Shown here: positions 1-64,000 of the stretch, piece after piece
Position numbering within the stretch: the stretch's first letter is position 1
How the letters are laid out: each line of letters begins with the position of its first letter
Origin: Cladochytrium replicatum
Taxonomy: Eukaryota > Chytridiomycota > Chytridiomycetes > Cladochytriales > Cladochytriaceae
NCBI GenBank assembly: GCA_025526935.1
Contig: JAHLKD010000034.1
Coordinates: 1-64,000, forward strand
Direction of reading: 5' to 3'
Length of the DNA: 64,000 bases
Translations under genes and position numbers: made by a program
Notes under the pieces: model-generated
What the model saw: the letters and a program-made list of their open reading frames with translations, nothing else
The model's database searches: none
Told to the model about the DNA's origin: nothing

Positions 1-1935
1 GCTTTTGTTCTAGCTATTAGGGACTGCCCTTTGGAGTCTGCCCCGGGTCATGATCGTCTGCCTGCAGAACTTTATCGCCCAATTTCAGCTATTCTTGCTC
101 CATTGTTCTTGCAACTTTCTCAGTCCATTTTTCGGCAGTAGTCTTACACCACTTCATGGAATCTTGGGCTTTTTGCCCCAGTTTGGGAACGCACGGTGGT
201 ACGCTTGGTGATATGTACTAATATCGCCCCATTACTCTTTCGTGTGTTGCCCCGAAAAATTTTTGGACTGAGCTTTTGTTTGCCACAGTCTTTATGTCTG
301 CTATCACGTCTCCAAACGCCCCACCTTGATGCTGCCCAAGCGAGGATTTCCATTCATCACAACACACCGCTCGGGGAATGGAATGTGTTTTTGGTCCTTC
401 AAGGCATGTATCTCCCGTGCGTCTAATGCCAAGGTTTCATTGGGTTGCTGGTTTTTTAGATATCAAGCAGCTTATGACACCACAAATCGTGCAATTCTTT
501 GGGCTGAGCTTCTTTCTAGGCGAGTACCGTTGCCATTTGTTTTTGTTTTGAAGTCTCTGTTTGATTTTTGTTCTTCCAGAGTGGTTGTTGCAAATTGTTT
601 TTCAGATGCTTTTGATTTGTTTAGAGGTTTGTTTCAAGGTTCTGTTCTCAGTCCACTTCTCTATATCACTTTTCTTGATCCTCTACCTGGGCTCCTCCGA
701 CCATTTGCCCCACCTATAACACTCTTTCATCCTGCCAAACCACGATATAATTCTTTTTTATTTGCAGATGATTTGGCCTTGTTTGCAATTACTTTGGATG
801 CTATGCAGGTTCTTCTCTCTGTTTGTGACCAGTTTGCCCAAGCTCGTGGTTTTTCTTTTGCTCCTTTGAAGTCTGTGATTCTCACAAAAATTCCTATTCC
901 TGCTCATTCGCCTTTGCTTCTTAATGGTCAACCTCTGCCTGTCAAGCCTTCATTTCGTTATCTGGGTTGCTTTTTTGGAGATACTGGATTTGATGTTTCA
1001 CTGACTATTTCCCATCGACTTGCCAAAGCTGCGCGAAGCTTCTTTTGCTTTGCTTTCTTTTTCAAGGATGTTTGGTTCTCATTCTCTGGTTGTGGTTCGT
1101 CATTTGTTTTTGTCTTTTATTCGACCTACGCTTGAATTTGGTTTATATTTTATTCTTCCCTCTGTTGCTGTTTGCAAACCAGTTCGGACTTTTATTCACC
1201 AAATGTTTGTGTCAATTTCTTCGCCTTTCATTTTCCACTTCAATTGCTGGGGTTTTACTGTTTTTTAAGTTTCCTGACCTTCAGTTTCGGCTTCAATATC
1301 TGCAGTTTCAGATGTTTCAACGTTGGCTGGATGATGATGCCCCTGATATGGTTCACTCTATGTTGTCATTCTTTCTTCACCAGGGAAAGCACTTTCGTTG
1401 TTCTCCTGTCCCTTTCAACAATCACTTCCTCTTCCCGGCTGCAAATGTTGTAGTTCCCAAACCTTCTGATGTTATCGCAAATCACTTTCACCAAGTAGCC
1501 TCATCTGCCTATGGTTCTATAGCTGCTAGCTTTGCTCCCCTTGCATCTGCACACCCTCATGCGCTAGCAATTGCTCCTCCATGCTTCCCTATTTCGTCAA
1601 TCTTGAGGCTTCTGCAGTATCGACTTGGACGTTTGTTTTATCACCCCCGCAAGCAGTGTTGTCACTGCCGCACTGCAACTCTCTCTAGATCTCATGTTTC
1701 AGAATGTTTGCGTCTTGACCTATTGTTGCCTCCTGTTCCTGTTCCTGTTTTACAACTTCCGCTTGACGTTGCAATTGATAGCCTTCGTCCACTTCGCATT
1801 GTCAACCCAGCGAATCTTGCACCGTGGTATCTAGTTTTTCGTTGTCTCCATAAGATTTGGCTTCACTGTATGGGTCTGCCATTAGAAGTTTCCCCTCCAG
1901 ACTCCCTCTTTGGCCCTGCATTTGTGGATCTTTAA
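1..1935 (+). pseudogene. LINE-A ORF2 reverse transcriptase, frameshifted
   Basis: Reverse transcriptase ORF2 of LINE-A, readable only in pieces: 326-1135 in one frame and 1045-1935 in another. Visible RT features are the GLFQGSVLSPLLY block, the FADDLALF catalytic box, a FRYLG block and a C-terminal CxxC zinc-knuckle-like stretch near 1665. Compared with the intact frame at 14492-16836, a small indel near 1030 shifts the frame after the FRYLG block. The stop at 1933-1935 matches the family's normal C-terminus. The product would be nonfunctional. Confidence 0.85.
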
Positions 1936-2178
1936 CGTTTTCTTTTCTCATTATTTATTACTCACCTGTTTTTTGGCACCTTAGCAGTATCTGACAGGTT
2001 GCCACAGGTTTGAGTTTACATTCTCTGTTTTGCTTTGTTGCTTTTCCTTATGCTGCGCGCGCTTCCCTATGTGCTGGTCCATGACCATCTTGTAAGGCAC
2101 TTTGGGTGTTGTTTTTTGTTATGCACTGTATGTGCAAAATAAATAATAATATTGTTAAAAAAAAAAAAAAAAAAAAAA
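1..2178 (+). mobile_element. LINE-A copy, left part cut by window edge
   Basis: Non-LTR (LINE) retrotransposon running left to right and ending in a poly-A tail at about 2157-2178. It carries the 3' two thirds of a reverse transcriptase ORF (to 1935) and a 3' UTR. The ORF and tail match the copy at 14168-16836 on the other strand, which allows the reading. The polymerase motif FADD-LALF is at about 760-785. The coding frame is broken near the start (about 140-470) and again near 1030, so the copy is inactive. The start of the element lies outside the window. Confidence 0.9.
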
Positions 2179-2184
2179 TTGGCT

Positions 2185-2298
2185 AATGTGCTGCCAATTT
2201 AGTTGTATTTTTACACTTGTATTTGGATTTTGCACCAGCGGGTGATATGTATTGGTTGGACAATAAATACATATTATGAAGTTCAAAAAAAAAAAAAA
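2185..2298 (+). mobile_element. LINE-B tail-only insertion (5'-truncated)
   Basis: About 100 bp identical in layout to the last bases of LINE-B (GTGCTGCCAATTT... through GTTGGACAATAAATACATATTATGAAGTTC) followed by poly-A (2285-2298). It splits the sequence TTGGCT|GGACCTACAATG, which is uninterrupted at 21691-21701 in the opposite copy, so it is a true insertion after the duplication. It carries no coding capacity. Confidence 0.85.
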
Positions 2299-2564
2299 GG
2301 ACCTACAATGCTCGGCATAGATCTACAGCAACAAGACTGCTGTATTTCCATCAAAATGTCAAACGTCCCAGATGCTGACATCAAATTGGAGGATAAAGGC
2401 GTTGCCACAACAACTAGTGCAAAATGTTAAATTTCCAGAGATTCTGGATGCCATGTCACATTGATTATGTGGTGTGCCCACTCAAATCCCCGCCTCAGAG
2501 AAAAGCAAAAATTCCATCGCGAAATATAGTTATGTGAACCTATTGTTGACTGACAAGTTTAGTA

Positions 2565-2638
2565 CGAGCCATGTAGGGCTCGAACCTACGACCTCCTGAT
2601 TCGTAGTCAGACGTTCTATCCAACTGAACTAATAGCCC
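2565..2638 (-). tRNA. tRNA-Arg (anticodon ACG), left copy
   Basis: On the minus strand the sequence folds as a full cloverleaf: acceptor GGGCTAT pairing with ATGGCTC (with G-U pairs), D arm GTTC/GAAC, anticodon stem TCTGA/TCAGG with loop CTACGAA giving anticodon ACG, and T arm GTAGG-TTCGAGC-CCTAC. There is no intron. It is identical to the copy at 21356-21429. Its 5' end directly abuts the 5' end of the LINE-B copy, which runs the other way. Confidence 0.9.
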
Positions 2639-2740
2639 GTACCGGCTCCTGGCCCTCGCCCCCCGTCTACTCGACCTGCCCCACGTGGACCTCGTGGTCC
2701 ACGCACTTATGCCGCTGCTGCTGCCAATGCCCGTGCCCGT

Positions 2741-3358
2741 GTGCTTGAGAGTCTCCCCACACTGAGTGCTGAATCTCGTACAGAAGCTGTCAGGACTGCC
2801 CTTGCTGGTCGTGACCCCACTTCGAATGTCAGCCTTCGTGGCCCTCGGCCTGTCGTATTCTATCCTCCGACCTCTCCGCTGCTGGTCTCCCCACCTGCTG
2901 ATCTTCAGGCCCGTGTGGATGATTTGACCACTGTGTACATCAAGGACATCATGAGACAGCGGCTCGGCTTTGTGCGGACCATGCTGAGGGCTCTCTTGGG
3001 CGATGAGGTGGTGCGTGGTATCCGCCACATCAGTTTCGTTGGTCGCAACATTGCTTCCTTTATCTGTATTCGCTCAACCGCAATTGCTCTCCGTGCGCAC
3101 TTCTCCACCCAGGAAGCTTCCACTGACGAATCAAACCCTGACTTTCTTCGCCGAGCCTCTACTCTGCCTTTGGAGCAGCGGGAGGCTGCGGTCAGGGAAG
3201 TTGTTCACAAGAGATATGCACATATCCTCAGTTCAGTTACTGATCCTGCTATTTTCCTGTATGTCCGTGGTCAGCTCCCCATGGATGCTCAGGAAACTGT
3301 GCTGGACAGTGCCCGCGGGATTGCGCGTCAGCCTCGCTCAACCCATCTTCGTCAATGA
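2741..3358 (+). CDS. LINE-B ORF1 protein (5'-truncated), left copy
   Basis: Open frame of about 205 residues upstream of the endonuclease/RT ORF, in the position of a LINE ORF1 nucleic-acid-binding protein. No zinc knuckle is visible. The frame stays open upstream to the tRNA junction (about 2642), so the true N-terminus is missing; no ATG is seen before residue ~70. The stop TGA (3356-3358) overlaps the ORF2 start ATG (3355-3357) as ATGA, suggesting stop-restart translation of ORF2. The sequence is nearly identical in the right copy (20633-21253). Confidence 0.75.
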   Translation: MLESLPTLSAESRTEAVRTALAGRDPTSNVSLRGPRPVVFYPPTSPLLVSPPADLQARVDDLTTVYIKDIMRQRLGFVRTMLRALLGDEVVRGIRHISFVGRNIASFICIRSTAIALRAHFSTQEASTDESNPDFLRRASTLPLEQREAAVREVVHKRYAHILSSVTDPAIFLYVRGQLPMDAQETVLDSARGIARQPRSTHLRQ

Positions 3359-6300
3359 TTAGTGTTCGAGTTGGTACCTTCAATTGTCGCAATTTGAGCT
3401 TTGGAGTTCTTGATTCACTGTTTCGTTTTATGCGCGCAAATCACATTGTTTTTCTGCTCCTGACTGAAACACACCTTTTTCCTTTAGACCCGCTGCCTTC
3501 TCCAGATTTGATTTTTGACACTCGTTTTTCTCCTGGGTCATCGGGCACACGACGGGCTGGTGTGGGAGTCTTGATCAATCGCAGTCTTTGTAGAGCTTCT
3601 GATTTCCGTCTCGTTTCTAGTTATGGTGGCACCTCTCTATGGTTTACATTTCGTGGGCTTTTGGTTGGAGGGTATTATTTGCCTCCGTGTGGTATTGCTC
3701 AGGACCCCTTCCTTGAAGAGTTTATTGCTTCACTTCCTCAACATGTCCCGTCGTCTCCGTGCCCTGTTCTTTTGTTGGGCGATTTCAATGCCCGTTTTTT
3801 AGCTACTGGTGATCATTCTTCAAATCGTAGGGGTAGGTTGTTTGAGCAATTTATTTCTGCCGCTAGTTTCTCTCTAGTTAAGCACCCTTCCTGTCATAAC
3901 CCCACATTTTCTTCTCGCAATGGTGACTCCATTATCGATTTGTTGTTTGTCAATCCTCTGCTTCAATGTGATCCTATTTCTTACATAGTTCATAGTCGTC
4001 TAGCCGACGGCGAGTTTATGCCTTGGGCTTCTGACCATTTTCCGGTTACAGCTGTTTTTTCTTTTGCTCCTCCCAATGCCAGCGCTCCCTCTGCTGCTCC
4101 CCCCCACAAGCGCTGGGCTGCTCATCTGTTGCGTGAACCTGCTGTCTTTCAAGCAATGGAGAATGTGGGACATTTGTTTTTTGATCCCACCCTTGCTGAT
4201 GTCAATGCTGCACTCAGTCCAATTTTAGAAGCTCCCGCCTTTGCCCAAATGTCTGTGGATGTTGCACAGGGATGTATTGACTCTGCATTGGATATTATTT
4301 TGTCCTTTGTTACTTCATGTGCTGCTTGTGTCATTGGACCCCCCAGTTTAGTTCGCCGTCGCCCTGCCCTGCCATTGTTGCCGCCGCATTTAGTGGCCTT
4401 GCGACGGAGCTACTTACTTGCTCATAAGCACTATTTAGCTGTTTCTTCCTGTGATGATCCTGATCCTGGTTTAGTTGAGTATTGCCGCTTGGAGCGTGAC
4501 CGGCTATCGCGTGAGCGTGTCAAAGCTTTTCGTACTTGGTCTCTTTCTCAGCGAGCTCGAGATGCTTCTGGCGACAATATGTTTAGTTCTTCTCCTAGTT
4601 CTTTAACCGAGGTTAGCAAAGTTCTTTCCACCGCGCGTAGGTGTCATCAACGGCGCTCAGCTGCAAGTGGTTTATTGTCTGATCCTGCCTCTTTATCTCA
4701 TTATCGCAATCACTTTGCCTCCGTTTATCAGACTCAGTTTGCACAATCCTCTGCCAGTGCAGAACACTTTCGTCTACATGCGCTGAATGATTCTGTGTCA
4801 GTTAGTGTTAGTGACTTTGTTTGTGCTATTCGTTCTTCCCCAAACAACTCTGCTCCTGGCTCAAACCATATTCCAGCTGAGTTATTTAAGCCGTTAGCTT
4901 CTGATGTTGCTATTCTTTTGTTCAACTTTCAAACGCTATTTTCCGTTCAGGTTTGTCGCCCTCTGCCTGGAATGCTGGCTTGTTGTTACCTGTTTGGAAG
5001 AATAAGGGCTCCATTGGTGATATTAGTCAGTACCGCCCCATTACTTTAACCAATGTTGATAGAAAAATCTTTGAGCGTACCCTGCTTCCTATGCTGCTTA
5101 TGTTGGTAAACCTGATCACGCCCAAGCTGGTTTCCAGGCCAATCGTTCAGGTGTTGAGTGTGTTTTTGCATTAGATGCTACCCTTCGACGAGCTTCCTGC
5201 ACTGCTCTGCCTTATTGTGTTACTTTCTTAGATATTAAAGCAGCGTATGATACTGTGCATAGGCCTCTTTTGTGGGAACGTCTTCGTCAATTTCCCAGAA
5301 TTCCAAACCGTTTGATCTCTGTTTTGATGAGTATGTTTGATCGTTGTTCTTCTCAGGTTGTTATAGAGAATCGTTCTTCTGATTTGTTTTCGCTTCCACG
5401 AGGTCTTTTTCAAGGTTCTGTTTTGTCTCCGTTCTTGTACTCAGTTTTCATCAATCCTTTAGCACAGCTCCTTCGTTGTGAATCCTCTCATCTTGCTAGG
5501 TTTTCTTATAACACTCCTGTTTTCAATTCGTTGTTTTTTGCTGATGACATAGCTTTGTTTTCTGCCACCCCTGAGCAGGCCCAACGTGCATTGAAAATTT
5601 GTGAAGATATTGCTTTAGCTTCTCATTTTGTGTTTTCACCTTCAAAGTGTGCTGTGTTATCTTCTCAACGGCTACCCACCCCCTTGAAGCTTCATGGCTC
5701 TGCCCTCCCTGTAGAGGTTTCATTTAGATACCTTGGTCACTATTTTACTATTGAAGGGTTTGATCTTGCTGCAACTATTGATCATCGCTTAGAGAAAGCT
5801 CGTGCCTCATTGTATCTTTTTGCACCTTATGTCTCGTACTTTGGTGGGTCTGCTCCTCGTGTTGCCAGGTTGTTGTTTTTGTCTTTTATTAGACCTTCAC
5901 TTGAGTTTGGTTTAGCACTTATTCGGCCTTCCACTGCTCAGCTTCAGGTACTCGAGCGTTTTTGTTATCATGCACTGTGTCGTCTGTTTTCGATAGCCCA
6001 TACCACTTCGCGTGTTGGTTTGTTGCTGTTAGCGCAAATTCCTACTTTTGAGTTCAGGCTGAAGTACCTTCAGGCACGTATGTTTGCTCGCTGGTCTAGT
6101 GATTCCAGCCCTCTGTTACCAGCTGCTGTGTTGCAATTCTATCGGTCATCTCCAGTCGGTTATGGTTCATCTCCTTATTTTTCCGCTTGTCACAATGATC
6201 TCATTGTTCCTATGCCTGTTGTGCTCCCACTTCATCTGTTGATGTTGCATTTTCAGTCTTTAGCTGTTGCGCATAATGGACCAATTGCAGTTTCGTTTGC

Positions 6301-6727
6301 CCCTGTCCGCAATTTGAAACTTTGCCACCCTTTGTTGCTACCCCCACGCCAACATCTCCCAACAGTATGTCTTCGTTTGTTCCTGCTATATCGGCTTGGC
6401 CGCCTGTTTCCAAACCCCCGACCTTATTGTAGGAACTGTCATGATGCCCCTGAAGTGTCGTGTGCCCATGTCTCTGTGTGTCTACATTTGCGTGCTAGTT
6501 TGTCTGCTAGTTTTGATTTGGGCCTGCCTGATGATCCCCGCTTACCTCTTGACATTGCAATTGATCAGCTATCACACGGCCTTTTTATCCTTCCCCTGCT
6601 TTTTCCCAGTGGGTTCTTGTTCTTCGTGCACTTAACCGCATTTGGTCAAACTGTCTGGTTATGACCTAGTTTTGTCTCCCGCTCCTGATTCTATCTTGTC
6701 TGCTGTTGTTGATTTGGATATACGTTA
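3355..6727 (+). pseudogene. LINE-B ORF2 endonuclease-reverse transcriptase, frameshifted
   Basis: The N-terminal part (3355 to about 4050) is an apurinic-type endonuclease: GTFNCRNL start, TETH, LLLGDFNAR and ASDHFPV motifs are visible. The reverse transcriptase follows with SPNNSAPGSNHIPAELF, RPITLTN, GLFQGSVLSP and FADDIALF (about 5535), then a C-terminal CRNC...C zinc-knuckle-like segment near 6430. One T is missing near 4920 relative to the right copy, a further indel lies at 5090-5100, and the C-terminus shifts frame near 6560-6600. The protein cannot be made whole from this copy. Confidence 0.88.
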
Positions 6728-6875
6728 GTGTTATGAAACATTTTACATTTCCTATGGCTCGCACGGCTCCCCATGTGCTGCCAATTTACGTGTATTTGCT
6801 TGTATTTGGATTTTGCACCAGCGGGTGATATGTCTTGGTTGGACAATAAATACATATTATGAAGTCCAAAAAAAG

Positions 6876-7368
6876 GGGCACTCTGTTGGAGTCCCTCGTT
6901 AACTCGCGGCCATGATTATTTGCACAGCACCTCCGGTTATCCATCGCAACTGTGGGCCTTGTACCCCTGCTGCCCTTCTTTTCAACACCTCTGCTCCTCT
7001 CTCCCTTAGCTCTCCATTGACCCTCTCACCTGCTTCTCTTCTGAGCAGTCTGCTGACTAGTGGGGGCTACTCCTCTGCTCATCCCTTATCTCTCTTACTT
7101 GCCTCTGCTCTGCCTTCTGACTTTGCAAGTTCCCTGACCTTCCTAAAGTGCTCTGCACTTCTGTTGCGCTCCCTTTCTGCTCTCTCCCCTGCTACCCTCA
7201 ACCCTGATCTGCTTCCAACTCTCCCAACTTCTCCTCCACATTTACAGGTCGCTGCCACCTCTGCCCTTGGTGCCACCAACACTGCCACCAGCACTGCCCC
7301 TAGTGCCAAACACACTGCCACCACCACTCTTGACAGTTCAGCCACTTGCTCAGCAGCATCTCTAGCCT
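6876..7368 (+). other. Ser/Ala/Leu/Pro-rich ORF fragment, probable LINE ORF1 5' part
   Basis: Right after the LINE-B poly-A comes an open frame starting ATG at 6912, rich in Ala, Ser, Leu, Pro and Thr. In the neighbouring frame near 7250-7310 there is a Cys/His-dense stretch (CHLCPWCHQHC-like). It ends where the terminal inverted repeat of the DNA transposon begins. Because the other flank of that transposon (10499 onward) reads as a LINE ORF1 C-terminus plus LINE-A-type tail, I infer this is the N-terminal part of the same interrupted element. The function is not recognised. Confidence 0.4.
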
Positions 7369-7661
7369 CTCATTCATGGAATCATTGGCGGCAGGTGATG
7401 ATAAGGATCGGCGGGTTTTAGGGTCTTTCAGGTTGGGTCCGGGTCCATTGACCAAATGCACCCGACCCGAGTGCCGGGTTTTCATGGAAAATTTTCGGGT
7501 CGGATCCGGGTCGGGTATCGGGTCCAGTAGGAAAACCCTTCTCGGGTCAAAAATCAGACCCGAGTAAAACCTGATGTGATATAGAAGCTAAAACGAAGCT
7601 ATTGTTCTTTCTGTCCACGCGCACACTTTCCAAGAAGACGCAATATAAGTTTTGTATGTAT
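7369..7661 (+). repeat. Left terminal inverted repeat of DNA transposon
   Basis: About 293 bp, rich in CGGGT/ACCCG steps, matching 10205-10498 in reverse complement with very few differences. It contains a copy of the GTCCACGCG...CAC motif close to its inner end, related to the subterminal array motif. Confidence 0.85.
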
Positions 7662-8058
7662 TTACATGAACACTTTGTGTCTGTGTGGACAGTGTGTATT
7701 TTAGAAACACTATCGTAAAAAGAAACAAAACTCCACTGAACAATCACAAGTTGATAGGTGGAACAGCCCAAATCAGCTTCTGTATCTGGTTCATATCGTC
7801 AGAGTCCCATCCACCACTGGTTACGTCCTTCGCCAACCCAGTCCTGATGAACCGATCAATGTCGTCATTTGAAAGCGTGAAATCCTTGGCTAAACCTGTC
7901 TTCCAAGGTTTCCAATCCACCTCAGGGAGCGTTATGGACGAAAGATGCCCGATGTATGCCGTCCAGAACCTTAGCTACTCAGAAGGATAAGCATCCACTA
8001 ATGCCCTGAACATGTGATAGATAGTGGCAGACGTACTTAGCGAATTATTGTGCCATAT

Positions 8059-9397
8059 CTAGTTTCCGAGCAAAATGTGCACCACCCTAAGAAGAGCAAG
8101 GCTGCTCCGAGCACTGCTACTTGAAGTTGATATTCGGCTTGAGCGGTCGTCTGATTCAACAAATATGGGCTGTAAAAACTCATTTCGGGAGAGGACTTCG
8201 TAGTTTATGTTGACGTACTTGATTGATGGTGGAAGAGACGGCAATTTAAGGTCATAAATAACCTCATTGATCTTACGCATCTGGAAGCAGATACCCTGGA
8301 TGACCTCTTTCACCAAAAGGATAGCCGTAGGACGGTGCTGCTGCAGGCTAAGCAATGCAAGGGAACTCGTTGGAGAACTGGTTCGATGTACCTTCGGAAT
8401 TCTACCAATCCCCTTGATAGCCGACGATATGCTTATTGGCCCCCCTGTTGATGTTGGCGCTGCAGGTGCTGCAGCTTCTGAATGACCAGCCTGTCGTTTC
8501 AGAGCAGCAAGCTCTCCCTCCAGGGCGGTCACACGTGATTTCCATGCGAAATCTCCTGGGAAGTTGCCTGCTTCTCCCTTTCCATTGCAGCGGTGATCTC
8601 CCTGAATCTTGCTAGCTCTTCGTGCTCACCGTGCTGAATCAATGCACCTGCCCTGCCCAATTCATCAATGAGAGCCTTCTCTCGCACTTCTGCTGCGATG
8701 CGGGTCCTTCTCTCGTTCATTGCAGTCTCTTCAAGATCTTTTGTCATGTTCAACAGTCGTTCTGACTGTTTGAGGACCTGTTTTGTCCTTTCACGGTCCT
8801 CATCTGCTCGTTTGATGGTCGCTTGGAACTCGTCAACCTTTGCAGTGACAGGCATTCCTCTGTAAATGCCGTACTTGTGTCCCTGCCGCCTGTAAAAGTC
8901 CAGAAATGTTGTTTCCTTCTGAAAGGAAGAGCTTTTCAAGCACTCCATACGATAGGCGTTTGCTGCTGTTATGAACTCCGTTCGTCCACTGCATTCATCG
9001 TGAATTTTGTTCAGGGCTTGACGAACCAGCTTGCTGTCAGAGTTAAGTCGGTCGATCAACCCTTGAAGAACAAATCTTGGGCCGCATTCATCACGATTTG
9101 TTTGACAGTTGCTGATGAAGTCCTCCGAGTCGTAGCTGTGGCCGCTTGCTTTGAATTTTTGATACCAAAGTTGTATGTCTGAAGCAGGACAGAGTCCGTC
9201 GATGAGCAAATAGTCAGCATGCCCTTTAGTACCACGTCGCGCTGGTTTCTTTGAAGGAGCTGTCGATTTGACATCTGTCGATTTGAAATCAAGGCCAACT
9301 TCTGCTTCTTCCACTTCAGAACAGGTTCTGCACTTGATTCTCTTTCAGATGATGGTCTGGATTGTTTCAACGCTCGCTTCTTTGTAGTTTGAGGCAT
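8059..9397 (-). pseudogene. Coiled-coil protein inside DNA transposon, likely frameshifted
   Basis: I do not recognise this protein. Reading leftward, ATG at 9397 opens a Lys/Arg/Ser-rich start (nuclear-localisation-like), the main frame 9314-8529 gives about 260 residues, and a third frame 8532-8059 continues a heptad-rich coiled coil (TALEGELAALKRQAG). The pieces fit one protein of roughly 430 residues broken by two single-base shifts, or one with introns I could not define. The second half of the main frame (residues about 165-255) is strongly charged and helical. It does not show the hAT WTS motif or a DDE triad, so it is either accessory cargo or a captured host gene. Confidence 0.5.
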
Positions 9398-9565
9398 GGT
9401 GTTTGTACTGTTTTTCGTGGGAAGATACGGGCCCGGTGTTCTTAGCCGGAATGTTACAGGAATGTATGCTATAATACTTCCCTGACACTATAGTTTTCTA
9501 CCCGATCTGAAAATAATAATAAGCTAGGGAAGAAACTGGCTAGTAACATTGATAGAGAGGATTCT

Positions 9566-10165
9566 GTCCGGGTGGACAGAATCTTATTGCTAGTAAAATT
9601 GATAGAGAGGTTAGCTGTACTTGATAGAGATCACTGAAGTACCGTCAATGAGTTGAGAAAGTGTCCGGGTGGACAGAATCCTATTGCTAGAAGTATTTGT
9701 AGAGAGGTTAGCTGTACCTGATAGAGATTACTGAAGTACCGCCGTTAATGAGTTGAGAAAGTGTCCGGGTGGACAGAATCCTATTGCTAGTAACATTGAT
9801 AGAGAGGTTAGTTGTATTGGATAGAGATCACTGAAGTACCGTCAATGAGTTGAGAACGTGTCCGGGTGGACAGAATCCTATTGCTAGTAGCATTGATAGA
9901 GAGGTTAGTTGTATTGGGTAGAGATAACTGAAGTACGTCAATGAGTTGAGAAAGTGTCCAGGTGGACAGAATCTTATTGCTAGTAACATTGATAGAGATG
10001 TTAGTTGTACTTGATAGAGATCACTCAAGTACCGTCAATGAGTTAAGAAAGTGTCCGGGTGGACAGAATCTTATTGCTAGTAACATTGATAGAGAGGTTA
10101 GTTGTACTTGATAGAGATCACTGAAGTACCGTCAATGAGTTGAGAAAGTGTCCGGGTGGACAGAA
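9566..10165. repeat. Subterminal tandem array, ~97-bp unit x 6
   Basis: GTCC-starts of the motif GTCCGGGTGGACAG fall at 9566, 9663, 9763, 9860, 9956, 10053 and 10150, giving spacings of 96-100 bp. Each unit also contains ATTGATAGAGAGGTTAG and GAAGTACCGTCAATGAGTT. The motif is a quasi-palindrome (GTCC/GGAC). In hAT-type elements such subterminal arrays are commonly transposase binding sites; that role is inferred here. Confidence 0.9.
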
Positions 10166-10204
10166 AATACATGCCTTGATGTCTGTTGTGATGCAAAATT
10201 GTTT

Positions 10205-10498
10205 GATACATACAAAACTTATATTGGGTCTTCTTGGAAAGTGTCCGCGTGGACAGAAAGAACAATAGCTTTGTTTTAGCTTCTATATCACATCAGGTTT
10301 TACTCGGGTCTGATTTTTGACCCGAGAAGGGTTTTCCTACTGGACCCGATACCCGACCCGGATCCGACCCGAAAATTTTCCATGAAAACCCGGCACTCGG
10401 GTCGGGTGCATTTGGTCAATGGACCCGGACCCAACCTGAAAGACCCTAAAACCCGCCGATCCTTATCATCACCTGCCGCCAATGATTCCATGAATGAG
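10205..10498 (-). repeat. Right terminal inverted repeat of DNA transposon
   Basis: Reverse-complement partner of 7369-7661. It also encodes, in a chance frame, the start of the open frame that runs into the neighbouring LINE ORF1 fragment. Confidence 0.85.
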
Positions 10499-11215
10499 CT
10501 TACTTGTTTGCACTTCCTCTTGGACGACCTCCCGACCTCGCATAGAAGCTTCAAATTTGTCAAAGAATTTGCTGAATCCTTCACCACTCTCCGATTTTCT
10601 GGTTTTGCTTGTCGCCCAATCAGGGACCTTCGTGTGTTGCTTCGCAAAGATCTTCCGTATACCGCTTACCATGGAATCCGCTACATCTAATTGCTCGGCT
10701 CTGATTCTGTTGAATTTCTTTGTCGTTCTTATGCTGCTGATCTGATCCGCAAACAATTACCTGGTCGAGAAATCACTGATTCTGATTTGGATGTCCCCTC
10801 CTTTGTATACTGACAGTTCCGACTCTTGCTCTATCGAAGTGCCAAGGCAATTGCTACTACGTCTGAGCCAGCTGTTGCGTTGTTCTACCGCAATCTTGTT
10901 GATCCATCTCTGTATGCCCCCTCGATGGCCTTGGCTTCTGACCTTCGTTTGACCCAGTGATTTGCTCTTCGCTGTTATATTCTTCGCATTGTTGAGTGTT
11001 CTTTCTTCTTTATCCCTCACCTGTATTTGAAACCTGAGCAGAGCCTGACAGGTAGTCACAGGAATGAGTTTTAAGATCTCTGATTTCTATTTCGCTTTGC
11101 CCTCCGACTTGCGCTTCCCTATGTGCTGGTCCACGACCATGTTGTAAGGCACTTTGGGTGTTGTTTATTGTTATGCATTGTATGTGCAAATAAATAAATA
11201 ATATTGTTAAAAAAA
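10499..11215 (+). mobile_element. LINE-A-related remnant: ORF1 C-terminus joined to 3' tail, ORF2 absent
   Basis: The frame from 10499 reads as a protein resembling the LINE-B ORF1 core (compare DLRVLLRKDLPYTAYHGIRYI with the LINE-B stretch MLRALLGDEVVRGIRHISF), with one internal stop near 10690 and another near 10814, ending at about 10960. The LINE-A 3' UTR follows directly (ACCTG...CTGACAGGTAGTCACAGG...CTTCCCTATGTGCTGGTCCACGACCATGTTGTAAGGCACTTTGGGTGTTG...) with poly-A at 11209-11215. No endonuclease or RT lies between, so this is an ORF1-only deletion derivative, interrupted on its left by the DNA transposon. Confidence 0.65.
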
Positions 11216-11260
11216 CTCTCTCTCTCTCTTTCTCTCTTTCTCTGTCTCTCTCTCTCTCTC
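11216..11260. repeat. CT microsatellite
   Basis: Nearly uninterrupted CT/CTTT dinucleotide tract directly after a LINE poly-A end. Confidence 0.9.
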
Positions 11261-11268
11261 AAAATCAA

Positions 11269-11703
11269 TGCCACCTCCCAGCGCTCCACCTGCGCAGCCG
11301 CCTGACGCGCCGCATGCCGCGCCGCCTGCTACACCTCCTCCCACAATTTTCATCGTTTCTGGCTGTGCTCGCTCCCGTGCTCTGAACCAGAAACTGAGGC
11401 TGCCTTCTTTGCTGCATTGACTATTGCTGTAGTTCCGTTGTTGGTTGAAACTATCAGCTGCCCTCCTGCTGCTGTCTCTGCCGTGCCTTGCTATGCTCAA
11501 GTTGTGATTGCTAGCCGACCGCTGCCTGCCCCTGCAACTCGCAATCCTGGGCCTTTCAGCACTGCAAAATTCGCCTCTCGTGCATCAAATGCTATTGTTT
11601 GTATTGAAGCTGCCGATGCTGATGCTCAACCGCCCTTTATCGCTCAGTGGTTGCTGGAGTGGACCCCCTATCTCGCAGATCACTACGGCCGCCCAGATTG
11701 GTG
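11269..11703 (+). pseudogene. Pro/Ala-rich ORF fragment, possible LINE ORF1 N-terminus
   Basis: ATG at 11269 opens a Pro/Ala-rich stretch that stops near 11421. An overlapping frame (11417-11703) continues with an Ala-rich sequence ending QWLLEWTPYLADHYGRPDW. Composition and position (between LINE and hAT debris) suggest a frameshifted ORF1 of a LINE. The family is not certain. Confidence 0.3.
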
Positions 11704-11840
11704 ATTGATTGCAAATAGCAGATTAGATAGACAACTGAGTGATCTGAAGACGATTTCAGAAACAGTAGGTAGGTTCACTTGCTCCCAGTTCGGACTTAGC
11801 CTTGTGGGTTGCTGTAGAAGCAAGGACAGTTACTTGAAGG

Positions 11841-12599
11841 TTATTTTACTTTCAGGAGACAGGTCAACACCGTTGCGACACCTTCATGCTTTCCAACCAT
11901 CGGAATCATCTGCAGCAGCAAGTCCTGCAGTTCCCATTCTTTCATCATGAAGTGGACAGTAATTCCAAGAAAAGAAATCTGGTTCTTTGATGTCCAACAG
12001 TCAGCAGTTACTGATACTTTTGAAGGCGAACCAACAATCAGACCTTTACCGGGCTCCTTCTGCTTATAGTAAAGATCCATCTCATTTTGCTTAACCGTTT
12101 TTGCCGTCTTTGGTGTATTGTATGGCTGAAAAGTCTTCAGCATGCTGACAAAGAACTCGTTTACCACAACAGTAAAAGCCTGATTGTCTTAAACAATCCA
12201 CTCCAAAATCGACCGCCACTCCACATCTGGATTGAACACAAAGTCTTGCTCCTTCTCCAGCGAGCCGAAATTCAATGTCTGTTGTCCCTTGGGGACAGTG
12301 TCCAACAGTCCAAGCGATGTCATGGTGTCTGCCGGAGAAAGGTTTTGTACGTCCTGTCTTGTTGACCTTCTGGCTCCATTTTGCAACATAACACATTCCC
12401 AGTCCATTTTTAAACTTATAGTAAACCTTTCGGCCTTGACCACCTCTTTTGTCCGACATGCTATCAACATCTGCGAGACTGTTTCTGATGAATGCATTGA
12501 TGGTTGAACCAATCCAGCTACTGGCTCCTGTCGCACTGAAGAGTCAGCAAAACTGACGTCAGCAGGAACCTCTGGTGCACGCTGAGTAGCCAGGCCCAA
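11841..12599 (-). pseudogene. hAT transposase fragment
   Basis: Read from 12599 leftward in one frame with a single stop near 12190: VEWRSILEWIV, then NEFFVSMLKTFQPYN, then VSVTADCWTSKNQISFLGIT with HFM and WELQD following. The TADCWTS...FLGITVH block is the hallmark first half of the hAT RNase-H-like transposase domain. The upstream part may hold the remains of a zinc finger, but no clean BED signature is seen. The C-terminal half (dimerisation region) is missing and the frame ends at 11841. It is decayed and inactive. Confidence 0.72.
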
Positions 12600-12620
12600 C
12601 TTGTTGGAGTCATTGGAAGA

Positions 12621-12680
12621 TGCTGTGCCAGGCTCTCTAGCACTGTGCCAGGCTCTCTAGTGCTGTGCCGGGCTCTCTAG
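12621..12680. repeat. 20-bp tandem repeat x3
   Basis: Three copies of TGCTGTGCCAGGCTCTCTAG with one or two differences each, just upstream of the hAT fragment start. Confidence 0.9.
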
Positions 12681-12840
12681 CCCTGTTACTGCCACTGTGT
12701 TCTGATATAGATATATGTCTGCGTTTGTCCTGCATGCTATTTCCCTCGTTGGACGCCTCTGAAATTTGAGGGGTTGGCAGACTTCGCTTCCATCAGTCAA
12801 GTGGATGATTGTCACATCAGTCTTTGGCTTGCGTTGGACG

Positions 12841-13301
12841 CTGCCTTCCGCTTTGGTTTAACAAAGGCGACATCCATTTTTGTTGTGGTGTGGCTGGAAC
12901 ATTACAGACTTGAAGTGTCCGGGTGGACAGAAAGCACAGCTCTTGAGGTCTGTTGTGGTAGAAATTGTTTGTTACAACACTTCCGTTGTGACTTCTTGGA
13001 AAGTGTCGAGGTGGACAGGTACAGCTCTAAGCCTGTTGTGATAGAAATTGTTCATTACAAATCTTATATTGCGTCTTCTTGGAAAGTGTCCAGGCGGACA
13101 GAAAATACATGTCTCGTTCTGTTGAGATAGAAATTGGTTGAGACAAACTTAAATTGTGTCTTCTTGGAAAGTGTCTGTGCGGACAGAAAGAACAATGGCT
13201 TCTTGTTAGCTTTCTTATCACATCGGGATTTACTTGGGTCTGAATTTGACCTGATAAGGGTTTTGCTTCTGGACCCAATACACAACCCAGATCTGGTAGA
13301 A
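12841..13301. mobile_element. hAT-type terminal/subterminal relic
   Basis: Several spaced GTCCxxGTGGAC-type motifs (GTGTCCGGGTGGACAG, GTGTCCAGGCGGACAG, GTGTCTGTGCGGACAG), then a diverged version of the TIR sequence found at 10260-10350. It is cut off at 13301 where LINE-B sequence starts. It is similar throughout to 37561-38005. Together with the transposase fragment at 11841-12599 it is probably the remains of one autonomous element. Confidence 0.7.
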
Positions 13302-14145
13302 AACAAAGCTATGTCATCAGCTAAAAACAACGAATTGAAAACAGGAGTGTTATAAGAAAACCTAGCAAGATGAGAGGATTCACGACGAAGGAGCTGTGCT
13401 AAAGGATTGATGAAAACCGAGTACATTAACGGAGACAAAACAGAACCTTGAAAAAGACCTCGTGGGAGCAAAAACAAATCAGAAGCACGATTCTCTATAA
13501 CAACCTGAGAAGAACAACGATCAAACATACTCATCAAAACAGAGATCAAACGGTTTGGAATTCTGGGAAATTGACGAAGACGTTCTCACAAAAGAGGCCT
13601 ATGCACAGTATCATACGCTGCTTTAATATCTAAGAAAGTAACACAATAAGGCAGAGCAGTGCGGGAAGCCCGTCGAAGGGTAGCATCTAATGCAAAAACA
13701 CACTCAACACCTGAATGATTGGCCTGGAAACCAGCTTGGGCGTGATCAAGTTTACCAACATAAGCTTCAAGCATAGGAAGCAGGGTACGCTCAAAGATTT
13801 TTCTATCAACATTGGTTAAAGTAATGGGGCGGTACTGACTAATATCACCAATGGAACCCTTATTCTTCCAAACAGGTAACAACAAGCTAGCATTCCAGGC
13901 AGAGGGCGACAAACCTGAACGGAAAATAGTGTTTGAAAGTTGAACAAAAAGAATACCAACATCAGAAGCTAACGGCTTAAATAACTCAGCTGGAATATGG
14001 TTTGAGCCAGGAGCAGAGTTGTTTGGGCAAGAACGAATAGCACAAACAAAGTCACTAACACTAACTGAAACAGAATCATTCAGCGCATGTAGACGAACGT
14101 GTTCTGCACTGGCAGAGGATTGTGTAAGCTGAGTCTGATAAAGGC
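13302..14145 (-). mobile_element. LINE-B internal fragment
   Basis: Minus-strand piece of LINE-B ORF2 from the QSSASAEHVRL region (14145) to the FADDIALFS box (13302), matching 18440-19270 of the right LINE-B copy. It is open in two pieces: 13912-13586 and 13549 to about 13302. It lacks both ends and is bounded by hAT-type sequence on one side and the LINE-A insertion on the other. Confidence 0.88.
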
Positions 14146-14167
14146 TTTTATTTTGAATCTGAAACTT

Positions 14168-16836
14168 TCCTCTTTTTTTTCTTTTTTAAATTTTTTTTTA
14201 ACAATATTATTATTTATTTTGCACATACAATGCATAACAAAAAACAACACCCAAAGTGCCTTACAAGATGGTCATGGACCAGCACATAGGGAAGCGCGCG
14301 CAGCATAAGGAAAAGCAACAAAGCAAAACAGAGAATGTAAACTCAAACCTGTGGCTACCCGTCAGATACTGCTAAGGTGCCAAAAAAACAGGTGAGTAAT
14401 AAATAATGAGAAAAGATCAAAGATCCACAAATGCAGGGCCAAAGAGGGAGTCTGGAGGAGAAACTGCAAATGGCAGACCCATACAGTGAAGTCAAATCTT
14501 GTGGGGACAACGAAAAACTAGATACCACGGTGCAAGATTCGCTGGGTTGACAATGCGAAGTGGAGGAAGGCTATCAATTGCAACGTCAAGCGGAAGTTGT
14601 AAAACAGGAACAGGAACAGGAGGCAACAATAGGTCAAGACGCAAACATTCTGAAACACAAGATCTAGAGAGAGTTGCAGTGCGGCAGCAACAACACTGCT
14701 TGCGGGGGTGATAAAGCAAACGTCCAAGACGATACTGCAGAAGCCTCAAGATTGACGAAATAGGGAAGCATGGAAGAGCAATTGCTAGCGCATGAGGGTG
14801 TGCAGATGCAAGGGGAGCAAAGCTAGCAGCTATAGAACCATAGGCAGATGAGGCTACTTGGTGAAAGTGATTTGCGATAACATCAGAAGGTTTGGGAGCT
14901 ACAACATTTGCAGCCGGGAAGAGGAAGTGATTGTTGAAAGGGACAGGAGAACAACGAAAGTGCTTTCCCTGGTAAAGAAAGAATGACAACATAGAGTGAA
15001 CCATATCAGGGGCATCATCATCCAGCCAACGTTGAAACATCTGAAACTGCAGATATTGAAGCCGAAACTGAAGGTCAGGAAACTTAAAAAACAGTAAAAC
15101 CCCAGCAATTGAAGTGGAAAATGAAAGGCGAAGAAATCGACACAAACATTGGTGAATAAAAGTCCGAACTGGTTTGCAAACAGCAACAGAGGGAAGAATA
15201 AAATATAAACCAAATTCAAGCGTAGGTCGAATAAAAGACAAAAACAAATGACGAACCACAACCAGAGAATAAGAACCAAACATCCTCGAAAAAGAAAGCA
15301 AAGCAAAAGAAGCTTCGTGCGCTTTGGCAAGTCGATGGGAAATAGTCAGTGAAACATCAAATCCAGTATCTCCAAAAAAGCAACCCAGATAACGAAATGA
15401 AGGCTTGACAGGCAGAGTTTGACCATGAAGAAGCAAAGGCGAATTAGCAGGAATAGGAATTCTTGTGAGAATCACAGACTTCAAAGGAGCAAAAGAAAAA
15501 CCACGAGCTTGGGTAAACTGGTCACAAACAGAGAGAAGAACCCGCATAGCATCCAAAGTAAGTGCAAACAAGGCCAAATCATCTGCAAATAAAAAAGAAT
15601 TATATCGTGGTTTGGCAGGATGAAAGAGTGTTATAGGTGGGGCAAATGGTCGGAGGAGCCCAGGTAGAGGATCAAGAAAAGTGATATAGAGAAGTGGACT
15701 GAGAACAGAACCTTGAAACAAACCTCTAAACAAATCAAAAGCATCTGAAAAACAATTTGCAACAACCACTCTGGAAGAACTAAAATCAAACAGAGACTTC
15801 AAAACAAAAACAAACGGCAACGGTACTCCCCTGGAAAGAAGCTCAGCCCAAAGAATTGCACGATTTGTGGTGTCATAAGCTGCTTGAATATCTAAAAAAC
15901 CAGCAACCCAAGGAACCTTGGCATTAGACGCACGGGAGATACATGCCTGAAGACCAAAACCACATTCCATTCCCGAGCGGTGTGACTGAAATCCCGCTTG
16001 GGCAGCATCAAGTGGGCGTTGAGACGTGATAGCAGAATAAAGATGTGGTAACAAAGCTCGCTCGAAAATTTTTCGGGCAACACACGAAAGAGTAATGGGG
16101 CGATAATTAGTAATATCACCAAGCGTACCACGTTGCTTCCAAACTGGGTGCAAAAGCCCAAGATTCCATGAAGTGGGTGTAAGACTACTGCGAAAAATGG
16201 ACTGAGAAAGTTGCAAGAACAATGGAGCAAGAATAGCTGAAATTGGGCGATAAAGTTCTGCAGGCAGACGATCATGACCTGGGGCAGACTCCAAAGGGCA
16301 GTCCCTAATAGCTAGAACAAAAGCTTCAACATCCAATGGCAGCTGAAAATCACACAGCACAATTGAAGGTGAAACTGGGTCACCAGCCTGTGCATTGTAG
16401 ACACTAGCAAAATGATCAGCATATTTGGCTAAAGACTGAGGATCAAAATCTAAACCATTAGCTGAAGTACGAAAGTTAGCACAGCGCCGAGCATTAGACA
16501 CATGTTTCATAAGAGAAGGCACTGATGAAGAACTAGGGTCATCAAAAAAATTTGCTTTTGTCTTACGCCTGTGTGATCTCAGAGCTGATTTGAATGCTTT
16601 GTGACTATCACGTTGGCGAGTTCTTAGAAAAGGAAGAGGGTCAGAAGAATTGTGGTGAAAGAGGGAATAATAGTCACGGAACGCTGAACGAGCCTTACTA
16701 CGCAACAAAGCAATCGCAGGGGGCAAAGGAGTGGTCGCTGGTGCTCTACGACGAGGTGTTGGTGGTCCCAATGTCAGAACTGCTGCTGCCTCAACAAAAT
16801 CAACTCTAATTTGAAATGCGGAATCAATTGCTCCGC
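14168..16836 (-). mobile_element. LINE-A copy, 5'-truncated, long RT frame
   Basis: Minus-strand LINE-A ending in an impure poly-A (seen as the T-rich tract 14168-14203). It inserted next to LINE-B fragment 13302-14145. It contains one uninterrupted reverse transcriptase frame but no endonuclease domain, so it is truncated at its 5' end (about 16836), where a LINE-B tail-only insertion abuts it. Confidence 0.9.
14492..16836 (-). CDS. LINE-A ORF2 reverse transcriptase, 5'-truncated but open
   Basis: About 780 codons without a stop. An N-terminal linker precedes RT motifs CPLESAPGHDRLPAELY, NYRPITLSCVARKIFER, QAAYDTTN, GLFQGSVLSPLLY and FADDLALF, then a FRYLG thumb-side block and a C-terminal Cys-rich segment (CCCCRTATLSRSCVSEC). 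No RNase H domain is seen. The nominal first ATG lies in the adjoining LINE-B tail, so there is no genuine start. The endonuclease that would precede it is absent. It is the best-preserved LINE-A RT here and the reference for reading the copy at 1-1935. Confidence 0.85.
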
Positions 16837-16943
16837 TTTTTTTTTTGAACTTCATAATATGTATTTATTGTCCAACCAATACATATCACCCGCTGGTGCA
16901 AAATCCAAATACAAGTGTAAAAATACACGTAAATTGGCAGCAG
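16837..16943 (-). mobile_element. LINE-B tail-only insertion (5'-truncated)
   Basis: About 97 bp of the LINE-B 3' end plus poly-A (poly-T 16837-16846 on the plus strand). It is truncated within about 4 bases of the same internal position as the insertion at 2185-2298. Confidence 0.85.
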
Positions 16944-17019
16944 TTTTTGAGGTGTGGCGCGGTACTTGCACGTGACACGATATTGCGAGAGATATATTTC
17001 GTAGGAAATTGGAATCCAG

Positions 17020-17092
17020 TCCCCTATAGGATTCGAACCGCGGAGTTTAGCTTCGAAAAGTCGCATTCATACTGACTGAGCCACTATTTTGA
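17020..17092 (-). other. tRNA-like relic beside LINE-B 3' end
   Basis: The minus strand shows GTGGCTCAGTCAGTA (D-arm-like) and GCGGTTCGAATCC (T-loop-like) at plausible spacing, but the acceptor strands do not pair, since the 5' acceptor side is replaced by the junction with LINE-B poly-A. The T stem has mismatches and no good anticodon stem forms. It may be a tRNA gene damaged by the LINE insertion. Confidence 0.3.
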
Positions 17093-17257
17093 TTTTTTTT
17101 TTTTTTTTTTTTTTGAACTTCATAATATGTATTTATTGTCCAACCAATACATATCACCCGCTGGTGCAAAATCCAAATACAAGTGTAAAAACACACGTAA
17201 ATTGGCAGCACATGGGGAGCCGTGCGAGCCGCAGGAAAAGTAAAATGTTTCAAAACA

Positions 17258-20200
17258 CTAAGGCATATCCAAATCAACAAAAGCAGACAAGATACAATCA
17301 GGAGCTGGAGACAAAACTAACTCATAACCAAGACAGTTTGACCAAATGCGGTTAAGTGCACGAAGAACAAGAACCCACTGGGAAAAAGCAGGGGAAGGAT
17401 AAAAAGGCCATGGTGAAAGCATATCAATTGCAATGTCAAGCGGTAGGCGGGGATCGTCAGGCGGGCCTAAATCAAAACTAGCAGACAAACTAGCACGCAA
17501 ATGTAGACACACAGAGACATGGGCACACGACACTTCAGGGGCATCATGACAGTTCCTACAATAAGGTCGGGGGTTTGGAAACAGGCGGCCAAGCCGATAT
17601 AGCAGGAACAAACGAAGACATACTGTTGGGAGATGTTGGCGTGGGGGTAGCAACAAAGGGTGGCGAAGTTTCAAATTGCGGACAGGGGCAAACGAAACTG
17701 CAATTGGTCCATTATGCGCAACAGCTAAAGACTGAAAATGCAACATCAACAGATGAAGTGGGAGCACAACAGGCATAGGAACAATGAGATCATTGTGACA
17801 AGCGGAAAAATAAGGAGATGAACCATAACCGACTGGAGATGACCGATAGAATTGCAACACAGCAGCTGGTAGCAGAGGGCTGGAATCACTAGACCAGCGA
17901 GCAAACATACGTGCCTGAAGGTACTTCAGCCTGAACTCAAAAGTAGGAATTTGCGCTAACAGCAACAAACCAACACGCGAAGTGGTATGGGCTATCGAAA
18001 ACAGACGACACAGTGCATGATAACAAAAACGCTCGAGTACCTGAAGCTGAGCAGTGGAAGGCCGAATAAGTGCTAAACCAAACTCAAGTGAAGGTCTAAT
18101 AAAAGACAAAAACAACAACCTGGCAACACGAGGAGCAGACCCACCAAAGTACGAGACATAAGGTGCAAAAAGATACAATGAGGCACGAGCTTTCTCTAAG
18201 CGATGATCAATAGTTGCAGCAAGATCAAACCCTTCAATAGTAAAATAGTGACCAAGGTATCTAAATGAAACCTCTACAGGGAGGGCAGAGCCATGAAGCT
18301 TCAAGGGGGTGGGTAACCGTTGAGAAGATAACACAGCACACTTTGAAGGTGAAAACACAAAATGAGAAGCTAAAGCAAAATCTTCACAAATTTTCAATGC
18401 ACGTTGGGCTTGCTCAGGGGTGGCAGAAAACAAAGCTATGTCATCAGCAAAAAACAATGAATCGAAAACAGGAGTGTTATAAGAAAACCTAGCAAGATGA
18501 GAGGATTCACGACGAAGGAGCTGTGCTAAAGGATTGATGAAAACTGAGTACAAGAACGGAGACAAAACAGAACCTTGAAAAAGACCTCGTGGAAGCGAAA
18601 ACAAATCAGAAGAACGATTCTCTATAACAACCTGAGAAGAACAACGATCAAACATACTCATCAAAACAGAGATCAAACGGTTTGGAATTCTGGGAAATTG
18701 ACGAAGACGTTCCCACAAAAGAGGCCTATGCACAGTATCATACGCTGCTTTAATATCTAAGAAAGTAACACAATAAGGCAGAGCAGTGCGGGAAGCCCGT
18801 CGAAGGGTAGCATCTAATGCAAAAACACACTCAACACCTGAACGATTGGCCTGGAAACCAGCTTGGGCGGGATCAAGTTTACCAACATGAGCTACAAGCA
18901 TAGGAAGCAGGGTACGCTCAAAGATTTTTCTATCAACATTGGTTAAAGTAATGGGGCGGTACTGACTAATATCACCAATGGAACCCTTATTCTTCCAAAC
19001 AGGTAACAACAAGCCAGCATTCCAGGCAGAGGGCGACAAACCTGAACGGAAAATAGCGTTTGAAAGTTGAACAAAAAGGATAGCAACATCAGAAGCTAAC
19101 GGCTTAAATAACTCAGCTGGAATATGGTTTGAGCCAGGAGCAGAGTTGTTTGGGGAAGAACGAATAGCACAAACAAAGTCACTAACACTAACTGACACAG
19201 AATCATTCAGCGCATGTAGACGAACGTGTTCTGCACTGGCAGAGGATTGTGCAAACTGAGTCTGATAAACGGAGGCAAAGTGATTGCGATAATGAGATAA
19301 AGAGGCAGGATCAGACAATAAACCACTTGCAGCTGAGCGCCGTTGATGACACCTACGCGCGGTGGAAAGAACTTTGCTAACCTCGGTTAAAGAACTAGGA
19401 GAAGAACTAAAATATTGTCGCCAGAAGCCTCTCGAGCTCGCTGAGAAAGAGACCAAGTACGAAAAGCTTTGACACGCTCACGCGATAGCCGGTCACGCTC
19501 CAAGCGGCAATACTCAACTAAACCAGGATCAGGATCATCACAGGAAGAAACAGCTAAATAGTGCTTATGAGCAAGTAAGTAGCTCCGTCGCAAGGCCACT
19601 AAATGCGGCGGCAACAATGGCAGGGCAGGGCGACGGCGAACTAAACTGGGGGGTCCAATGACACAAGCAGCACATGAAGTAACAAAGGACAAATAATATC
19701 CAATGCAGAGTCAATACATCCCTGTGCAACATCCACAGACATTTGGGCAAAGGCGGGAGCTTCTAAAATTGGACTGAGTGCAGCATTGACATCAGCAAGG
19801 GTGGGATCAAAAAACAAATGTCCCACATCCTCCATTGCTTGAAAGACAGCAGGTTCACGCAACAGATGAGCAGCCCAGCGCTTGTGGGGGGGAGCAGCAG
19901 AGGGAGCGCTGGCATTGGGAGGAGCAAAAGAAAAAACAGCTGTAACCGGAAAATGGTCAGAAGCCCAAGGCATAAACTCGCCGTCGGCTAGACGACTATG
20001 AACTATGTAAGAAATAGGATCACATTGAAGCAGAGGATTGACAAACAACAAATCGATAATGGAGTCACCACTGCGAGAAGAAAATGTGGGGTTATGACAG
20101 GAAGGGTGCTTAACTAGAAAGAAACTAGCGGCAGAAATAAATTGCTCAAACAACCTACCCCTACGATTTGAAGAATGATCACCAGTAGCTAAAAAACGGG

Positions 20201-20636
20201 CATTGAAATCGCCCAACAAAAGAACAGGGCACGGAGACGACGGGACATGTTGAGGAAGTGAAGCAATAAACTCTTCAAGGAAGGGGTCCTGAGCAATACC
20301 ACATGGAGGCAAATAATACCCTCCAACCAAAAGCCCACGAAATGTAAACCATAGAGAGGTGCCGCCATAACTAGAAACGAGACGGAAATCAGAAGCTCTA
20401 CAAAGACTGCGATTGATCAAGACTCCCACACCAGCCCGTCGTGTGCCCGATGACCCAGGAGAAAAACGAGTGTCAAAAATCAAATCTGGAGAAGGCAGCG
20501 GGTCTAAAGGAAAAAGGTGTGTTTCAGTCAGGAGCAGAAAAACAATGTGATTTGCGCGCATAAAACGAAACAGTGAATCAAGAACTCCAAAGCTCAAATT
20601 GCGACAATTGAAGGTACCAACTCGAACACTAATCAT
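17258..20636 (-). pseudogene. LINE-B ORF2 endonuclease-reverse transcriptase, two frameshifts
   Basis: The endonuclease part (20636 to about 19690) and RT part (19456-17258, about 730 codons uninterrupted) are each open. Single-base losses near 19690 (TTTTG to TTTG) and near 19400 (ATGTTT to ATTTT) relative to the left copy separate three frames. Motifs match those of the left copy, including FADDIALFS and the terminal CRNC knuckle. The left and right copies are broken at different points, so the ancestral ORF was intact when duplicated or the indels are sequence errors. Confidence 0.85.
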
Positions 20637-21253
20637 TGACGAAGATGGGTTGAGCGAGGCTGACGCGCAATCCCGCGGGCACTGTCCAGCACAGTTTCCT
20701 GAGCATCCATGGGGAGCTGACCACGGACATACAGGAAAATAGCAGGATCAGTAACTGAACTGAGGATATGTGCATATCTCTTGTGGACAACTTCCCTGAC
20801 CGCAGCCTCCCGCTGCTCCAAAGGCAGAGTAGAGGCTCGGCGAAGAAAGTCAGGGTTTGATTCGTCAGTGGAAGCTTCCTGGGTGGAGAAGTGCGCACGG
20901 AGAGCAATTGCGGTTGAGCGAATACAGATAAAGGAAGCAATGTTGCGACCAACGAAACTGATGTGGCGGATACCACGCACCACCTCATCGCCCAAGAGAG
21001 CCCTCAGCATGGTCCGCACAAAGCCGAGCCGCTGTCTCATGATGTCCTTGATGTACACAGTGGTCAAATCATCCACACGGGCCTGAAGATCAGCAGGTGG
21101 GGAGACCAGCAGCGGAGAGGTCGGAGGATAGAATACGACAGGCCGCCGAGGGCCACGAAGGCTGACATTCGAAGTGGGGTCACGACCAGCAAGGGCAGTC
21201 CTGACAGCTTCTGTACGAGATTCAGCACTCAGTGTGGGGAGACTCTCAAGCAC
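20633..21253 (-). CDS. LINE-B ORF1 protein (5'-truncated), right copy
   Basis: Same protein as at 2741-3358 with a one-codon difference (RGPRRPV versus RGPRPV). The frame is open upstream to the tRNA junction with no ATG. The stop overlaps the ORF2 start as ATGA, as in the left copy. Confidence 0.75.
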   Translation of the reverse strand: MLESLPTLSAESRTEAVRTALAGRDPTSNVSLRGPRRPVVFYPPTSPLLVSPPADLQARVDDLTTVYIKDIMRQRLGFVRTMLRALLGDEVVRGIRHISFVGRNIASFICIRSTAIALRAHFSTQEASTDESNPDFLRRASTLPLEQREAAVREVVHKRYAHILSSVTDPAIFLYVRGQLPMDAQETVLDSARGIARQPRSTHLRQ

Positions 21254-21355
21254 ACGGGCACGGGCATTGGCAGCAGCAGCGGCATAAGTGCGTGGACCAC
21301 GAGGTCCACGTGGGGCAGGTCGAGTAGACGGGGGGCGAGGGCCAGGAGCCGGTAC

Positions 21356-21429
21356 GGGCTATTAGTTCAGTTGGATAGAACGTCTGACTACGAATCAGGA
21401 GGTCGTAGGTTCGAGCCCTACATGGCTCG
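21356..21429 (+). tRNA. tRNA-Arg (anticodon ACG), right copy
   Basis: Identical to the minus-strand gene at 2565-2638, with a complete cloverleaf and anticodon ACG. It lies head-to-head with the LINE-B copy that starts immediately to its left. Confidence 0.9.
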
Positions 21430-22010
21430 TACTAAACTTGTCAGTCAACAATAGGTTCACATAACTATATTTCGCGATGGAATTTTTGCTTTTCTCTGAG
21501 GCGGGGATTTGAGTGGGCACACCACATAATCAATGTGACATGGCATCCAGAATCTCTGGAAATTTAACATTTTGCACTAGTTGTTGTGGCAACGCCTTTA
21601 TCCTCCAATTTGATGTCAGCATCTGGGACGTTTGACATTTTGATGGAAATACAGCAGTCTTGTTGCTGTAGATCTATCCCGAGCATTGTAGGTCCAGCCA
21701 ATTTATATTCACAGTTTTGATCAATCAGTTCGAACGCCACCAACGCGGACAACGGTATGTTTTTGGGGTCGGTGGATTGTAGATACACATTTCGAGGGAG
21801 GCTACAGAAGCGTCCTTCACGATCTGCTCGTTAAGTTCAGTACGAATTTTGGTCGACTGGAAGAGATTGTCCTGAACGCTTGCGAATCTTTATCGAGCAA
21901 AGAACTTAATCGCGTTTAACTTCGCTGGATTTTATTTTGACATAGAACTTGAATGAAGCACATCAAAGATTGTACAGAAAATTCAACAAAAGCAACAAGC
22001 CGCACGTCGC
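21430..22010. other. Intergenic: duplicated flank then 3' region of DUR3-like gene
   Basis: 21430-21695 is the non-transposon flank shared with the left arm and has no convincing gene. 21702-22010 is unique and probably holds the 3' UTR of the transporter gene ending at 22011. Confidence 0.5.
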
Positions 22011-24491
22011 TTAAGCAGCCAATTTCGATGCTTCGTCGTCCGTTGACTGGTCAAGGGGGATAGCGACAAGTTTGCTGCGGCGTTTGCCCGTGATGTCGGC
22101 CCAAATTCCCGCAACCATACGACCAAAGCCGTCGCGCGATTCCCACAAAGGAAGTCCAATGATCGTGATCGAAGCTATCCAAGCCCACGTAAATCCAACG
22201 ACAACCCATCCAGTGAAGAAGCCACTTGAAAAAACGTAGTTTGAGAAGTACATCGGGATCGGCCAGAGAATGATGAGAACGAAGGTGAGGACGAGCGAGG
22301 ACCAGTACGCGAACTTTGCGGCAGCGGCAAGCTTGTCAGGGTCGTTCTCGGACGGGTCAAAGTCCTCCTTGTCACGTTCGTCGTACACCTGTGCGATCGC
22401 CTTGGTGGATTCCCAGTCGTAATTGTCAGGCTTGATGAGTGACACCACGATGGAGACGATCGCCGAGGCACCAAGGGAAACCAAGTTTCCCGCAAGCATG
22501 GGGTAGTCACCACCAGTAGAATCGAGCGAGATCACGCCGTAAACGCTCTGGGCCACTCCGAGCCAAGCGGCAATTCCAGCGACCATACCCACAACAGCCC
22601 CAGCAACTGCACCGTAAGCGTTCTGTTTCCTCCAAGTCAGAGTAAAAGCGATGGGGGGCACTGCAGAGGCGACAAGGACACCCATAAGGAGGTACTTTGA
22701 GCAAAATGTTCAGCCCGTATCTGACAGAATTTCTCGTGAACTTACCAGGTAGCCCAGAGAGATTCCGATTTCCTTCAAAACGATACCGAGAACACCCATA
22801 ACAATACCGAATGCACCGATGAACCTGGAATAACGAATCATAAGTTTAAAATGAAGATTTATGATTGCATCATACTTACCAGTGAGAAATGTCAACAAGC
22901 TGCTTTCCAGTGGCATCGGGCTTGATGTAAGTGCGGTACACATCGTATGTGAAGATTGATGCGACTGCGATCAGCTCAGCAGATGAGGCGGAGGTGACAG
23001 CCATGAAAACGAGGAGTAGTACAGCGAACGCGCCACCGCTTCCGAGAAGTGCGACAGCCGCGTTTGGCGCAACAAGACCGGCGGAAACATCGGAGGCAGT
23101 CATCCGGTTAGGGTAGCTTGGGAAGACAGGGTTACTCTCCAACGCAACGCCAGCGAGACCGAGCGTCGTCGCGAGGAAGAAAGGAATCGCGAACCTGTTG
23201 GAAATATTGCGTTAAATAAATACCTCAAAAAGGGCACGAATCTTACCAAGAGAGACCACCAATCAGGTAAGCCTTCACAGTTGACGAGGGCCGTGCTGCG
23301 ATCGCACGTTGGAAGTAAGCCTGGTCGACGAAGACGGTACCAAAGTTTCCCACGATGTTGATAATACCGAAGATCAAACCACCAGTGGAGGTCATGGTAA
23401 GATACTCTCCACCAGCGTTGCCTTCGACGGGATGCACACCGGCGGCTTTAGCAAGCAGATCGAACATTTTTGACGGCGAACCGATCAAATCAGACGACGA
23501 ATACACTAAAACCAAGAATGAAATTCGGAATGGAACAGTACTGCGTTTCGCGTACCTGTGAATCCGAACACCAAGATGATGATGTAGATAATCTAAAGGA
23601 ATCGATAGGTCAAAAAATGTTCAGTGGTTTCACGGTATCCATACCGCAGTGTGCACATAGTCGGTTAAGAATGTAGCCTTTATGCCACCCGCAATAACAT
23701 AGATAGTGACACCGATGGGAATCAACATGCAAGCAGCGTACACGCTCATCCCGGTGAGATCTGTAACCACAGCGGAGCCTCCCAAAATCAACATGGCAGT
23801 CACAATCATGTTGGTTAAAAGCGCGAAGACCTAGAAATCATTCATCAGAAAGGTATCCCTTGAATCTACATATAACAGTTCGATACCATGAATACGATGT
23901 GAGAAGCGCGTCCGGGGTAGCGAGCCCTGATGATCTCGAGGAAGGTGTGGGCATTCGGAGCTTTCCTCTTCACCTCACTCGCAAGCACTGCGAAAAGAAG
24001 AACCTGGACCGTCGCACCAGAGGCATACCAGAATGGACCGGAGACACCGTACTTGTAGGCGACAGTGGAAGATTGAAGCAAAGTGGCGGCCCTGAAAAGC
24101 TGATTAGCTTGTGTGACGGTCTATGTCCAAATGTCACGAACCAGGTCCAGCTGTTCAGTTTCGACAGCAGGCGAGTGGAGAATGTATTGAAGTAAGAAAG
24201 GTATATATCGAGATATTTTCAAGCGTATCGAGTTACCTTGAAACAACTGCAGCCGCGGTGAGACCGATCTTCACGGATCGCAGAGCCGTCATGAAGTTCT
24301 CAGAGGTCAGCTCCTCGTTCAGGTATCGCTTCTGGGCGTATGTCAGAAGGGTCATGAACAAAGCGAAAAGCAACCCTGATGGGGATGTGATCGAAATCAC
24401 TAACTGTTGATACAATGTCACGCAAATCATGGTTACCAATTCCGATGACGACGGCATATCCGACCGCTTCTGAAAGAACTTTCGCTGACAT
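22011..24491 (-). CDS. DUR3: DUR3-like urea/sodium symporter
   Basis: Plasma-membrane solute:sodium symporter of the fungal urea active transporter type, importing urea (and, in yeast DUR3, polyamines) for nitrogen supply. Ten exons: 24491-24437, 24375-24237, 24150-24142, 24091-23887, 23830-23645, 23592-23556, 23508-23247, 23194-22880, 22824-22746, 22694-22011; all introns GT-AG, 656 residues, in frame. Family signatures are GYAVVIGIG at the start, [56 protein letters not shown] and VMGVLGIVL. Exon 3 is only 9 nt and encodes the W-T-W core. The C-terminal tail after the last membrane span is charged and cytosolic. Length is usual for the family. Confidence 0.93.
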
Positions 24492-25427
24492 CTTTCGAGG
24501 CTGTCAAAGAGATCGTGGCTCGATGTGGAGGGTTGATCTGGGGTCTTTATTTGGTTGGCGTGAGAAATCTCGCTGTTAACATTTTTTTGCAGACTTGATA
24601 AGATAAAAATTGTCCACCTCAAGTTATCAATCAATCGAAAATGCCCGATAGAGACCACCAACTCTACGATAGCACCAACATCCCTGGCAAGACCGCGTCT
24701 CAAAGTGATCCAACGGCAGAATGATACTGCGGGTTCGTGTTCTTGCAGTTTCGTCCATTCCAGGTGCACTACACTATTCTTATCTCAAAACGATTATCTT
24801 AAAAACAAATCTCGAACCTTAATGTGATCTTCGCCATCAAGTGATTATCTCATGTTGACCGAGAAGATCTATATTATCAATGCGTCTCACTGCGAACGAT
24901 AAGCATGTCCGCTTTTTCCAGAGTGCTCTGGGTTCACCTGAGAATCATTGCACAGAGTACTGCAGGGGAGCTTTTTTTCGATGTAGAAACGATGCAGTTC
25001 GTAGAAGGCCAGCGGGCAGTCATCGAACAGAATGATCCAAACATACATGTCGCCCCTTAATGCATCGAAAGTAAAAAGTGGAAAAAGAGGGCTCGTTATC
25101 AAATATGCTGGTTGACAAAGATAGCCAGCCGCTTATCGCGCGTTTTGAGAGATGAGATGTGTTTCGTCGCTAGGGGGCGATGTCCACAGACCGAGGCACT
25201 AATTTGGGTCTTTTGCTGTCTCCCACCGCCAGTTCCACCCACCTTCCGTTTCAAAATTCCCGAAGGATACGGAGAATTTGCCTTGGCTTACATTTTCATT
25301 GCAGGGTCTGTTAACATTTACTACATTTGGGAAGCTCGTCGAATACCGATCATGCACTTGTAATTATCCCTGGTTTTGCAAAGAATAAAGCATCAACAGC
25401 CAGTGATAAACAAAAACGAAGAACGTC
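24492..25427. other. Divergent intergenic region between transporter and VPS9 genes
   Basis: About 0.94 kb separating two genes that point away from each other, so it should hold both promoters. Only short unconvincing ORFs are present, and I see no clear regulatory motif. Confidence 0.5.
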
Positions 25428-27492
25428 ATGCTTTGCAAAGTGGCTTTGACCATTTCAATGGAACCAATTGACCCACCAAAAGATGAAAAGACCGACTCCA
25501 CGACCGTGGACGGCCGTATTCCACTCGATTATCCCGAATTCGTCAGACTATTGAGACAGCGCGAGGCTGCTCCTTTGACGTTCAAACTGAAAAGGTTATT
25601 TCAAAGCGAGACACGCAAACAAACTCAGAGCTCAGTGTTACGGTACATATAGCTTCCTCAACAATTTTAGCCTGCAGAAACGGACAATACAACAGCAACG
25701 GAAGCTGGTCGCGGCATTTCTTTCGAATATCTATGAGGACACAATAAATGTACACATGTCGTGAAGATTTTGGTTGCTCCTTGAGAGAGATCGTGAATTC
25801 CGGCGTGGATGACATGATGTGAGAGTATGGAAGTGATGGGATGATGTGATTACCCGGAGGCGTTCGAAGCAGAGAACAGTTTCACAGGCGATTGACTTCG
25901 TTGCGCATTTTTGTATAATCTAGCATCCACTATTCGAAAGCTTCACTGATGAAGCCGACCTTGAGCAGATCCTGGAAGGCTGGGAGAAGGTTTGTTGAAT
26001 ATTCAGCACTGAAATACAGCTCTCTCCAACTCTATCATAATTGTAGCTTCTCCTCACCAAGATTTATGATATCGTGTTTGCCGGGGTTGGTCCAGACGAA
26101 GTAAAGATGAACGTTCATCTGCAGCTGAAAATCGACGCATATTCATGGATCCAGGTAAGTCACGGGCGTCATTAGTCTCATTTCTCTTTGTAAAGATTCC
26201 TTTTGCTTGTAGGAGTCACATCTCGACCTTCCATTCACTCTCGAAAAGTCTCTCGAGGTTGGTCAGAACGAGTTGAAACGAATCAATTCGTTCCGAGCTC
26301 CTCGCGACAAACTTACGATCCTTCAAAATACCCTCCAGCTCGTAGTTGGTACGATTGTGATCCAAAGCTAAGACTCTGGCTCCTCTAATTACCTTGCAGA
26401 ACTGATCGAGAAGAACAATTCCAAAGCCAGCTCGGACCATCTCCTTCCGGTCCTCATTCTCACCATCATCCGCGCAAACCCACCTAATCTAATCAGCAAC
26501 GTCAAATACGTCATGCGCTTCCGTAACGCGCAGCAGCTCGAACGCGGTCCAACGCAGTACTGCCTCACCAACATGATGAGCGCGGTTTCGTTCATATACA
26601 ACGTCACTCTAAACGCGTTGACATTGACCGACGAAGAGCGCGAGATCTAGTAATACCCTGCCTTCCTAATCACCTCGGTTTCAGACTCACAAGCTGCGCT
26701 CTCTTTTCTTTTTCTTTTGGAAACAGTGGTCCTGAACTCGGTACGCCTGTATTGCCACCAGGCGGTTTTCCAAAGTCACGGACACCGGTACCATCAGACG
26801 GACCCAAGCCAGCAGAAGAAATCGGCGAGATCGCGCAAAAGGTCATGGCCAGCACGAGTGAGTTCCTCGGGACGTTGTTCAAAGAGGCGCGCACGCTGGG
26901 CGAGAACGCCGTCGGGACGATGGACAATGTGTTTCGGAATGTTGGCGGGGACCAGAACAAACCTGCTTCGACGAGCGGGAGTTTGGACGTACCAGTGAAC
27001 AACCGGCCGCGATACGAAAGGATCGAATCGGAGCGGAATTCAATGTATTCAACCACGCCGCCAAATGTGGGGGGGGTTCTGAACGAGGATGCGGCGGCGA
27101 GGGAGTTGGAGACGAGCTTTGATGAGGAGGCGGCTGCAGCGGCAGGTGCAGTTGAGGAGAAGAAGCCGGGTGTTGTCACGCCGAGGGTGGTTTCGCCGGT
27201 GAGATCGAGAGGGACTGCTGGCGCTGCTGCGGCTGCTAGACCGTTTAGCGTGTTGGAGGTTGCCGAGCAAATGTCGATCGCGGAGGAGGAGGAGCGGAGG
27301 AGGAGGGTAGCAGCGGACGAAGAGGAGTATGAATTTCAACTCGCGATGGCGTTGTCCATGTCGGAAGCTGAGGCAAAATCGAACGCAACGTCAAAGACAG
27401 GGGAGGATTCGGAGGTGAAATCAGCAACAGATGAAGACCAATCCAACGGAAAACAGGATGAGAAGTTGGTTGACACTGGCGACGGAAGTTGA
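25428..27492 (+). CDS. VPS9-domain Rab5-family GEF with C-terminal UIM
   Basis: Guanine-nucleotide exchange factor for endosomal Rab5/Vps21-type GTPases. Exons: 25428-25594, 25653-25749, 25924-25989, 26047-26154, 26213-26348, 26400-26649, 26727-27492; 529 residues. A helical bundle (FVRLLRQREAAPL, LKSFLNNFSLQKRTIQQQ) precedes the VPS9 domain, with QNELKRINSFRAPRDKL, SSDHLLPVLILTIIRANPPN (conserved Asp), SNVKYVMRF (conserved Tyr) and YCLTNMMSAVSFIYN. The disordered acidic C-terminus ends in a ubiquitin-interacting motif, EEEYEFQLAMALSMSEAEAKS. The second start ATG at 25458 is possible. Intron 25750-25923 is long (174 nt) and could hide a small exon. Exon 6 reads through an apparent stop only if the donor GTAATA at 26650 is used. 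Confidence 0.88.
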
Positions 27493-27675
27493 ATTGATGG
27501 TGTATCATAATATTAATGTATTCATTAACAGTGTAGTATTTGAGCGGATATGAATATTAAAGTAACTGATCAACAAAATATTCAAGAAACAAGTGGTAAT
27601 TCAAAGGCAGTGAAGTAACATATGGGACTTAATAAGGAACAGAAAACATTCTTCAATAGTCATAAAAAGCTCCTT

Positions 27676-28974
27676 CTAACCCTCCAAAGCGTGGTTATGC
27701 TCCATCTTAGCAGTGCACCTAAACACCCAGTTCTCATCTCCAGAGCTGGCGGTGCACAGAACAACTCGCCACTCGCATCCCGTAAGCGCCGTCTTCCACC
27801 TCCTCTTGCGCTTCCTTTCGCCCTTGAGCTCCTTGAGTCTCCGTCCGCAGTTGCAAATCACGACCACGTAGTCCTTCTTTGACGTGCGCACGAGTACCTT
27901 GAATCCGTGCGCAGCGGCCTGAGCCTTCAGGAAACGAACGGCGTGGTCCTTGGAAGGGAATGTGGATGACGACAGCAGTGTGCGGAAGTGAGGTGAGGAG
28001 TACGGCTGGATGGCTTGGGTCTGTGGTGAGTGAGGGCCGTTTGATCCGGTTTGGCGGGGGTCGAAGGATGATGTAGACGACGGGGTAGGCGAGGTTGAGG
28101 AGTAGCGTACTTGGTACGATGGATGCTGTTGAGGGGCTTGTTGGTTATGGTAGTGTGGTTGCGCATGGTTGGATGATGAGCGCTGCGGAGGTTGAGGCGG
28201 GTATGGGTGGTGGTAGTGTGGAGTAAGACCAGTGGATGATGTGCTTGATTGGTGGGATCGAGTTGGATGGGGAAGGGTGTGTTGGTGAGGAAGATCAGAC
28301 GAGGAGTTCGTGGAAGACGAGCTTGTGCGATAAAGGGAAGGTGCATTGCCGTGGTAGTTTTCGACGGCACGGGCATACGGATCGCCCACGATGCGTTTGT
28401 GATCATAGTAGTCTTCATTCTCGTATGTGATCCGACGGGACAAAGAAACATCTCTCCGCATTGCCGAGTGACTGCTGACTATTGAGTACGGTGGCACTTC
28501 GGAAGGTTGAGCATGGCGATCCGAATATCGCATGTCGTTGGGGTAACCATTTTCCTCCTCTCTTCCGGGGGTTCGCTCTTGGAATGCGCGTGTCAATCCA
28601 TCAGCATGACTGGTATGCTGTGACGGTTCGAAGCTTGGGAGATACGCACGAGGCTTTTCTTCCGAAGTTGCGTATCGGTATCCGGCCTGAGTCCCGGTTG
28701 CATGGACAGACTGGTAAGGTAGTTGCTGAGGTGAGTTTGGAGCATTAGTTGAATGATGAATGGGGCGATTGTGGTCAACCCATGAGCCTTTTGTTGAAGT
28801 ATGGCGGTGTGAGGGGAAAATCCCTAGTGCGGAGATTGGCGGAAGAGAGATCATGGGTGGTGAAGAACGGCTGATTGAAGGGAGTACAAAGTTTCCTCCG
28901 CTGTGCTGAGCTGAATTAGTTGTAGTGCTATGATCGTCGAGCAGTGGAGGGCTGTTAGAGTCGACGTGCAGCAT
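27676..28974 (-). CDS. FAR1-type (WRKY-GCM1 superfamily) zinc-finger transcription factor, paralog 1
   Basis: Probably a nuclear DNA-binding protein of 432 residues without introns, started at the first ATG (28974); the frame stays open a little further upstream. The first ~330 residues are low-complexity Ser/Pro/His/Gln. The C-terminal domain (about 335-430) has FPSKDHAVRFLKAQAAAHGF, KVLVRTSKKDYVVVICNCGRR, a basic stretch GERKRKRRWK, TGCEWRVVL and the final EHNHAL. This is the layout of FAR1 DNA-binding domains with Cys and HxH zinc ligands. A paralog lies at 53646-55724. Targets are unknown. Confidence 0.8.
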   Translation of the reverse strand: MLHVDSNSPPLLDDHSTTTNSAQHSGGNFVLPSISRSSPPMISLPPISALGIFPSHRHTSTKGSWVDHNRPIHHSTNAPNSPQQLPYQSVHATGTQAGYRYATSEEKPRAYLPSFEPSQHTSHADGLTRAFQERTPGREEENGYPNDMRYSDRHAQPSEVPPYSIVSSHSAMRRDVSLSRRITYENEDYYDHKRIVGDPYARAVENYHGNAPSLYRTSSSSTNSSSDLPHQHTLPHPTRSHQSSTSSTGLTPHYHHPYPPQPPQRSSSNHAQPHYHNQQAPQQHPSYQVRYSSTSPTPSSTSSFDPRQTGSNGPHSPQTQAIQPYSSPHFRTLLSSSTFPSKDHAVRFLKAQAAAHGFKVLVRTSKKDYVVVICNCGRRLKELKGERKRKRRWKTALTGCEWRVVLCTASSGDENWVFRCTAKMEHNHALEG

Positions 28975-29019
28975 CTGCGGCGTTCGGAAATCGCGAGCGG
29001 AAGCGGAACGCGAGTACAC

Positions 29020-30105
29020 GTGATGATAGAGAGGAGCCGAAGAGACACACGAGCGGGGGAGAGTTATTCAGCAGATGTTACAATACGATGATGACAGAAT
29101 TTGTAGCGGTAGCGGGGACAGGCGGGATTTATTACTTTTAAGACAGCGATGGGCATCAGAACCTGAGCGATAAATTTAATATTCTATTTATTTTCGCCTG
29201 GGCTGCAACACATACAATTTGATGACCCCCCAAACTTTTGTACCCCCGCGGCGGTTGTAGCCACAGCCACCTAGGCACACAACCAAAACCAAGGCCGAAC
29301 CTTCCCTGCCCATCCGCACATCTGCGGACTAGCGGACACACTGGGTGAATGCCAGCTGCAACGAGAGTATGCTCTTTTTATCTGTAACGTGCTCTGGTGT
29401 TGCTGCCAGCATGTTACGAACGGCTGCGCTGAGCTGCACCCAAGGTTGGATAGTGTTACAAAATTCAACCCTACTCCACGATTACATTTTACGGCAACAA
29501 TATATATAAATCAACCATTGGCTACAATAAACCTTGTCTGCCTATTACAAAATGACGAATGGAATTCGAATGGATGCCTGGGCAACTGGGCACAAGAAAT
29601 ATTATGTCCGAATCCCATGCAGGTCTGCTGCCGTATGGCTACGCCTGCAACATCAAACTTCACAACTTGTCATCAACAACGGAGTTTGCTGCGCTGTCCC
29701 TCTTCAATGATTGGATTGGAATTTGACACACGTTTGAAACCGTCAACTCCTCGCTCCTGAATGTCTGGCACCCCATGGACGCACCTCCACGGGTCCGAGG
29801 CACCGAAGTGAGAACCTCAACCGCTTAAAAATATGATCATCAATCAGGGTCTCAGTGGCTTTGACATCTTCTGATTGGCGTTCACACACTACCGCTACAA
29901 CGAATCATGAGGGAACCGACTACACTCAACCTCCACAATGTGAGGGAGTTACATCTCGCAACACCGCTCGCCTAAAGAGCATTCTGCACAGAGCATGCCG
30001 GACATTCATTGCCCCATGCATTGCGATTGTGCTCATTGACGTAGCTCTTGCAGATATCAAGTGAAGCGGCCGTTGTGGCAGTAAAAGGTTTTGGTGACAC
30101 TGTTG
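29020..30105. other. Gene-poor stretch upstream of FAR1 paralog 1
   Basis: Only short open frames without family signatures. The first few hundred bases likely hold the promoter and 5' UTR of the minus-strand transcription factor gene. Confidence 0.4.
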
Positions 30106-30470
30106 ATTAAGTTTGGACAATGTATTCGAAACTCTGATGGAGATCCTGTTACTGCCGAGTCTTCATTCCATATTGGCTCCATGACTAAAGCAATGCAGGC
30201 ATTTGCCATTTGGCAGAGCGGGGTATTTTGAGGATGCTCACACACCGTCCGTCGTTTGCTCTCAACGATTCTGCGGCCACCGAACTGGTCTCTTTTATCT
30301 ACCTCCTTTTGCACAGGGCGGATCTTCCCACTTCCGATCTGCTTCTGTTCCTCTCAAACACGACCATCGAGATGTTTCACAACGGCTATCGTCCTGATAG
30401 CCATAGTCCGAATTCCGATCAGGTTATGCCTACCAGAACTTTATGCACATGCTAGCACATGCAATTTCGT
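30106..30470 (+). pseudogene. Beta-lactamase/serine-hydrolase-like fragment
   Basis: The frame at about 30106-30230 reads RNSDGDPVTAESSFHIGSMTKAMQAFAIW. This contains the S-x-x-K (SMTK) nucleophile motif and its surroundings as seen in class-C beta-lactamase-related serine hydrolases. It then stops; a different frame (30210-30455) stays open but is not clearly the same domain. No Y-x-N or C-terminal motif is found. Most likely a decayed gene remnant next to a retrotransposon relic. Confidence 0.45.
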
Positions 30471-30769
30471 CCAACAGCAACAGATCCAGTCCATTCTCTT
30501 TCAGAAAATCAATGTAGGGGAACGACGCAACTTCAACAATAGCTTCGGCGCTTCGCCGGCACTACGAAGTACATGGTTGTTGACTGCGCGGCCAGAACAT
30601 TGGAAGAGCGTGATTGTTGAGTCGGAAGTAAGGGTGAAGAATGCAGTTTTTAGTTGAGTTCACGGGTCGAGCTCTCGATGATGATGTCGCCCCAGAGGTT
30701 GTGGGTACAAATGCCGAGAAAGCGTTTGGTATCGACGGTGGAGAGTGGGAGTGGACTCGGTCGGTTTGC

Positions 30770-32180
30770 GTACGCCTTCTCGACTTCTTTGTGACTTTTC
30801 GCTTTCGCCTCGAATATCGTCCTGGCTCGAAACATTCCAACGCTGATGGATTAAGTCGTCGGAGCGACTTTCAGTTTGACGGGGATACTAAACTTCTGAC
30901 ACACCAAATCTTACCAAAATCTAACGATTTTCCTCCAAAGATCATTATCTCTGAGCTCGATCTCGAAAATTTCGAATCTCTGATACATCAGAAATCCGAC
31001 AGTGCTGGTCCGAATTTCCCGAAGTCTTAAACGACTACAAATCCAACCCCAATTATATCTGGAAGAATGGATCAGTCTTCACCAAACAAGGTCTCATTCT
31101 TATACCTTTTGATGAAATTCGCCTCGAAATCTTGGAAAGAGACACGATTCCCCTATCGCTGGACACTTCGGCTATGCTGAAACAACAGAATATGTCTTGC
31201 GCCTAAAATTAACGCGTTGGATAAAGAATTATGTTCGTCCCTGTGACACTTGCATTCGTAACAAAACCGTTCGTCAAAAACCCGCAGGACTTCTTTATCC
31301 GATTCCTCCAGAAACTCCGTTTTGCGTCTGGCCTCTCCATTTTGTCACGGATCTTCCTAAGTCTTTCGGTTATGATTCGATCCTCGTTATTGTCGAAAAG
31401 GCGACAAAGTTTCTCATCATTGTTCCCTGCAAAAAAAACCATTAGTGCTCCTGAAACGGCAAAACTATTCTTTGACCATGTCTTCAAAACCACTGCTTAC
31501 CACGGAAAATTATATCCGATCGCGGTACTCAATTCACCTCGAAATCCTGGGCTCGATTCTTCGAACTTGTCGGTAACGGTACCGAACTTGGAATCGCTAC
31601 TACTGATCATCCACAGTCTGATGGCCAATCCGAAGTACTCAACCAAACGATTCAACAATATCTTCGTTGCTTCACACACCTAGAATCAAAAAATTGGGCT
31701 AAGTTTCTGACCCTTGCCCCGTTTGCAATCAACAACGCAAAACAAACTACAACCGGATTCTCACCTTTCACGCTCTCTACGGTTGAAACCCCGCCTTCGA
31801 TCCCCAACTCACCGTGGATACGAAAGTTCGTGAAGCAGAAACCCAAGCAACTAAAATTCACGAACTTCACGAAGAACTTCTTGCTTATATTTGCGTCGCT
31901 CAAGAACGACAAAAATTCTTCGCCGATCAGCATCGTCGTCCTGGCCCCGAATACAAAATCGGCGCCAAGGTTTGGCTCGACACCAGAAATTTCCGGAAGA
32001 GCAAAAACTTTACCCTCGTCGGTCCCTTCTTAATCCTTCAGAAAATTGACGATGTCGCATTCAAGCTCGACTTACCGAAAACGATGGGTATTCACCCAGT
32101 TTTTCATGTCTCGCTTCGAGATCCTGTCAAGACTTGGTCAGCTCTTTCTGATATTCGCACTATCCAAGCTCCTAGTTAAA
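30770..32180 (+). mobile_element. Ty3/gypsy pol relic (RNase H end, integrase, chromo-side)
   Basis: Frames in order: an RNase H C-terminus (EYRPGSKHSNADGLSRRSDF, about 30810-30870), an integrase HHCC zinc region (HFGYAETTEYVL... CDTCIRNKTVRQKPAG, about 31145-31290), an integrase core (HFVTDLPKSFGYDSILVIVE; TTDHPQSDGQSEVLNQTIQQYL) and a C-terminal region (FADQHRRPGPEYKIGAKVWLDTRN; MGIHPVFHVSLRD) ending at 32179. Several frameshifts separate them. Gag, protease, most of RT and both LTRs are missing. Confidence 0.9.
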
Positions 32181-32502
32181 TGGTCTACCGACTCTGACAA
32201 CTCCTGGGAAATTCCTGACGACATTCCCAATCTAGAAGTTTGGCAAGTGTTATGAGGAGGCTTTCGGTGTTGAGCAGGATCCAGCACAAGCAGCGGCTTG
32301 GACAGGGAAAGGAAGTGTTGCCAGATAAATGGATTTCTTTAAAATAGAAATAGAAAAATCGGTTGATGGTGCTATTTTTTTGCAAACAAACTGTGGCTTG
32401 TATGCTCATTTTGTTTGGGGTCTGAACTTCTTGTGTCCTGCCGTATTCTAACTATCGCCCATTGCTCGGTTGCGCAACATACGCTACTAAGAGAAAAAAA
32501 AG
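32181..32502. other. Intergenic, OLA1 promoter side
   Basis: No gene is seen between the gypsy relic and the OLA1 start codon. It should contain the OLA1 promoter and 5' UTR. Confidence 0.5.
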
Positions 32503-34395
32503 ATGCCTCCGAAGAAGGATGCCAAGGTCGAAAAGCCCATGCTAGGCCGTCCGAGCAACAACCTGAAAATGGTATGCCATATTTATCTATATGTCATAAG
32601 AGAATATGCTCAAATTACCGATGTCGCAGGGAATTGTGGGTCTTCCCAACGTTGGAAAATCGTCCTTCTTCAATGCGTTGACGAATTCCTCTGCCCGTGC
32701 CGAAAACTTCCCTTTCTGGTATACAACATCCGTTCATCAATGCACGGGGACAGAGAGTTAATATTTCGGCGGTACTTGAATTAGCACGATCGACCCCGAG
32801 GAATCTCGTGTGGCCGTTCCGGACCCGCGGTTCGACTGGCTGTGTGACTTTTACACGCCGTCTTCAAAAGTTCCCGCGTACTTGACTGTGATCGATATTG
32901 CTGGGCTTGTGAAGGGAGCACACGAGGGACAGGGATTGGGAAACGCGTTCTTGTCGCACATTAAGGTGCGTCGATGGTGCCGATTGCGCTGCAGGTGCAC
33001 TGATCGACATGACTTTAATGACTCTTTTTTGGTTTTTCAGGCTGTAGATGGTATTTTCCACTTGTGCCGCGCGTTCGAGGACTCGGATGTCACTCACGTT
33101 GAGGGAGATCTTGACCCCGTTCGTGACCTCAAGATCATTCACGAGGAGTTGAGGTTGAAGGACGAAGATTTTATCAACAAACAGGTAAATGATCTGAATA
33201 ATTGGACGTCGCCGTGATTCGCTGCAAAAGAATACTTCGTTCTTGACGAATTTTTTAATCAGATATTTGATTTTGGTTGGTTTTTTATAGGTTGAAGGAC
33301 GCCAGAGGGAAGTCAGCAGGCTCGGCCAGGGAGGTACTGCGGCCGACAAAGCAAAGAAGGAGGAGTTCGAAATTTTGAAGAAAGTTCAAAAGTGGGTGTG
33401 TGAGGACAAGAAGGACGCTCGCGACGGTGATTGGAACGGGAAGGAAATCGAAGTGATCAACCAGATGTACCTTCTCACTGCCAAGCCTGTAAGTTATCAA
33501 AGGAATATAGATTTGATTCAAGCTGATCCCTATAATATCATTTGCTATTTCATCGACGCCATAATTTTTGGATAGGTCGTATATCTTGTCAACCTGAGCG
33601 AAAGGGACTACGTTCGCAAAAAGAACAAGTGGCTCGTGAAGATCAAGCAGTGGATCGACGAGAACCACCCTGGAGACATTTTGATCCCGTACTCTGGCGC
33701 GATGGAGTGCACGCTGTCCGAGAAGGAGACTGCGGATGAAAAGGAGGCTTACTTGAGGGAGTTACAGACCAAATTCGAGTCACCGATCCCGGTGACATCT
33801 GTTCTGCCCAAGATCATCGTGACTGGTTACCAAGCACTTCAGCTGATATACTGTAAGTTAAGTGGAAATCAACATAACTTGGCTCTGATTGGTTTATCTC
33901 CATCAATAGTCTTTACTGGTGGTCCGGATGAAGTGCGCGCTTGGACCATCCGGAAGCAGACGAAAGCACCGCAGGCTGCTGGTGTTATTCACTCTGATTT
34001 CGAGAAGGTATCACTATGATGGCACGGAACTCAGGAACCCGATGTGACATATATCTACTTTAGGGCTTCGTTATGGCTGAAGTGATGACCTATGAGGGTA
34101 AGTTAATGTCACATTATTTTTCGTGAATTGATCTGTTGATAATCTTAGATCTCAAGTCGGCGGGAAGCGAAGCGGCAGTGAAGGCGGCTGGAAAATACGT
34201 TCAGAAGGGCAAGGAGTATGTTGTTCAAGACGGAGATATCTTGTGTAAGTTGGGATGTCAGTGCTAGTTATCATCTCGATCTGACCATTTGGTGTTTTGC
34301 TTTTCATTTAATAATGGACGTTTGTTCCATATTTTGGGTGGGGGTGGTGTTTAGACTTCAAGGCTGGGCGCATTACGGACAGCAAAAAGAAATAG
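32503..34395 (+). CDS. OLA1: Obg-like ATPase 1
   Basis: Cytosolic P-loop NTPase of the OLA1/YchF family, linked to translation and stress responses. Ten exons: 32503-32571, 32630-32718, 32785-32965, 33041-33184, 33291-33488, 33576-33852, 33910-34007, 34064-34097, 34149-34244, 34355-34395; 408 residues. The P-loop [12 protein letters not shown], switch II region [20 protein letters not shown], the NLSE replacement of the GTPase NKxD motif (explaining ATP preference in the family) and a C-terminal TGS domain ([16 protein letters not shown] ... [14 protein letters not shown]) are all present. It ends in a basic DSKKK tail. Intact, with every intron GT-AG. Confidence 0.96.
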
Positions 34396-34683
34396 AGTGT
34401 TTTGGTTTTGTGATCCGATCGTCCAATCAGCGACGCGCATCTCATCAGACGCATGTGACTCCGATCTGTCCCGGCTCCTCCCGTCCCGTTATCTAGCCAC
34501 GTGATGATGCGATCATCTCCCACACGTGACTCCTTGATAAGAATCTGAACACCACCATGACAAAATCTGCTTCATCTGCCGTTTATAAACCACTATTGTA
34601 CCCAACTAAAAACCCTTGCCCACTCGCACAACAGACTAGTGCCCAGCGTACCACAGCGTCTCACTGCCCCAACATCAACTAAT

Positions 34684-35982
34684 ATGGTACGTTAGAGATA
34701 AGATAACGATGGTGGGGAAAGGTTCTGATTTATCTTTCGAAAAGGCACAAGTACAGCAGCCTCTTACCCTCGCAACCCAGTTCAACTCATTGGACACTGT
34801 AAATGACGCAGCTGGCTTCGCTGCATGGGGTCTCGACTCCACCCAGGTCTCGGATCTCCCCCTTGATTACGACACATCCAACCTCGAGTTCGAGGTAAGT
34901 TTTGGAAGCACCATCTTTAGCTGATTTATTTTCTTACGGTAATGTGATAAGGACATCAATGGCTTTGTTGAGCGCTTCCCTCCCCCAGCTGAAACCGCAC
35001 CAACAACCACCGAAGTCGAACTCGCCACCGAGAAGGGCATCGAAGGCCTTCGCTTCGTTCACCCATTGACACAACTCATTGATGCCACTCGCTCTGGCTC
35101 TCCTAACGGTTCTCCTAACCCCTACTCCTCCCCGGCCAACCCTGCTGCTATCACCACCAAACTCCGAACTAGCCCCCCACGCTCTAACAGCCTCACACTG
35201 CTCACTGGTCTTGGCAGTCCCATTGGTCTCTCTGCGGGCTCTCCCGGTCCAGTAGAACCAAGCCTAAACTCTGCCACCACTCCCCCACGCGGTTCCCTGA
35301 ATCGTAATGGTTCTGGCCTCGGCTGGGGTGCCTTTGACCGTGTTACGATGAAAACAGACGGATTTTCGGTCGAATTTAACGACATGACCGCATATGCTTC
35401 TTGCCTGTCTGAGCTACCTCTGACCGATTTCAACAAGACCCTGGGAACACGTGGATACCACTACTTTGAGATCACAGTCGTTGACAAGCACCACCACACT
35501 GCCATTTCTGGTGAGTTTCATAATTTAGAAATATGAGGATATTGTATTAATATCCCTACTATTTTGTAGTCGGTGTCGCCTGCAAACCATACCCACCATT
35601 CCGGATGATTGGCTGGTCCAAATACTCCGTTGGCTGGCACTCTGACGATGGACGCGCGTTCCACTGCGACGACTCTGGCATTCACGGCATTATTTTCGCA
35701 CAGGGGTCTTTCGAGGGGGGCTCGAAGGGTCGCATGTACGACAAGGGTGACACGGTTGGTGTGGGATACAACCCGACCACTGGTGAAGTTTTCTTCACCA
35801 TGAACGGCGAGATGCTGAGCGACCCCTCTGTTCCACTGATCGCTGGTTCGCACACACAAGACTACGCCAAGCCGTTTGCTCCCCACCCCTTCCACATTGC
35901 AGTCGGTGCTTCTGGTGCTGCCATCGTTACGCTGAACGTTGGCCAGAAGGGACTGTTCAAATACGCCCCCGCGAACATCTAG
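34684..35982 (+). CDS. SPRY-domain protein
   Basis: The likely model has exons 34684-34686 (ATG only), 34745-34894, 34952-35510 and 35570-35982 (374 residues). The alternative is a start at 34709 without the first intron (385 residues). A Ser/Pro/Asn-rich linker (about 70-160) is followed by a SPRY domain: RGYHYFEITVVDKHHHTAIS, VGVACKPYPPFRMIGW, KYSVGWHSDDGRAFH, GDTVGVGYNPTTGEVFFTMNG, then HIAVGASG at the end. SPRY domains bind protein partners. The arrangement resembles fungal SPRY proteins such as Ssh4/Ear1-like adaptors, but no transmembrane segment is present, so the role is open. Confidence 0.85.
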
Positions 35983-36303
35983 AGATTCGCAACTGAATAT
36001 TCAGCTGCCACCATATACATTACCACGCACTCCCGTCGCTAGCCCATAATCGAAAGGCAGAACAGACGTTTCATGGATTTAAGGACAGTCCACGGCGTTT
36101 TGGATGACTTGCATCAGGACACACATCGTTATTCCATATGACATTCACACAATTCACACCAATGCTTTTGTTTTTCCTTCATGACTCTTCAATTTTATTT
36201 TTTTTCTTAATCTGGTCTTTGGAATAAAGAGACATGTTTTGCTGTTAGTCAGGAGACTGGATTGGTGCAGAGTCGACCACTTGCTATATTTGACCGAAAT
36301 TTC

Positions 36304-36880
36304 ATGTTGACACTACAGAATTGCCACATTACAAAATGCTCCCTCTCTGTATATCTCGTCATTGTCATTGCAAGCGCAAGTGCGCTGTTGCTTGGTTACC
36401 TGGCCGTCAATGCATTCGGGGACAATGACCTCCTTAAACACCGGCCTACGATCAAGCGGCTGGACAACGGCAAACTCGGATTTCATCGTGACATGGTATG
36501 TCAGTGTCGTTTAAACTCTGTCGAATCATGGCGAGCCTGCTCCGTTGACAGAACTTTGAGTATGCGTGGACGCACAGTATGTATCACCAATAGCGGCAAA
36601 ACAGTCCAAGCGCGCGTGGTCAACCTCTGTCCGAGTTGCGTCTCTGGCAAACTCGACGCGCCGCCGCCAGGATCTTGGAAAGGGGGTGATCGATATCTCG
36701 TGGGAATATTTTGCAACGGTTCAGTGTCGTCCAGCCCAGCGGCTAGCGCTGTTGCAGGATCCTCAGCCACGAACTACGACGACGACTGCACCCGCAACAT
36801 CGGCGGCTGCCCCTTCCGCAACAACAACGACGACGGCAACAACGACGACGGCAACAACTACGAGCTCCTCGTCATAGAGC
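36304..36880 (+). pseudogene. Expansin/RlpA-like double-psi beta-barrel protein, frameshifted
   Basis: The start ATG at 36304 gives a hydrophobic signal/anchor (SVYLVIVIASASALLLGYLA) and then a DPBB-type region: SWRACSVDRTLSM, GRTVCITNSGKTVQARVVNLCPSC, SGKLDA. Near 36660 the expected continuation (DLGKGVIDISWEYFAT) is in another frame (36566-36877), which ends in a Thr/Ser-rich tail. A single-base shift plus a small deletion fits. Related secreted proteins loosen or bind wall polysaccharides, though many have unknown roles. Sequence error cannot be ruled out. Confidence 0.6.
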
Positions 36881-37560
36881 GTCCTTCGCTCTGTCGTCGA
36901 CGAATGTGCTTGGAGCTGGATCACTAGAGACTTCTGTACCCGTAGATGACCGAACGGCGTGCAACACTGCCTCTCAGTCGACACTCGTCGAAAAGAGAGA
37001 CACGATGTTAATTTTGGAAGTGTTCGTGTCTTAGGCAGACACAATGGATAACCAATATCCGACGAGGACTTGCTTAAAGCCGGGTGTTGATTCTGCCCAG
37101 CACGTAAACCGGAGTAGACGTGATGAGCTGGTGCTGGTGCTGGTGCGTGAGTTGCTAAGTAAGTCGATTCAATTCTATCACTATGTGATCGCAGCTCTTG
37201 GGATAGACGAATAAGTTATCGAATAGCCCGTTTAAAGCCGTTCGCTTACCGCGATGCCAGGTCCTGTAGCGGACGACAGAGGAGTGGGGCCACTGTGTCG
37301 TTGAAATCCGTTTCGGTTGTTGCAGATTAAGAGCAGCGACGATTCGATGCCTCGAATGGCAAAGTCCCTTGCCTCACTGGATGGTACGAAGCGATACGAT
37401 CGCTAAAACCTTTGTCTATTCCTGCACAGGTATTGCCTGGCAGTCGAGATGTTTACATCTTGTCAGCAAAATAACAAACGTCTACTCAGAAGCGAAAGGC
37501 TGCAGCATTTGTCCATTGAGGGTTCCAAAACTCAAATTTGACGAGTTTGCACCTTTAAAC
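36881..37560. other. Gene-poor stretch
   Basis: No gene or element recognised between the expansin-like pseudogene and the transposon relic. A short GGTGCT repeat sits near 37130. Confidence 0.4.
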
Positions 37561-38005
37561 CGCCTTACGCTTTGGTTTAACAAGCGGCGTCCATTTTTGT
37601 TGTGGTGTGGCTGGAAAGTTACAAGTGTCCACATGACAGAAAGTACAGCTCGAAGTCTGTTGTGATAGAAATTGTTCGTTACAAATCTTATATTGCGTCT
37701 TCTTGGAAAGCGTCCAGGTGGACAGAAAATACATGTCTTGATGTCTGTTGAGATACAAATTGTTTGGTACAAAACTTATATTGTGTCTTCTTGGAAAGTG
37801 TCCGCGTGGACAGAAAGAACAATAGCTTCGTTTTAGCTTCCTTATCATATCGGGGTACTCGGGTCTGAATCTTTGCCTGATAATGGTTTTGCTAGTGGAC
37901 CCAATACCAGACGCGGATCCTACCCAAAAAATTTTCCTGAAAACCCACCTTTCAGATCGGGTACATTTGGTGAATGGACTCGGACCCGACCCGAAAGTTC
38001 CAATG
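37561..38005. mobile_element. hAT-type terminal relic, second copy
   Basis: Colinear with 12841-13301: it shares the start (GCTTTGGTTTAACAA...), motifs GCGTCCAGGTGGACAG and GTGTCCGCGTGGACAG, and then runs further into TIR sequence (TTTGGTGAATGGACTCGGACCCGACCCGAAAG) that matches 10395-10440. Only one end of the element is present. Confidence 0.75.
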
Positions 38006-38239
38006 ACTTTAAAGCAAGCAATGTCGCAACCTGATGAAGTAGGATACTGGCTGGCTGTAATGTGAGAAGAGAACAATCAGCTTGTTGTATCACTTTATGG
38101 GGAAAATACACACAACTATGGATTTCGTACGAAATTTGTCAGATATCTGTCATTTTTGGCGAAAGATTCCTGGTAAACAAGAAGAAAGAGAATATACGAC
38201 AGTACATGTCAATGATTCCTCTCTTCACACGGGATCCAT

Positions 38240-39340
38240 CTTGATGCATTATTGTGAAAGATGATTTGAATTCATCTTTAACGGTTGGAAGTGATGATAA
38301 AGCAAAGTGGATTTTGAAAATGGAAGTAATAGAAACTGAAGAAGGATGCTTCTTAGGTAACAGACTTTACAAACAGCAGATTTTGGAAACTGTAAAGCTA
38401 TCGGGTACAAATACCAAACCTGCCAAAACTCCAATGTCAAAAAGAGATGACAATTTGCTGCTCCTCACTGATGAAGCTGCAACTCAATATCCTTCCAAAC
38501 TCATGAAAGTCTCGTACTTAGCAACGAAAGACAAGACCGGATCTATCATATGCAATAAATATGCTCGCACAACATCAGGTTTAACCTTGTATGTGTGATA
38601 ACCATGCATTAAACCTATCGGTACATCCTTGGTACATGGGATCTAGGATTGCATTATTCACGCAACAACATCCCAAAACCAAGTTTTCGACGAGACGGAA
38701 TGTATGAATGGGTGGACTCATCATATGAAAATTACGAACAACAGTTCCTAACACAAGGATACGCTGATGCAGATTCTGCAAACGATCCATCAAGGTACTC
38801 ACGAACTGGTTACGTTGTAATGTTCGCAATGGAGCAATTAGCTGGCAATCTACAGAATGAAGATAGAACTTTCACTGTAATGGAATACTTCTTCGCATGG
38901 GTATCCCTTCCCGTTCTGCTTTGCCGTGTTTCTAAGTCTGGTGGGGTCTTTGACATTGTATAGGTTAGTCGATACACCTGCTTTTATCTTTTCTCACTTT
39001 CATGGAATTAATACGCTCCACAGAGTGAATACCTTCCCGTTCGGGTCCACCTTTGAATGTCGGGATATTCAAATGGTGAGCCGCAGGCGGAAAGGCCTGA
39101 CGATCATAATCAGACGACCGCAGGAACGAAAGAAGACTGCACTTATCATGGCTGAAAACGCGGCAACTTTTCATTCAAGAACGAAGATAGAACGTTCACT
39201 GTACAGGAATACAATTTTTCGGCAAAATATGTACGAACGAGGTGGGAGAATAACAGTAAACATCCTACTTCTCACAATATTTGATTTTAAACGCAAAAGC
39301 GATCAAAACATAGATTTGCCTAGCAAGTGAGAGTGTGTAG
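38240..39340 (+). mobile_element. Ty1/copia pol relic
   Basis: The frame 38254-38598 shows the RT C-terminus (DDKAKWILKMEVIETEEGCFLGNRLYKQQILE; KPAKTPMSK). The region 38740-38890 in shifted frames gives the copia RNase H signature (GYADADSANDPSRYSRTGYVVMF; GAISWQS). A second, partial copy of the NEDRTFTV-coding stretch occurs near 39175. No LTRs, gag or integrase are seen. Confidence 0.75.
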
Positions 39341-39351
39341 TTGTATCCACA

Positions 39352-40347
39352 TCACTTGCGCGCTCTTCGACGCCTTACGAGCACAAACGCAAAAACAAGC
39401 ATTGCGACCACAAAGATAGCTGCACCAGACGCTATACCCGCAACTGCACCAGTGCTAAGACCGCCAACCCCTTGTGATCCATCCGAGCTCTTTCCACCTT
39501 CATTTCCAGTTGAACTTCTTTGGTAAGAGGAAAGCTTGCATGCACACGCGTACTGGGGGTTCACATCTATGCTTGGGTATCCATTTGATGTCAGGCATTG
39601 TGGCGATCCCGATGAGTTGTCCACCCAACCAGCACGGAAACCGTTTCCAGTTGCATTCTCTGCGCAGACATATTTGGATTTAAGTGCAATAGGTTCGTAC
39701 GCTGCGATGTAAGATGTTCCTATTCGATGAAATCTTCGAAATGAGTTTCAGGGGAGGAAAGGACCTTCCAGTCTTACCTTGTACAGAAACCTGCTTTGGA
39801 GTGCAGGCCGACGCGCAGGCGCTTCCATTTTGAGGCGGCGATAGGTAGACGGGCACGACTGGAAAAGATGAGTCCACACATAGGCACGTTGGTGAGGTTG
39901 TGTATGTCGTGTTCTGTGCCGAGTAAGGAGACCAACAGGACCCCGATCCAGTCGCTGCCATTCTCTGCTCTCCTACATGATATAACTGTTTGAGCCAAGC
40001 GAGCTGACAAAATACCATCTGACACTTTTCACGTACCGTTCCAACCGGCCCAATAGTCGCCGAAATCTGGTGTGTAGCACAGGTACAACGACCCTTGGTA
40101 TCCCGCTAGAGTATTCTTTCCCGTTTCAAAGGGAGCTCCGGTAGACTTCCATGTTCTGTAGGAGGATATGAGTGTTTCGTCGATAATGATGTTGTTGCTC
40201 ATCTTACTTGCAGGTAACTTCGCAAAACTCTGACCCTGTCAGTGTATACCACTCTGCGGCTGTAGACGCATCGATTGACTGGGCAGCCACTTTCACAACT
40301 GAAAGTGCGGCAAGGAACAGAAGAAAACATGCGTTGAACGCAGTCAT
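39352..40347 (-). CDS. Cys-rich single-pass surface protein
   Basis: I do not recognise the family. Exons 40347-40208, 40155-40037, 39972-39778 and 39719-39352 give 273 residues in frame. There is a signal peptide (FNACFLLFLAALSVVKVAAQ), an ectodomain with about 12 cysteines, several in close pairs (TCLCVD, SACASACTP, YACACK), and aromatic/Gly-rich stretches (GYQGSLYLCYTPDFGDYWAGW). A Ser/Gly stalk, one transmembrane helix (AGIASGAAIFVVAMLVFAFV) and a short basic cytoplasmic tail (RRRRARK) follow. The topology resembles fungal wall-sensor or anchor proteins. Function unknown. Confidence 0.78.
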
Positions 40348-41085
40348 CCAGTTGAAACGCTGGTTGGCTGTGTCCCAAAAATTTTTCAGGGCAATTTCCA
40401 GAGCGATGTGATCTGGTGAAGTCTTAAATTCATTAGCATCATCCATCGCACGTTCATCCAAACAATTGATTGATGTGATGCTGCGATGTATTAACCTAAC
40501 CAGCATTGACGATGTATGCGACGTTTTCTAAAGATCACAAACACCTCTGTCTATGGAAATGTTATCAAACCGCGATGTCTGCTAGAGAAGCTCATCCCAT
40601 CTTCCAGGATTCTCTACCCCAAATCAAATTTTGCTGCACATATAGGGATTGAGGGGATCGTGTTTGTCCGTTGGGGCGTTCCTAATGAGTGATGCGACCA
40701 TTTGCGATAAGTCAACTATCGGCAGCCGACCAGTTGTCCAATGAGACAGTTGAGGGATTTAGCCGACAGAGCAATCGCACAAGTCGCACTCGCTATCGCC
40801 CAGCTTCGCTCCAGATGGAAAACAACAGCTTTCGAACCATCGACGTATGTTGGTTTCTCGAATGACTCCCCAAAAATTCCGTGTTATGAAGTTGAACGCA
40901 AGCAATGGCAAAAGAGAGACACGAGGAAAGTAAATGAAACAAAAGAAAATATAATCAAGAGGACTCCTCGTCCAACAGTTACAGTTATCCTTCCAACGAG
41001 CATATTTGAAAATGTCGCAGGCAATCCGTTCCAATTTGTCAGTCAAAACAGTCCAGAATCAGCTCTCATTCGTTGATTCCACAAT
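40348..41085. other. Intergenic stretch
   Basis: Lies upstream of the surface-protein gene and downstream of the carrier gene, which ends at 41086. One 111-codon plus-strand ORF (40741-41076) shows no family signature and is not called as a gene. Confidence 0.4.
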
Positions 41086-42436
41086 CTAAGCTTTCAAAGC
41101 ATTAGCTTGTCGTGCGGCCAACAACCGGAAAAGCAATAGTGTGTACTGCGTGACTTCTTCCTTGGACACGAAGAGGATTGCTTGGCAAAGGACAGCCTTT
41201 GTAATTTGTGCGGGCATGCCCTGAAGAAAGAAGGAGAATCGCAAATTGAGTGATGCCCACAGAAAGGCGGTGGATCATTTGGTTTTACCTTGTACCAACC
41301 AACGATGCCGTCGCTCTCAAGCACCTTTTTGAGGACATCGAGTGAGCTTTTGTAAGATACACGTTCCCTATCCTTGTCGCTAAGTGAAGTGTGCGCGTGT
41401 GCGGGAGGTTTCCATTGCAGCCTCACTGAGGAAGAGTGCCCGATTTTAGTGAGATGTCTGCCCGAAATGAAGACCGACGCCCGTTATGTATTCTCGTGTT
41501 CTTCCACCAAAACCCCCAATCAATTCCTCATTTATCTTTCTCACCTTTGGCAAGAATGTAAGGGTAGGTGACAACTGTCGCCAATGTCTTCGCAATAGCT
41601 CCGATCACAAAGATTTCGCCCGCGCCAAGCTTCCCGTTCGGACCTGGTCCGCTTTTCCTTCCGAGCCAAGCTGCTTTGAGCCTCTCAAATGTGCCGTACG
41701 TGATGGCAGGGTTTGAGCATAGAACCAACGAGGCACGGAGACCTTTCCAGAGACCCTGATATCCCTCTTCCTTGATGATTTGCCTGATAATAGAGAGAGA
41801 GTCTTTGTGCTCCCCCTTGACTCCCGTCTGTTGACTGCCAAAAGACGGAGATTAGAACGACGAATTAGGACGTTTGATGGATAAAGTGTACCGTGTGGCG
41901 ACGACAGCGATAGGAAGGGTAAAAATCTGGGACATTGCGCCGGCGGCAGCACCTAAAGACAACTCCACGGCCGTGGAGGTTGGACCGGGTCGTCTTGCAA
42001 AGTACCAATTCCGGATCCAACTCCACCAATAGAAGTACGCAAAGTTCTGTTCCCAAAATAAATCGAAAGAAGGGACTCAGATCTCCACAGCATTGGGATA
42101 TAAACAATTGATTCCACACCTGTGCGACCGTTCCAAACAATCCAGCTCCGATGCCAGCATACAATCCCGATATGCCTTCGGACCTCAAGATCTTGAGGAA
42201 TGCATCGAGGGCGTTGGTGTAGTGTTGGTCGGGGTTGAGTTTGCCGAGAGCTCGGTTCTGGACCTGAAGCCGAGTCTTGATCCTGGGCATTCATTGTTGG
42301 GTTAGCTAAACGTAGAGCATGAGTGTAGAGAATTGAGTACGAACACGTCGAGTGGAAATACGACAGTGTTAGCGAACAAAGCGCCCAGCGAGCCAGCGAC
42401 AGCGTCGCCGAAGGGAGTGAGTTTGTCTTCAGGCAT
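41086..42436 (-). CDS. Mitochondrial-carrier-family protein, peroxisomal ATP carrier type
   Basis: Six-helix carrier that probably exchanges adenine nucleotides across the peroxisomal membrane for fatty-acid activation. Exons: 42436-42345, 42282-42120, 42046-41892, 41834-41545, 41425-41289, 41220-41086; 323 residues. The three carrier repeats have signatures PLDVIKTRLQ, PIAVVATRQQ (degenerate, typical of repeat 2 in this subgroup) and PYILAKVRLQW. The third signature and the short N-terminus starting PFGDAVAGSLGALFANTVVFP fit peroxisomal ANT1/PMP34-type members. All introns are GT-AG. Substrate assignment is from family resemblance only. Confidence 0.88.
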
Positions 42437-42961
42437 TCAGAATTAATCGAATAATTGATTTGAATGGGCGTCAAAGCCACTGACGAGGCCGGGTAAATGA
42501 AGACACGTGGGGAGAGTGATGTCATTGTGACTGGGGCGGAGGTGTGGAGTTAATGCACCCGACGGAGGATGACTGTTACTAGACTGATTGTGCGCCAAAG
42601 GTTGGGACAGACTGCAGCTTGTGCCAAGGAAGCGCAAATGGAGAAACACACATAGCGTCATATGTCCGAAAAGATTGCAATTTGATATTCGTGTTTAGGT
42701 TGAAAGTGATTTGAATGTTGCTTGACATATGGACGAAGCTTGCTTAGTTGCCGAGCTCCCAAAAACGTAGGATTCCAAAAAACAAGGATGAATATTTTGT
42801 GTAGTAACAGATCCTTGAATGAAGTACAAATGCCGTAAGAGCCAAAGCGACTCGGAAAAAGCGAATCGATAGGATGCATTCCAAAAAAAAATATCGACCC
42901 GATGTAACCAAACTTCATAATATCAGAACCGATGTAACAAAACTTCATAATATCAGTGAAA
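42437..42961. other. Intergenic stretch
   Basis: Promoter side of the carrier gene and 3' side of the Thr-rich gene. A direct repeat of about 27 bp (GATGTAACcAAACTTCATAATATCAG type) occurs at 42900-42955. No gene seen. Confidence 0.5.
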
Positions 42962-44119
42962 CTATCCGAAATGGAACAAGGCGTTGAGCAGGCGACCGCC
43001 GGCTCCAATCTGGATGCTTTGCCTAGTGGCAATCGCAGTCGCAGCGGTAGTAGTGGTGGTCTTCGTAGCCACAGCGGTGGTAATCGTAATAGTAGTGGTG
43101 GTTGTCTTGTTTTTGTTTGCGGCGGTGGTTGTCACCTTGGTGGTCGTAGTAGTGGTAGTTTTCTTTTTGTTCTTGTTGTTTCCATTGCCCCTCCTGCGTG
43201 TTGTGGTCGTAGTCGCTGTAGCGCCGCTCACAGTCGTGGTAGTGGTGCGCTTCTTTTTACCTACACGTGTTCGGGTAGTGGTTGTGGACTTTTTGTTTTT
43301 GGTGGTGGTGGTGCCGGTCTTGTGGTTTCCACGGCGCCGAGTAGTGATCGTGGCCGTGGCTGTCGCCTGGGCTTTTTCTGTAGTGGTCGTGGTACGAGTT
43401 GTGGTGGTCTTTTTGCTAACAGTTTTTCCGTTTCCACGATGTTTGGTTGTGCTCGTGGTGGTCGCCTTTGCCTTTCCAGATGTGGTAGTCGTGGTCTTTC
43501 CCTTTCCATGACCTCGAGCCGTGGTAGTAGCCTTTGTTGTAGTCGTGGCCTTTGCCTTTCCAGATGTGGTAGTCGTGGTCTTTCCCTTTCCATGACCTCG
43601 AGCCGTGGTAGTAGCCTTTATTGTAGTCGTGGCCTTTGCTTTTCCAGAGGTTGTAGTCGTGGCCTTTGCTTTTCCAGAGGTTGTGGTAGTCTTTTCTTTA
43701 CCAGTGGTCGTGGTTGTTGCCTTTGCTTTTCCAGTGGTTGTGGTGGTTTTCCCCTTCCCAGCAGCACTCGTGGTCGTCGTCTTTCCTTTTCCGGCGGTGG
43801 TAGTCGTCTTTCCCTTTCCAGCAGTCGTCGTGGTCTTGATCACGCTCTTGTTTGCACTCGTGGTGGTTTTCGCGCCAGCGGCTGTTGTCGTTGTGGTCTT
43901 ACCCGGTGCCTGGTTGGCCGGAGGGTTGTTGGGATTTATTGCGCCGATGGGTATATCGATCACTCCAAGACCAGTTGGCACCGATGGGTCCAACGGTTGC
44001 TCCTGACGAGGAACGAGTTTGCGTGCATGTGCGTCTGTGATATCATTAACTTCAGCGCTGGTGGACGAAAGTCCTGCCACAGCGACCAGCAAAACGACAA
44101 GGTATTTGAAGGTGACCAT
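42962..44119 (-). CDS. Secreted Thr/Lys-rich low-complexity protein
   Basis: 385 residues, single exon, started at ATG 44119, which begins a clean signal peptide (VTFKYLVVLLVAVAGLSSTSA). A short unique region with a possible Kex2-type site (ARKLVPRQ) follows. From about residue 80 to 370 the protein is a run of Thr blocks separated by Gly-Lys-rich spacers (KTTTTAGKGK, GKAKATTTT, ARGHGKGKTTTTTSGKAKATTT), with a longer unit repeated exactly near 43480-43620. The last ~20 residues are unique (GAGGRLLNALFHFG) with no GPI signal. It is likely heavily O-mannosylated and positively charged, fitting a wall or matrix protein. Repeats may vary between strains. Confidence 0.65.
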   Translation of the reverse strand: MVTFKYLVVLLVAVAGLSSTSAEVNDITDAHARKLVPRQEQPLDPSVPTGLGVIDIPIGAINPNNPPANQAPGKTTTTTAAGAKTTTSANKSVIKTTTTAGKGKTTTTAGKGKTTTTSAAGKGKTTTTTGKAKATTTTTGKEKTTTTSGKAKATTTTSGKAKATTTIKATTTARGHGKGKTTTTTSGKAKATTTTKATTTARGHGKGKTTTTTSGKAKATTTSTTKHRGNGKTVSKKTTTTRTTTTTEKAQATATATITTRRRGNHKTGTTTTKNKKSTTTTRTRVGKKKRTTTTTVSGATATTTTTRRRGNGNNKNKKKTTTTTTTKVTTTAANKNKTTTTTITITTAVATKTTTTTAATAIATRQSIQIGAGGRLLNALFHFG

Positions 44120-45149
44120 GTTTGCCACAAAGTTATGGAGCGTTTTTGGGTAGGTAGTTATTAAATATATGGGAGATCTGTGATCCTATCAACTCATTGT
44201 GGCCGTAGGAAGTTTCTGTGGAACACGTGTGCCGCAAATGGCCGCTCATCAAAGGAACTCTGAGGAATGTTGAAATTTGTACCCAGAAGATCATTGGATG
44301 CCAAGAAAAAAATTTGCTGATGAGAAGTTGCTAAGAAGGTGTGGACCCAGCCTGCCTTCGTGTTCCCAGGGACTGGCAAGTATTTTTAATAGATGATTGA
44401 TGCCCGCACCGACTCGTGCCCTAGTGGTCAATTGCATCAAACTTCCTCTTTCACCTGTTGATCATTAAGCACCTTTGACGAGGGTATTGGACGGAAACTT
44501 CATTCATTTTGCTCGAAACCATGAGATGCCACCGTGAAAATTTCTGGAGCTCTGCTGTAACAATCAGGATATCTTTCCGCATTCTTTGAGCAAAACGAGA
44601 GGGTTATATTGTTTCGAAACAGTCGGAACCAGATTGAATCAATTTGCCCTAGCTCTCCTGCCAATTGTAACCGTTCTCATTCCACCATCGCTGATATAAC
44701 TTGGCGCTACGAATTTTGCTAGCAGTCCATTTAACGTCTAGTCTGGTATCACTGAAGGATCTCATGTCTTCGATTGTGAGATGCCATATCCATCGCCAAC
44801 TCGGTGTATCGAAGTGAGAGGCTACTTTCTTCTTTCCAAGATTATATAACATTGATCCAATCGTCTTTGGATGAGATCGCGCTTTGCAACAAACCGGCCC
44901 GATGGACAAATTTTGCAAAACGATCAGTCATTCAAAAAGAAGCAGAGAGCTCTAATGCGGCGTGATGTCCAAATTTTGCGATGTGCTCCGCGATGCCAAC
45001 GACAGTGGAAGTGCTGGTATGACCTCACCAGTTAGTCACAGCCGTGTGACTCACACTGTGTCTTCGTGTTTCTGGGTGCAATAAATAAACTCTGACCACC
45101 CCAAGCTTCAATTTCTTTAAGATTCTTGCATTTCTACTATCAAGCCACC
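44120..45149. other. Divergent intergenic region
   Basis: About 1 kb between the Thr-rich gene (-) and the universal stress gene (+), so it probably holds both promoters. No coding signature was found on either strand. Confidence 0.5.
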
Positions 45150-45892
45150 ATGACTGCTAGCGTTGAGTCCAACTCTGCTCGTCGCATCCTTGTCGCTACG
45201 GTGCGTGTTCGAATGGGATCGTACTTTAACCACAACCACTTACCGTTGTTATGTATCAACAGGACTATGCCGACTGCTCCATAAAAGCCCTCGACTGGGT
45301 CGCCGACCATCTTGCCCAAAACAATGACGAGATCATCCTCGTCCATGCTGTTCCAGAGGACTTGCCACTTGTCGATGTGGAATACGGAGGTGCGTTCTGG
45401 TTCTTGTATATGTTGACGCATAATAACGATTCGATGTTTTTACAGAACTCAGCGTCGTTTCGAGTGAAAACAGCCTGAGAGAAAGAGCGTTCCAGCAAGC
45501 GGAGAAGAATCTGAGCGAGTGGGCACAGAGTTTCGTCGATGCTATGAAAAAGAAAAAGGTGAGGAAAAAATGGAGCATTCAATGATATTACAGTCGGTAG
45601 CTTACATTTGTTGTGCATTGTGCAATAGATTAACGTTGATATAAAGACAGAAGTCGACTATGGATCTGCTGGACCGCTGATTGTCAGCAAATGCGAAAAG
45701 TATGATCCCACTCTCGTCGTTGTCGGATCACATGGAAAGAGCACCATCAGCGGGTTTGTATTTGCTGAAGAATATGTTTAGTCTTGGCTAATATGTTTCT
45801 GGTTTAGACTGCTAATGGGCTCAGTTAGCTCATATTGCTTGCATCATGCACAACGACCCGTTCTCGTCGTAAATCAAACGTGCGCCCACTGA
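45150..45892 (+). CDS. Universal stress protein (UspA family)
   Basis: Small cytosolic nucleotide-binding protein of the USP/HUP alpha/beta fold. Exons 45150-45200, 45263-45389, 45446-45558, 45629-45753, 45808-45892 give 166 residues in frame. It starts with RRILVATDYADCSIKALDWV (strand 1 and helix 1), then NNDEIILVHAVPEDLP. It ends with the ATP-binding G-2x-G-9x-G-S type motif, VVVGSHGKSTISGLLMGSVS, and the last strand RPVLVVN. The ATP-type motif suggests an ATP-binding member. Intact; a stress role is inferred from the family. Confidence 0.92.
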
Positions 45893-46296
45893 TCGTTACA
45901 TTCTCCGCGGTTCCTTTTCGTGCCATTGCTGTTCTTGTTCTTTCCTTTCAATACATTGTACATTAGTTGGCAATACACTATTACGCCCAACAAAATCTCT
46001 TGTATATATTTGTTCGTAAGTCGAAGTTAGCAGAGTCCAAAAAAGGTTCACATCTTTAAGTGATGGAGAAGCCATCGGTATGAAAACTCCGAATCCAATA
46101 TAAGGCAAGGAGGGAAAAAAACAAGAAGAATCAAAGAGCGAAAAATAAAAGAAACAAATTGAAATGTCCAGCTTCGAAACAAAAAAATCAAGGCCATGAA
46201 CACCTTGAACATGTACACAAATACACAGCGCAAGAATCAGTTTGAAAAGGAAACAATTTTCCAGCCGCACGATGAAAATGGGATAATGTTTGCAGA
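45893..46296. other. Convergent intergenic region
   Basis: Shared 3' region between the universal stress gene (+) and PDH kinase (-). No gene seen. Confidence 0.6.
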
Positions 46297-47783
46297 TCAC
46301 GGCAAAGGTTCCTCGCTGTCACTCAGCCTGGACAGATGCAAGTAAGCATCAGTCCCGTAACCCTCCATGCTGATAAGGCGAAGATCGCCGCCAAAGTAGC
46401 GTGCATAGAGTCGGCTGAGAGGCAAACCGTATCCGAATCTACAAAATAGTTCCCACATTAGATCATATACTCCAATGGTCACGGCGAGTACTAACCCAGC
46501 AAGCGGTGCCTTGAAATCGCTCTTATTGAAATCATCTTCGATGGCTGGTCGTTCAGCAGTGGTGTACATGTACGTCCAAATCAACGGCATCCCTCTCCTG
46601 GGAATTCCACCCCCCTCGTCCGAGATCTTGATTGTCAGATCCTCCTTCCCGGCCGCCACCACCATCTTAATCTCCGGCCACTCATCCTTGTCGTCTCCGA
46701 ACCTCTCCACGACCGCACGCAGCGAGTTCTTAAGCAGCTCAAACAGCATATGGTGCAAATGGCTCGGCACGTATGCAAACTCGACGTCGTCGTCGCCGGG
46801 AAAGATGAGGCGCACCTCGGGGCCACCCCAGAGGCCGTAGTGGTCCGCGCAGATGTACCGCGCATTGTCGACGGCCTCCTGCGCGACTTTGCGGACGCTG
46901 GTGCGGGTGCAGATGATGCCAACGTAGTCGGGGGGCGTGGAGGACTCGGGACGCGCGAGGGCGACGTGTTGGCCGATGAGCATGCGGATGCCGATGCGGG
47001 ACATGTAGAAGCGGTCGAGGAAGGATTGGATTGCGGAGGGGAGGGGGAGGTGGTGGGCTGTGTGGGGGTCTTTGTAGAGCGGGGAGTGCGTCATGCGCCA
47101 GTGTTCTTTCACCTCCATCACACCCTGGGCTGGTGGAAATCATGTATATATGTCAGTCAGGTTTGTGACGACGGTTGACGGCATACCCATGGTTGTGACG
47201 ACGGGATCGTGACGTCGTTTGATGGCTTCGATCAGTTTCACAAACTTTTCGTTGTATGCCTGGACTTCTGGATACGAGTCGCTGACATTGGACGGGCGGT
47301 AAAATCTGACGGCTGAAGATGCAAACAAATCAAAACCTCGGTCCTCAAGCGCCAGAGTTTATCACTCACGGGAATCTGTCATGCGAACGGGCGCCTCTCC
47401 TTTCCGATGGTCCAAAGCCGCTGTCGGCACCCCGAATTCGGTCGGGGAAGGAAATTCTGTGAGCTCGGCAAAACTCTGAATGTACCACCTCTTCACCCTA
47501 TCCACCGACGGCATCTCGCTCAGTCCATGCGGAAGATTCTCGAGCTCCACGACACGGTGAGCAAGCCGGATCGGTAACTCCTGATGCATGAACTGAGTCC
47601 CCGACAGCAATGTCGCTTGATTTCTGTTCCGTCCTGCGAAAAGAAACCAATTGGGTGTTAGATGAATATAGACGTCAATAATGGGAACATACCGAAATCG
47701 ACCATGTACTTTAGTGACACAGGCGTCTGTGGAAACGACGCAAAGTGCTTGACTTTCTCCATGATGACCCTACTGTTGGCCAT
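46297..47783 (-). CDS. Pyruvate dehydrogenase kinase, mitochondrial
   Basis: GHKL-type protein kinase that phosphorylates and inactivates E1-alpha of the mitochondrial PDH complex (or the related branched-chain complex). Exons 47783-47693, 47633-47370, 47312-47187, 47129-46496, 46438-46297 give 418 residues. The N-terminal helical regulatory domain (ASFPQTPVSLKYMVDFGRN, QELPIRLAHRVVELENLP, DPVVTTMAQGVMEVKE) precedes the GHKL domain with N-box FELLKNSLRAVVERF, G1 box DEGGGIPR and G2 box GFGYGLPLSRLYARYFGGDL. Only the 47129 acceptor restores the canonical MAQGV. The open frame continues upstream of the chosen ATG with an Arg/Ser/Ala-rich, presequence-like stretch lacking an ATG. Confidence 0.93.
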
Positions 47784-48396
47784 GATTGCGGCGCTGCTGG
47801 TATTGCTGGTAGTTGCGGAGCCTGCCGATGATGAGCCCGCTGCGGCTCCTGCAGCGTTGGCGGCTAACGAGGGGTTGACGCGAAAGGGCGGAATCGTGAG
47901 GGTTTGTGTCGAAGCAACGGGGTTAAGGAGCCTTGTTAGCCGCTAGCGGATTTGCGGAACGATTCGCGGGTGAAGGAACAACAATACAACGAAATTCGAT
48001 GCTTGGTTGAGTCTCGACTTGTGGGCGTAGGGGATGAGGTCTCGGCGTGAGAGTCGGCAGGGGGAAAGTTTGGCAGGGATCTGACGGACCGCGCCAACAC
48101 AAGACCAATGAAGATTGAATGAGAGTGACGGTTGGACGAGTAGATATGCTGCTAACAGCAAGGCAATTCAGATAATAAACTTTGCGGTGCTCACATGTGC
48201 AGATCAGGAGTGATTCAGAGCTGTTCATCGGGTAAACTAACTGCAATTACATCACTGTGTGGTATTCAGTTGGAGTTGGCTTATTGCTAAATACATTGGT
48301 ACAAAACACTCATCAGAATCAGAGTAAGGACCGCAAAAAGATCCAGCAGTTCGTGTATCGTTTATGAAACAGAATCAATCTCTAAACAATCGCTTC
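47784..48396. other. Upstream region of PDH kinase; 3' region of tandem secreted gene B
   Basis: 47784-47945 is open in frame with the kinase (see its entry) and could be 5' coding sequence. The remainder shows no gene. Confidence 0.45.
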
Positions 48397-50115
48397 TTAA
48401 GCAGAGAGAAGAGCGAGAGCTTGCTGCAAAGCGTCCAACACGGACTGGGCAGCAGCTGCTGAGAGGATCGCACCAGATCCGCCCGCGTCACCCGTTGCGT
48501 CATCAGCAGCATCTGCGACAACTGGGGCATCATCTTCTTCCTCGCCGTCTTCAGAATCCTCAGCAACATCCACATCGTCTGAGCTTTCGTCAGCAGAATC
48601 CTCAACGTCCTCATCTTCGTCCTCGCTGTCGTCAGCGGCGGAAGCAACGAAGCCACCTCCAACCTGACCTGCGACAGTGTTGGCAAAGTTGGTGTTGAGA
48701 CCGATCGCCTTGTTGAACGCATCGGCGGAGCTACCAGCAGTGCGAGCCTGGGCGGCGTTGAGACCCTTTCCACCACGACCTGCGAGGGAAACGGCACCAC
48801 GGCAAGCGCTGACGAGAGCGGTGTTGCCCTTGCACTGCTCGTTGATGCGATCGCAGATGAAGTTCGCGACAAGCTGGAAGTTCAAAGCACTGCCTTGACC
48901 GGTGAAGACACCGCGACCGGTAACGACGGCACGAACCTCTTGTGCGCGCTCACCGTTAGGGTCAGCACCGAGACCAACGACCAGCTGGGCGTCGTTGAGG
49001 TTGAAGCCAGCATTGCAGCCGTTGGCGTTGACTCCACCGTTGTTGCCTCCGTTGTTGCCCCCGTTGTTTCCACCGTTGTTTCCACCGTTGTTTCCACCGT
49101 TGTTGCCTCCGTTGTTTCCGCCACCGTTACCGACTTGGTTCGCGACAGTGTTGGCGAAGTTGGTGTTCAGTCCGATAGCCTTGTTGAAAGCGTCGGCAGA
49201 AGCACCGGCAGTCCGAGCCTGGGCGTTGCTGAGACCCTTACCACCGCGACCCGCCAACGAAACGGCGCCACGGCAAGCACTGACGAGAGCGGTGTTGCCC
49301 TTGCACTGCTCGTTGATGCGATCGCAGATGAAGTTGGCCACGAGCTGGAAGTTGAGTGCGCTGCCTTGGCCGGTGAAGACACCGCGACCGGTAACGACGG
49401 CACGAACCTCTTGTGCGCGCTCACCGTTAGGGTCAGCACCGAGACCAACGACCAGCTGGGCGTCGTTGAGGTTGAAGCCCGCATTGCAGCCGTTGGCATT
49501 GACTCCACCGTTGTTGCCGCCGTTGTTGCCTCCGTTGTTGCCATTGTTGTTGCCGCCGTTGTTGCCTCCGTTGTTGCCCCCGTTGTTTCCACCGTTGTTG
49601 CCGCCACCGTTGCCGACTTGGTTTGCGACCGTGTTGGCGAAGTTGGTGTTCAGTCCGATAGCCTTGTTGAAAGCGTCGGCACTTGCACCGGCAGCTCGCC
49701 CAGTGTTAGCATTGAGACCCTTCCCACCACGGCCAGCGAGGGAAACGGCACCGCGGCAGGCGCTAACGAGCGCAGTGTTGCCCTTGCACTGCTCGTTGAT
49801 GCGGTCGCAGATGAAGTTGGCAACAAGCTGGAAGTTCAGGGCACTGCCTTGACCCTTGAAAACCCCACGCCCTGTGACAACGGCACGAACCTAATGGGAA
49901 ATGATCAGACAACGATGATCTGATATCTACTAACACATAAAGTATCTCACCTCCTGGGCACGTTCACCGTTGGGGTCGGCACCAAGACCAACAACGAGCT
50001 GAGCATCGTTGATGTTGAAGCCGGCGTTGCAGCCATTTGTTTGGCGCCGGGCGAGGGGACCGGCAATAGCCGATTGTGCGAAGAGGAAAAGCGCTGCAAC
50101 GGATGCGAACTTCAT
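48397..50115 (-). CDS. Tandem-module secreted protein B (three four-Cys modules)
   Basis: I do not recognise the family. Exons 50115-49951 and 49890-48397 give 552 residues. There is a signal peptide (FASVAALFLFAQSAIAG), then a Kex2-like LARRQ site, and three near-identical modules of about 105 residues, each with cysteines in GCNAGF, FICDRINEQC and SACRGAVSLAGRGGKG. Modules are joined by NGGNNGG-type linkers; the DNA period is about 471 bp. The C-terminus is an acidic run (EDEDEDVEDSADESSDD) and ends AAAQSVLDALQQALALLSA, an amphipathic helix shared with gene A upstream. The single intron splits module 1 at the same codon as in gene A. Likely extracellular or wall-associated. Confidence 0.82.
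49483..49612 (-). repeat. Gly-Asn linker microrepeat in gene B
   Basis: A run of GGNN codons (plus-strand GTTGTTGCCNCC) linking modules; a second, similar run lies at 49018-49130. These are prone to slippage. Confidence 0.8.
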
Positions 50116-50165
50116 TGATTATCGACGGCGATTCGTTAGGAAGTTTTGCAGGGGTTGTGGCACCC

Positions 50166-50194
50166 TTTAAATAACTGGACCCTGGGGACGCCAC
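50166..50194 (-). promoter_or_regulatory. Conserved core promoter of gene B
   Basis: On the minus strand: GTGGCG..CCAGGGTCCAGTTATTTAAAG, about 51 bp upstream of the ATG. The same sequence with one-base spacing change precedes gene A (52541-52568). TATTTAAA is a TATA-like box. Confidence 0.6.
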
Positions 50195-50218
50195 ACCTGG
50201 GATTGGCCGCAGGACCCT

Positions 50219-50230
50219 AGCACATGATCT
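50219..50230 (-). promoter_or_regulatory. Shared upstream element AGATCATGTGCT, gene B
   Basis: The 12-bp block (plus strand AGCACATGATCT) occurs about 104 bp upstream of this gene's ATG and, identically, about 101 bp upstream of gene A's. It contains CANNTG. Role as a binding site is inferred from conservation. Confidence 0.5.
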
Positions 50231-50334
50231 GGGAAAATAATTCGTTCGTGATATTTGGATATGCTGTAGTTGCAAAGAAATGTAATATCATACAACCAAA
50301 AAGATGAACAGTTTATGTGAACAACACCCACTAT

Positions 50335-52486
50335 TCAAGCGGAAATAAGATCAATGGCTTGCTGAAGAATGTCAATCAGAGACTGCAATGCCGCGGCATC
50401 AAGCTGTGCTCCAGCGCCGGTATCAACACCACCACCGTTGGCGTTACCACCGCCGGTGTTGGCATTGTCACCACCATTGTTCGCGTTGTTTCCGCCATTG
50501 TTGCCTCCCGTACCGGCACCAGCGACCTCGTTCACAAGCGAAGTCTCAAAGTCGGTGTCAAGACCGATAGCCTGGTTGAAGGCGTCAGCGGACGCACCAG
50601 CAGCGCGAGCCTGGTCGGCACTAAGACCCTTTCCACCGCGCCCAGCGAGAGAAACGGCACCTCGGCAAGCGCTGACAAGTGCGGTGTTGCCCTTGCACTG
50701 CTCGTTGATGCGATCGCAGATAAAGTTTGCGACAAGCTGGAAGTTCAGAGCGCTTCCTTGGCCGGTGAAGGGAGCGTTGCCGCTGACGACGGCACGGACT
50801 TCGTTGACGCGGTCGCCGTTGGGATCAGCACCAAGTCCGACGATGAGGCGGGCGTCGTTGATGTCGAAGCCAGCGTTGCAGCCGGTCGTGTCAACACCGC
50901 CGGTGCCACCTCCGTTGTTGCCGCCGTTGTTGTTGCCTGCGCCATCACCTGTACCGTCGTCGGCACCATCATCGGCGCCATCGTCGGCACCGTCTTCAGC
51001 GCCATCATCAGCTCCACCATTGTTTCCACCAGCGACCTCGTTCACAAGCGAAGTCTCGAAGTCGGTGTCAAGACCGATAGCCTGGTTAAAAGCGTCTGCT
51101 GATGCACCAGCAGCGCGAGCCTGGTCGGCACTAAGACCCTTTCCACCACGCCCAGCGAGAGAAACGGCACCTCGGCAAGCGCTGACAAGTGCGGTGTTGC
51201 CCTTGCACTGCTCGTTGATGCGGTCACAAATGAAGTTTGCAACGAGCTGGAAGTTGAGTGCGCTTCCTTGGCCCGTGAACGGAGCGTTGCCGCTTACAAC
51301 GGCCCGGACTTCGTTGACGCGGTCGCCATTGGGATCAGCACCAAGTCCGACGATGAGGCGGGCGTCGTTGATGTTGAAGCCAGCGTTGCAGCCGGTCGTG
51401 TCAACACCGCCGGTGCCACCTCCGTTGTTGCCGCCGTTGTTGTTGCCTGCGCCATCACCTGTACCGTCGTCGGCACCATCATCGGCGCCATCGTCGGCAC
51501 CGTCTTCAGCGCCATCATCAGCTCCACCATTGTTTCCACCAGCGACCTCGTTCACAAGCGACGTCTCGAAGTCGGTGTCAAGACCGATAGCCTGGTTAAA
51601 AGCGTCTGCTGATGCACCAGCAGCGCGAGCTTGGTCGGCACTAAGGCCCTTTCCACCGCGCCCAGCGAGAGAAACGGCACCTCGGCAAGCGCTGACAAGT
51701 GCGGTGTTGCCCTTGCACTGCTCGTTGATGCGGTCACAAATGAAGTTTGCAACGAGCTGGAAGTTGAGTGCGCTTCCTTGGCCCGTGAACGGAGCGTTGC
51801 CGCTTACGACGGCCCGGACTTCGTTGATGCGGTCGCCGTTGGGGTCAGCGCCGAGACCGACGATGAGACGGGCATCGTTGATGTTGAAGCCAGCGTTGCA
51901 GCCGGTCGCATCAACACCACCGTTCCCACCGTTGTTACCGCCGCTGTTGCCATTGTTACCGCCATTGTTATCGTTGTTTCCTACGCCATTACCGACTTGG
52001 TTTGCAACCGTGTTTGCAAAGTTTGTGTTCAGACCGATAGCCTTGTTGAAAGCATCAGCAGAGGCACCGGCAGTGCGAGCTTGGTCTTCGCTGAGCCCTT
52101 TGCCACCACGACCCGCCAGTGAAACAGCGCCACGGCAAGCGCTGACGAGAGCGGTGTTGCCTTTGCACTGCTCATTGATTCGGTCGCAGATAAAGTTTGC
52201 AACGAGCTGGAAGTTGAGTGCGCTTCCTTGGCCAGTGAAGGGACCACGACCTGTAACGACAGCTCGCACCTATTTCAAACTTTTAAGACGCTGTGATCGG
52301 TACTTCTGTCAATTAATTCACCTCCTGGGCCCGTTCGCCGTCGGGATCGGCACCGAGGCCTACAACAAGCTGGGCATCATTGATGTTGAATCCAGCATCA
52401 CATCCGTTTGTTTGACGCCGAGATAAAGGGCCTGCAGCCACCGATTGTGCAATGAGAACGAGTGCTGCTACTGACGAAAACTTCAT
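50335..52486 (-). CDS. Tandem-module secreted protein A (four four-Cys modules)
   Basis: Same unrecognised family as the neighbour downstream. Exons 52486-52322 and 52269-50335 give 699 residues. There is a signal peptide (FSSVAALVLIAQSVAAG), an LSRRQ processing site, then four modules of the type NDAQLVVGLGADP, AVVTGRGPFTGQGSALNF, FICDRINEQC, SACRGAVSLAGRGGKG, GASADAFNKAIGL. The linker after module 1 is Gly/Asn-rich. Those after modules 2 and 3 are acidic (ADDGAEDGADDGADDG) and almost identical, reflecting a recent 510-bp internal duplication. The C-terminus ends AALQSLIDILQQAIDLISA as in gene B. Transcribed toward gene B, 219 bp from its start. Confidence 0.82.
50871..51890 (-). repeat. Two tandem 510-bp coding repeats in gene A
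   Basis: 50871-51380 and 51381-51890 are nearly identical (170 codons each, one module plus linker), differing by scattered substitutions. The identity of the linkers suggests recent duplication or gene conversion. Confidence 0.88.
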
Positions 52487-52540
52487 TTCTTCGGTGAACA
52501 AGAACTTGCTAAGGGTTGTGCTATGGGTTAAGCTTAATAC

Positions 52541-52568
52541 TTTAAATACTGGACCCTGGCAGCGCCAC
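52541..52568 (-). promoter_or_regulatory. Conserved core promoter of gene A
   Basis: On the minus strand: GTGGCG.TGCCAGGGTCCAGTATTTAAA, about 55 bp upstream of the ATG, matching the gene B box. Confidence 0.6.
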
Positions 52569-52586
52569 GACTTGCCGCTTCGAAAG

Positions 52587-52598
52587 AGCACATGATCT
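52587..52598 (-). promoter_or_regulatory. Shared upstream element AGATCATGTGCT, gene A
   Basis: Identical 12-bp block to that upstream of gene B, at nearly the same distance from the start codon. Confidence 0.5.
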
Positions 52599-52599
52599 C

Positions 52600-53645
52600 T
52601 GTGGCTGTCTTTGCCGTCATTTCATGTGACTGACCGCTGGGTATGGGAGTTAAAAGTGGTTCAAATAGAGCAGTAGTTTTAGGAGAGGATTGCGTGAAAT
52701 CACGGACAAGTTCTTGTGCACCATTGGCCGTAGAAAGTTCGATTGAGAGGTGACTGCGTACCTGATGGGGTCAAAACCAATGAGAATTCAAGTGGGCACG
52801 AAAGGACATTTAAGCTCATTCTGGACTGCTACTCTTCAATCGCTTCCACAATGATTGTGATAGTAAATGATCGTTCTGAAAGAACCGGAAGGGTCTCAAA
52901 ACGTAGTAGTCACTGGTTAGACCCGAAACAAAGGGACACTTTGCCCAACACGATGAAACTTAAATTTTTGTCCCATCCTGGGCAGCAGTCAAAATTTTCG
53001 AGAACCACATTTCCTTTTGTGCATCTTTGGTGATAAAGGAACACATTGATGTCTCTGCATATTGTGGTGAATGGGTTTGAAAGTGATGATGATGTGCGCA
53101 AGTCCAGGAAACCATTAGCGAAGTCGGCGCCTTTCGACTCGAGCTGTGATTGGCCTGAATATAATCAGCACATTTTGTTCATAACTTAATACTTGAACAT
53201 TATTTCTTCAAATACGCAAGTGCAAATTTGCACCTCCGACATTATTTTACTTTGATACTGAGCAATGAAACACGCCATATTCTCACAGATCTAGTGTTGA
53301 CCGTGATGCACAGTGATGCCTCGCAATTTTGTTTCATGGTGTAGATGAAGCACCTGCGAGACACAAGCCCTGCTCCAATTGGGAGTGACAGGTTTCGGAT
53401 ATGGCAGTCCTCCCGTTTCGGCCTTGTGAAGCACGTCCGTGCTGCCCATAAGTCCCGAAAAGGTAAACACGCAGCTCTTTCCACAGCCACCGACTACGCC
53501 ACCTTCTTTCCTGTTCCCACGGTCCCATCCCGTGGTGTTTCCATTCAGCTCATTCGCTTCTGTGAAGATTCGGCGATTCGGCGATTCTGTGAGTAAAGCC
53601 GGCCTTTGCTCTGCTGCCACCACAGAAAACTATTCCATTTTCTCT
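52600..53645. other. Divergent intergenic region
   Basis: Lies between secreted gene A (-) and FAR1 paralog 2 (+) and presumably carries both promoters. The frame ahead of 53646 is open back to 53439, but without an in-frame ATG that I would choose. No other gene seen. Confidence 0.5.
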
Positions 53646-55724
53646 ATGGCATCCACCCTCGCCTTCCCCATAATGCCTCTTGAAAACGACAAACCACTGC
53701 ATCAGCTGTCTGGCTACTTGCACTTCGATCCTACCTCCCAGCAATTTTCAATCAACTCAAACCCTCCTCCGCCTGCGACCCACATGGACTTCAGCCAGTC
53801 CCACGTACTCGACATGACACTGCCATCGACAATGCAGCTTCACCTCCCGCTGCAAATTCCGCAGTATTCGCCCGCCGGAAATCCCTCTCCTCTCTCTGCG
53901 AACACCTGGGTCACGATGCCCTCACCAGCTGCGTCGTCACCGTCAGTTTCGGCATCGCCACCATTTTCAGCTTCGCTCAATCCCAGTAAGATTCACTCAC
54001 ACAATTTATCTCGGTGTATTAGCTAACCACAATGCTTCCGCTAGTTGTGATGCCTGCACCAGGATTTCAATCTCGTCGGGTCTCGACAAATCAGCTTCAC
54101 ATCGATTCTCCAATTTCACCATCGCCTCACACGCTCAAAAAGTTCCGGTCTATGTCTTTAGCGTCACCCTTGATCCACTCTCCTCATTCGCCATTCGCTT
54201 CGCCCACTCATCACATTGACCTCTCTTTGCCTTCTCCAACTATTGGAATGCAATATATGCCTGGTGGGCCCTCCAACTATCCGCAACAGCAGATGCGCAC
54301 TCGTCACTCCAGTGGACCAACTGCAGTGACCGGGAACTTTGGAATGGCGAGTTTCACGACTCATGTTCCCACTCCTGGAATGAACACGCCGGGCGCAACT
54401 GGATTGCTCCCGGCTACTCCAATCTTGGCAAGCAGTCCTCACCCTGGAATGATGACGTTCCCTGGACAGATGTCGTCGACCGATATGTCTTTGAATGCCC
54501 TGCCTCCTGTGTCAAGTCCTCACTTTGTCAGCCCGCCAATGCTAAATATTGTGCCGCACACCTCTGCTGCAATTTTGTCGTTTGCTCAAAACACTACGGT
54601 TTCTCACCCTGGAAACATTGTTCCACCGCAACAGTTCGGTGGAGCTATTATTCATGATCAACAGCGGCAGGTTCAGCACACGACGCTTCCTGTTTCACCT
54701 TACTCAAACGCACCCGGTATGTTCTCGCCTACTGGTCTGAATGGTGCTCGGCTTGTGACTTCACCTGTGGAGGTGCCTAGTATCTTGCCCACCCCACCTT
54801 CGACATGGGCAGGAACTTCTTACTTCCCCGCGCCAGTTCAAAGCAACGCCAACGTTGCACCTCATAACCCATCGCCTTCTTTCATGCACGTAAAGCTTGA
54901 GGACATTGAAGCCCACAACGAGCTTGCGGTGAGCGGTAGTACCTCACTCGCTGCAGGCAGCAGCAGCGCGATTGCCACCGCTTCCGTTCCGCAAAACGTT
55001 CGCGATGGCGAGTATAAATCAGATGTAGTCGGTTATTCCAGTACGGCTGCCCCATCGGCCGGGACATCATCATCTTCGATTTCCAATAATTCTGACGATC
55101 TCGAGGACTTTGAAGACGACGACGAAGCCGACGGCACATACGGGGACTCGTCTTCCGCGTCACCCTCGTTCCCCTCCCACCGCGTAACTCGCCGAATCCG
55201 CGCGCGACGCTCGTCCTCATCTGCACGGGACCAGCACCAGCACGGTGCGAGCCAGGTCCAGGTCACGACCGACGACATGCGTCTTGACGCAAAATTTGCG
55301 ACCCGGCAGGACGCGATCGATTATCTTAAGGAGGAAGCGAAGCGTTGCGGGTTCACGGTACTCGTGAGGACGTCGAGAGCCGACTACGTCGTTGTAATTT
55401 GCAACTGCGGGAGGCGGGTGAAGCCTGTCAAGCAGGGTGCGAAGAGGCAGAGAAACAGGAAGAGGAAGACGGCGATGACGGGGTGCCAGTGGCACATCAT
55501 CCTTTATCGAAAGTGAGTTTATTCGCATGTCTGGATTTCTGAAATATTGTGCTGATGATATTTTTTGCAGATCGGGCGGTTCAAATGACTCGAGCGGTCG
55601 ACTCTGGGAGATCAAACCGTCCACTCAATCATCTCACAACCACCCCCTCGATCCTCCATCGCCAGCGGGAACGTCGTCGATGCAGCAAGCGGCGTCCTCC
55701 GATGACGGGTTGACATACGCCTGA
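53646..55724 (+). CDS. FAR1-type (WRKY-GCM1 superfamily) zinc-finger transcription factor, paralog 2
   Basis: Probable nuclear regulator of 653 residues from exons 53646-53985, 54045-55512 and 55571-55724. A long Ser/Pro/Gln-rich N-terminus (about 1-480) includes an acidic patch (DDLEDFEDDDEADG), an activation-domain-like feature, followed by basic RRIRARR. The C-terminal domain has FATRQDAIDYLKEEAKRCGF, TVLVRTSRADYVVVICNCGRR, basic QGAKRQRNRKRK, TGCQWHIILYRK and SHNHPL. The stretch VVVICNCGRR and its surroundings are shared with the gene at 27676-28974. An intron interrupts the domain after TGCQWHIILYRK; paralog 1 has none there. Confidence 0.85.
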
Positions 55725-57689
55725 TTGGATGCAAAATTTATTTTTAGCAATCGAACAACACGAACGCCAGCGTTCTACATTCATTCAGGACGCTTGTTTT
55801 CATTCCCATTTCAATCATTTTCTCGTAATTTCTTTTTCTTTTGGATTCAAGCAATGATGAGAATTTCTTCCCCCCAAAGCTTTTTGAGCACGGACTAGCA
55901 CATTTATATTTTTCATTGTGCGGGCTCATTGGACATTTTCCATTCGACTTGAAACCCAAAAATTTCTCGGCCTTTTTTTTGTTTATTTTGGCTGCAACTT
56001 CTTTTTCTCCGGATATGCGGACTTTTTTTCATCTTGCGAAGCAGGTAACAGCAGGAATCTTCCTTCTTTTTCTTTTCACTTTCACAATTTCAATCTTTAT
56101 GCAGTATGGACTTATCCTAAATCAGTCTCAACTGATTACTCGGTTATTTTTTATAACCCTCTAGTTTTTCTGTCATGATTTTGCGTTTGACGTGATCATT
56201 TTTCCGTTTTCTCTGCCCCCTTTTGTATGTACAAGCGGTATTTTGCAAACTTGCCAGTGCTCGGCGTTTGATACGTCGGTGTGCGAGGAAGGTTGTTACG
56301 TACGGTTTGATCTGGTGCTTGTGAAAATGTGTTCAGGTCTCCAAAATAAGTGGAATTGTTTGTCTGCTTTCCCCAACTTGCTGGTTGGATATCGCAAGTT
56401 TGGATTCTTTATAGCGGTAAGTCTTTGCAGATCCCATAATTTTCGACCTGCTGATTTTATTTTCCTTAGTCCAATGGAAAACCGTAACTCTCTCTTTAAT
56501 TGCGAATGAGGAGAGGAAGAAGGGTTCAGTTTTCAGTTTCTTTCTGCTTTTGTTGAAAAAGTCAAAAGTTTGGAAGTGAAGGTTCATTCGCCCATCTCAT
56601 AGTCTTTTATCTGCTCCGCTTTCTCTTCCTTCTTTGGTTTTTACCCATTCCTGCTTTGTTGTTCTGCATTGCGAATTTATATTTTTTTTCCCTACTTTCT
56701 CCCGATTGTAGAGAAAAGAAGACTTCATCTGGAAAAAATTTTTTGTTGTGCTTGATGTTTTCGTTTTTGAACCTGTCGGGTTCTCCCCTCTTTTTGCCTC
56801 ATTGATTTCAATTTATTTTGAATATTTTTTCGCTCTGCCTCATCTTTACTCAAAAACCTTTTCTTCATGTCGATTGTATTGTTCGTTCCTTTTCGGTTTT
56901 GCGTGGTAATGTGCTTTTGCTACATTCTACTTTGCAAAAAAAAGGTCGAATCACTTTTTTTGTGCGAGCGCGGTGGACAAAATGAAAAACAAAATCGCTG
57001 CCTGTTCGTTTTTCGTTGCTGTTGATTGGATTTTTTTCGTCTGAATCTCTTTCAGTCTTTTCTTCCTACTTAGTCAAAAAGTTAAACTTGTTTTTTTTTG
57101 TTTTTTTTGTTTCTTTTCGATTGCCCATTGTTGCGAGTTCTGGTAACCTGACATTTGTGAACATTGAAAGAGATCTCATTACATATCTTCCTTATTAGAT
57201 ATCGTTCTTTGCTTTTAAGGTGTTAAACTTGCAGTTTGGACTGGGTACGCATACCCATAGATAGTTTTATCATGTCGTTGCTAATGATCAAAATACTGTG
57301 TCTTTTCCCGATCATGAAATCTGCTTGAATACACTATGATTCATCGCATCGTCAGATCACAAGTCCTGCGCGATGGAATCGTTGGAGATCAACTGGTTTC
57401 AAATGGAACCAAGTATTATGTGACACACTATCGAGATGTCTGTCGCCTTGCCAAATGGTTAGGCGTCATGGATGGATCTGTTTTGATCACTTTTGAAATG
57501 CCTGCTTTGAGAGTCACGGTGTGGATGTAAACTAGTGTGCCATGATGGTGCATTTCTCTTACTTTTGTTGGACAATTCTGTGTTACGTAGTGAGTTGAAA
57601 GGGGAAGTAGACACCGAGCGCAACTCGGATCATAACCTCTCATAACATGCTATTGCTATGATCTCCATGGAAACCCTCCGCACCGGTGA
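55725..57689. other. T-rich, gene-poor stretch
   Basis: From about 55780 to 57130 the plus strand is unusually rich in T and in TTTT/TTCTTT runs. Open frames are short and look like chance. The first part may be the 3' UTR of the FAR1 gene. 57336-57530 has a 64-codon ORF without a recognised family. Confidence 0.5.
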
Positions 57690-57830
57690 CAGCAGCAACT
57701 CCAATAGGCAAAATGATGCTGACTGATCATGGGTACTCGTTCCCAATGATATTTGGAGCAGCAGTGGATGCGTCCGCTGTACTCGGACTGTTCTTCGTTA
57801 GGACGCGAAGATCCTCAAACGTCGTGTCTT
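57690..57830 (+). pseudogene. MFS transporter C-terminal fragment (tentative)
   Basis: One frame reads PIGKMMLTDHGYSFPMIFGAAVDASAVLGLFFVRTRRSSN, which resembles the penultimate helices of monocarboxylate-type MFS transporters (P-I-G..D..GYS.P.iF). It breaks off at both sides, and no other MFS motif is found nearby. Low confidence. Confidence 0.25.
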
Positions 57831-58967
57831 GCCGGAAGGTTTGACAGAAATGATAAGAATCTCTTAGCAAGTTTTGGTGAGTTTGAACACTCTCATTTCA
57901 AACCAACAACCACCAGCTGCCCAATTTTGAAAGGCAACCTTAGCACTTTGCTCTACACACCTCTCCCTTTCCTCGTGCCCCACTTTCTTCAATAAATTCC
58001 CCGTCCAAGTCTACTCACGGGCTATGGAGAGTACATCGCCATTTCTCTGGGTCTGACGCTTTGGATCCTCATGACCCATGCTATTATTACGAGTTCGGAC
58101 GAAAGCCCGTTGAATCTGAACACTGGACGGCCACCAGCTTTCGTATGTGGCATCGGTACATTGTGAATTGCTTCCAATCATGAGTACCTCGCAAAGAACC
58201 GCGAGCCATTATTGCGGGTCCTCGATTACATTTTGGGGACTTATGACCCCGGCAACCCTGAACTACTATTCCAAACGGCCCACGTGGTTGAAACGACGTG
58301 CAGAGCATGCAAATTGCGATCTTTTTGAAATCAGTTCTCCGTTAATCATAAAGTCCTTTTTGTGTGGGCATAGCGAATCTATTCCAGTAATCCTCTTAAA
58401 GTGTTGATGGTATCGATTGGCGCTCTTGCTGGGGTTGATCCGCAAGCCAGAGCTCACAGTGTCCTCGAATCTGGGACCACCTTGTGAGGATTGGGTCCAA
58501 CCGCAAGGAAAGTGAAGGCGGAGACGGTATTTCTCTGGAAACTGAAGGTAAAGTCGAACAGCCACATGATCTACCACCCTGGTCAAGTGCAAGAATTCGT
58601 CCTGAAAAGCATGGGATTACCGGACCACGCGGCACCTCTGCTCACCAACGTGATCTGTGCCCTCCCATCGGGTCTCGCACCCGAATTTGTGACACTTGTC
58701 CACGAGCCATCTCTTCGAACAGGTAAGGTGCCATTCGAGCGGCATCGTAACCTCTCCCAGCTGTGCCTCTCACCACAACATCCATTTGTTGACAGCTGCT
58801 AGCTGCTGCGAAGCTCGGACATGCATTCCTCAGCCGTGCTCTTTTGCATCATGTAATTTTTCACGACAGGTCCCAAGATTCCGTTGTGATGTATTAGTAA
58901 TCTCATTCAACAATAGTCATCAATCACACTTTAAAACGCGCTCCTTCCGTTTCCGGCCGAATCCCAC
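57831..58967 (+). other. Unassigned region with protein-like frames
   Basis: Shifted frames contain protein-like stretches (LDPHDPCYYYEFGRKPVESEHW near 58060; EYLAKNREPLLRVLDYILGTYDPG near 58185; NSHMIYHPGQVQEFVLKSMGLP near 58560) separated by stops. This could be one decayed gene or an intron-rich gene I could not assemble. I do not recognise the family. Confidence 0.3.
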
Positions 58968-60645
58968 ATGGAGGTGGAGTCCCTATCAGCTGTCCTCAAG
59001 ATTGCTGTCAAGCGGCTATGGGCATCTATCCACGGTGATCCTCGGGTCTTGGGTGCCGCGCGGCTTCATCTGACTGATTCTGGACTCGCTGCTGCTTACA
59101 ACTTGCCATCTGCATTCCACGTCCTGCCTTTCGCTCAAGCGTGCGTTGCCGGTAATAGTTCAATATACTAACAATTCTTTCGAGTGCTGAACGCATATCT
59201 GCTTCAGCAACTGTTCTGCAAGCCCGCCAGCTCGACCGGAATGACGTAAGAGACACAACCACCGTCACCGTCCGGCCTCTCCATGCTGGGATCCACTTTC
59301 GCTCAGAGCGCCACATCCGTCTGCGCAACCCGTTGACGCATGAAGAAGTCTCTCCCGGCGAACTGTGGGACCCCTTCAGCGGAGACTACCAGACCCGTGA
59401 GCCCGGTGGCTGGGTCCGACTGCACTGCAACTTTGCGCACCACAGGAATGCGGCGTTGCAATCAGTTGGGCTGTCGGAATCGAGCGGCGCGACGAGGGAG
59501 GATGTGCAGAAGGCGTGCGCCGAGCGGGATTCGGAGGATATCGAGAGGGCGGTGCTTGAACTTGGAGGAGCTGCAGCGAAATTGAGGTCGATGAGTGAAT
59601 GGAAGAGTTCCCCAGCATACGCGACGTTACGGGAGCTCCGCGACGTTGTTACGATCCGGAGAGTAGGAGCCGGGCAAGGACCAGCGCACCGATGGGTTCC
59701 ACCAACCCAGGTTCAGGATGGAGAGTGGAGACCCTTGGCTGGGTTGCGAGTGCTCGATTTGACTCGGGTCCTTGCTGGACCGGTGTGCGGCCGCATCTTG
59801 CGAGCCCTCGGTGCGTCGGTGCTTCATGTCTCGTCTCCGCACCTTCCTGCAATCCCTGCGGCAGATGTAGATACGTCATTCGGAAAGCGCTCGACTTTTG
59901 TGGATCTCGACACGGCTGAAGGAGTACAAAAGCTGCGCGAGCTTGTGAGAGATGCGGATGTCGTGCTACAGTCTTACAGGCCGGGTGCGCTCCAAGCCCG
60001 CGGCTTTGGATTGGAAGATATCGTGAAAGAGAATCCGAACGTTGTTTACTTGAGCGTGAGTGCATATGGCTCTCTTAATGATGGTGAGGCAGATCCTGAG
60101 ATCGTAAAGTGGAGTCATCGCAGGGGTTTTGACAGGTGAGTGAGATCTTAAACCGTATATGAGTATCATCGTTGATCATCTAGGTGCATAGCCTGATCCA
60201 GCTTGCCACCGGCATAGCTCACGAAGGCGGTCGATGGAACGAGGGTCTGACTGATCCAAACGCAAACCCAACTAAAATCACCCCTCTCCCATCCCAATCA
60301 CTCGACCACGGTGCAGGTTGGCTTCTCGCGCTAGGAGCACTGCGTGCGCTTGATCGCCGGAACGAAGTGGACGGAACTGGAGCGTGGTCTGTTGAAGTTT
60401 CGCTTGCACGGACGTCCATCTTCCTTGAGGAACTTGGCCGTGTCGAGGCAACTCGTTCGGAGCAAGGAGTTGTACCGACACACGAGGATCTGAGAGCTCT
60501 TGATCTTTTTGAAAGTTTACCTGCCGGGAGGTTGGGACTGGACATTGATGCCATCAAATTCCCAGCAGTTGTGGATGGGATGCATGTTCATTGGCCTAAG
60601 GAAGGACCGTTTGTTTTGGGAAAGGATTCTGCGGAGTGGGCATGA
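58968..60645 (+). CDS. CoA-transferase family III (CaiB/BaiF) protein
   Basis: Probable acyl-CoA transferase or racemase of the CaiB/BaiF (alpha-methylacyl-CoA racemase-like) family. Exons 58968-59151, 59208-60135 and 60192-60645 give 521 residues. An N-terminal fungal extension (GAARLHLTDSGLAAAYNLP, RPLHAGIHFRSERHI) precedes the core: PLAGLRVLDLTRVLAGPVCGRILRALGASV, TFVDLDTAEGVQKLRELV, ADVVLQSYRPGALQARGFG, PNVVYLSVSAYGS, then across intron 2 RRGFDSLIQLATGIAHEGG. Only the acceptor at 60191 restores the family's GFDSLIQ. The C-terminal lobe ends PFVLGKDSAEWA. Donor and acceptor CoA substrates cannot be told from sequence. Confidence 0.88.
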
Positions 60646-61875
60646 GCGTAGTTTGTTCATTGAGTGTGATCCAAGGAAAGGCTATGAGGTTCTAGAGACC
60701 GTTTTTGTGTGCGTATTTTTAGCCGCTGGGTCATTACAAAGTCCCAGATCCGAAACTCATCAACCGTTGACATCATCATAACACAAAAAGTAAGCTTACC
60801 TGTCTCTTGGTATGCTTTCATGAAGATAGGTAAGTACCTATTCGACAGATTCTCATTGAGAGAGATACCTCTTCCCTAGAGTTCGTCCCCGGAAGCATGT
60901 CATGCTGAAAAGCGACTGTGATCGGCAATCAATGATCCGGCGCCACGAAGTGAGCCCGTTAACACTAATGCGAAGCGAGTGCAACTCGAAAAACTACCCA
61001 CTTACTCAGGTGGTGCCTCTGAAGATCGTCAGAAGTCCGTCGCCAACGCATGCATATCATAAAAGGGAGCTGGTTTCTTGGTTTCTGAGTCGGCAGTCAA
61101 TTTCGATAGTGATAACGGTGCAAAACACGTCAAGCAAGACGCAAATGCAAGTCAAGTTTGTCTTCTTTACTACCCGCAAGTTGTGGTCAAGTCGGAATCG
61201 GCAGACAGCCTCCAGAACAATAGGCATCAAGAAGAGATCAGCGGAAGTGCCGTCAAACTGGAGGACGGGCTTAAGTAGATCAAAGGCGAGAGAGTCAAAA
61301 TCGACGTCGGCCGGAGGAAGGGTTAAAGAAGAGATCAGAAAATCAGTGGAAAGCGGGTCGGCGTGCTACTGATGTCGACGAAGGATGCTTGAACTACTCA
61401 GGCTTTGTAGAGGGAGAGGAAGACGACGAGGAGTACGCCTCGCAACCAATTCTGAGTCCAATGGTTCAAATTGTAACGAAAGCTGGGACGGCTGGCGAAT
61501 CAATATCGCACCGTCAAGGTGATGGTCTCAGGTGATGTTCTTAGTTCGGCAGGAAGATCACAGTTCTCGCGGATCAAATCTCAGCGATTCAGACGATTTG
61601 AGTTCACAACCTTGAATGCCTTCGCAGACTACTATCCATTGTATTTTATGGATTATCATCTTTTCCGGGCTTCAAAGCTTGAATCAATGAAAGCGCAATT
61701 CTTCGTCGTTTTTTGCTATTCCAACTCGTTATCATGTTACAGGAGGCGAAATGACAACTTGACATGTGCACATTTAGCAACAATCCTTTATTGCGGCATA
61801 CCATCGAGGGAACGGGGGTCAACGAAACAACACAACGCGGCACAATGTCTATTCACCTCTCGCACCACGCGCCAA
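60646..61875. other. Gene-poor stretch
   Basis: Short frames with charged composition (61078-61278 and overlapping 60902-61372), including a VKLEDGLK-type stretch, but no domain. Possibly a decayed gene. Confidence 0.35.
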
Positions 61876-62660
61876 CTAATTGCGAGTCCAATCGTTTTCC
61901 AGAGCTCTGAAATCTGCAATAAGAATTTTGCAGCGAAGGGTTAAGATATATACCACAAAGTTCTTTGTTCGAGCACTACCAGATAGGCACGCACTGCTGA
62001 TGCTTCTCTCCGCAAGTCGATCCCAATCTTCCGGATACAATCCGTTTGATCGAGCCCTCGTGAGGTCAAGCTCTTTCTGATCGATTCGTCTCGGGAGTTC
62101 TTCAAGATAAAGGTCAAGCACAGACGGCGTTGCCATCGCTTCCAATCTTTATCGCCATCGACGCACATCGATAGCAACTCAGCGACATTCTGTGGATTTA
62201 TCCAATGAGGATTTCATTCGAAAAGCTCGTTCGCGGCAATACAAAGCGGCTCACATCCATAAAAATCGGCTGCTCGAAGCAGATCCACTGCGGCAGTACT
62301 GTCTCGAGGAGCTTGGTCACCAAGACAACCGGAATATATGAAGTTCAAGACGCATCGAATTGTTTGCTCATCAAAGTTTGTGATGGTTAGCTTCGAGCTG
62401 GTGGTTTCAGTCGTCTCGTTACGGAAGAGGTGTTCGAAGAAGTTAGATTTAGGAAGAAATATGGCTGAATTTGCCTACTCAGAATGAACTTGTGGACAGG
62501 AATGTAAGAGGCAAGTCTCGCAATTGGGCAGCGTGCAATCAGTTCAAAGTATGACCGGTCCGACGAAAACAAGAGTTTTGAATATGAGTTGGAAAGCACG
62601 TCATCTCTGACTTGGTAAGGCTGCGGGTAAGAAACATTACCCAAGTCTCATCATTCATAT
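61876..62660 (-). pseudogene. BTB/POZ-domain protein, disrupted
   Basis: Read leftward from about 62640: ARCPIARLASYIPVHKFILS, then (shifted frame) ANSAIFLPKSNFFEHLFRNE, KLTITNFDEQTIRCVLNFIYSG, DLLRAADFYGCEPLCIAANELFE, a TGA stop at about 62205, then NPHWINPQNVAELLSMCVDGDKDW. The order PVHKFIL / F...LF / LNFIYSG / LLRAADFYGC is that of BTB domains, which mediate dimerisation or Cullin-3 binding. A 1-2 base shift near 62490 and the in-frame stop disrupt it. A further frame 62145-61876 continues a helical C-terminus. Unrecognised introns are an alternative. Confidence 0.6.
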
Positions 62661-62781
62661 TGATCGTACGGAGTTGGGGCGGACGAAGAGAGCTCTCGGC
62701 GAAGAACGTCGCGATGAGATCTTTCTTTGCGCAAAGTTTGCCACTGTTCGATCGGCAACTGACCAGGGAATGCGTTAAACT

Positions 62782-62940
62782 GTGACTTTTCATTGCGGAG
62801 CTTTGGAGACCAAGCCCTTGGAGGAGAATGTTGAGGCGTTGAATGTCAAGCTGAGCCCTAGGGAATTAGCTTTTGTTCGATCCGTAGCGGGAGAGATTCC
62901 TGTCAGCGCTTTGCGTACACGGAGGATGGGACGAAGCTGG
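62782..62940 (+). pseudogene. Aldo-keto reductase C-terminal fragment
   Basis: KPLEENVEALNVKLSPRELAFVRSVAGEI matches the conserved C-terminal part of aldo-keto reductases (x-LEEN-x-x-AL-x-VKLSPEEL). No upstream barrel (D-Y-K-H catalytic residues) is found, so only the last helix region survives. Confidence 0.5.
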
Positions 62941-63133
62941 GTTACGTTTGACGTCAAATTGATTGGCGTGATGAGTCAGTCGGAATTGTTATCACGATTG
63001 GCATCAGCAATGGCCACCAATAACTCTTGACGTTTAATCAATTGATTGAAATGAAAAGACTGCGTACAGAAATCGTGTTCGTGCAACACAAATGAACCAA
63101 ATGAAGCTCAATAGGACAACCTTCATAAGTTAA

Positions 63134-63741
63134 TCAAACCTCGCTATCGTGGAGAAGCATATTCTGCAAGAAAACATGTCAATACACTTACTGTGCGTCC
63201 AATGCCCATGAACTTACCGGAACGAAATCCTTTATTGGGTAAACATGTGCGCAATTCGGGCAAACCATCTTGCCGTTCTTTATTCTCGTCTAAATATGAT
63301 AGTCAAAAATCCGGATCACACTGTTGAAAAGTGGTTCTAAGTACCTGTAGCAGAATCCTGTGAATCCGCGTAAGGATCTCTTGGTCTTCAGTGTCGTCAG
63401 ATGGCTTTTCTTGTGGAAGAACATCGAGACCCAGCTGTTAAAAATTCGAAATAAATGAGCCAGGGTGCTTCACGTCTCATCCACAAAATCGCTCTCGTTC
63501 AACGGTATTTCCATCATCTCCTCCAAATCCCCTTTCTACGCCAAATTACCGCATATGCCGTGGCCACCAGCGCCGGCCAATCAATCTTTGTCAGCAACCT
63601 CCTAGCGAAATCGAGGTTCACTTCGACATCGTCGTCCGGGCTATTTTCCAGCTCTGCGTCCTCTATTTTCAGCGGGAAGTTGTTGTTTCCCGCGCAGGCC
63701 TTGACGTGGCATTGCAGCAGGTTGTGAGTGAGCAGGCGCAT
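63134..63741 (-). CDS. TRM112: TRM112-like methyltransferase activator
   Basis: Small zinc-binding partner that stabilises and activates several methyltransferases acting on tRNA, rRNA and eRF1 (Trm9, Trm11, Bud23, Mtq2 in yeast). Exons 63741-63550, 63434-63345, 63289-63218, 63163-63134 give 127 residues, the usual length. It starts MRLLTHNLLQCHVKAC with the first zinc ligands, continues NNFPLKIEDAELE and FARRLLTKIDWPALVATAYALG, then GKMVCPNCAHVYPIKDFVPNMLLHDSEV with the second CxxC pair and the invariant N-M-L-L end. Intron 1 is long (115 nt). Intact. Confidence 0.93.
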
Positions 63742-64000
63742 GTCAGAAACCGGAAACTTGAGCTGAAACTAAAATGTGCCGGAAAGGCGCAGATATGAGT
63801 GTGGAAAATCAAAGCCACCGACGATGTTGTTCAAAGTAGTTGTCTATACTGATCCTTTGACCAAGCTTATTACAATCTGACAACAATAAACTTTGTTATT
63901 TAACAGTCTTTTACATTAAAAAAGCAACACACAACTTGTAAAACTCTCTACGGGCTCCTATTGTCTGTTCGAGCTCGAGGATCCCTGCAGCACAGGCATC
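63742..64000. other. Right-end intergenic, with possible end of a minus-strand gene
   Basis: On the minus strand 64000-63917 is open (…AAGILELEQTIGARREF... to a TAA) and could be the last exon of a gene beyond the window. The segment 63971-63990 is a dense cluster of restriction sites (see findings). Confidence 0.3.

Follow-up and report, generated by a model that had tools for sequence, protein, structure and literature searches.

The window, a stretch of 64,000 nucleotides corresponding to contig C34, contains two neighbouring genes for secreted proteins built from repeats of a four-cysteine module, and this module family is genuine and undescribed in the libraries searched (Pfam, NCBIfam and PDB). 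The genome, which comprises 50.5 Mb in 198 contigs, was searched for the module; its size, the introns and the style of the proteins suggest a fungal host. By reading of the sequence, genes A and B are complete two-exon genes, both on the minus strand (Table 1). Their introns occupy the identical position, between codons 55 and 56, and a reading of gene A without splicing runs into a stop inside the intron. Each protein begins with a putative secretion leader, and its sole KR/RR pair is the RR at residues 23-24, followed by Gln, a possible Kex2-type cleavage site. The adjacent minus-strand pair with leader, RRQ and same-codon intron, proposed in an earlier note on this DNA, is thereby confirmed. 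In the promoters of both genes CCAGGGTCCAG is located directly ahead of TATTTAAA, and a similar block precedes D, the partner of gene B on contig C123 (see below). A sequence scan detected no N-glycosylation sequon N-x-S/T in A, B or D. The minus-strand exon adjoining the gene pair (46297-47139) matches the mitochondrial branched-chain ketoacid dehydrogenase kinase (PF10436) and HATPase_c.

Table 1. Features of genes A and B, numbered on the window.
Feature	Position	Strand	Remarks
Gene A	50335..52486	-	699 aa, 4 modules; splice model
Gene A exon 1	52486-52322	-	
Gene A intron	52321-52270	-	52 nt
Gene A exon 2	52269-50335	-	
Gene A promoter block	52541..52559	-	CCAGGGTCCAG-TATTTAAA
Gene A secretion leader	52433..52486	-	about residues 1-18; reading and hydropathy
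Gene A RRQ	52412..52420	-	residues 23-25; possible Kex2-type cut, cleavage inferred
Module A1	52012..52405	-	residues 28-141, split by intron
Module A2	51562..51903	-	residues 178-291
Linker A2-A3	51394..51561	-	acidic, net -13
Module A3	51052..51393	-	residues 348-461
Linker A3-A4	50884-51051	-	net -13, composition as A2-A3
Module A4	50542..50883	-	residues 518-631
Gene A C-terminal segment	50338..50403	-	22 aa
Gene B	48397..50115	-	552 aa, 3 modules; splice model
Gene B exon 1	50115-49951	-	
Gene B intron	49950-49891	-	60 nt
Gene B exon 2	49890-48397	-	
Gene B promoter block	50166..50185	-	CCAGGGTCCAG-T-TATTTAAA
Gene B secretion leader	50062..50115	-	about residues 1-18; reading and hydropathy
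Gene B RRQ	50041..50049	-	residues 23-25; possible Kex2-type cut, cleavage inferred
Module B1	49633..50034	-	residues 28-141, split by intron
Module B2	49150..49491	-	residues 189-302
Module B3	48679..49020	-	residues 346-459
Gene B acidic stretch	48466..48678	-	71 aa, net -28, ahead of last segment
Gene B C-terminal segment	48400..48465	-	22 aa

The module measures exactly 114 residues in the seven copies, and not about 105 as formerly estimated; the four and three copies with a fixed cysteine pattern are as described, since all seven contain one earlier cysteine followed by C-x6-C-x9-C. Over a stretch of 40 residues the core residues are invariant in the seven window modules, and they are partly kept in distant relatives. 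Tandem Repeats Finder detected the 471-nt unit of gene B with a score of 1783; the longest period being 500, the 510-nt unit of gene A would be missed. The linkers of A and B are rich in Gly and Asn and partly acidic. In gene A the first linker is near-neutral (net -2) and the second and third are acidic; in gene B both inter-module linkers are neutral (net 0) and the acidic stretch lies ahead of the last segment. The neutral and acidic chemistries previously assigned to one gene each both exist, but each gene has both. The C-terminal segments of A and B are alike, their alignment score being reached by 0/2000 shuffles. The amphipathic helix claimed for them fared less well: the amphipathic character is weak (shuffle P of 0.039 in A and 0.055 in B) and the hydrophobic moment is marginal in all eight forms tested (P 0.04-0.16).

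The earlier note had read the two genes as a tandem-pair system. The module is not confined to the pair: it was found in other genes of the same genome, in at least four architectures. The gene models of these relatives were made by hand. On C123, D is intact and contains four modules in 731 residues. It has no RR site and its leader continues straight into QTNGC; the gene start (L031, 4053-4110) lacks an RR pro-segment, yet it would expose the same QTNGC as in A and B. Two processing routes, one in A and B and the other in D, may lead to one mature end. Three proteins of 376-392 residues (two on C1, one on C4) begin with a different domain, which an Asn/Gly linker connects to one C-terminal module. 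On C43, a protein of 406 residues has a single module together with an extended tail rich in Ser and Thr. On C76, the gene of a 538-residue protein with two diverged modules is located beside a second gene with one module. A broken stretch resembling this second gene, with stops present (L054, C147:17000-20000), looks like its decayed counterpart.

The comparison of these proteins with the four-cysteine module by hhalign gave 99.7% for the C1/C4 group, 97.3% for C43 and 95.8% for C76, and the column-shuffled controls were all (36/36) at 4.2% or less; the direct comparison of C43 with C76 was weaker (74.8%). At the level of sequence, this supports a shared descent of the C1/C4, C43 and C76 modules with the module of A and B. 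The spacing C-x6-C-x9-C is kept in the C1/C4 group (3/3) and in C43, and the C76 modules have the four cysteines but not the spacing. In an alignment of eight modules, three cysteines and a D-x-F-N close to the end are among the positions that never vary. Secretion leaders were recognised by hydropathy and reading in A, B, D and the six other relatives' models scanned.

The domain at the N-terminus of the C1/C4 proteins (C1:52k, C1:1234k and C4:577k), a candidate for the domain typical of secreted fungal proteins that bear the label 'ribosomal protein s17', matched nothing in Pfam or PDB. It is present at seven loci, where, according to reading frames and models, it is combined with the module (3/7), with an Asn/Gly linker and a gene-A-like segment AALQ...DIL.QA..L (C14 and C38), or with Ser/Thr-rich tails (C113 and C5). 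The C-terminal segment of gene A has its likeness in B, in D and in these C14 and C38 proteins: between A and C38, 10 of 17 aligned residues are identical and 0/2000 shuffles score as high, and the likeness of A to C14 is also beyond 2000 shuffles. Among 28 pairs of segments, three (B-C76_2, D-C76_2 and D-C76_1) are not significantly more similar than shuffled sequences (P 0.13-0.37). A scan with the core DIL.QA gave 40 matches, against 15 in the reversed control; four are known members (A, its decayed counterpart, C14 and C38) and the other 36 are unread, so that 40 is no count of the spread of the segment.

Around the gene pair, C123 is collinear with the window, with 73-88% DNA identity in the longer blocks. 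The collinear span covers 40.8-56.0 kb of the window and C123:105.5-119.7 kb. Contrary to gene B, gene A is represented on C123 by a stretch of one module that has decayed and is interrupted by stops and frame breaks, and A may therefore be dispensable. The reading of the C123 copy as an allele was judged unlikely, with dS of 0.61-1.29 over 12 B-D module pairs and of 0.51, 0.38, 0.62 and 0.77 in four other gene pairs; the first two values are those of the eEF1A pair (277 codons) and of the adjacent kinase pair (278 codons), and a further estimate (0.000, 95 codons) was left out because it came from an antisense frame. The four gene pairs and the modules rather suggest old duplicates or two subgenomes. 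The gene pairs with dS of about 0.4-0.8, eEF1A included, come from the window and C123, C1:1233k and C4:577k, C72 and C7, and C149 and C49. As a whole, these sequence comparisons suggest that the genome is duplicated or hybrid and that part of it has been lost. The window also contains repeats: a 4.2 kb stretch (2645-6874) recurs on 7 other contigs in 8 near-full-length copies of 98-99% identity, and a portion of it lies inverted at 17095-20000. A dispersed repeat at 37.2-38.9 kb represents most of the 61 matches to 30-48 kb of the window, on many contigs with 73-93% identity.

Together, A, B and D have 11 modules, which were compared in 55 pairs. The dN/dS ratio is comprised between 0.013 and 0.171 in all of them, with dN of at most 0.132 and identity of 80-99%, and 48 pairs reach a dS of 0.6 (values above 2, found in some pairs, are saturated and only a rough figure). 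Low ratios at mostly high dS indicate that genes A and B are real and that the likeness of the modules is held by purifying selection. The seven pairs with dS below 0.6 (0.15-0.42) are exactly those within A2-A4, B2-B3 and D2-D4; the inner modules are recent copies and the first modules are old. Growth by module duplication, as formerly proposed, agrees with this distribution, and the modules are indeed near-identical, but recent duplication explains this only in part, most of it being due to long purifying selection. The largest ratio is that of A4 and B3, whose dS (0.62), below that of A4 and A1 (1.53), may reflect exchange between the two genes. The codon bias toward eEF1A is of 0.475 for B, 0.409 for A and 0.466 for D; it is of 0.339 in the exon of a neighbouring kinase, the single neighbouring gene compared, and of 0.231 on average in neutral recodings of B. 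This raised bias of A and B fits good expression.

Pfam was searched with both exons of A, with exon 2 of B and with the domains of the relatives, and no profile came near a cut-off, those of the secreted families covered by Pfam (hydrophobin, CFEM, cerato-platanin and LysM among them) included. NCBIfam, searched with exon 2, and the PDB sequences (best E 0.39) contained no relative either, in agreement with the earlier view that no described family has this pattern. The best hit of a profile search of PDB, ribosomal protein S3 (E 0.027), was taken as chance. Pattern matches were found in viral contigs (19) and in a prokaryotic genome collection (298), none of which was confirmed as a relative. 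The AlphaFold prediction suggested by the earlier note yielded a poor model (pLDDT 48.5, pTM 0.37) with a hairpin and three helices, for which Foldseek returned 0 matches at E <= 0.001. A description of the module was not found in the literature with broad search terms, fungal hypothetical proteins being rarely described by sequence. It is likely that fungal databases already hold the module as unnamed proteins. The multi-module secreted repeat plan is itself an already known kind of protein. Rsp3 and BAD1 are other repetitive secreted fungal proteins with a tandem repeat plan.

Our leading, tentative reading is that A and B are 'beads on a string' proteins, secreted and multivalent, that belong to the cell surface or matrix and are attached non-covalently. 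The leader would send A, B and D out of the cell. A Kex2-type protease would cut A and B after RR to leave a Gln start and, as the leader of D ends directly ahead of QTNGC, the three proteins would share one mature start. Each module may form a small domain stabilised by disulfides, possibly with the hairpin and three helices of the model; disulfides joining the cysteine of helix 1 to that of helix 2, and the first cysteine to the loop cysteine, would agree with the hairpin of helices in this model, which is too poor to be relied on. The Gly/Asn-rich linkers would give a flexible spacing, the number of modules setting the valency. The target would most simply be a repetitive surface, such as a wall polysaccharide, or like proteins, bound without covalent anchor. 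The likeness of the C-terminal segment in otherwise unlike proteins leads us to infer a docking role, in which the segment would join the chains to each other or to secreted proteins with a similar segment. A surface or matrix location is favoured by the leaders, by the strong constraint on a module whose number varies (three in B, four in D), by three genes in which an Asn/Gly linker joins the module to another secreted domain, by the resemblance of the gene A segment to those of C14 and C38, whose main domain differs, and by the raised codon bias. Against it count the lack of a GPI-like tail and of PIR repeats, so that nothing points directly to the wall, as well as the missing sequons, the weak amphipathicity, the three segment pairs without significant likeness, the poor AlphaFold model, its empty Foldseek search and the decayed counterpart of A.

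That the proteins act on a host or a competitor, binding for example its surface or immune molecules with repeats that provide avidity, is rather unlikely. The proteins are secreted and cysteine-bearing, have no known domain, vary in module number and have a copy decayed on C123, all of which such a role would accommodate, and the label 'ribosomal protein s17' is applied to secreted effector candidates in PMC7441637 and PMC4039746. However, the modules are under strong purifying, not diversifying, selection, and these are long genes whose codon bias is raised, not low. The labelled domain is only a candidate in three relatives, and A and B read as devoid of it. A storage, antifreeze or stress-shield protein, in which repeats add mass and bind no specific partner, would explain the disordered Gly/Asn-rich linkers and a repeat number free to vary; it is improbable, as the invariant module core, partly kept in distant relatives, better fits a folded, specific domain.

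Two readings were rejected as very improbable. For a Kex2-processed precursor cut to single modules, tandem repeats and the RR near the N-terminus of A and B are in place, as in secreted KEPs, but no cut is marked between modules in A and B, D has no site at all, and the units are domain-sized (114 residues with conserved cysteines), whereas the repeated cores of KEPs must be flanked by Kex2 sites according to PMC9769878. Equally doubtful is a covalent attachment to the wall as in PIR or GPI proteins. In outline, A and B match the PIR plan by their leader, Kex2-like site (RRQ in A and B, absent in D), repeats and four cysteines. The Pir repeat motif occurs 0 times in the nine entries scanned (D entered twice), DGQ is absent from A, B and D, and no clear GPI-like hydrophobic tail was found, the maximum 19-residue hydropathy after residue 30 being only 1.12 in A, 1.10 in B and 1.38 in D. 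The wall linkage considered in the earlier note thus has no sign of a covalent form. Moreover, the four-cysteine fold of PIR proteins is one C-terminal domain according to PMC11657238, and the unit of A and B is repeated three to four times and is not C-terminal.

Beyond the surface or matrix reading, one fungus may possess an extracellular toolkit in which the four-cysteine module, the second secreted domain and the C-terminal docking segment, joined by Asn/Gly linkers, would be shuffled among about ten secreted proteins; the shared segment would link modular members with non-modular ones in a mixed matrix, with a valency tuned by module number. We consider this wider proposal unlikely. Fungal surfaces and matrices contain many secreted proteins without a described domain. 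The module being constrained, variable in copy number between partner genes and present in at least four architectures, solving the structure of a single module or localising a single protein would account for a whole set. If A and B prove to be ordinary wall components, they would still define a useful new domain family, but no surprise. Should the C-terminal segment prove to be a docking tag, this would provide a simple rule by which a fungus assembles a mixed extracellular layer.
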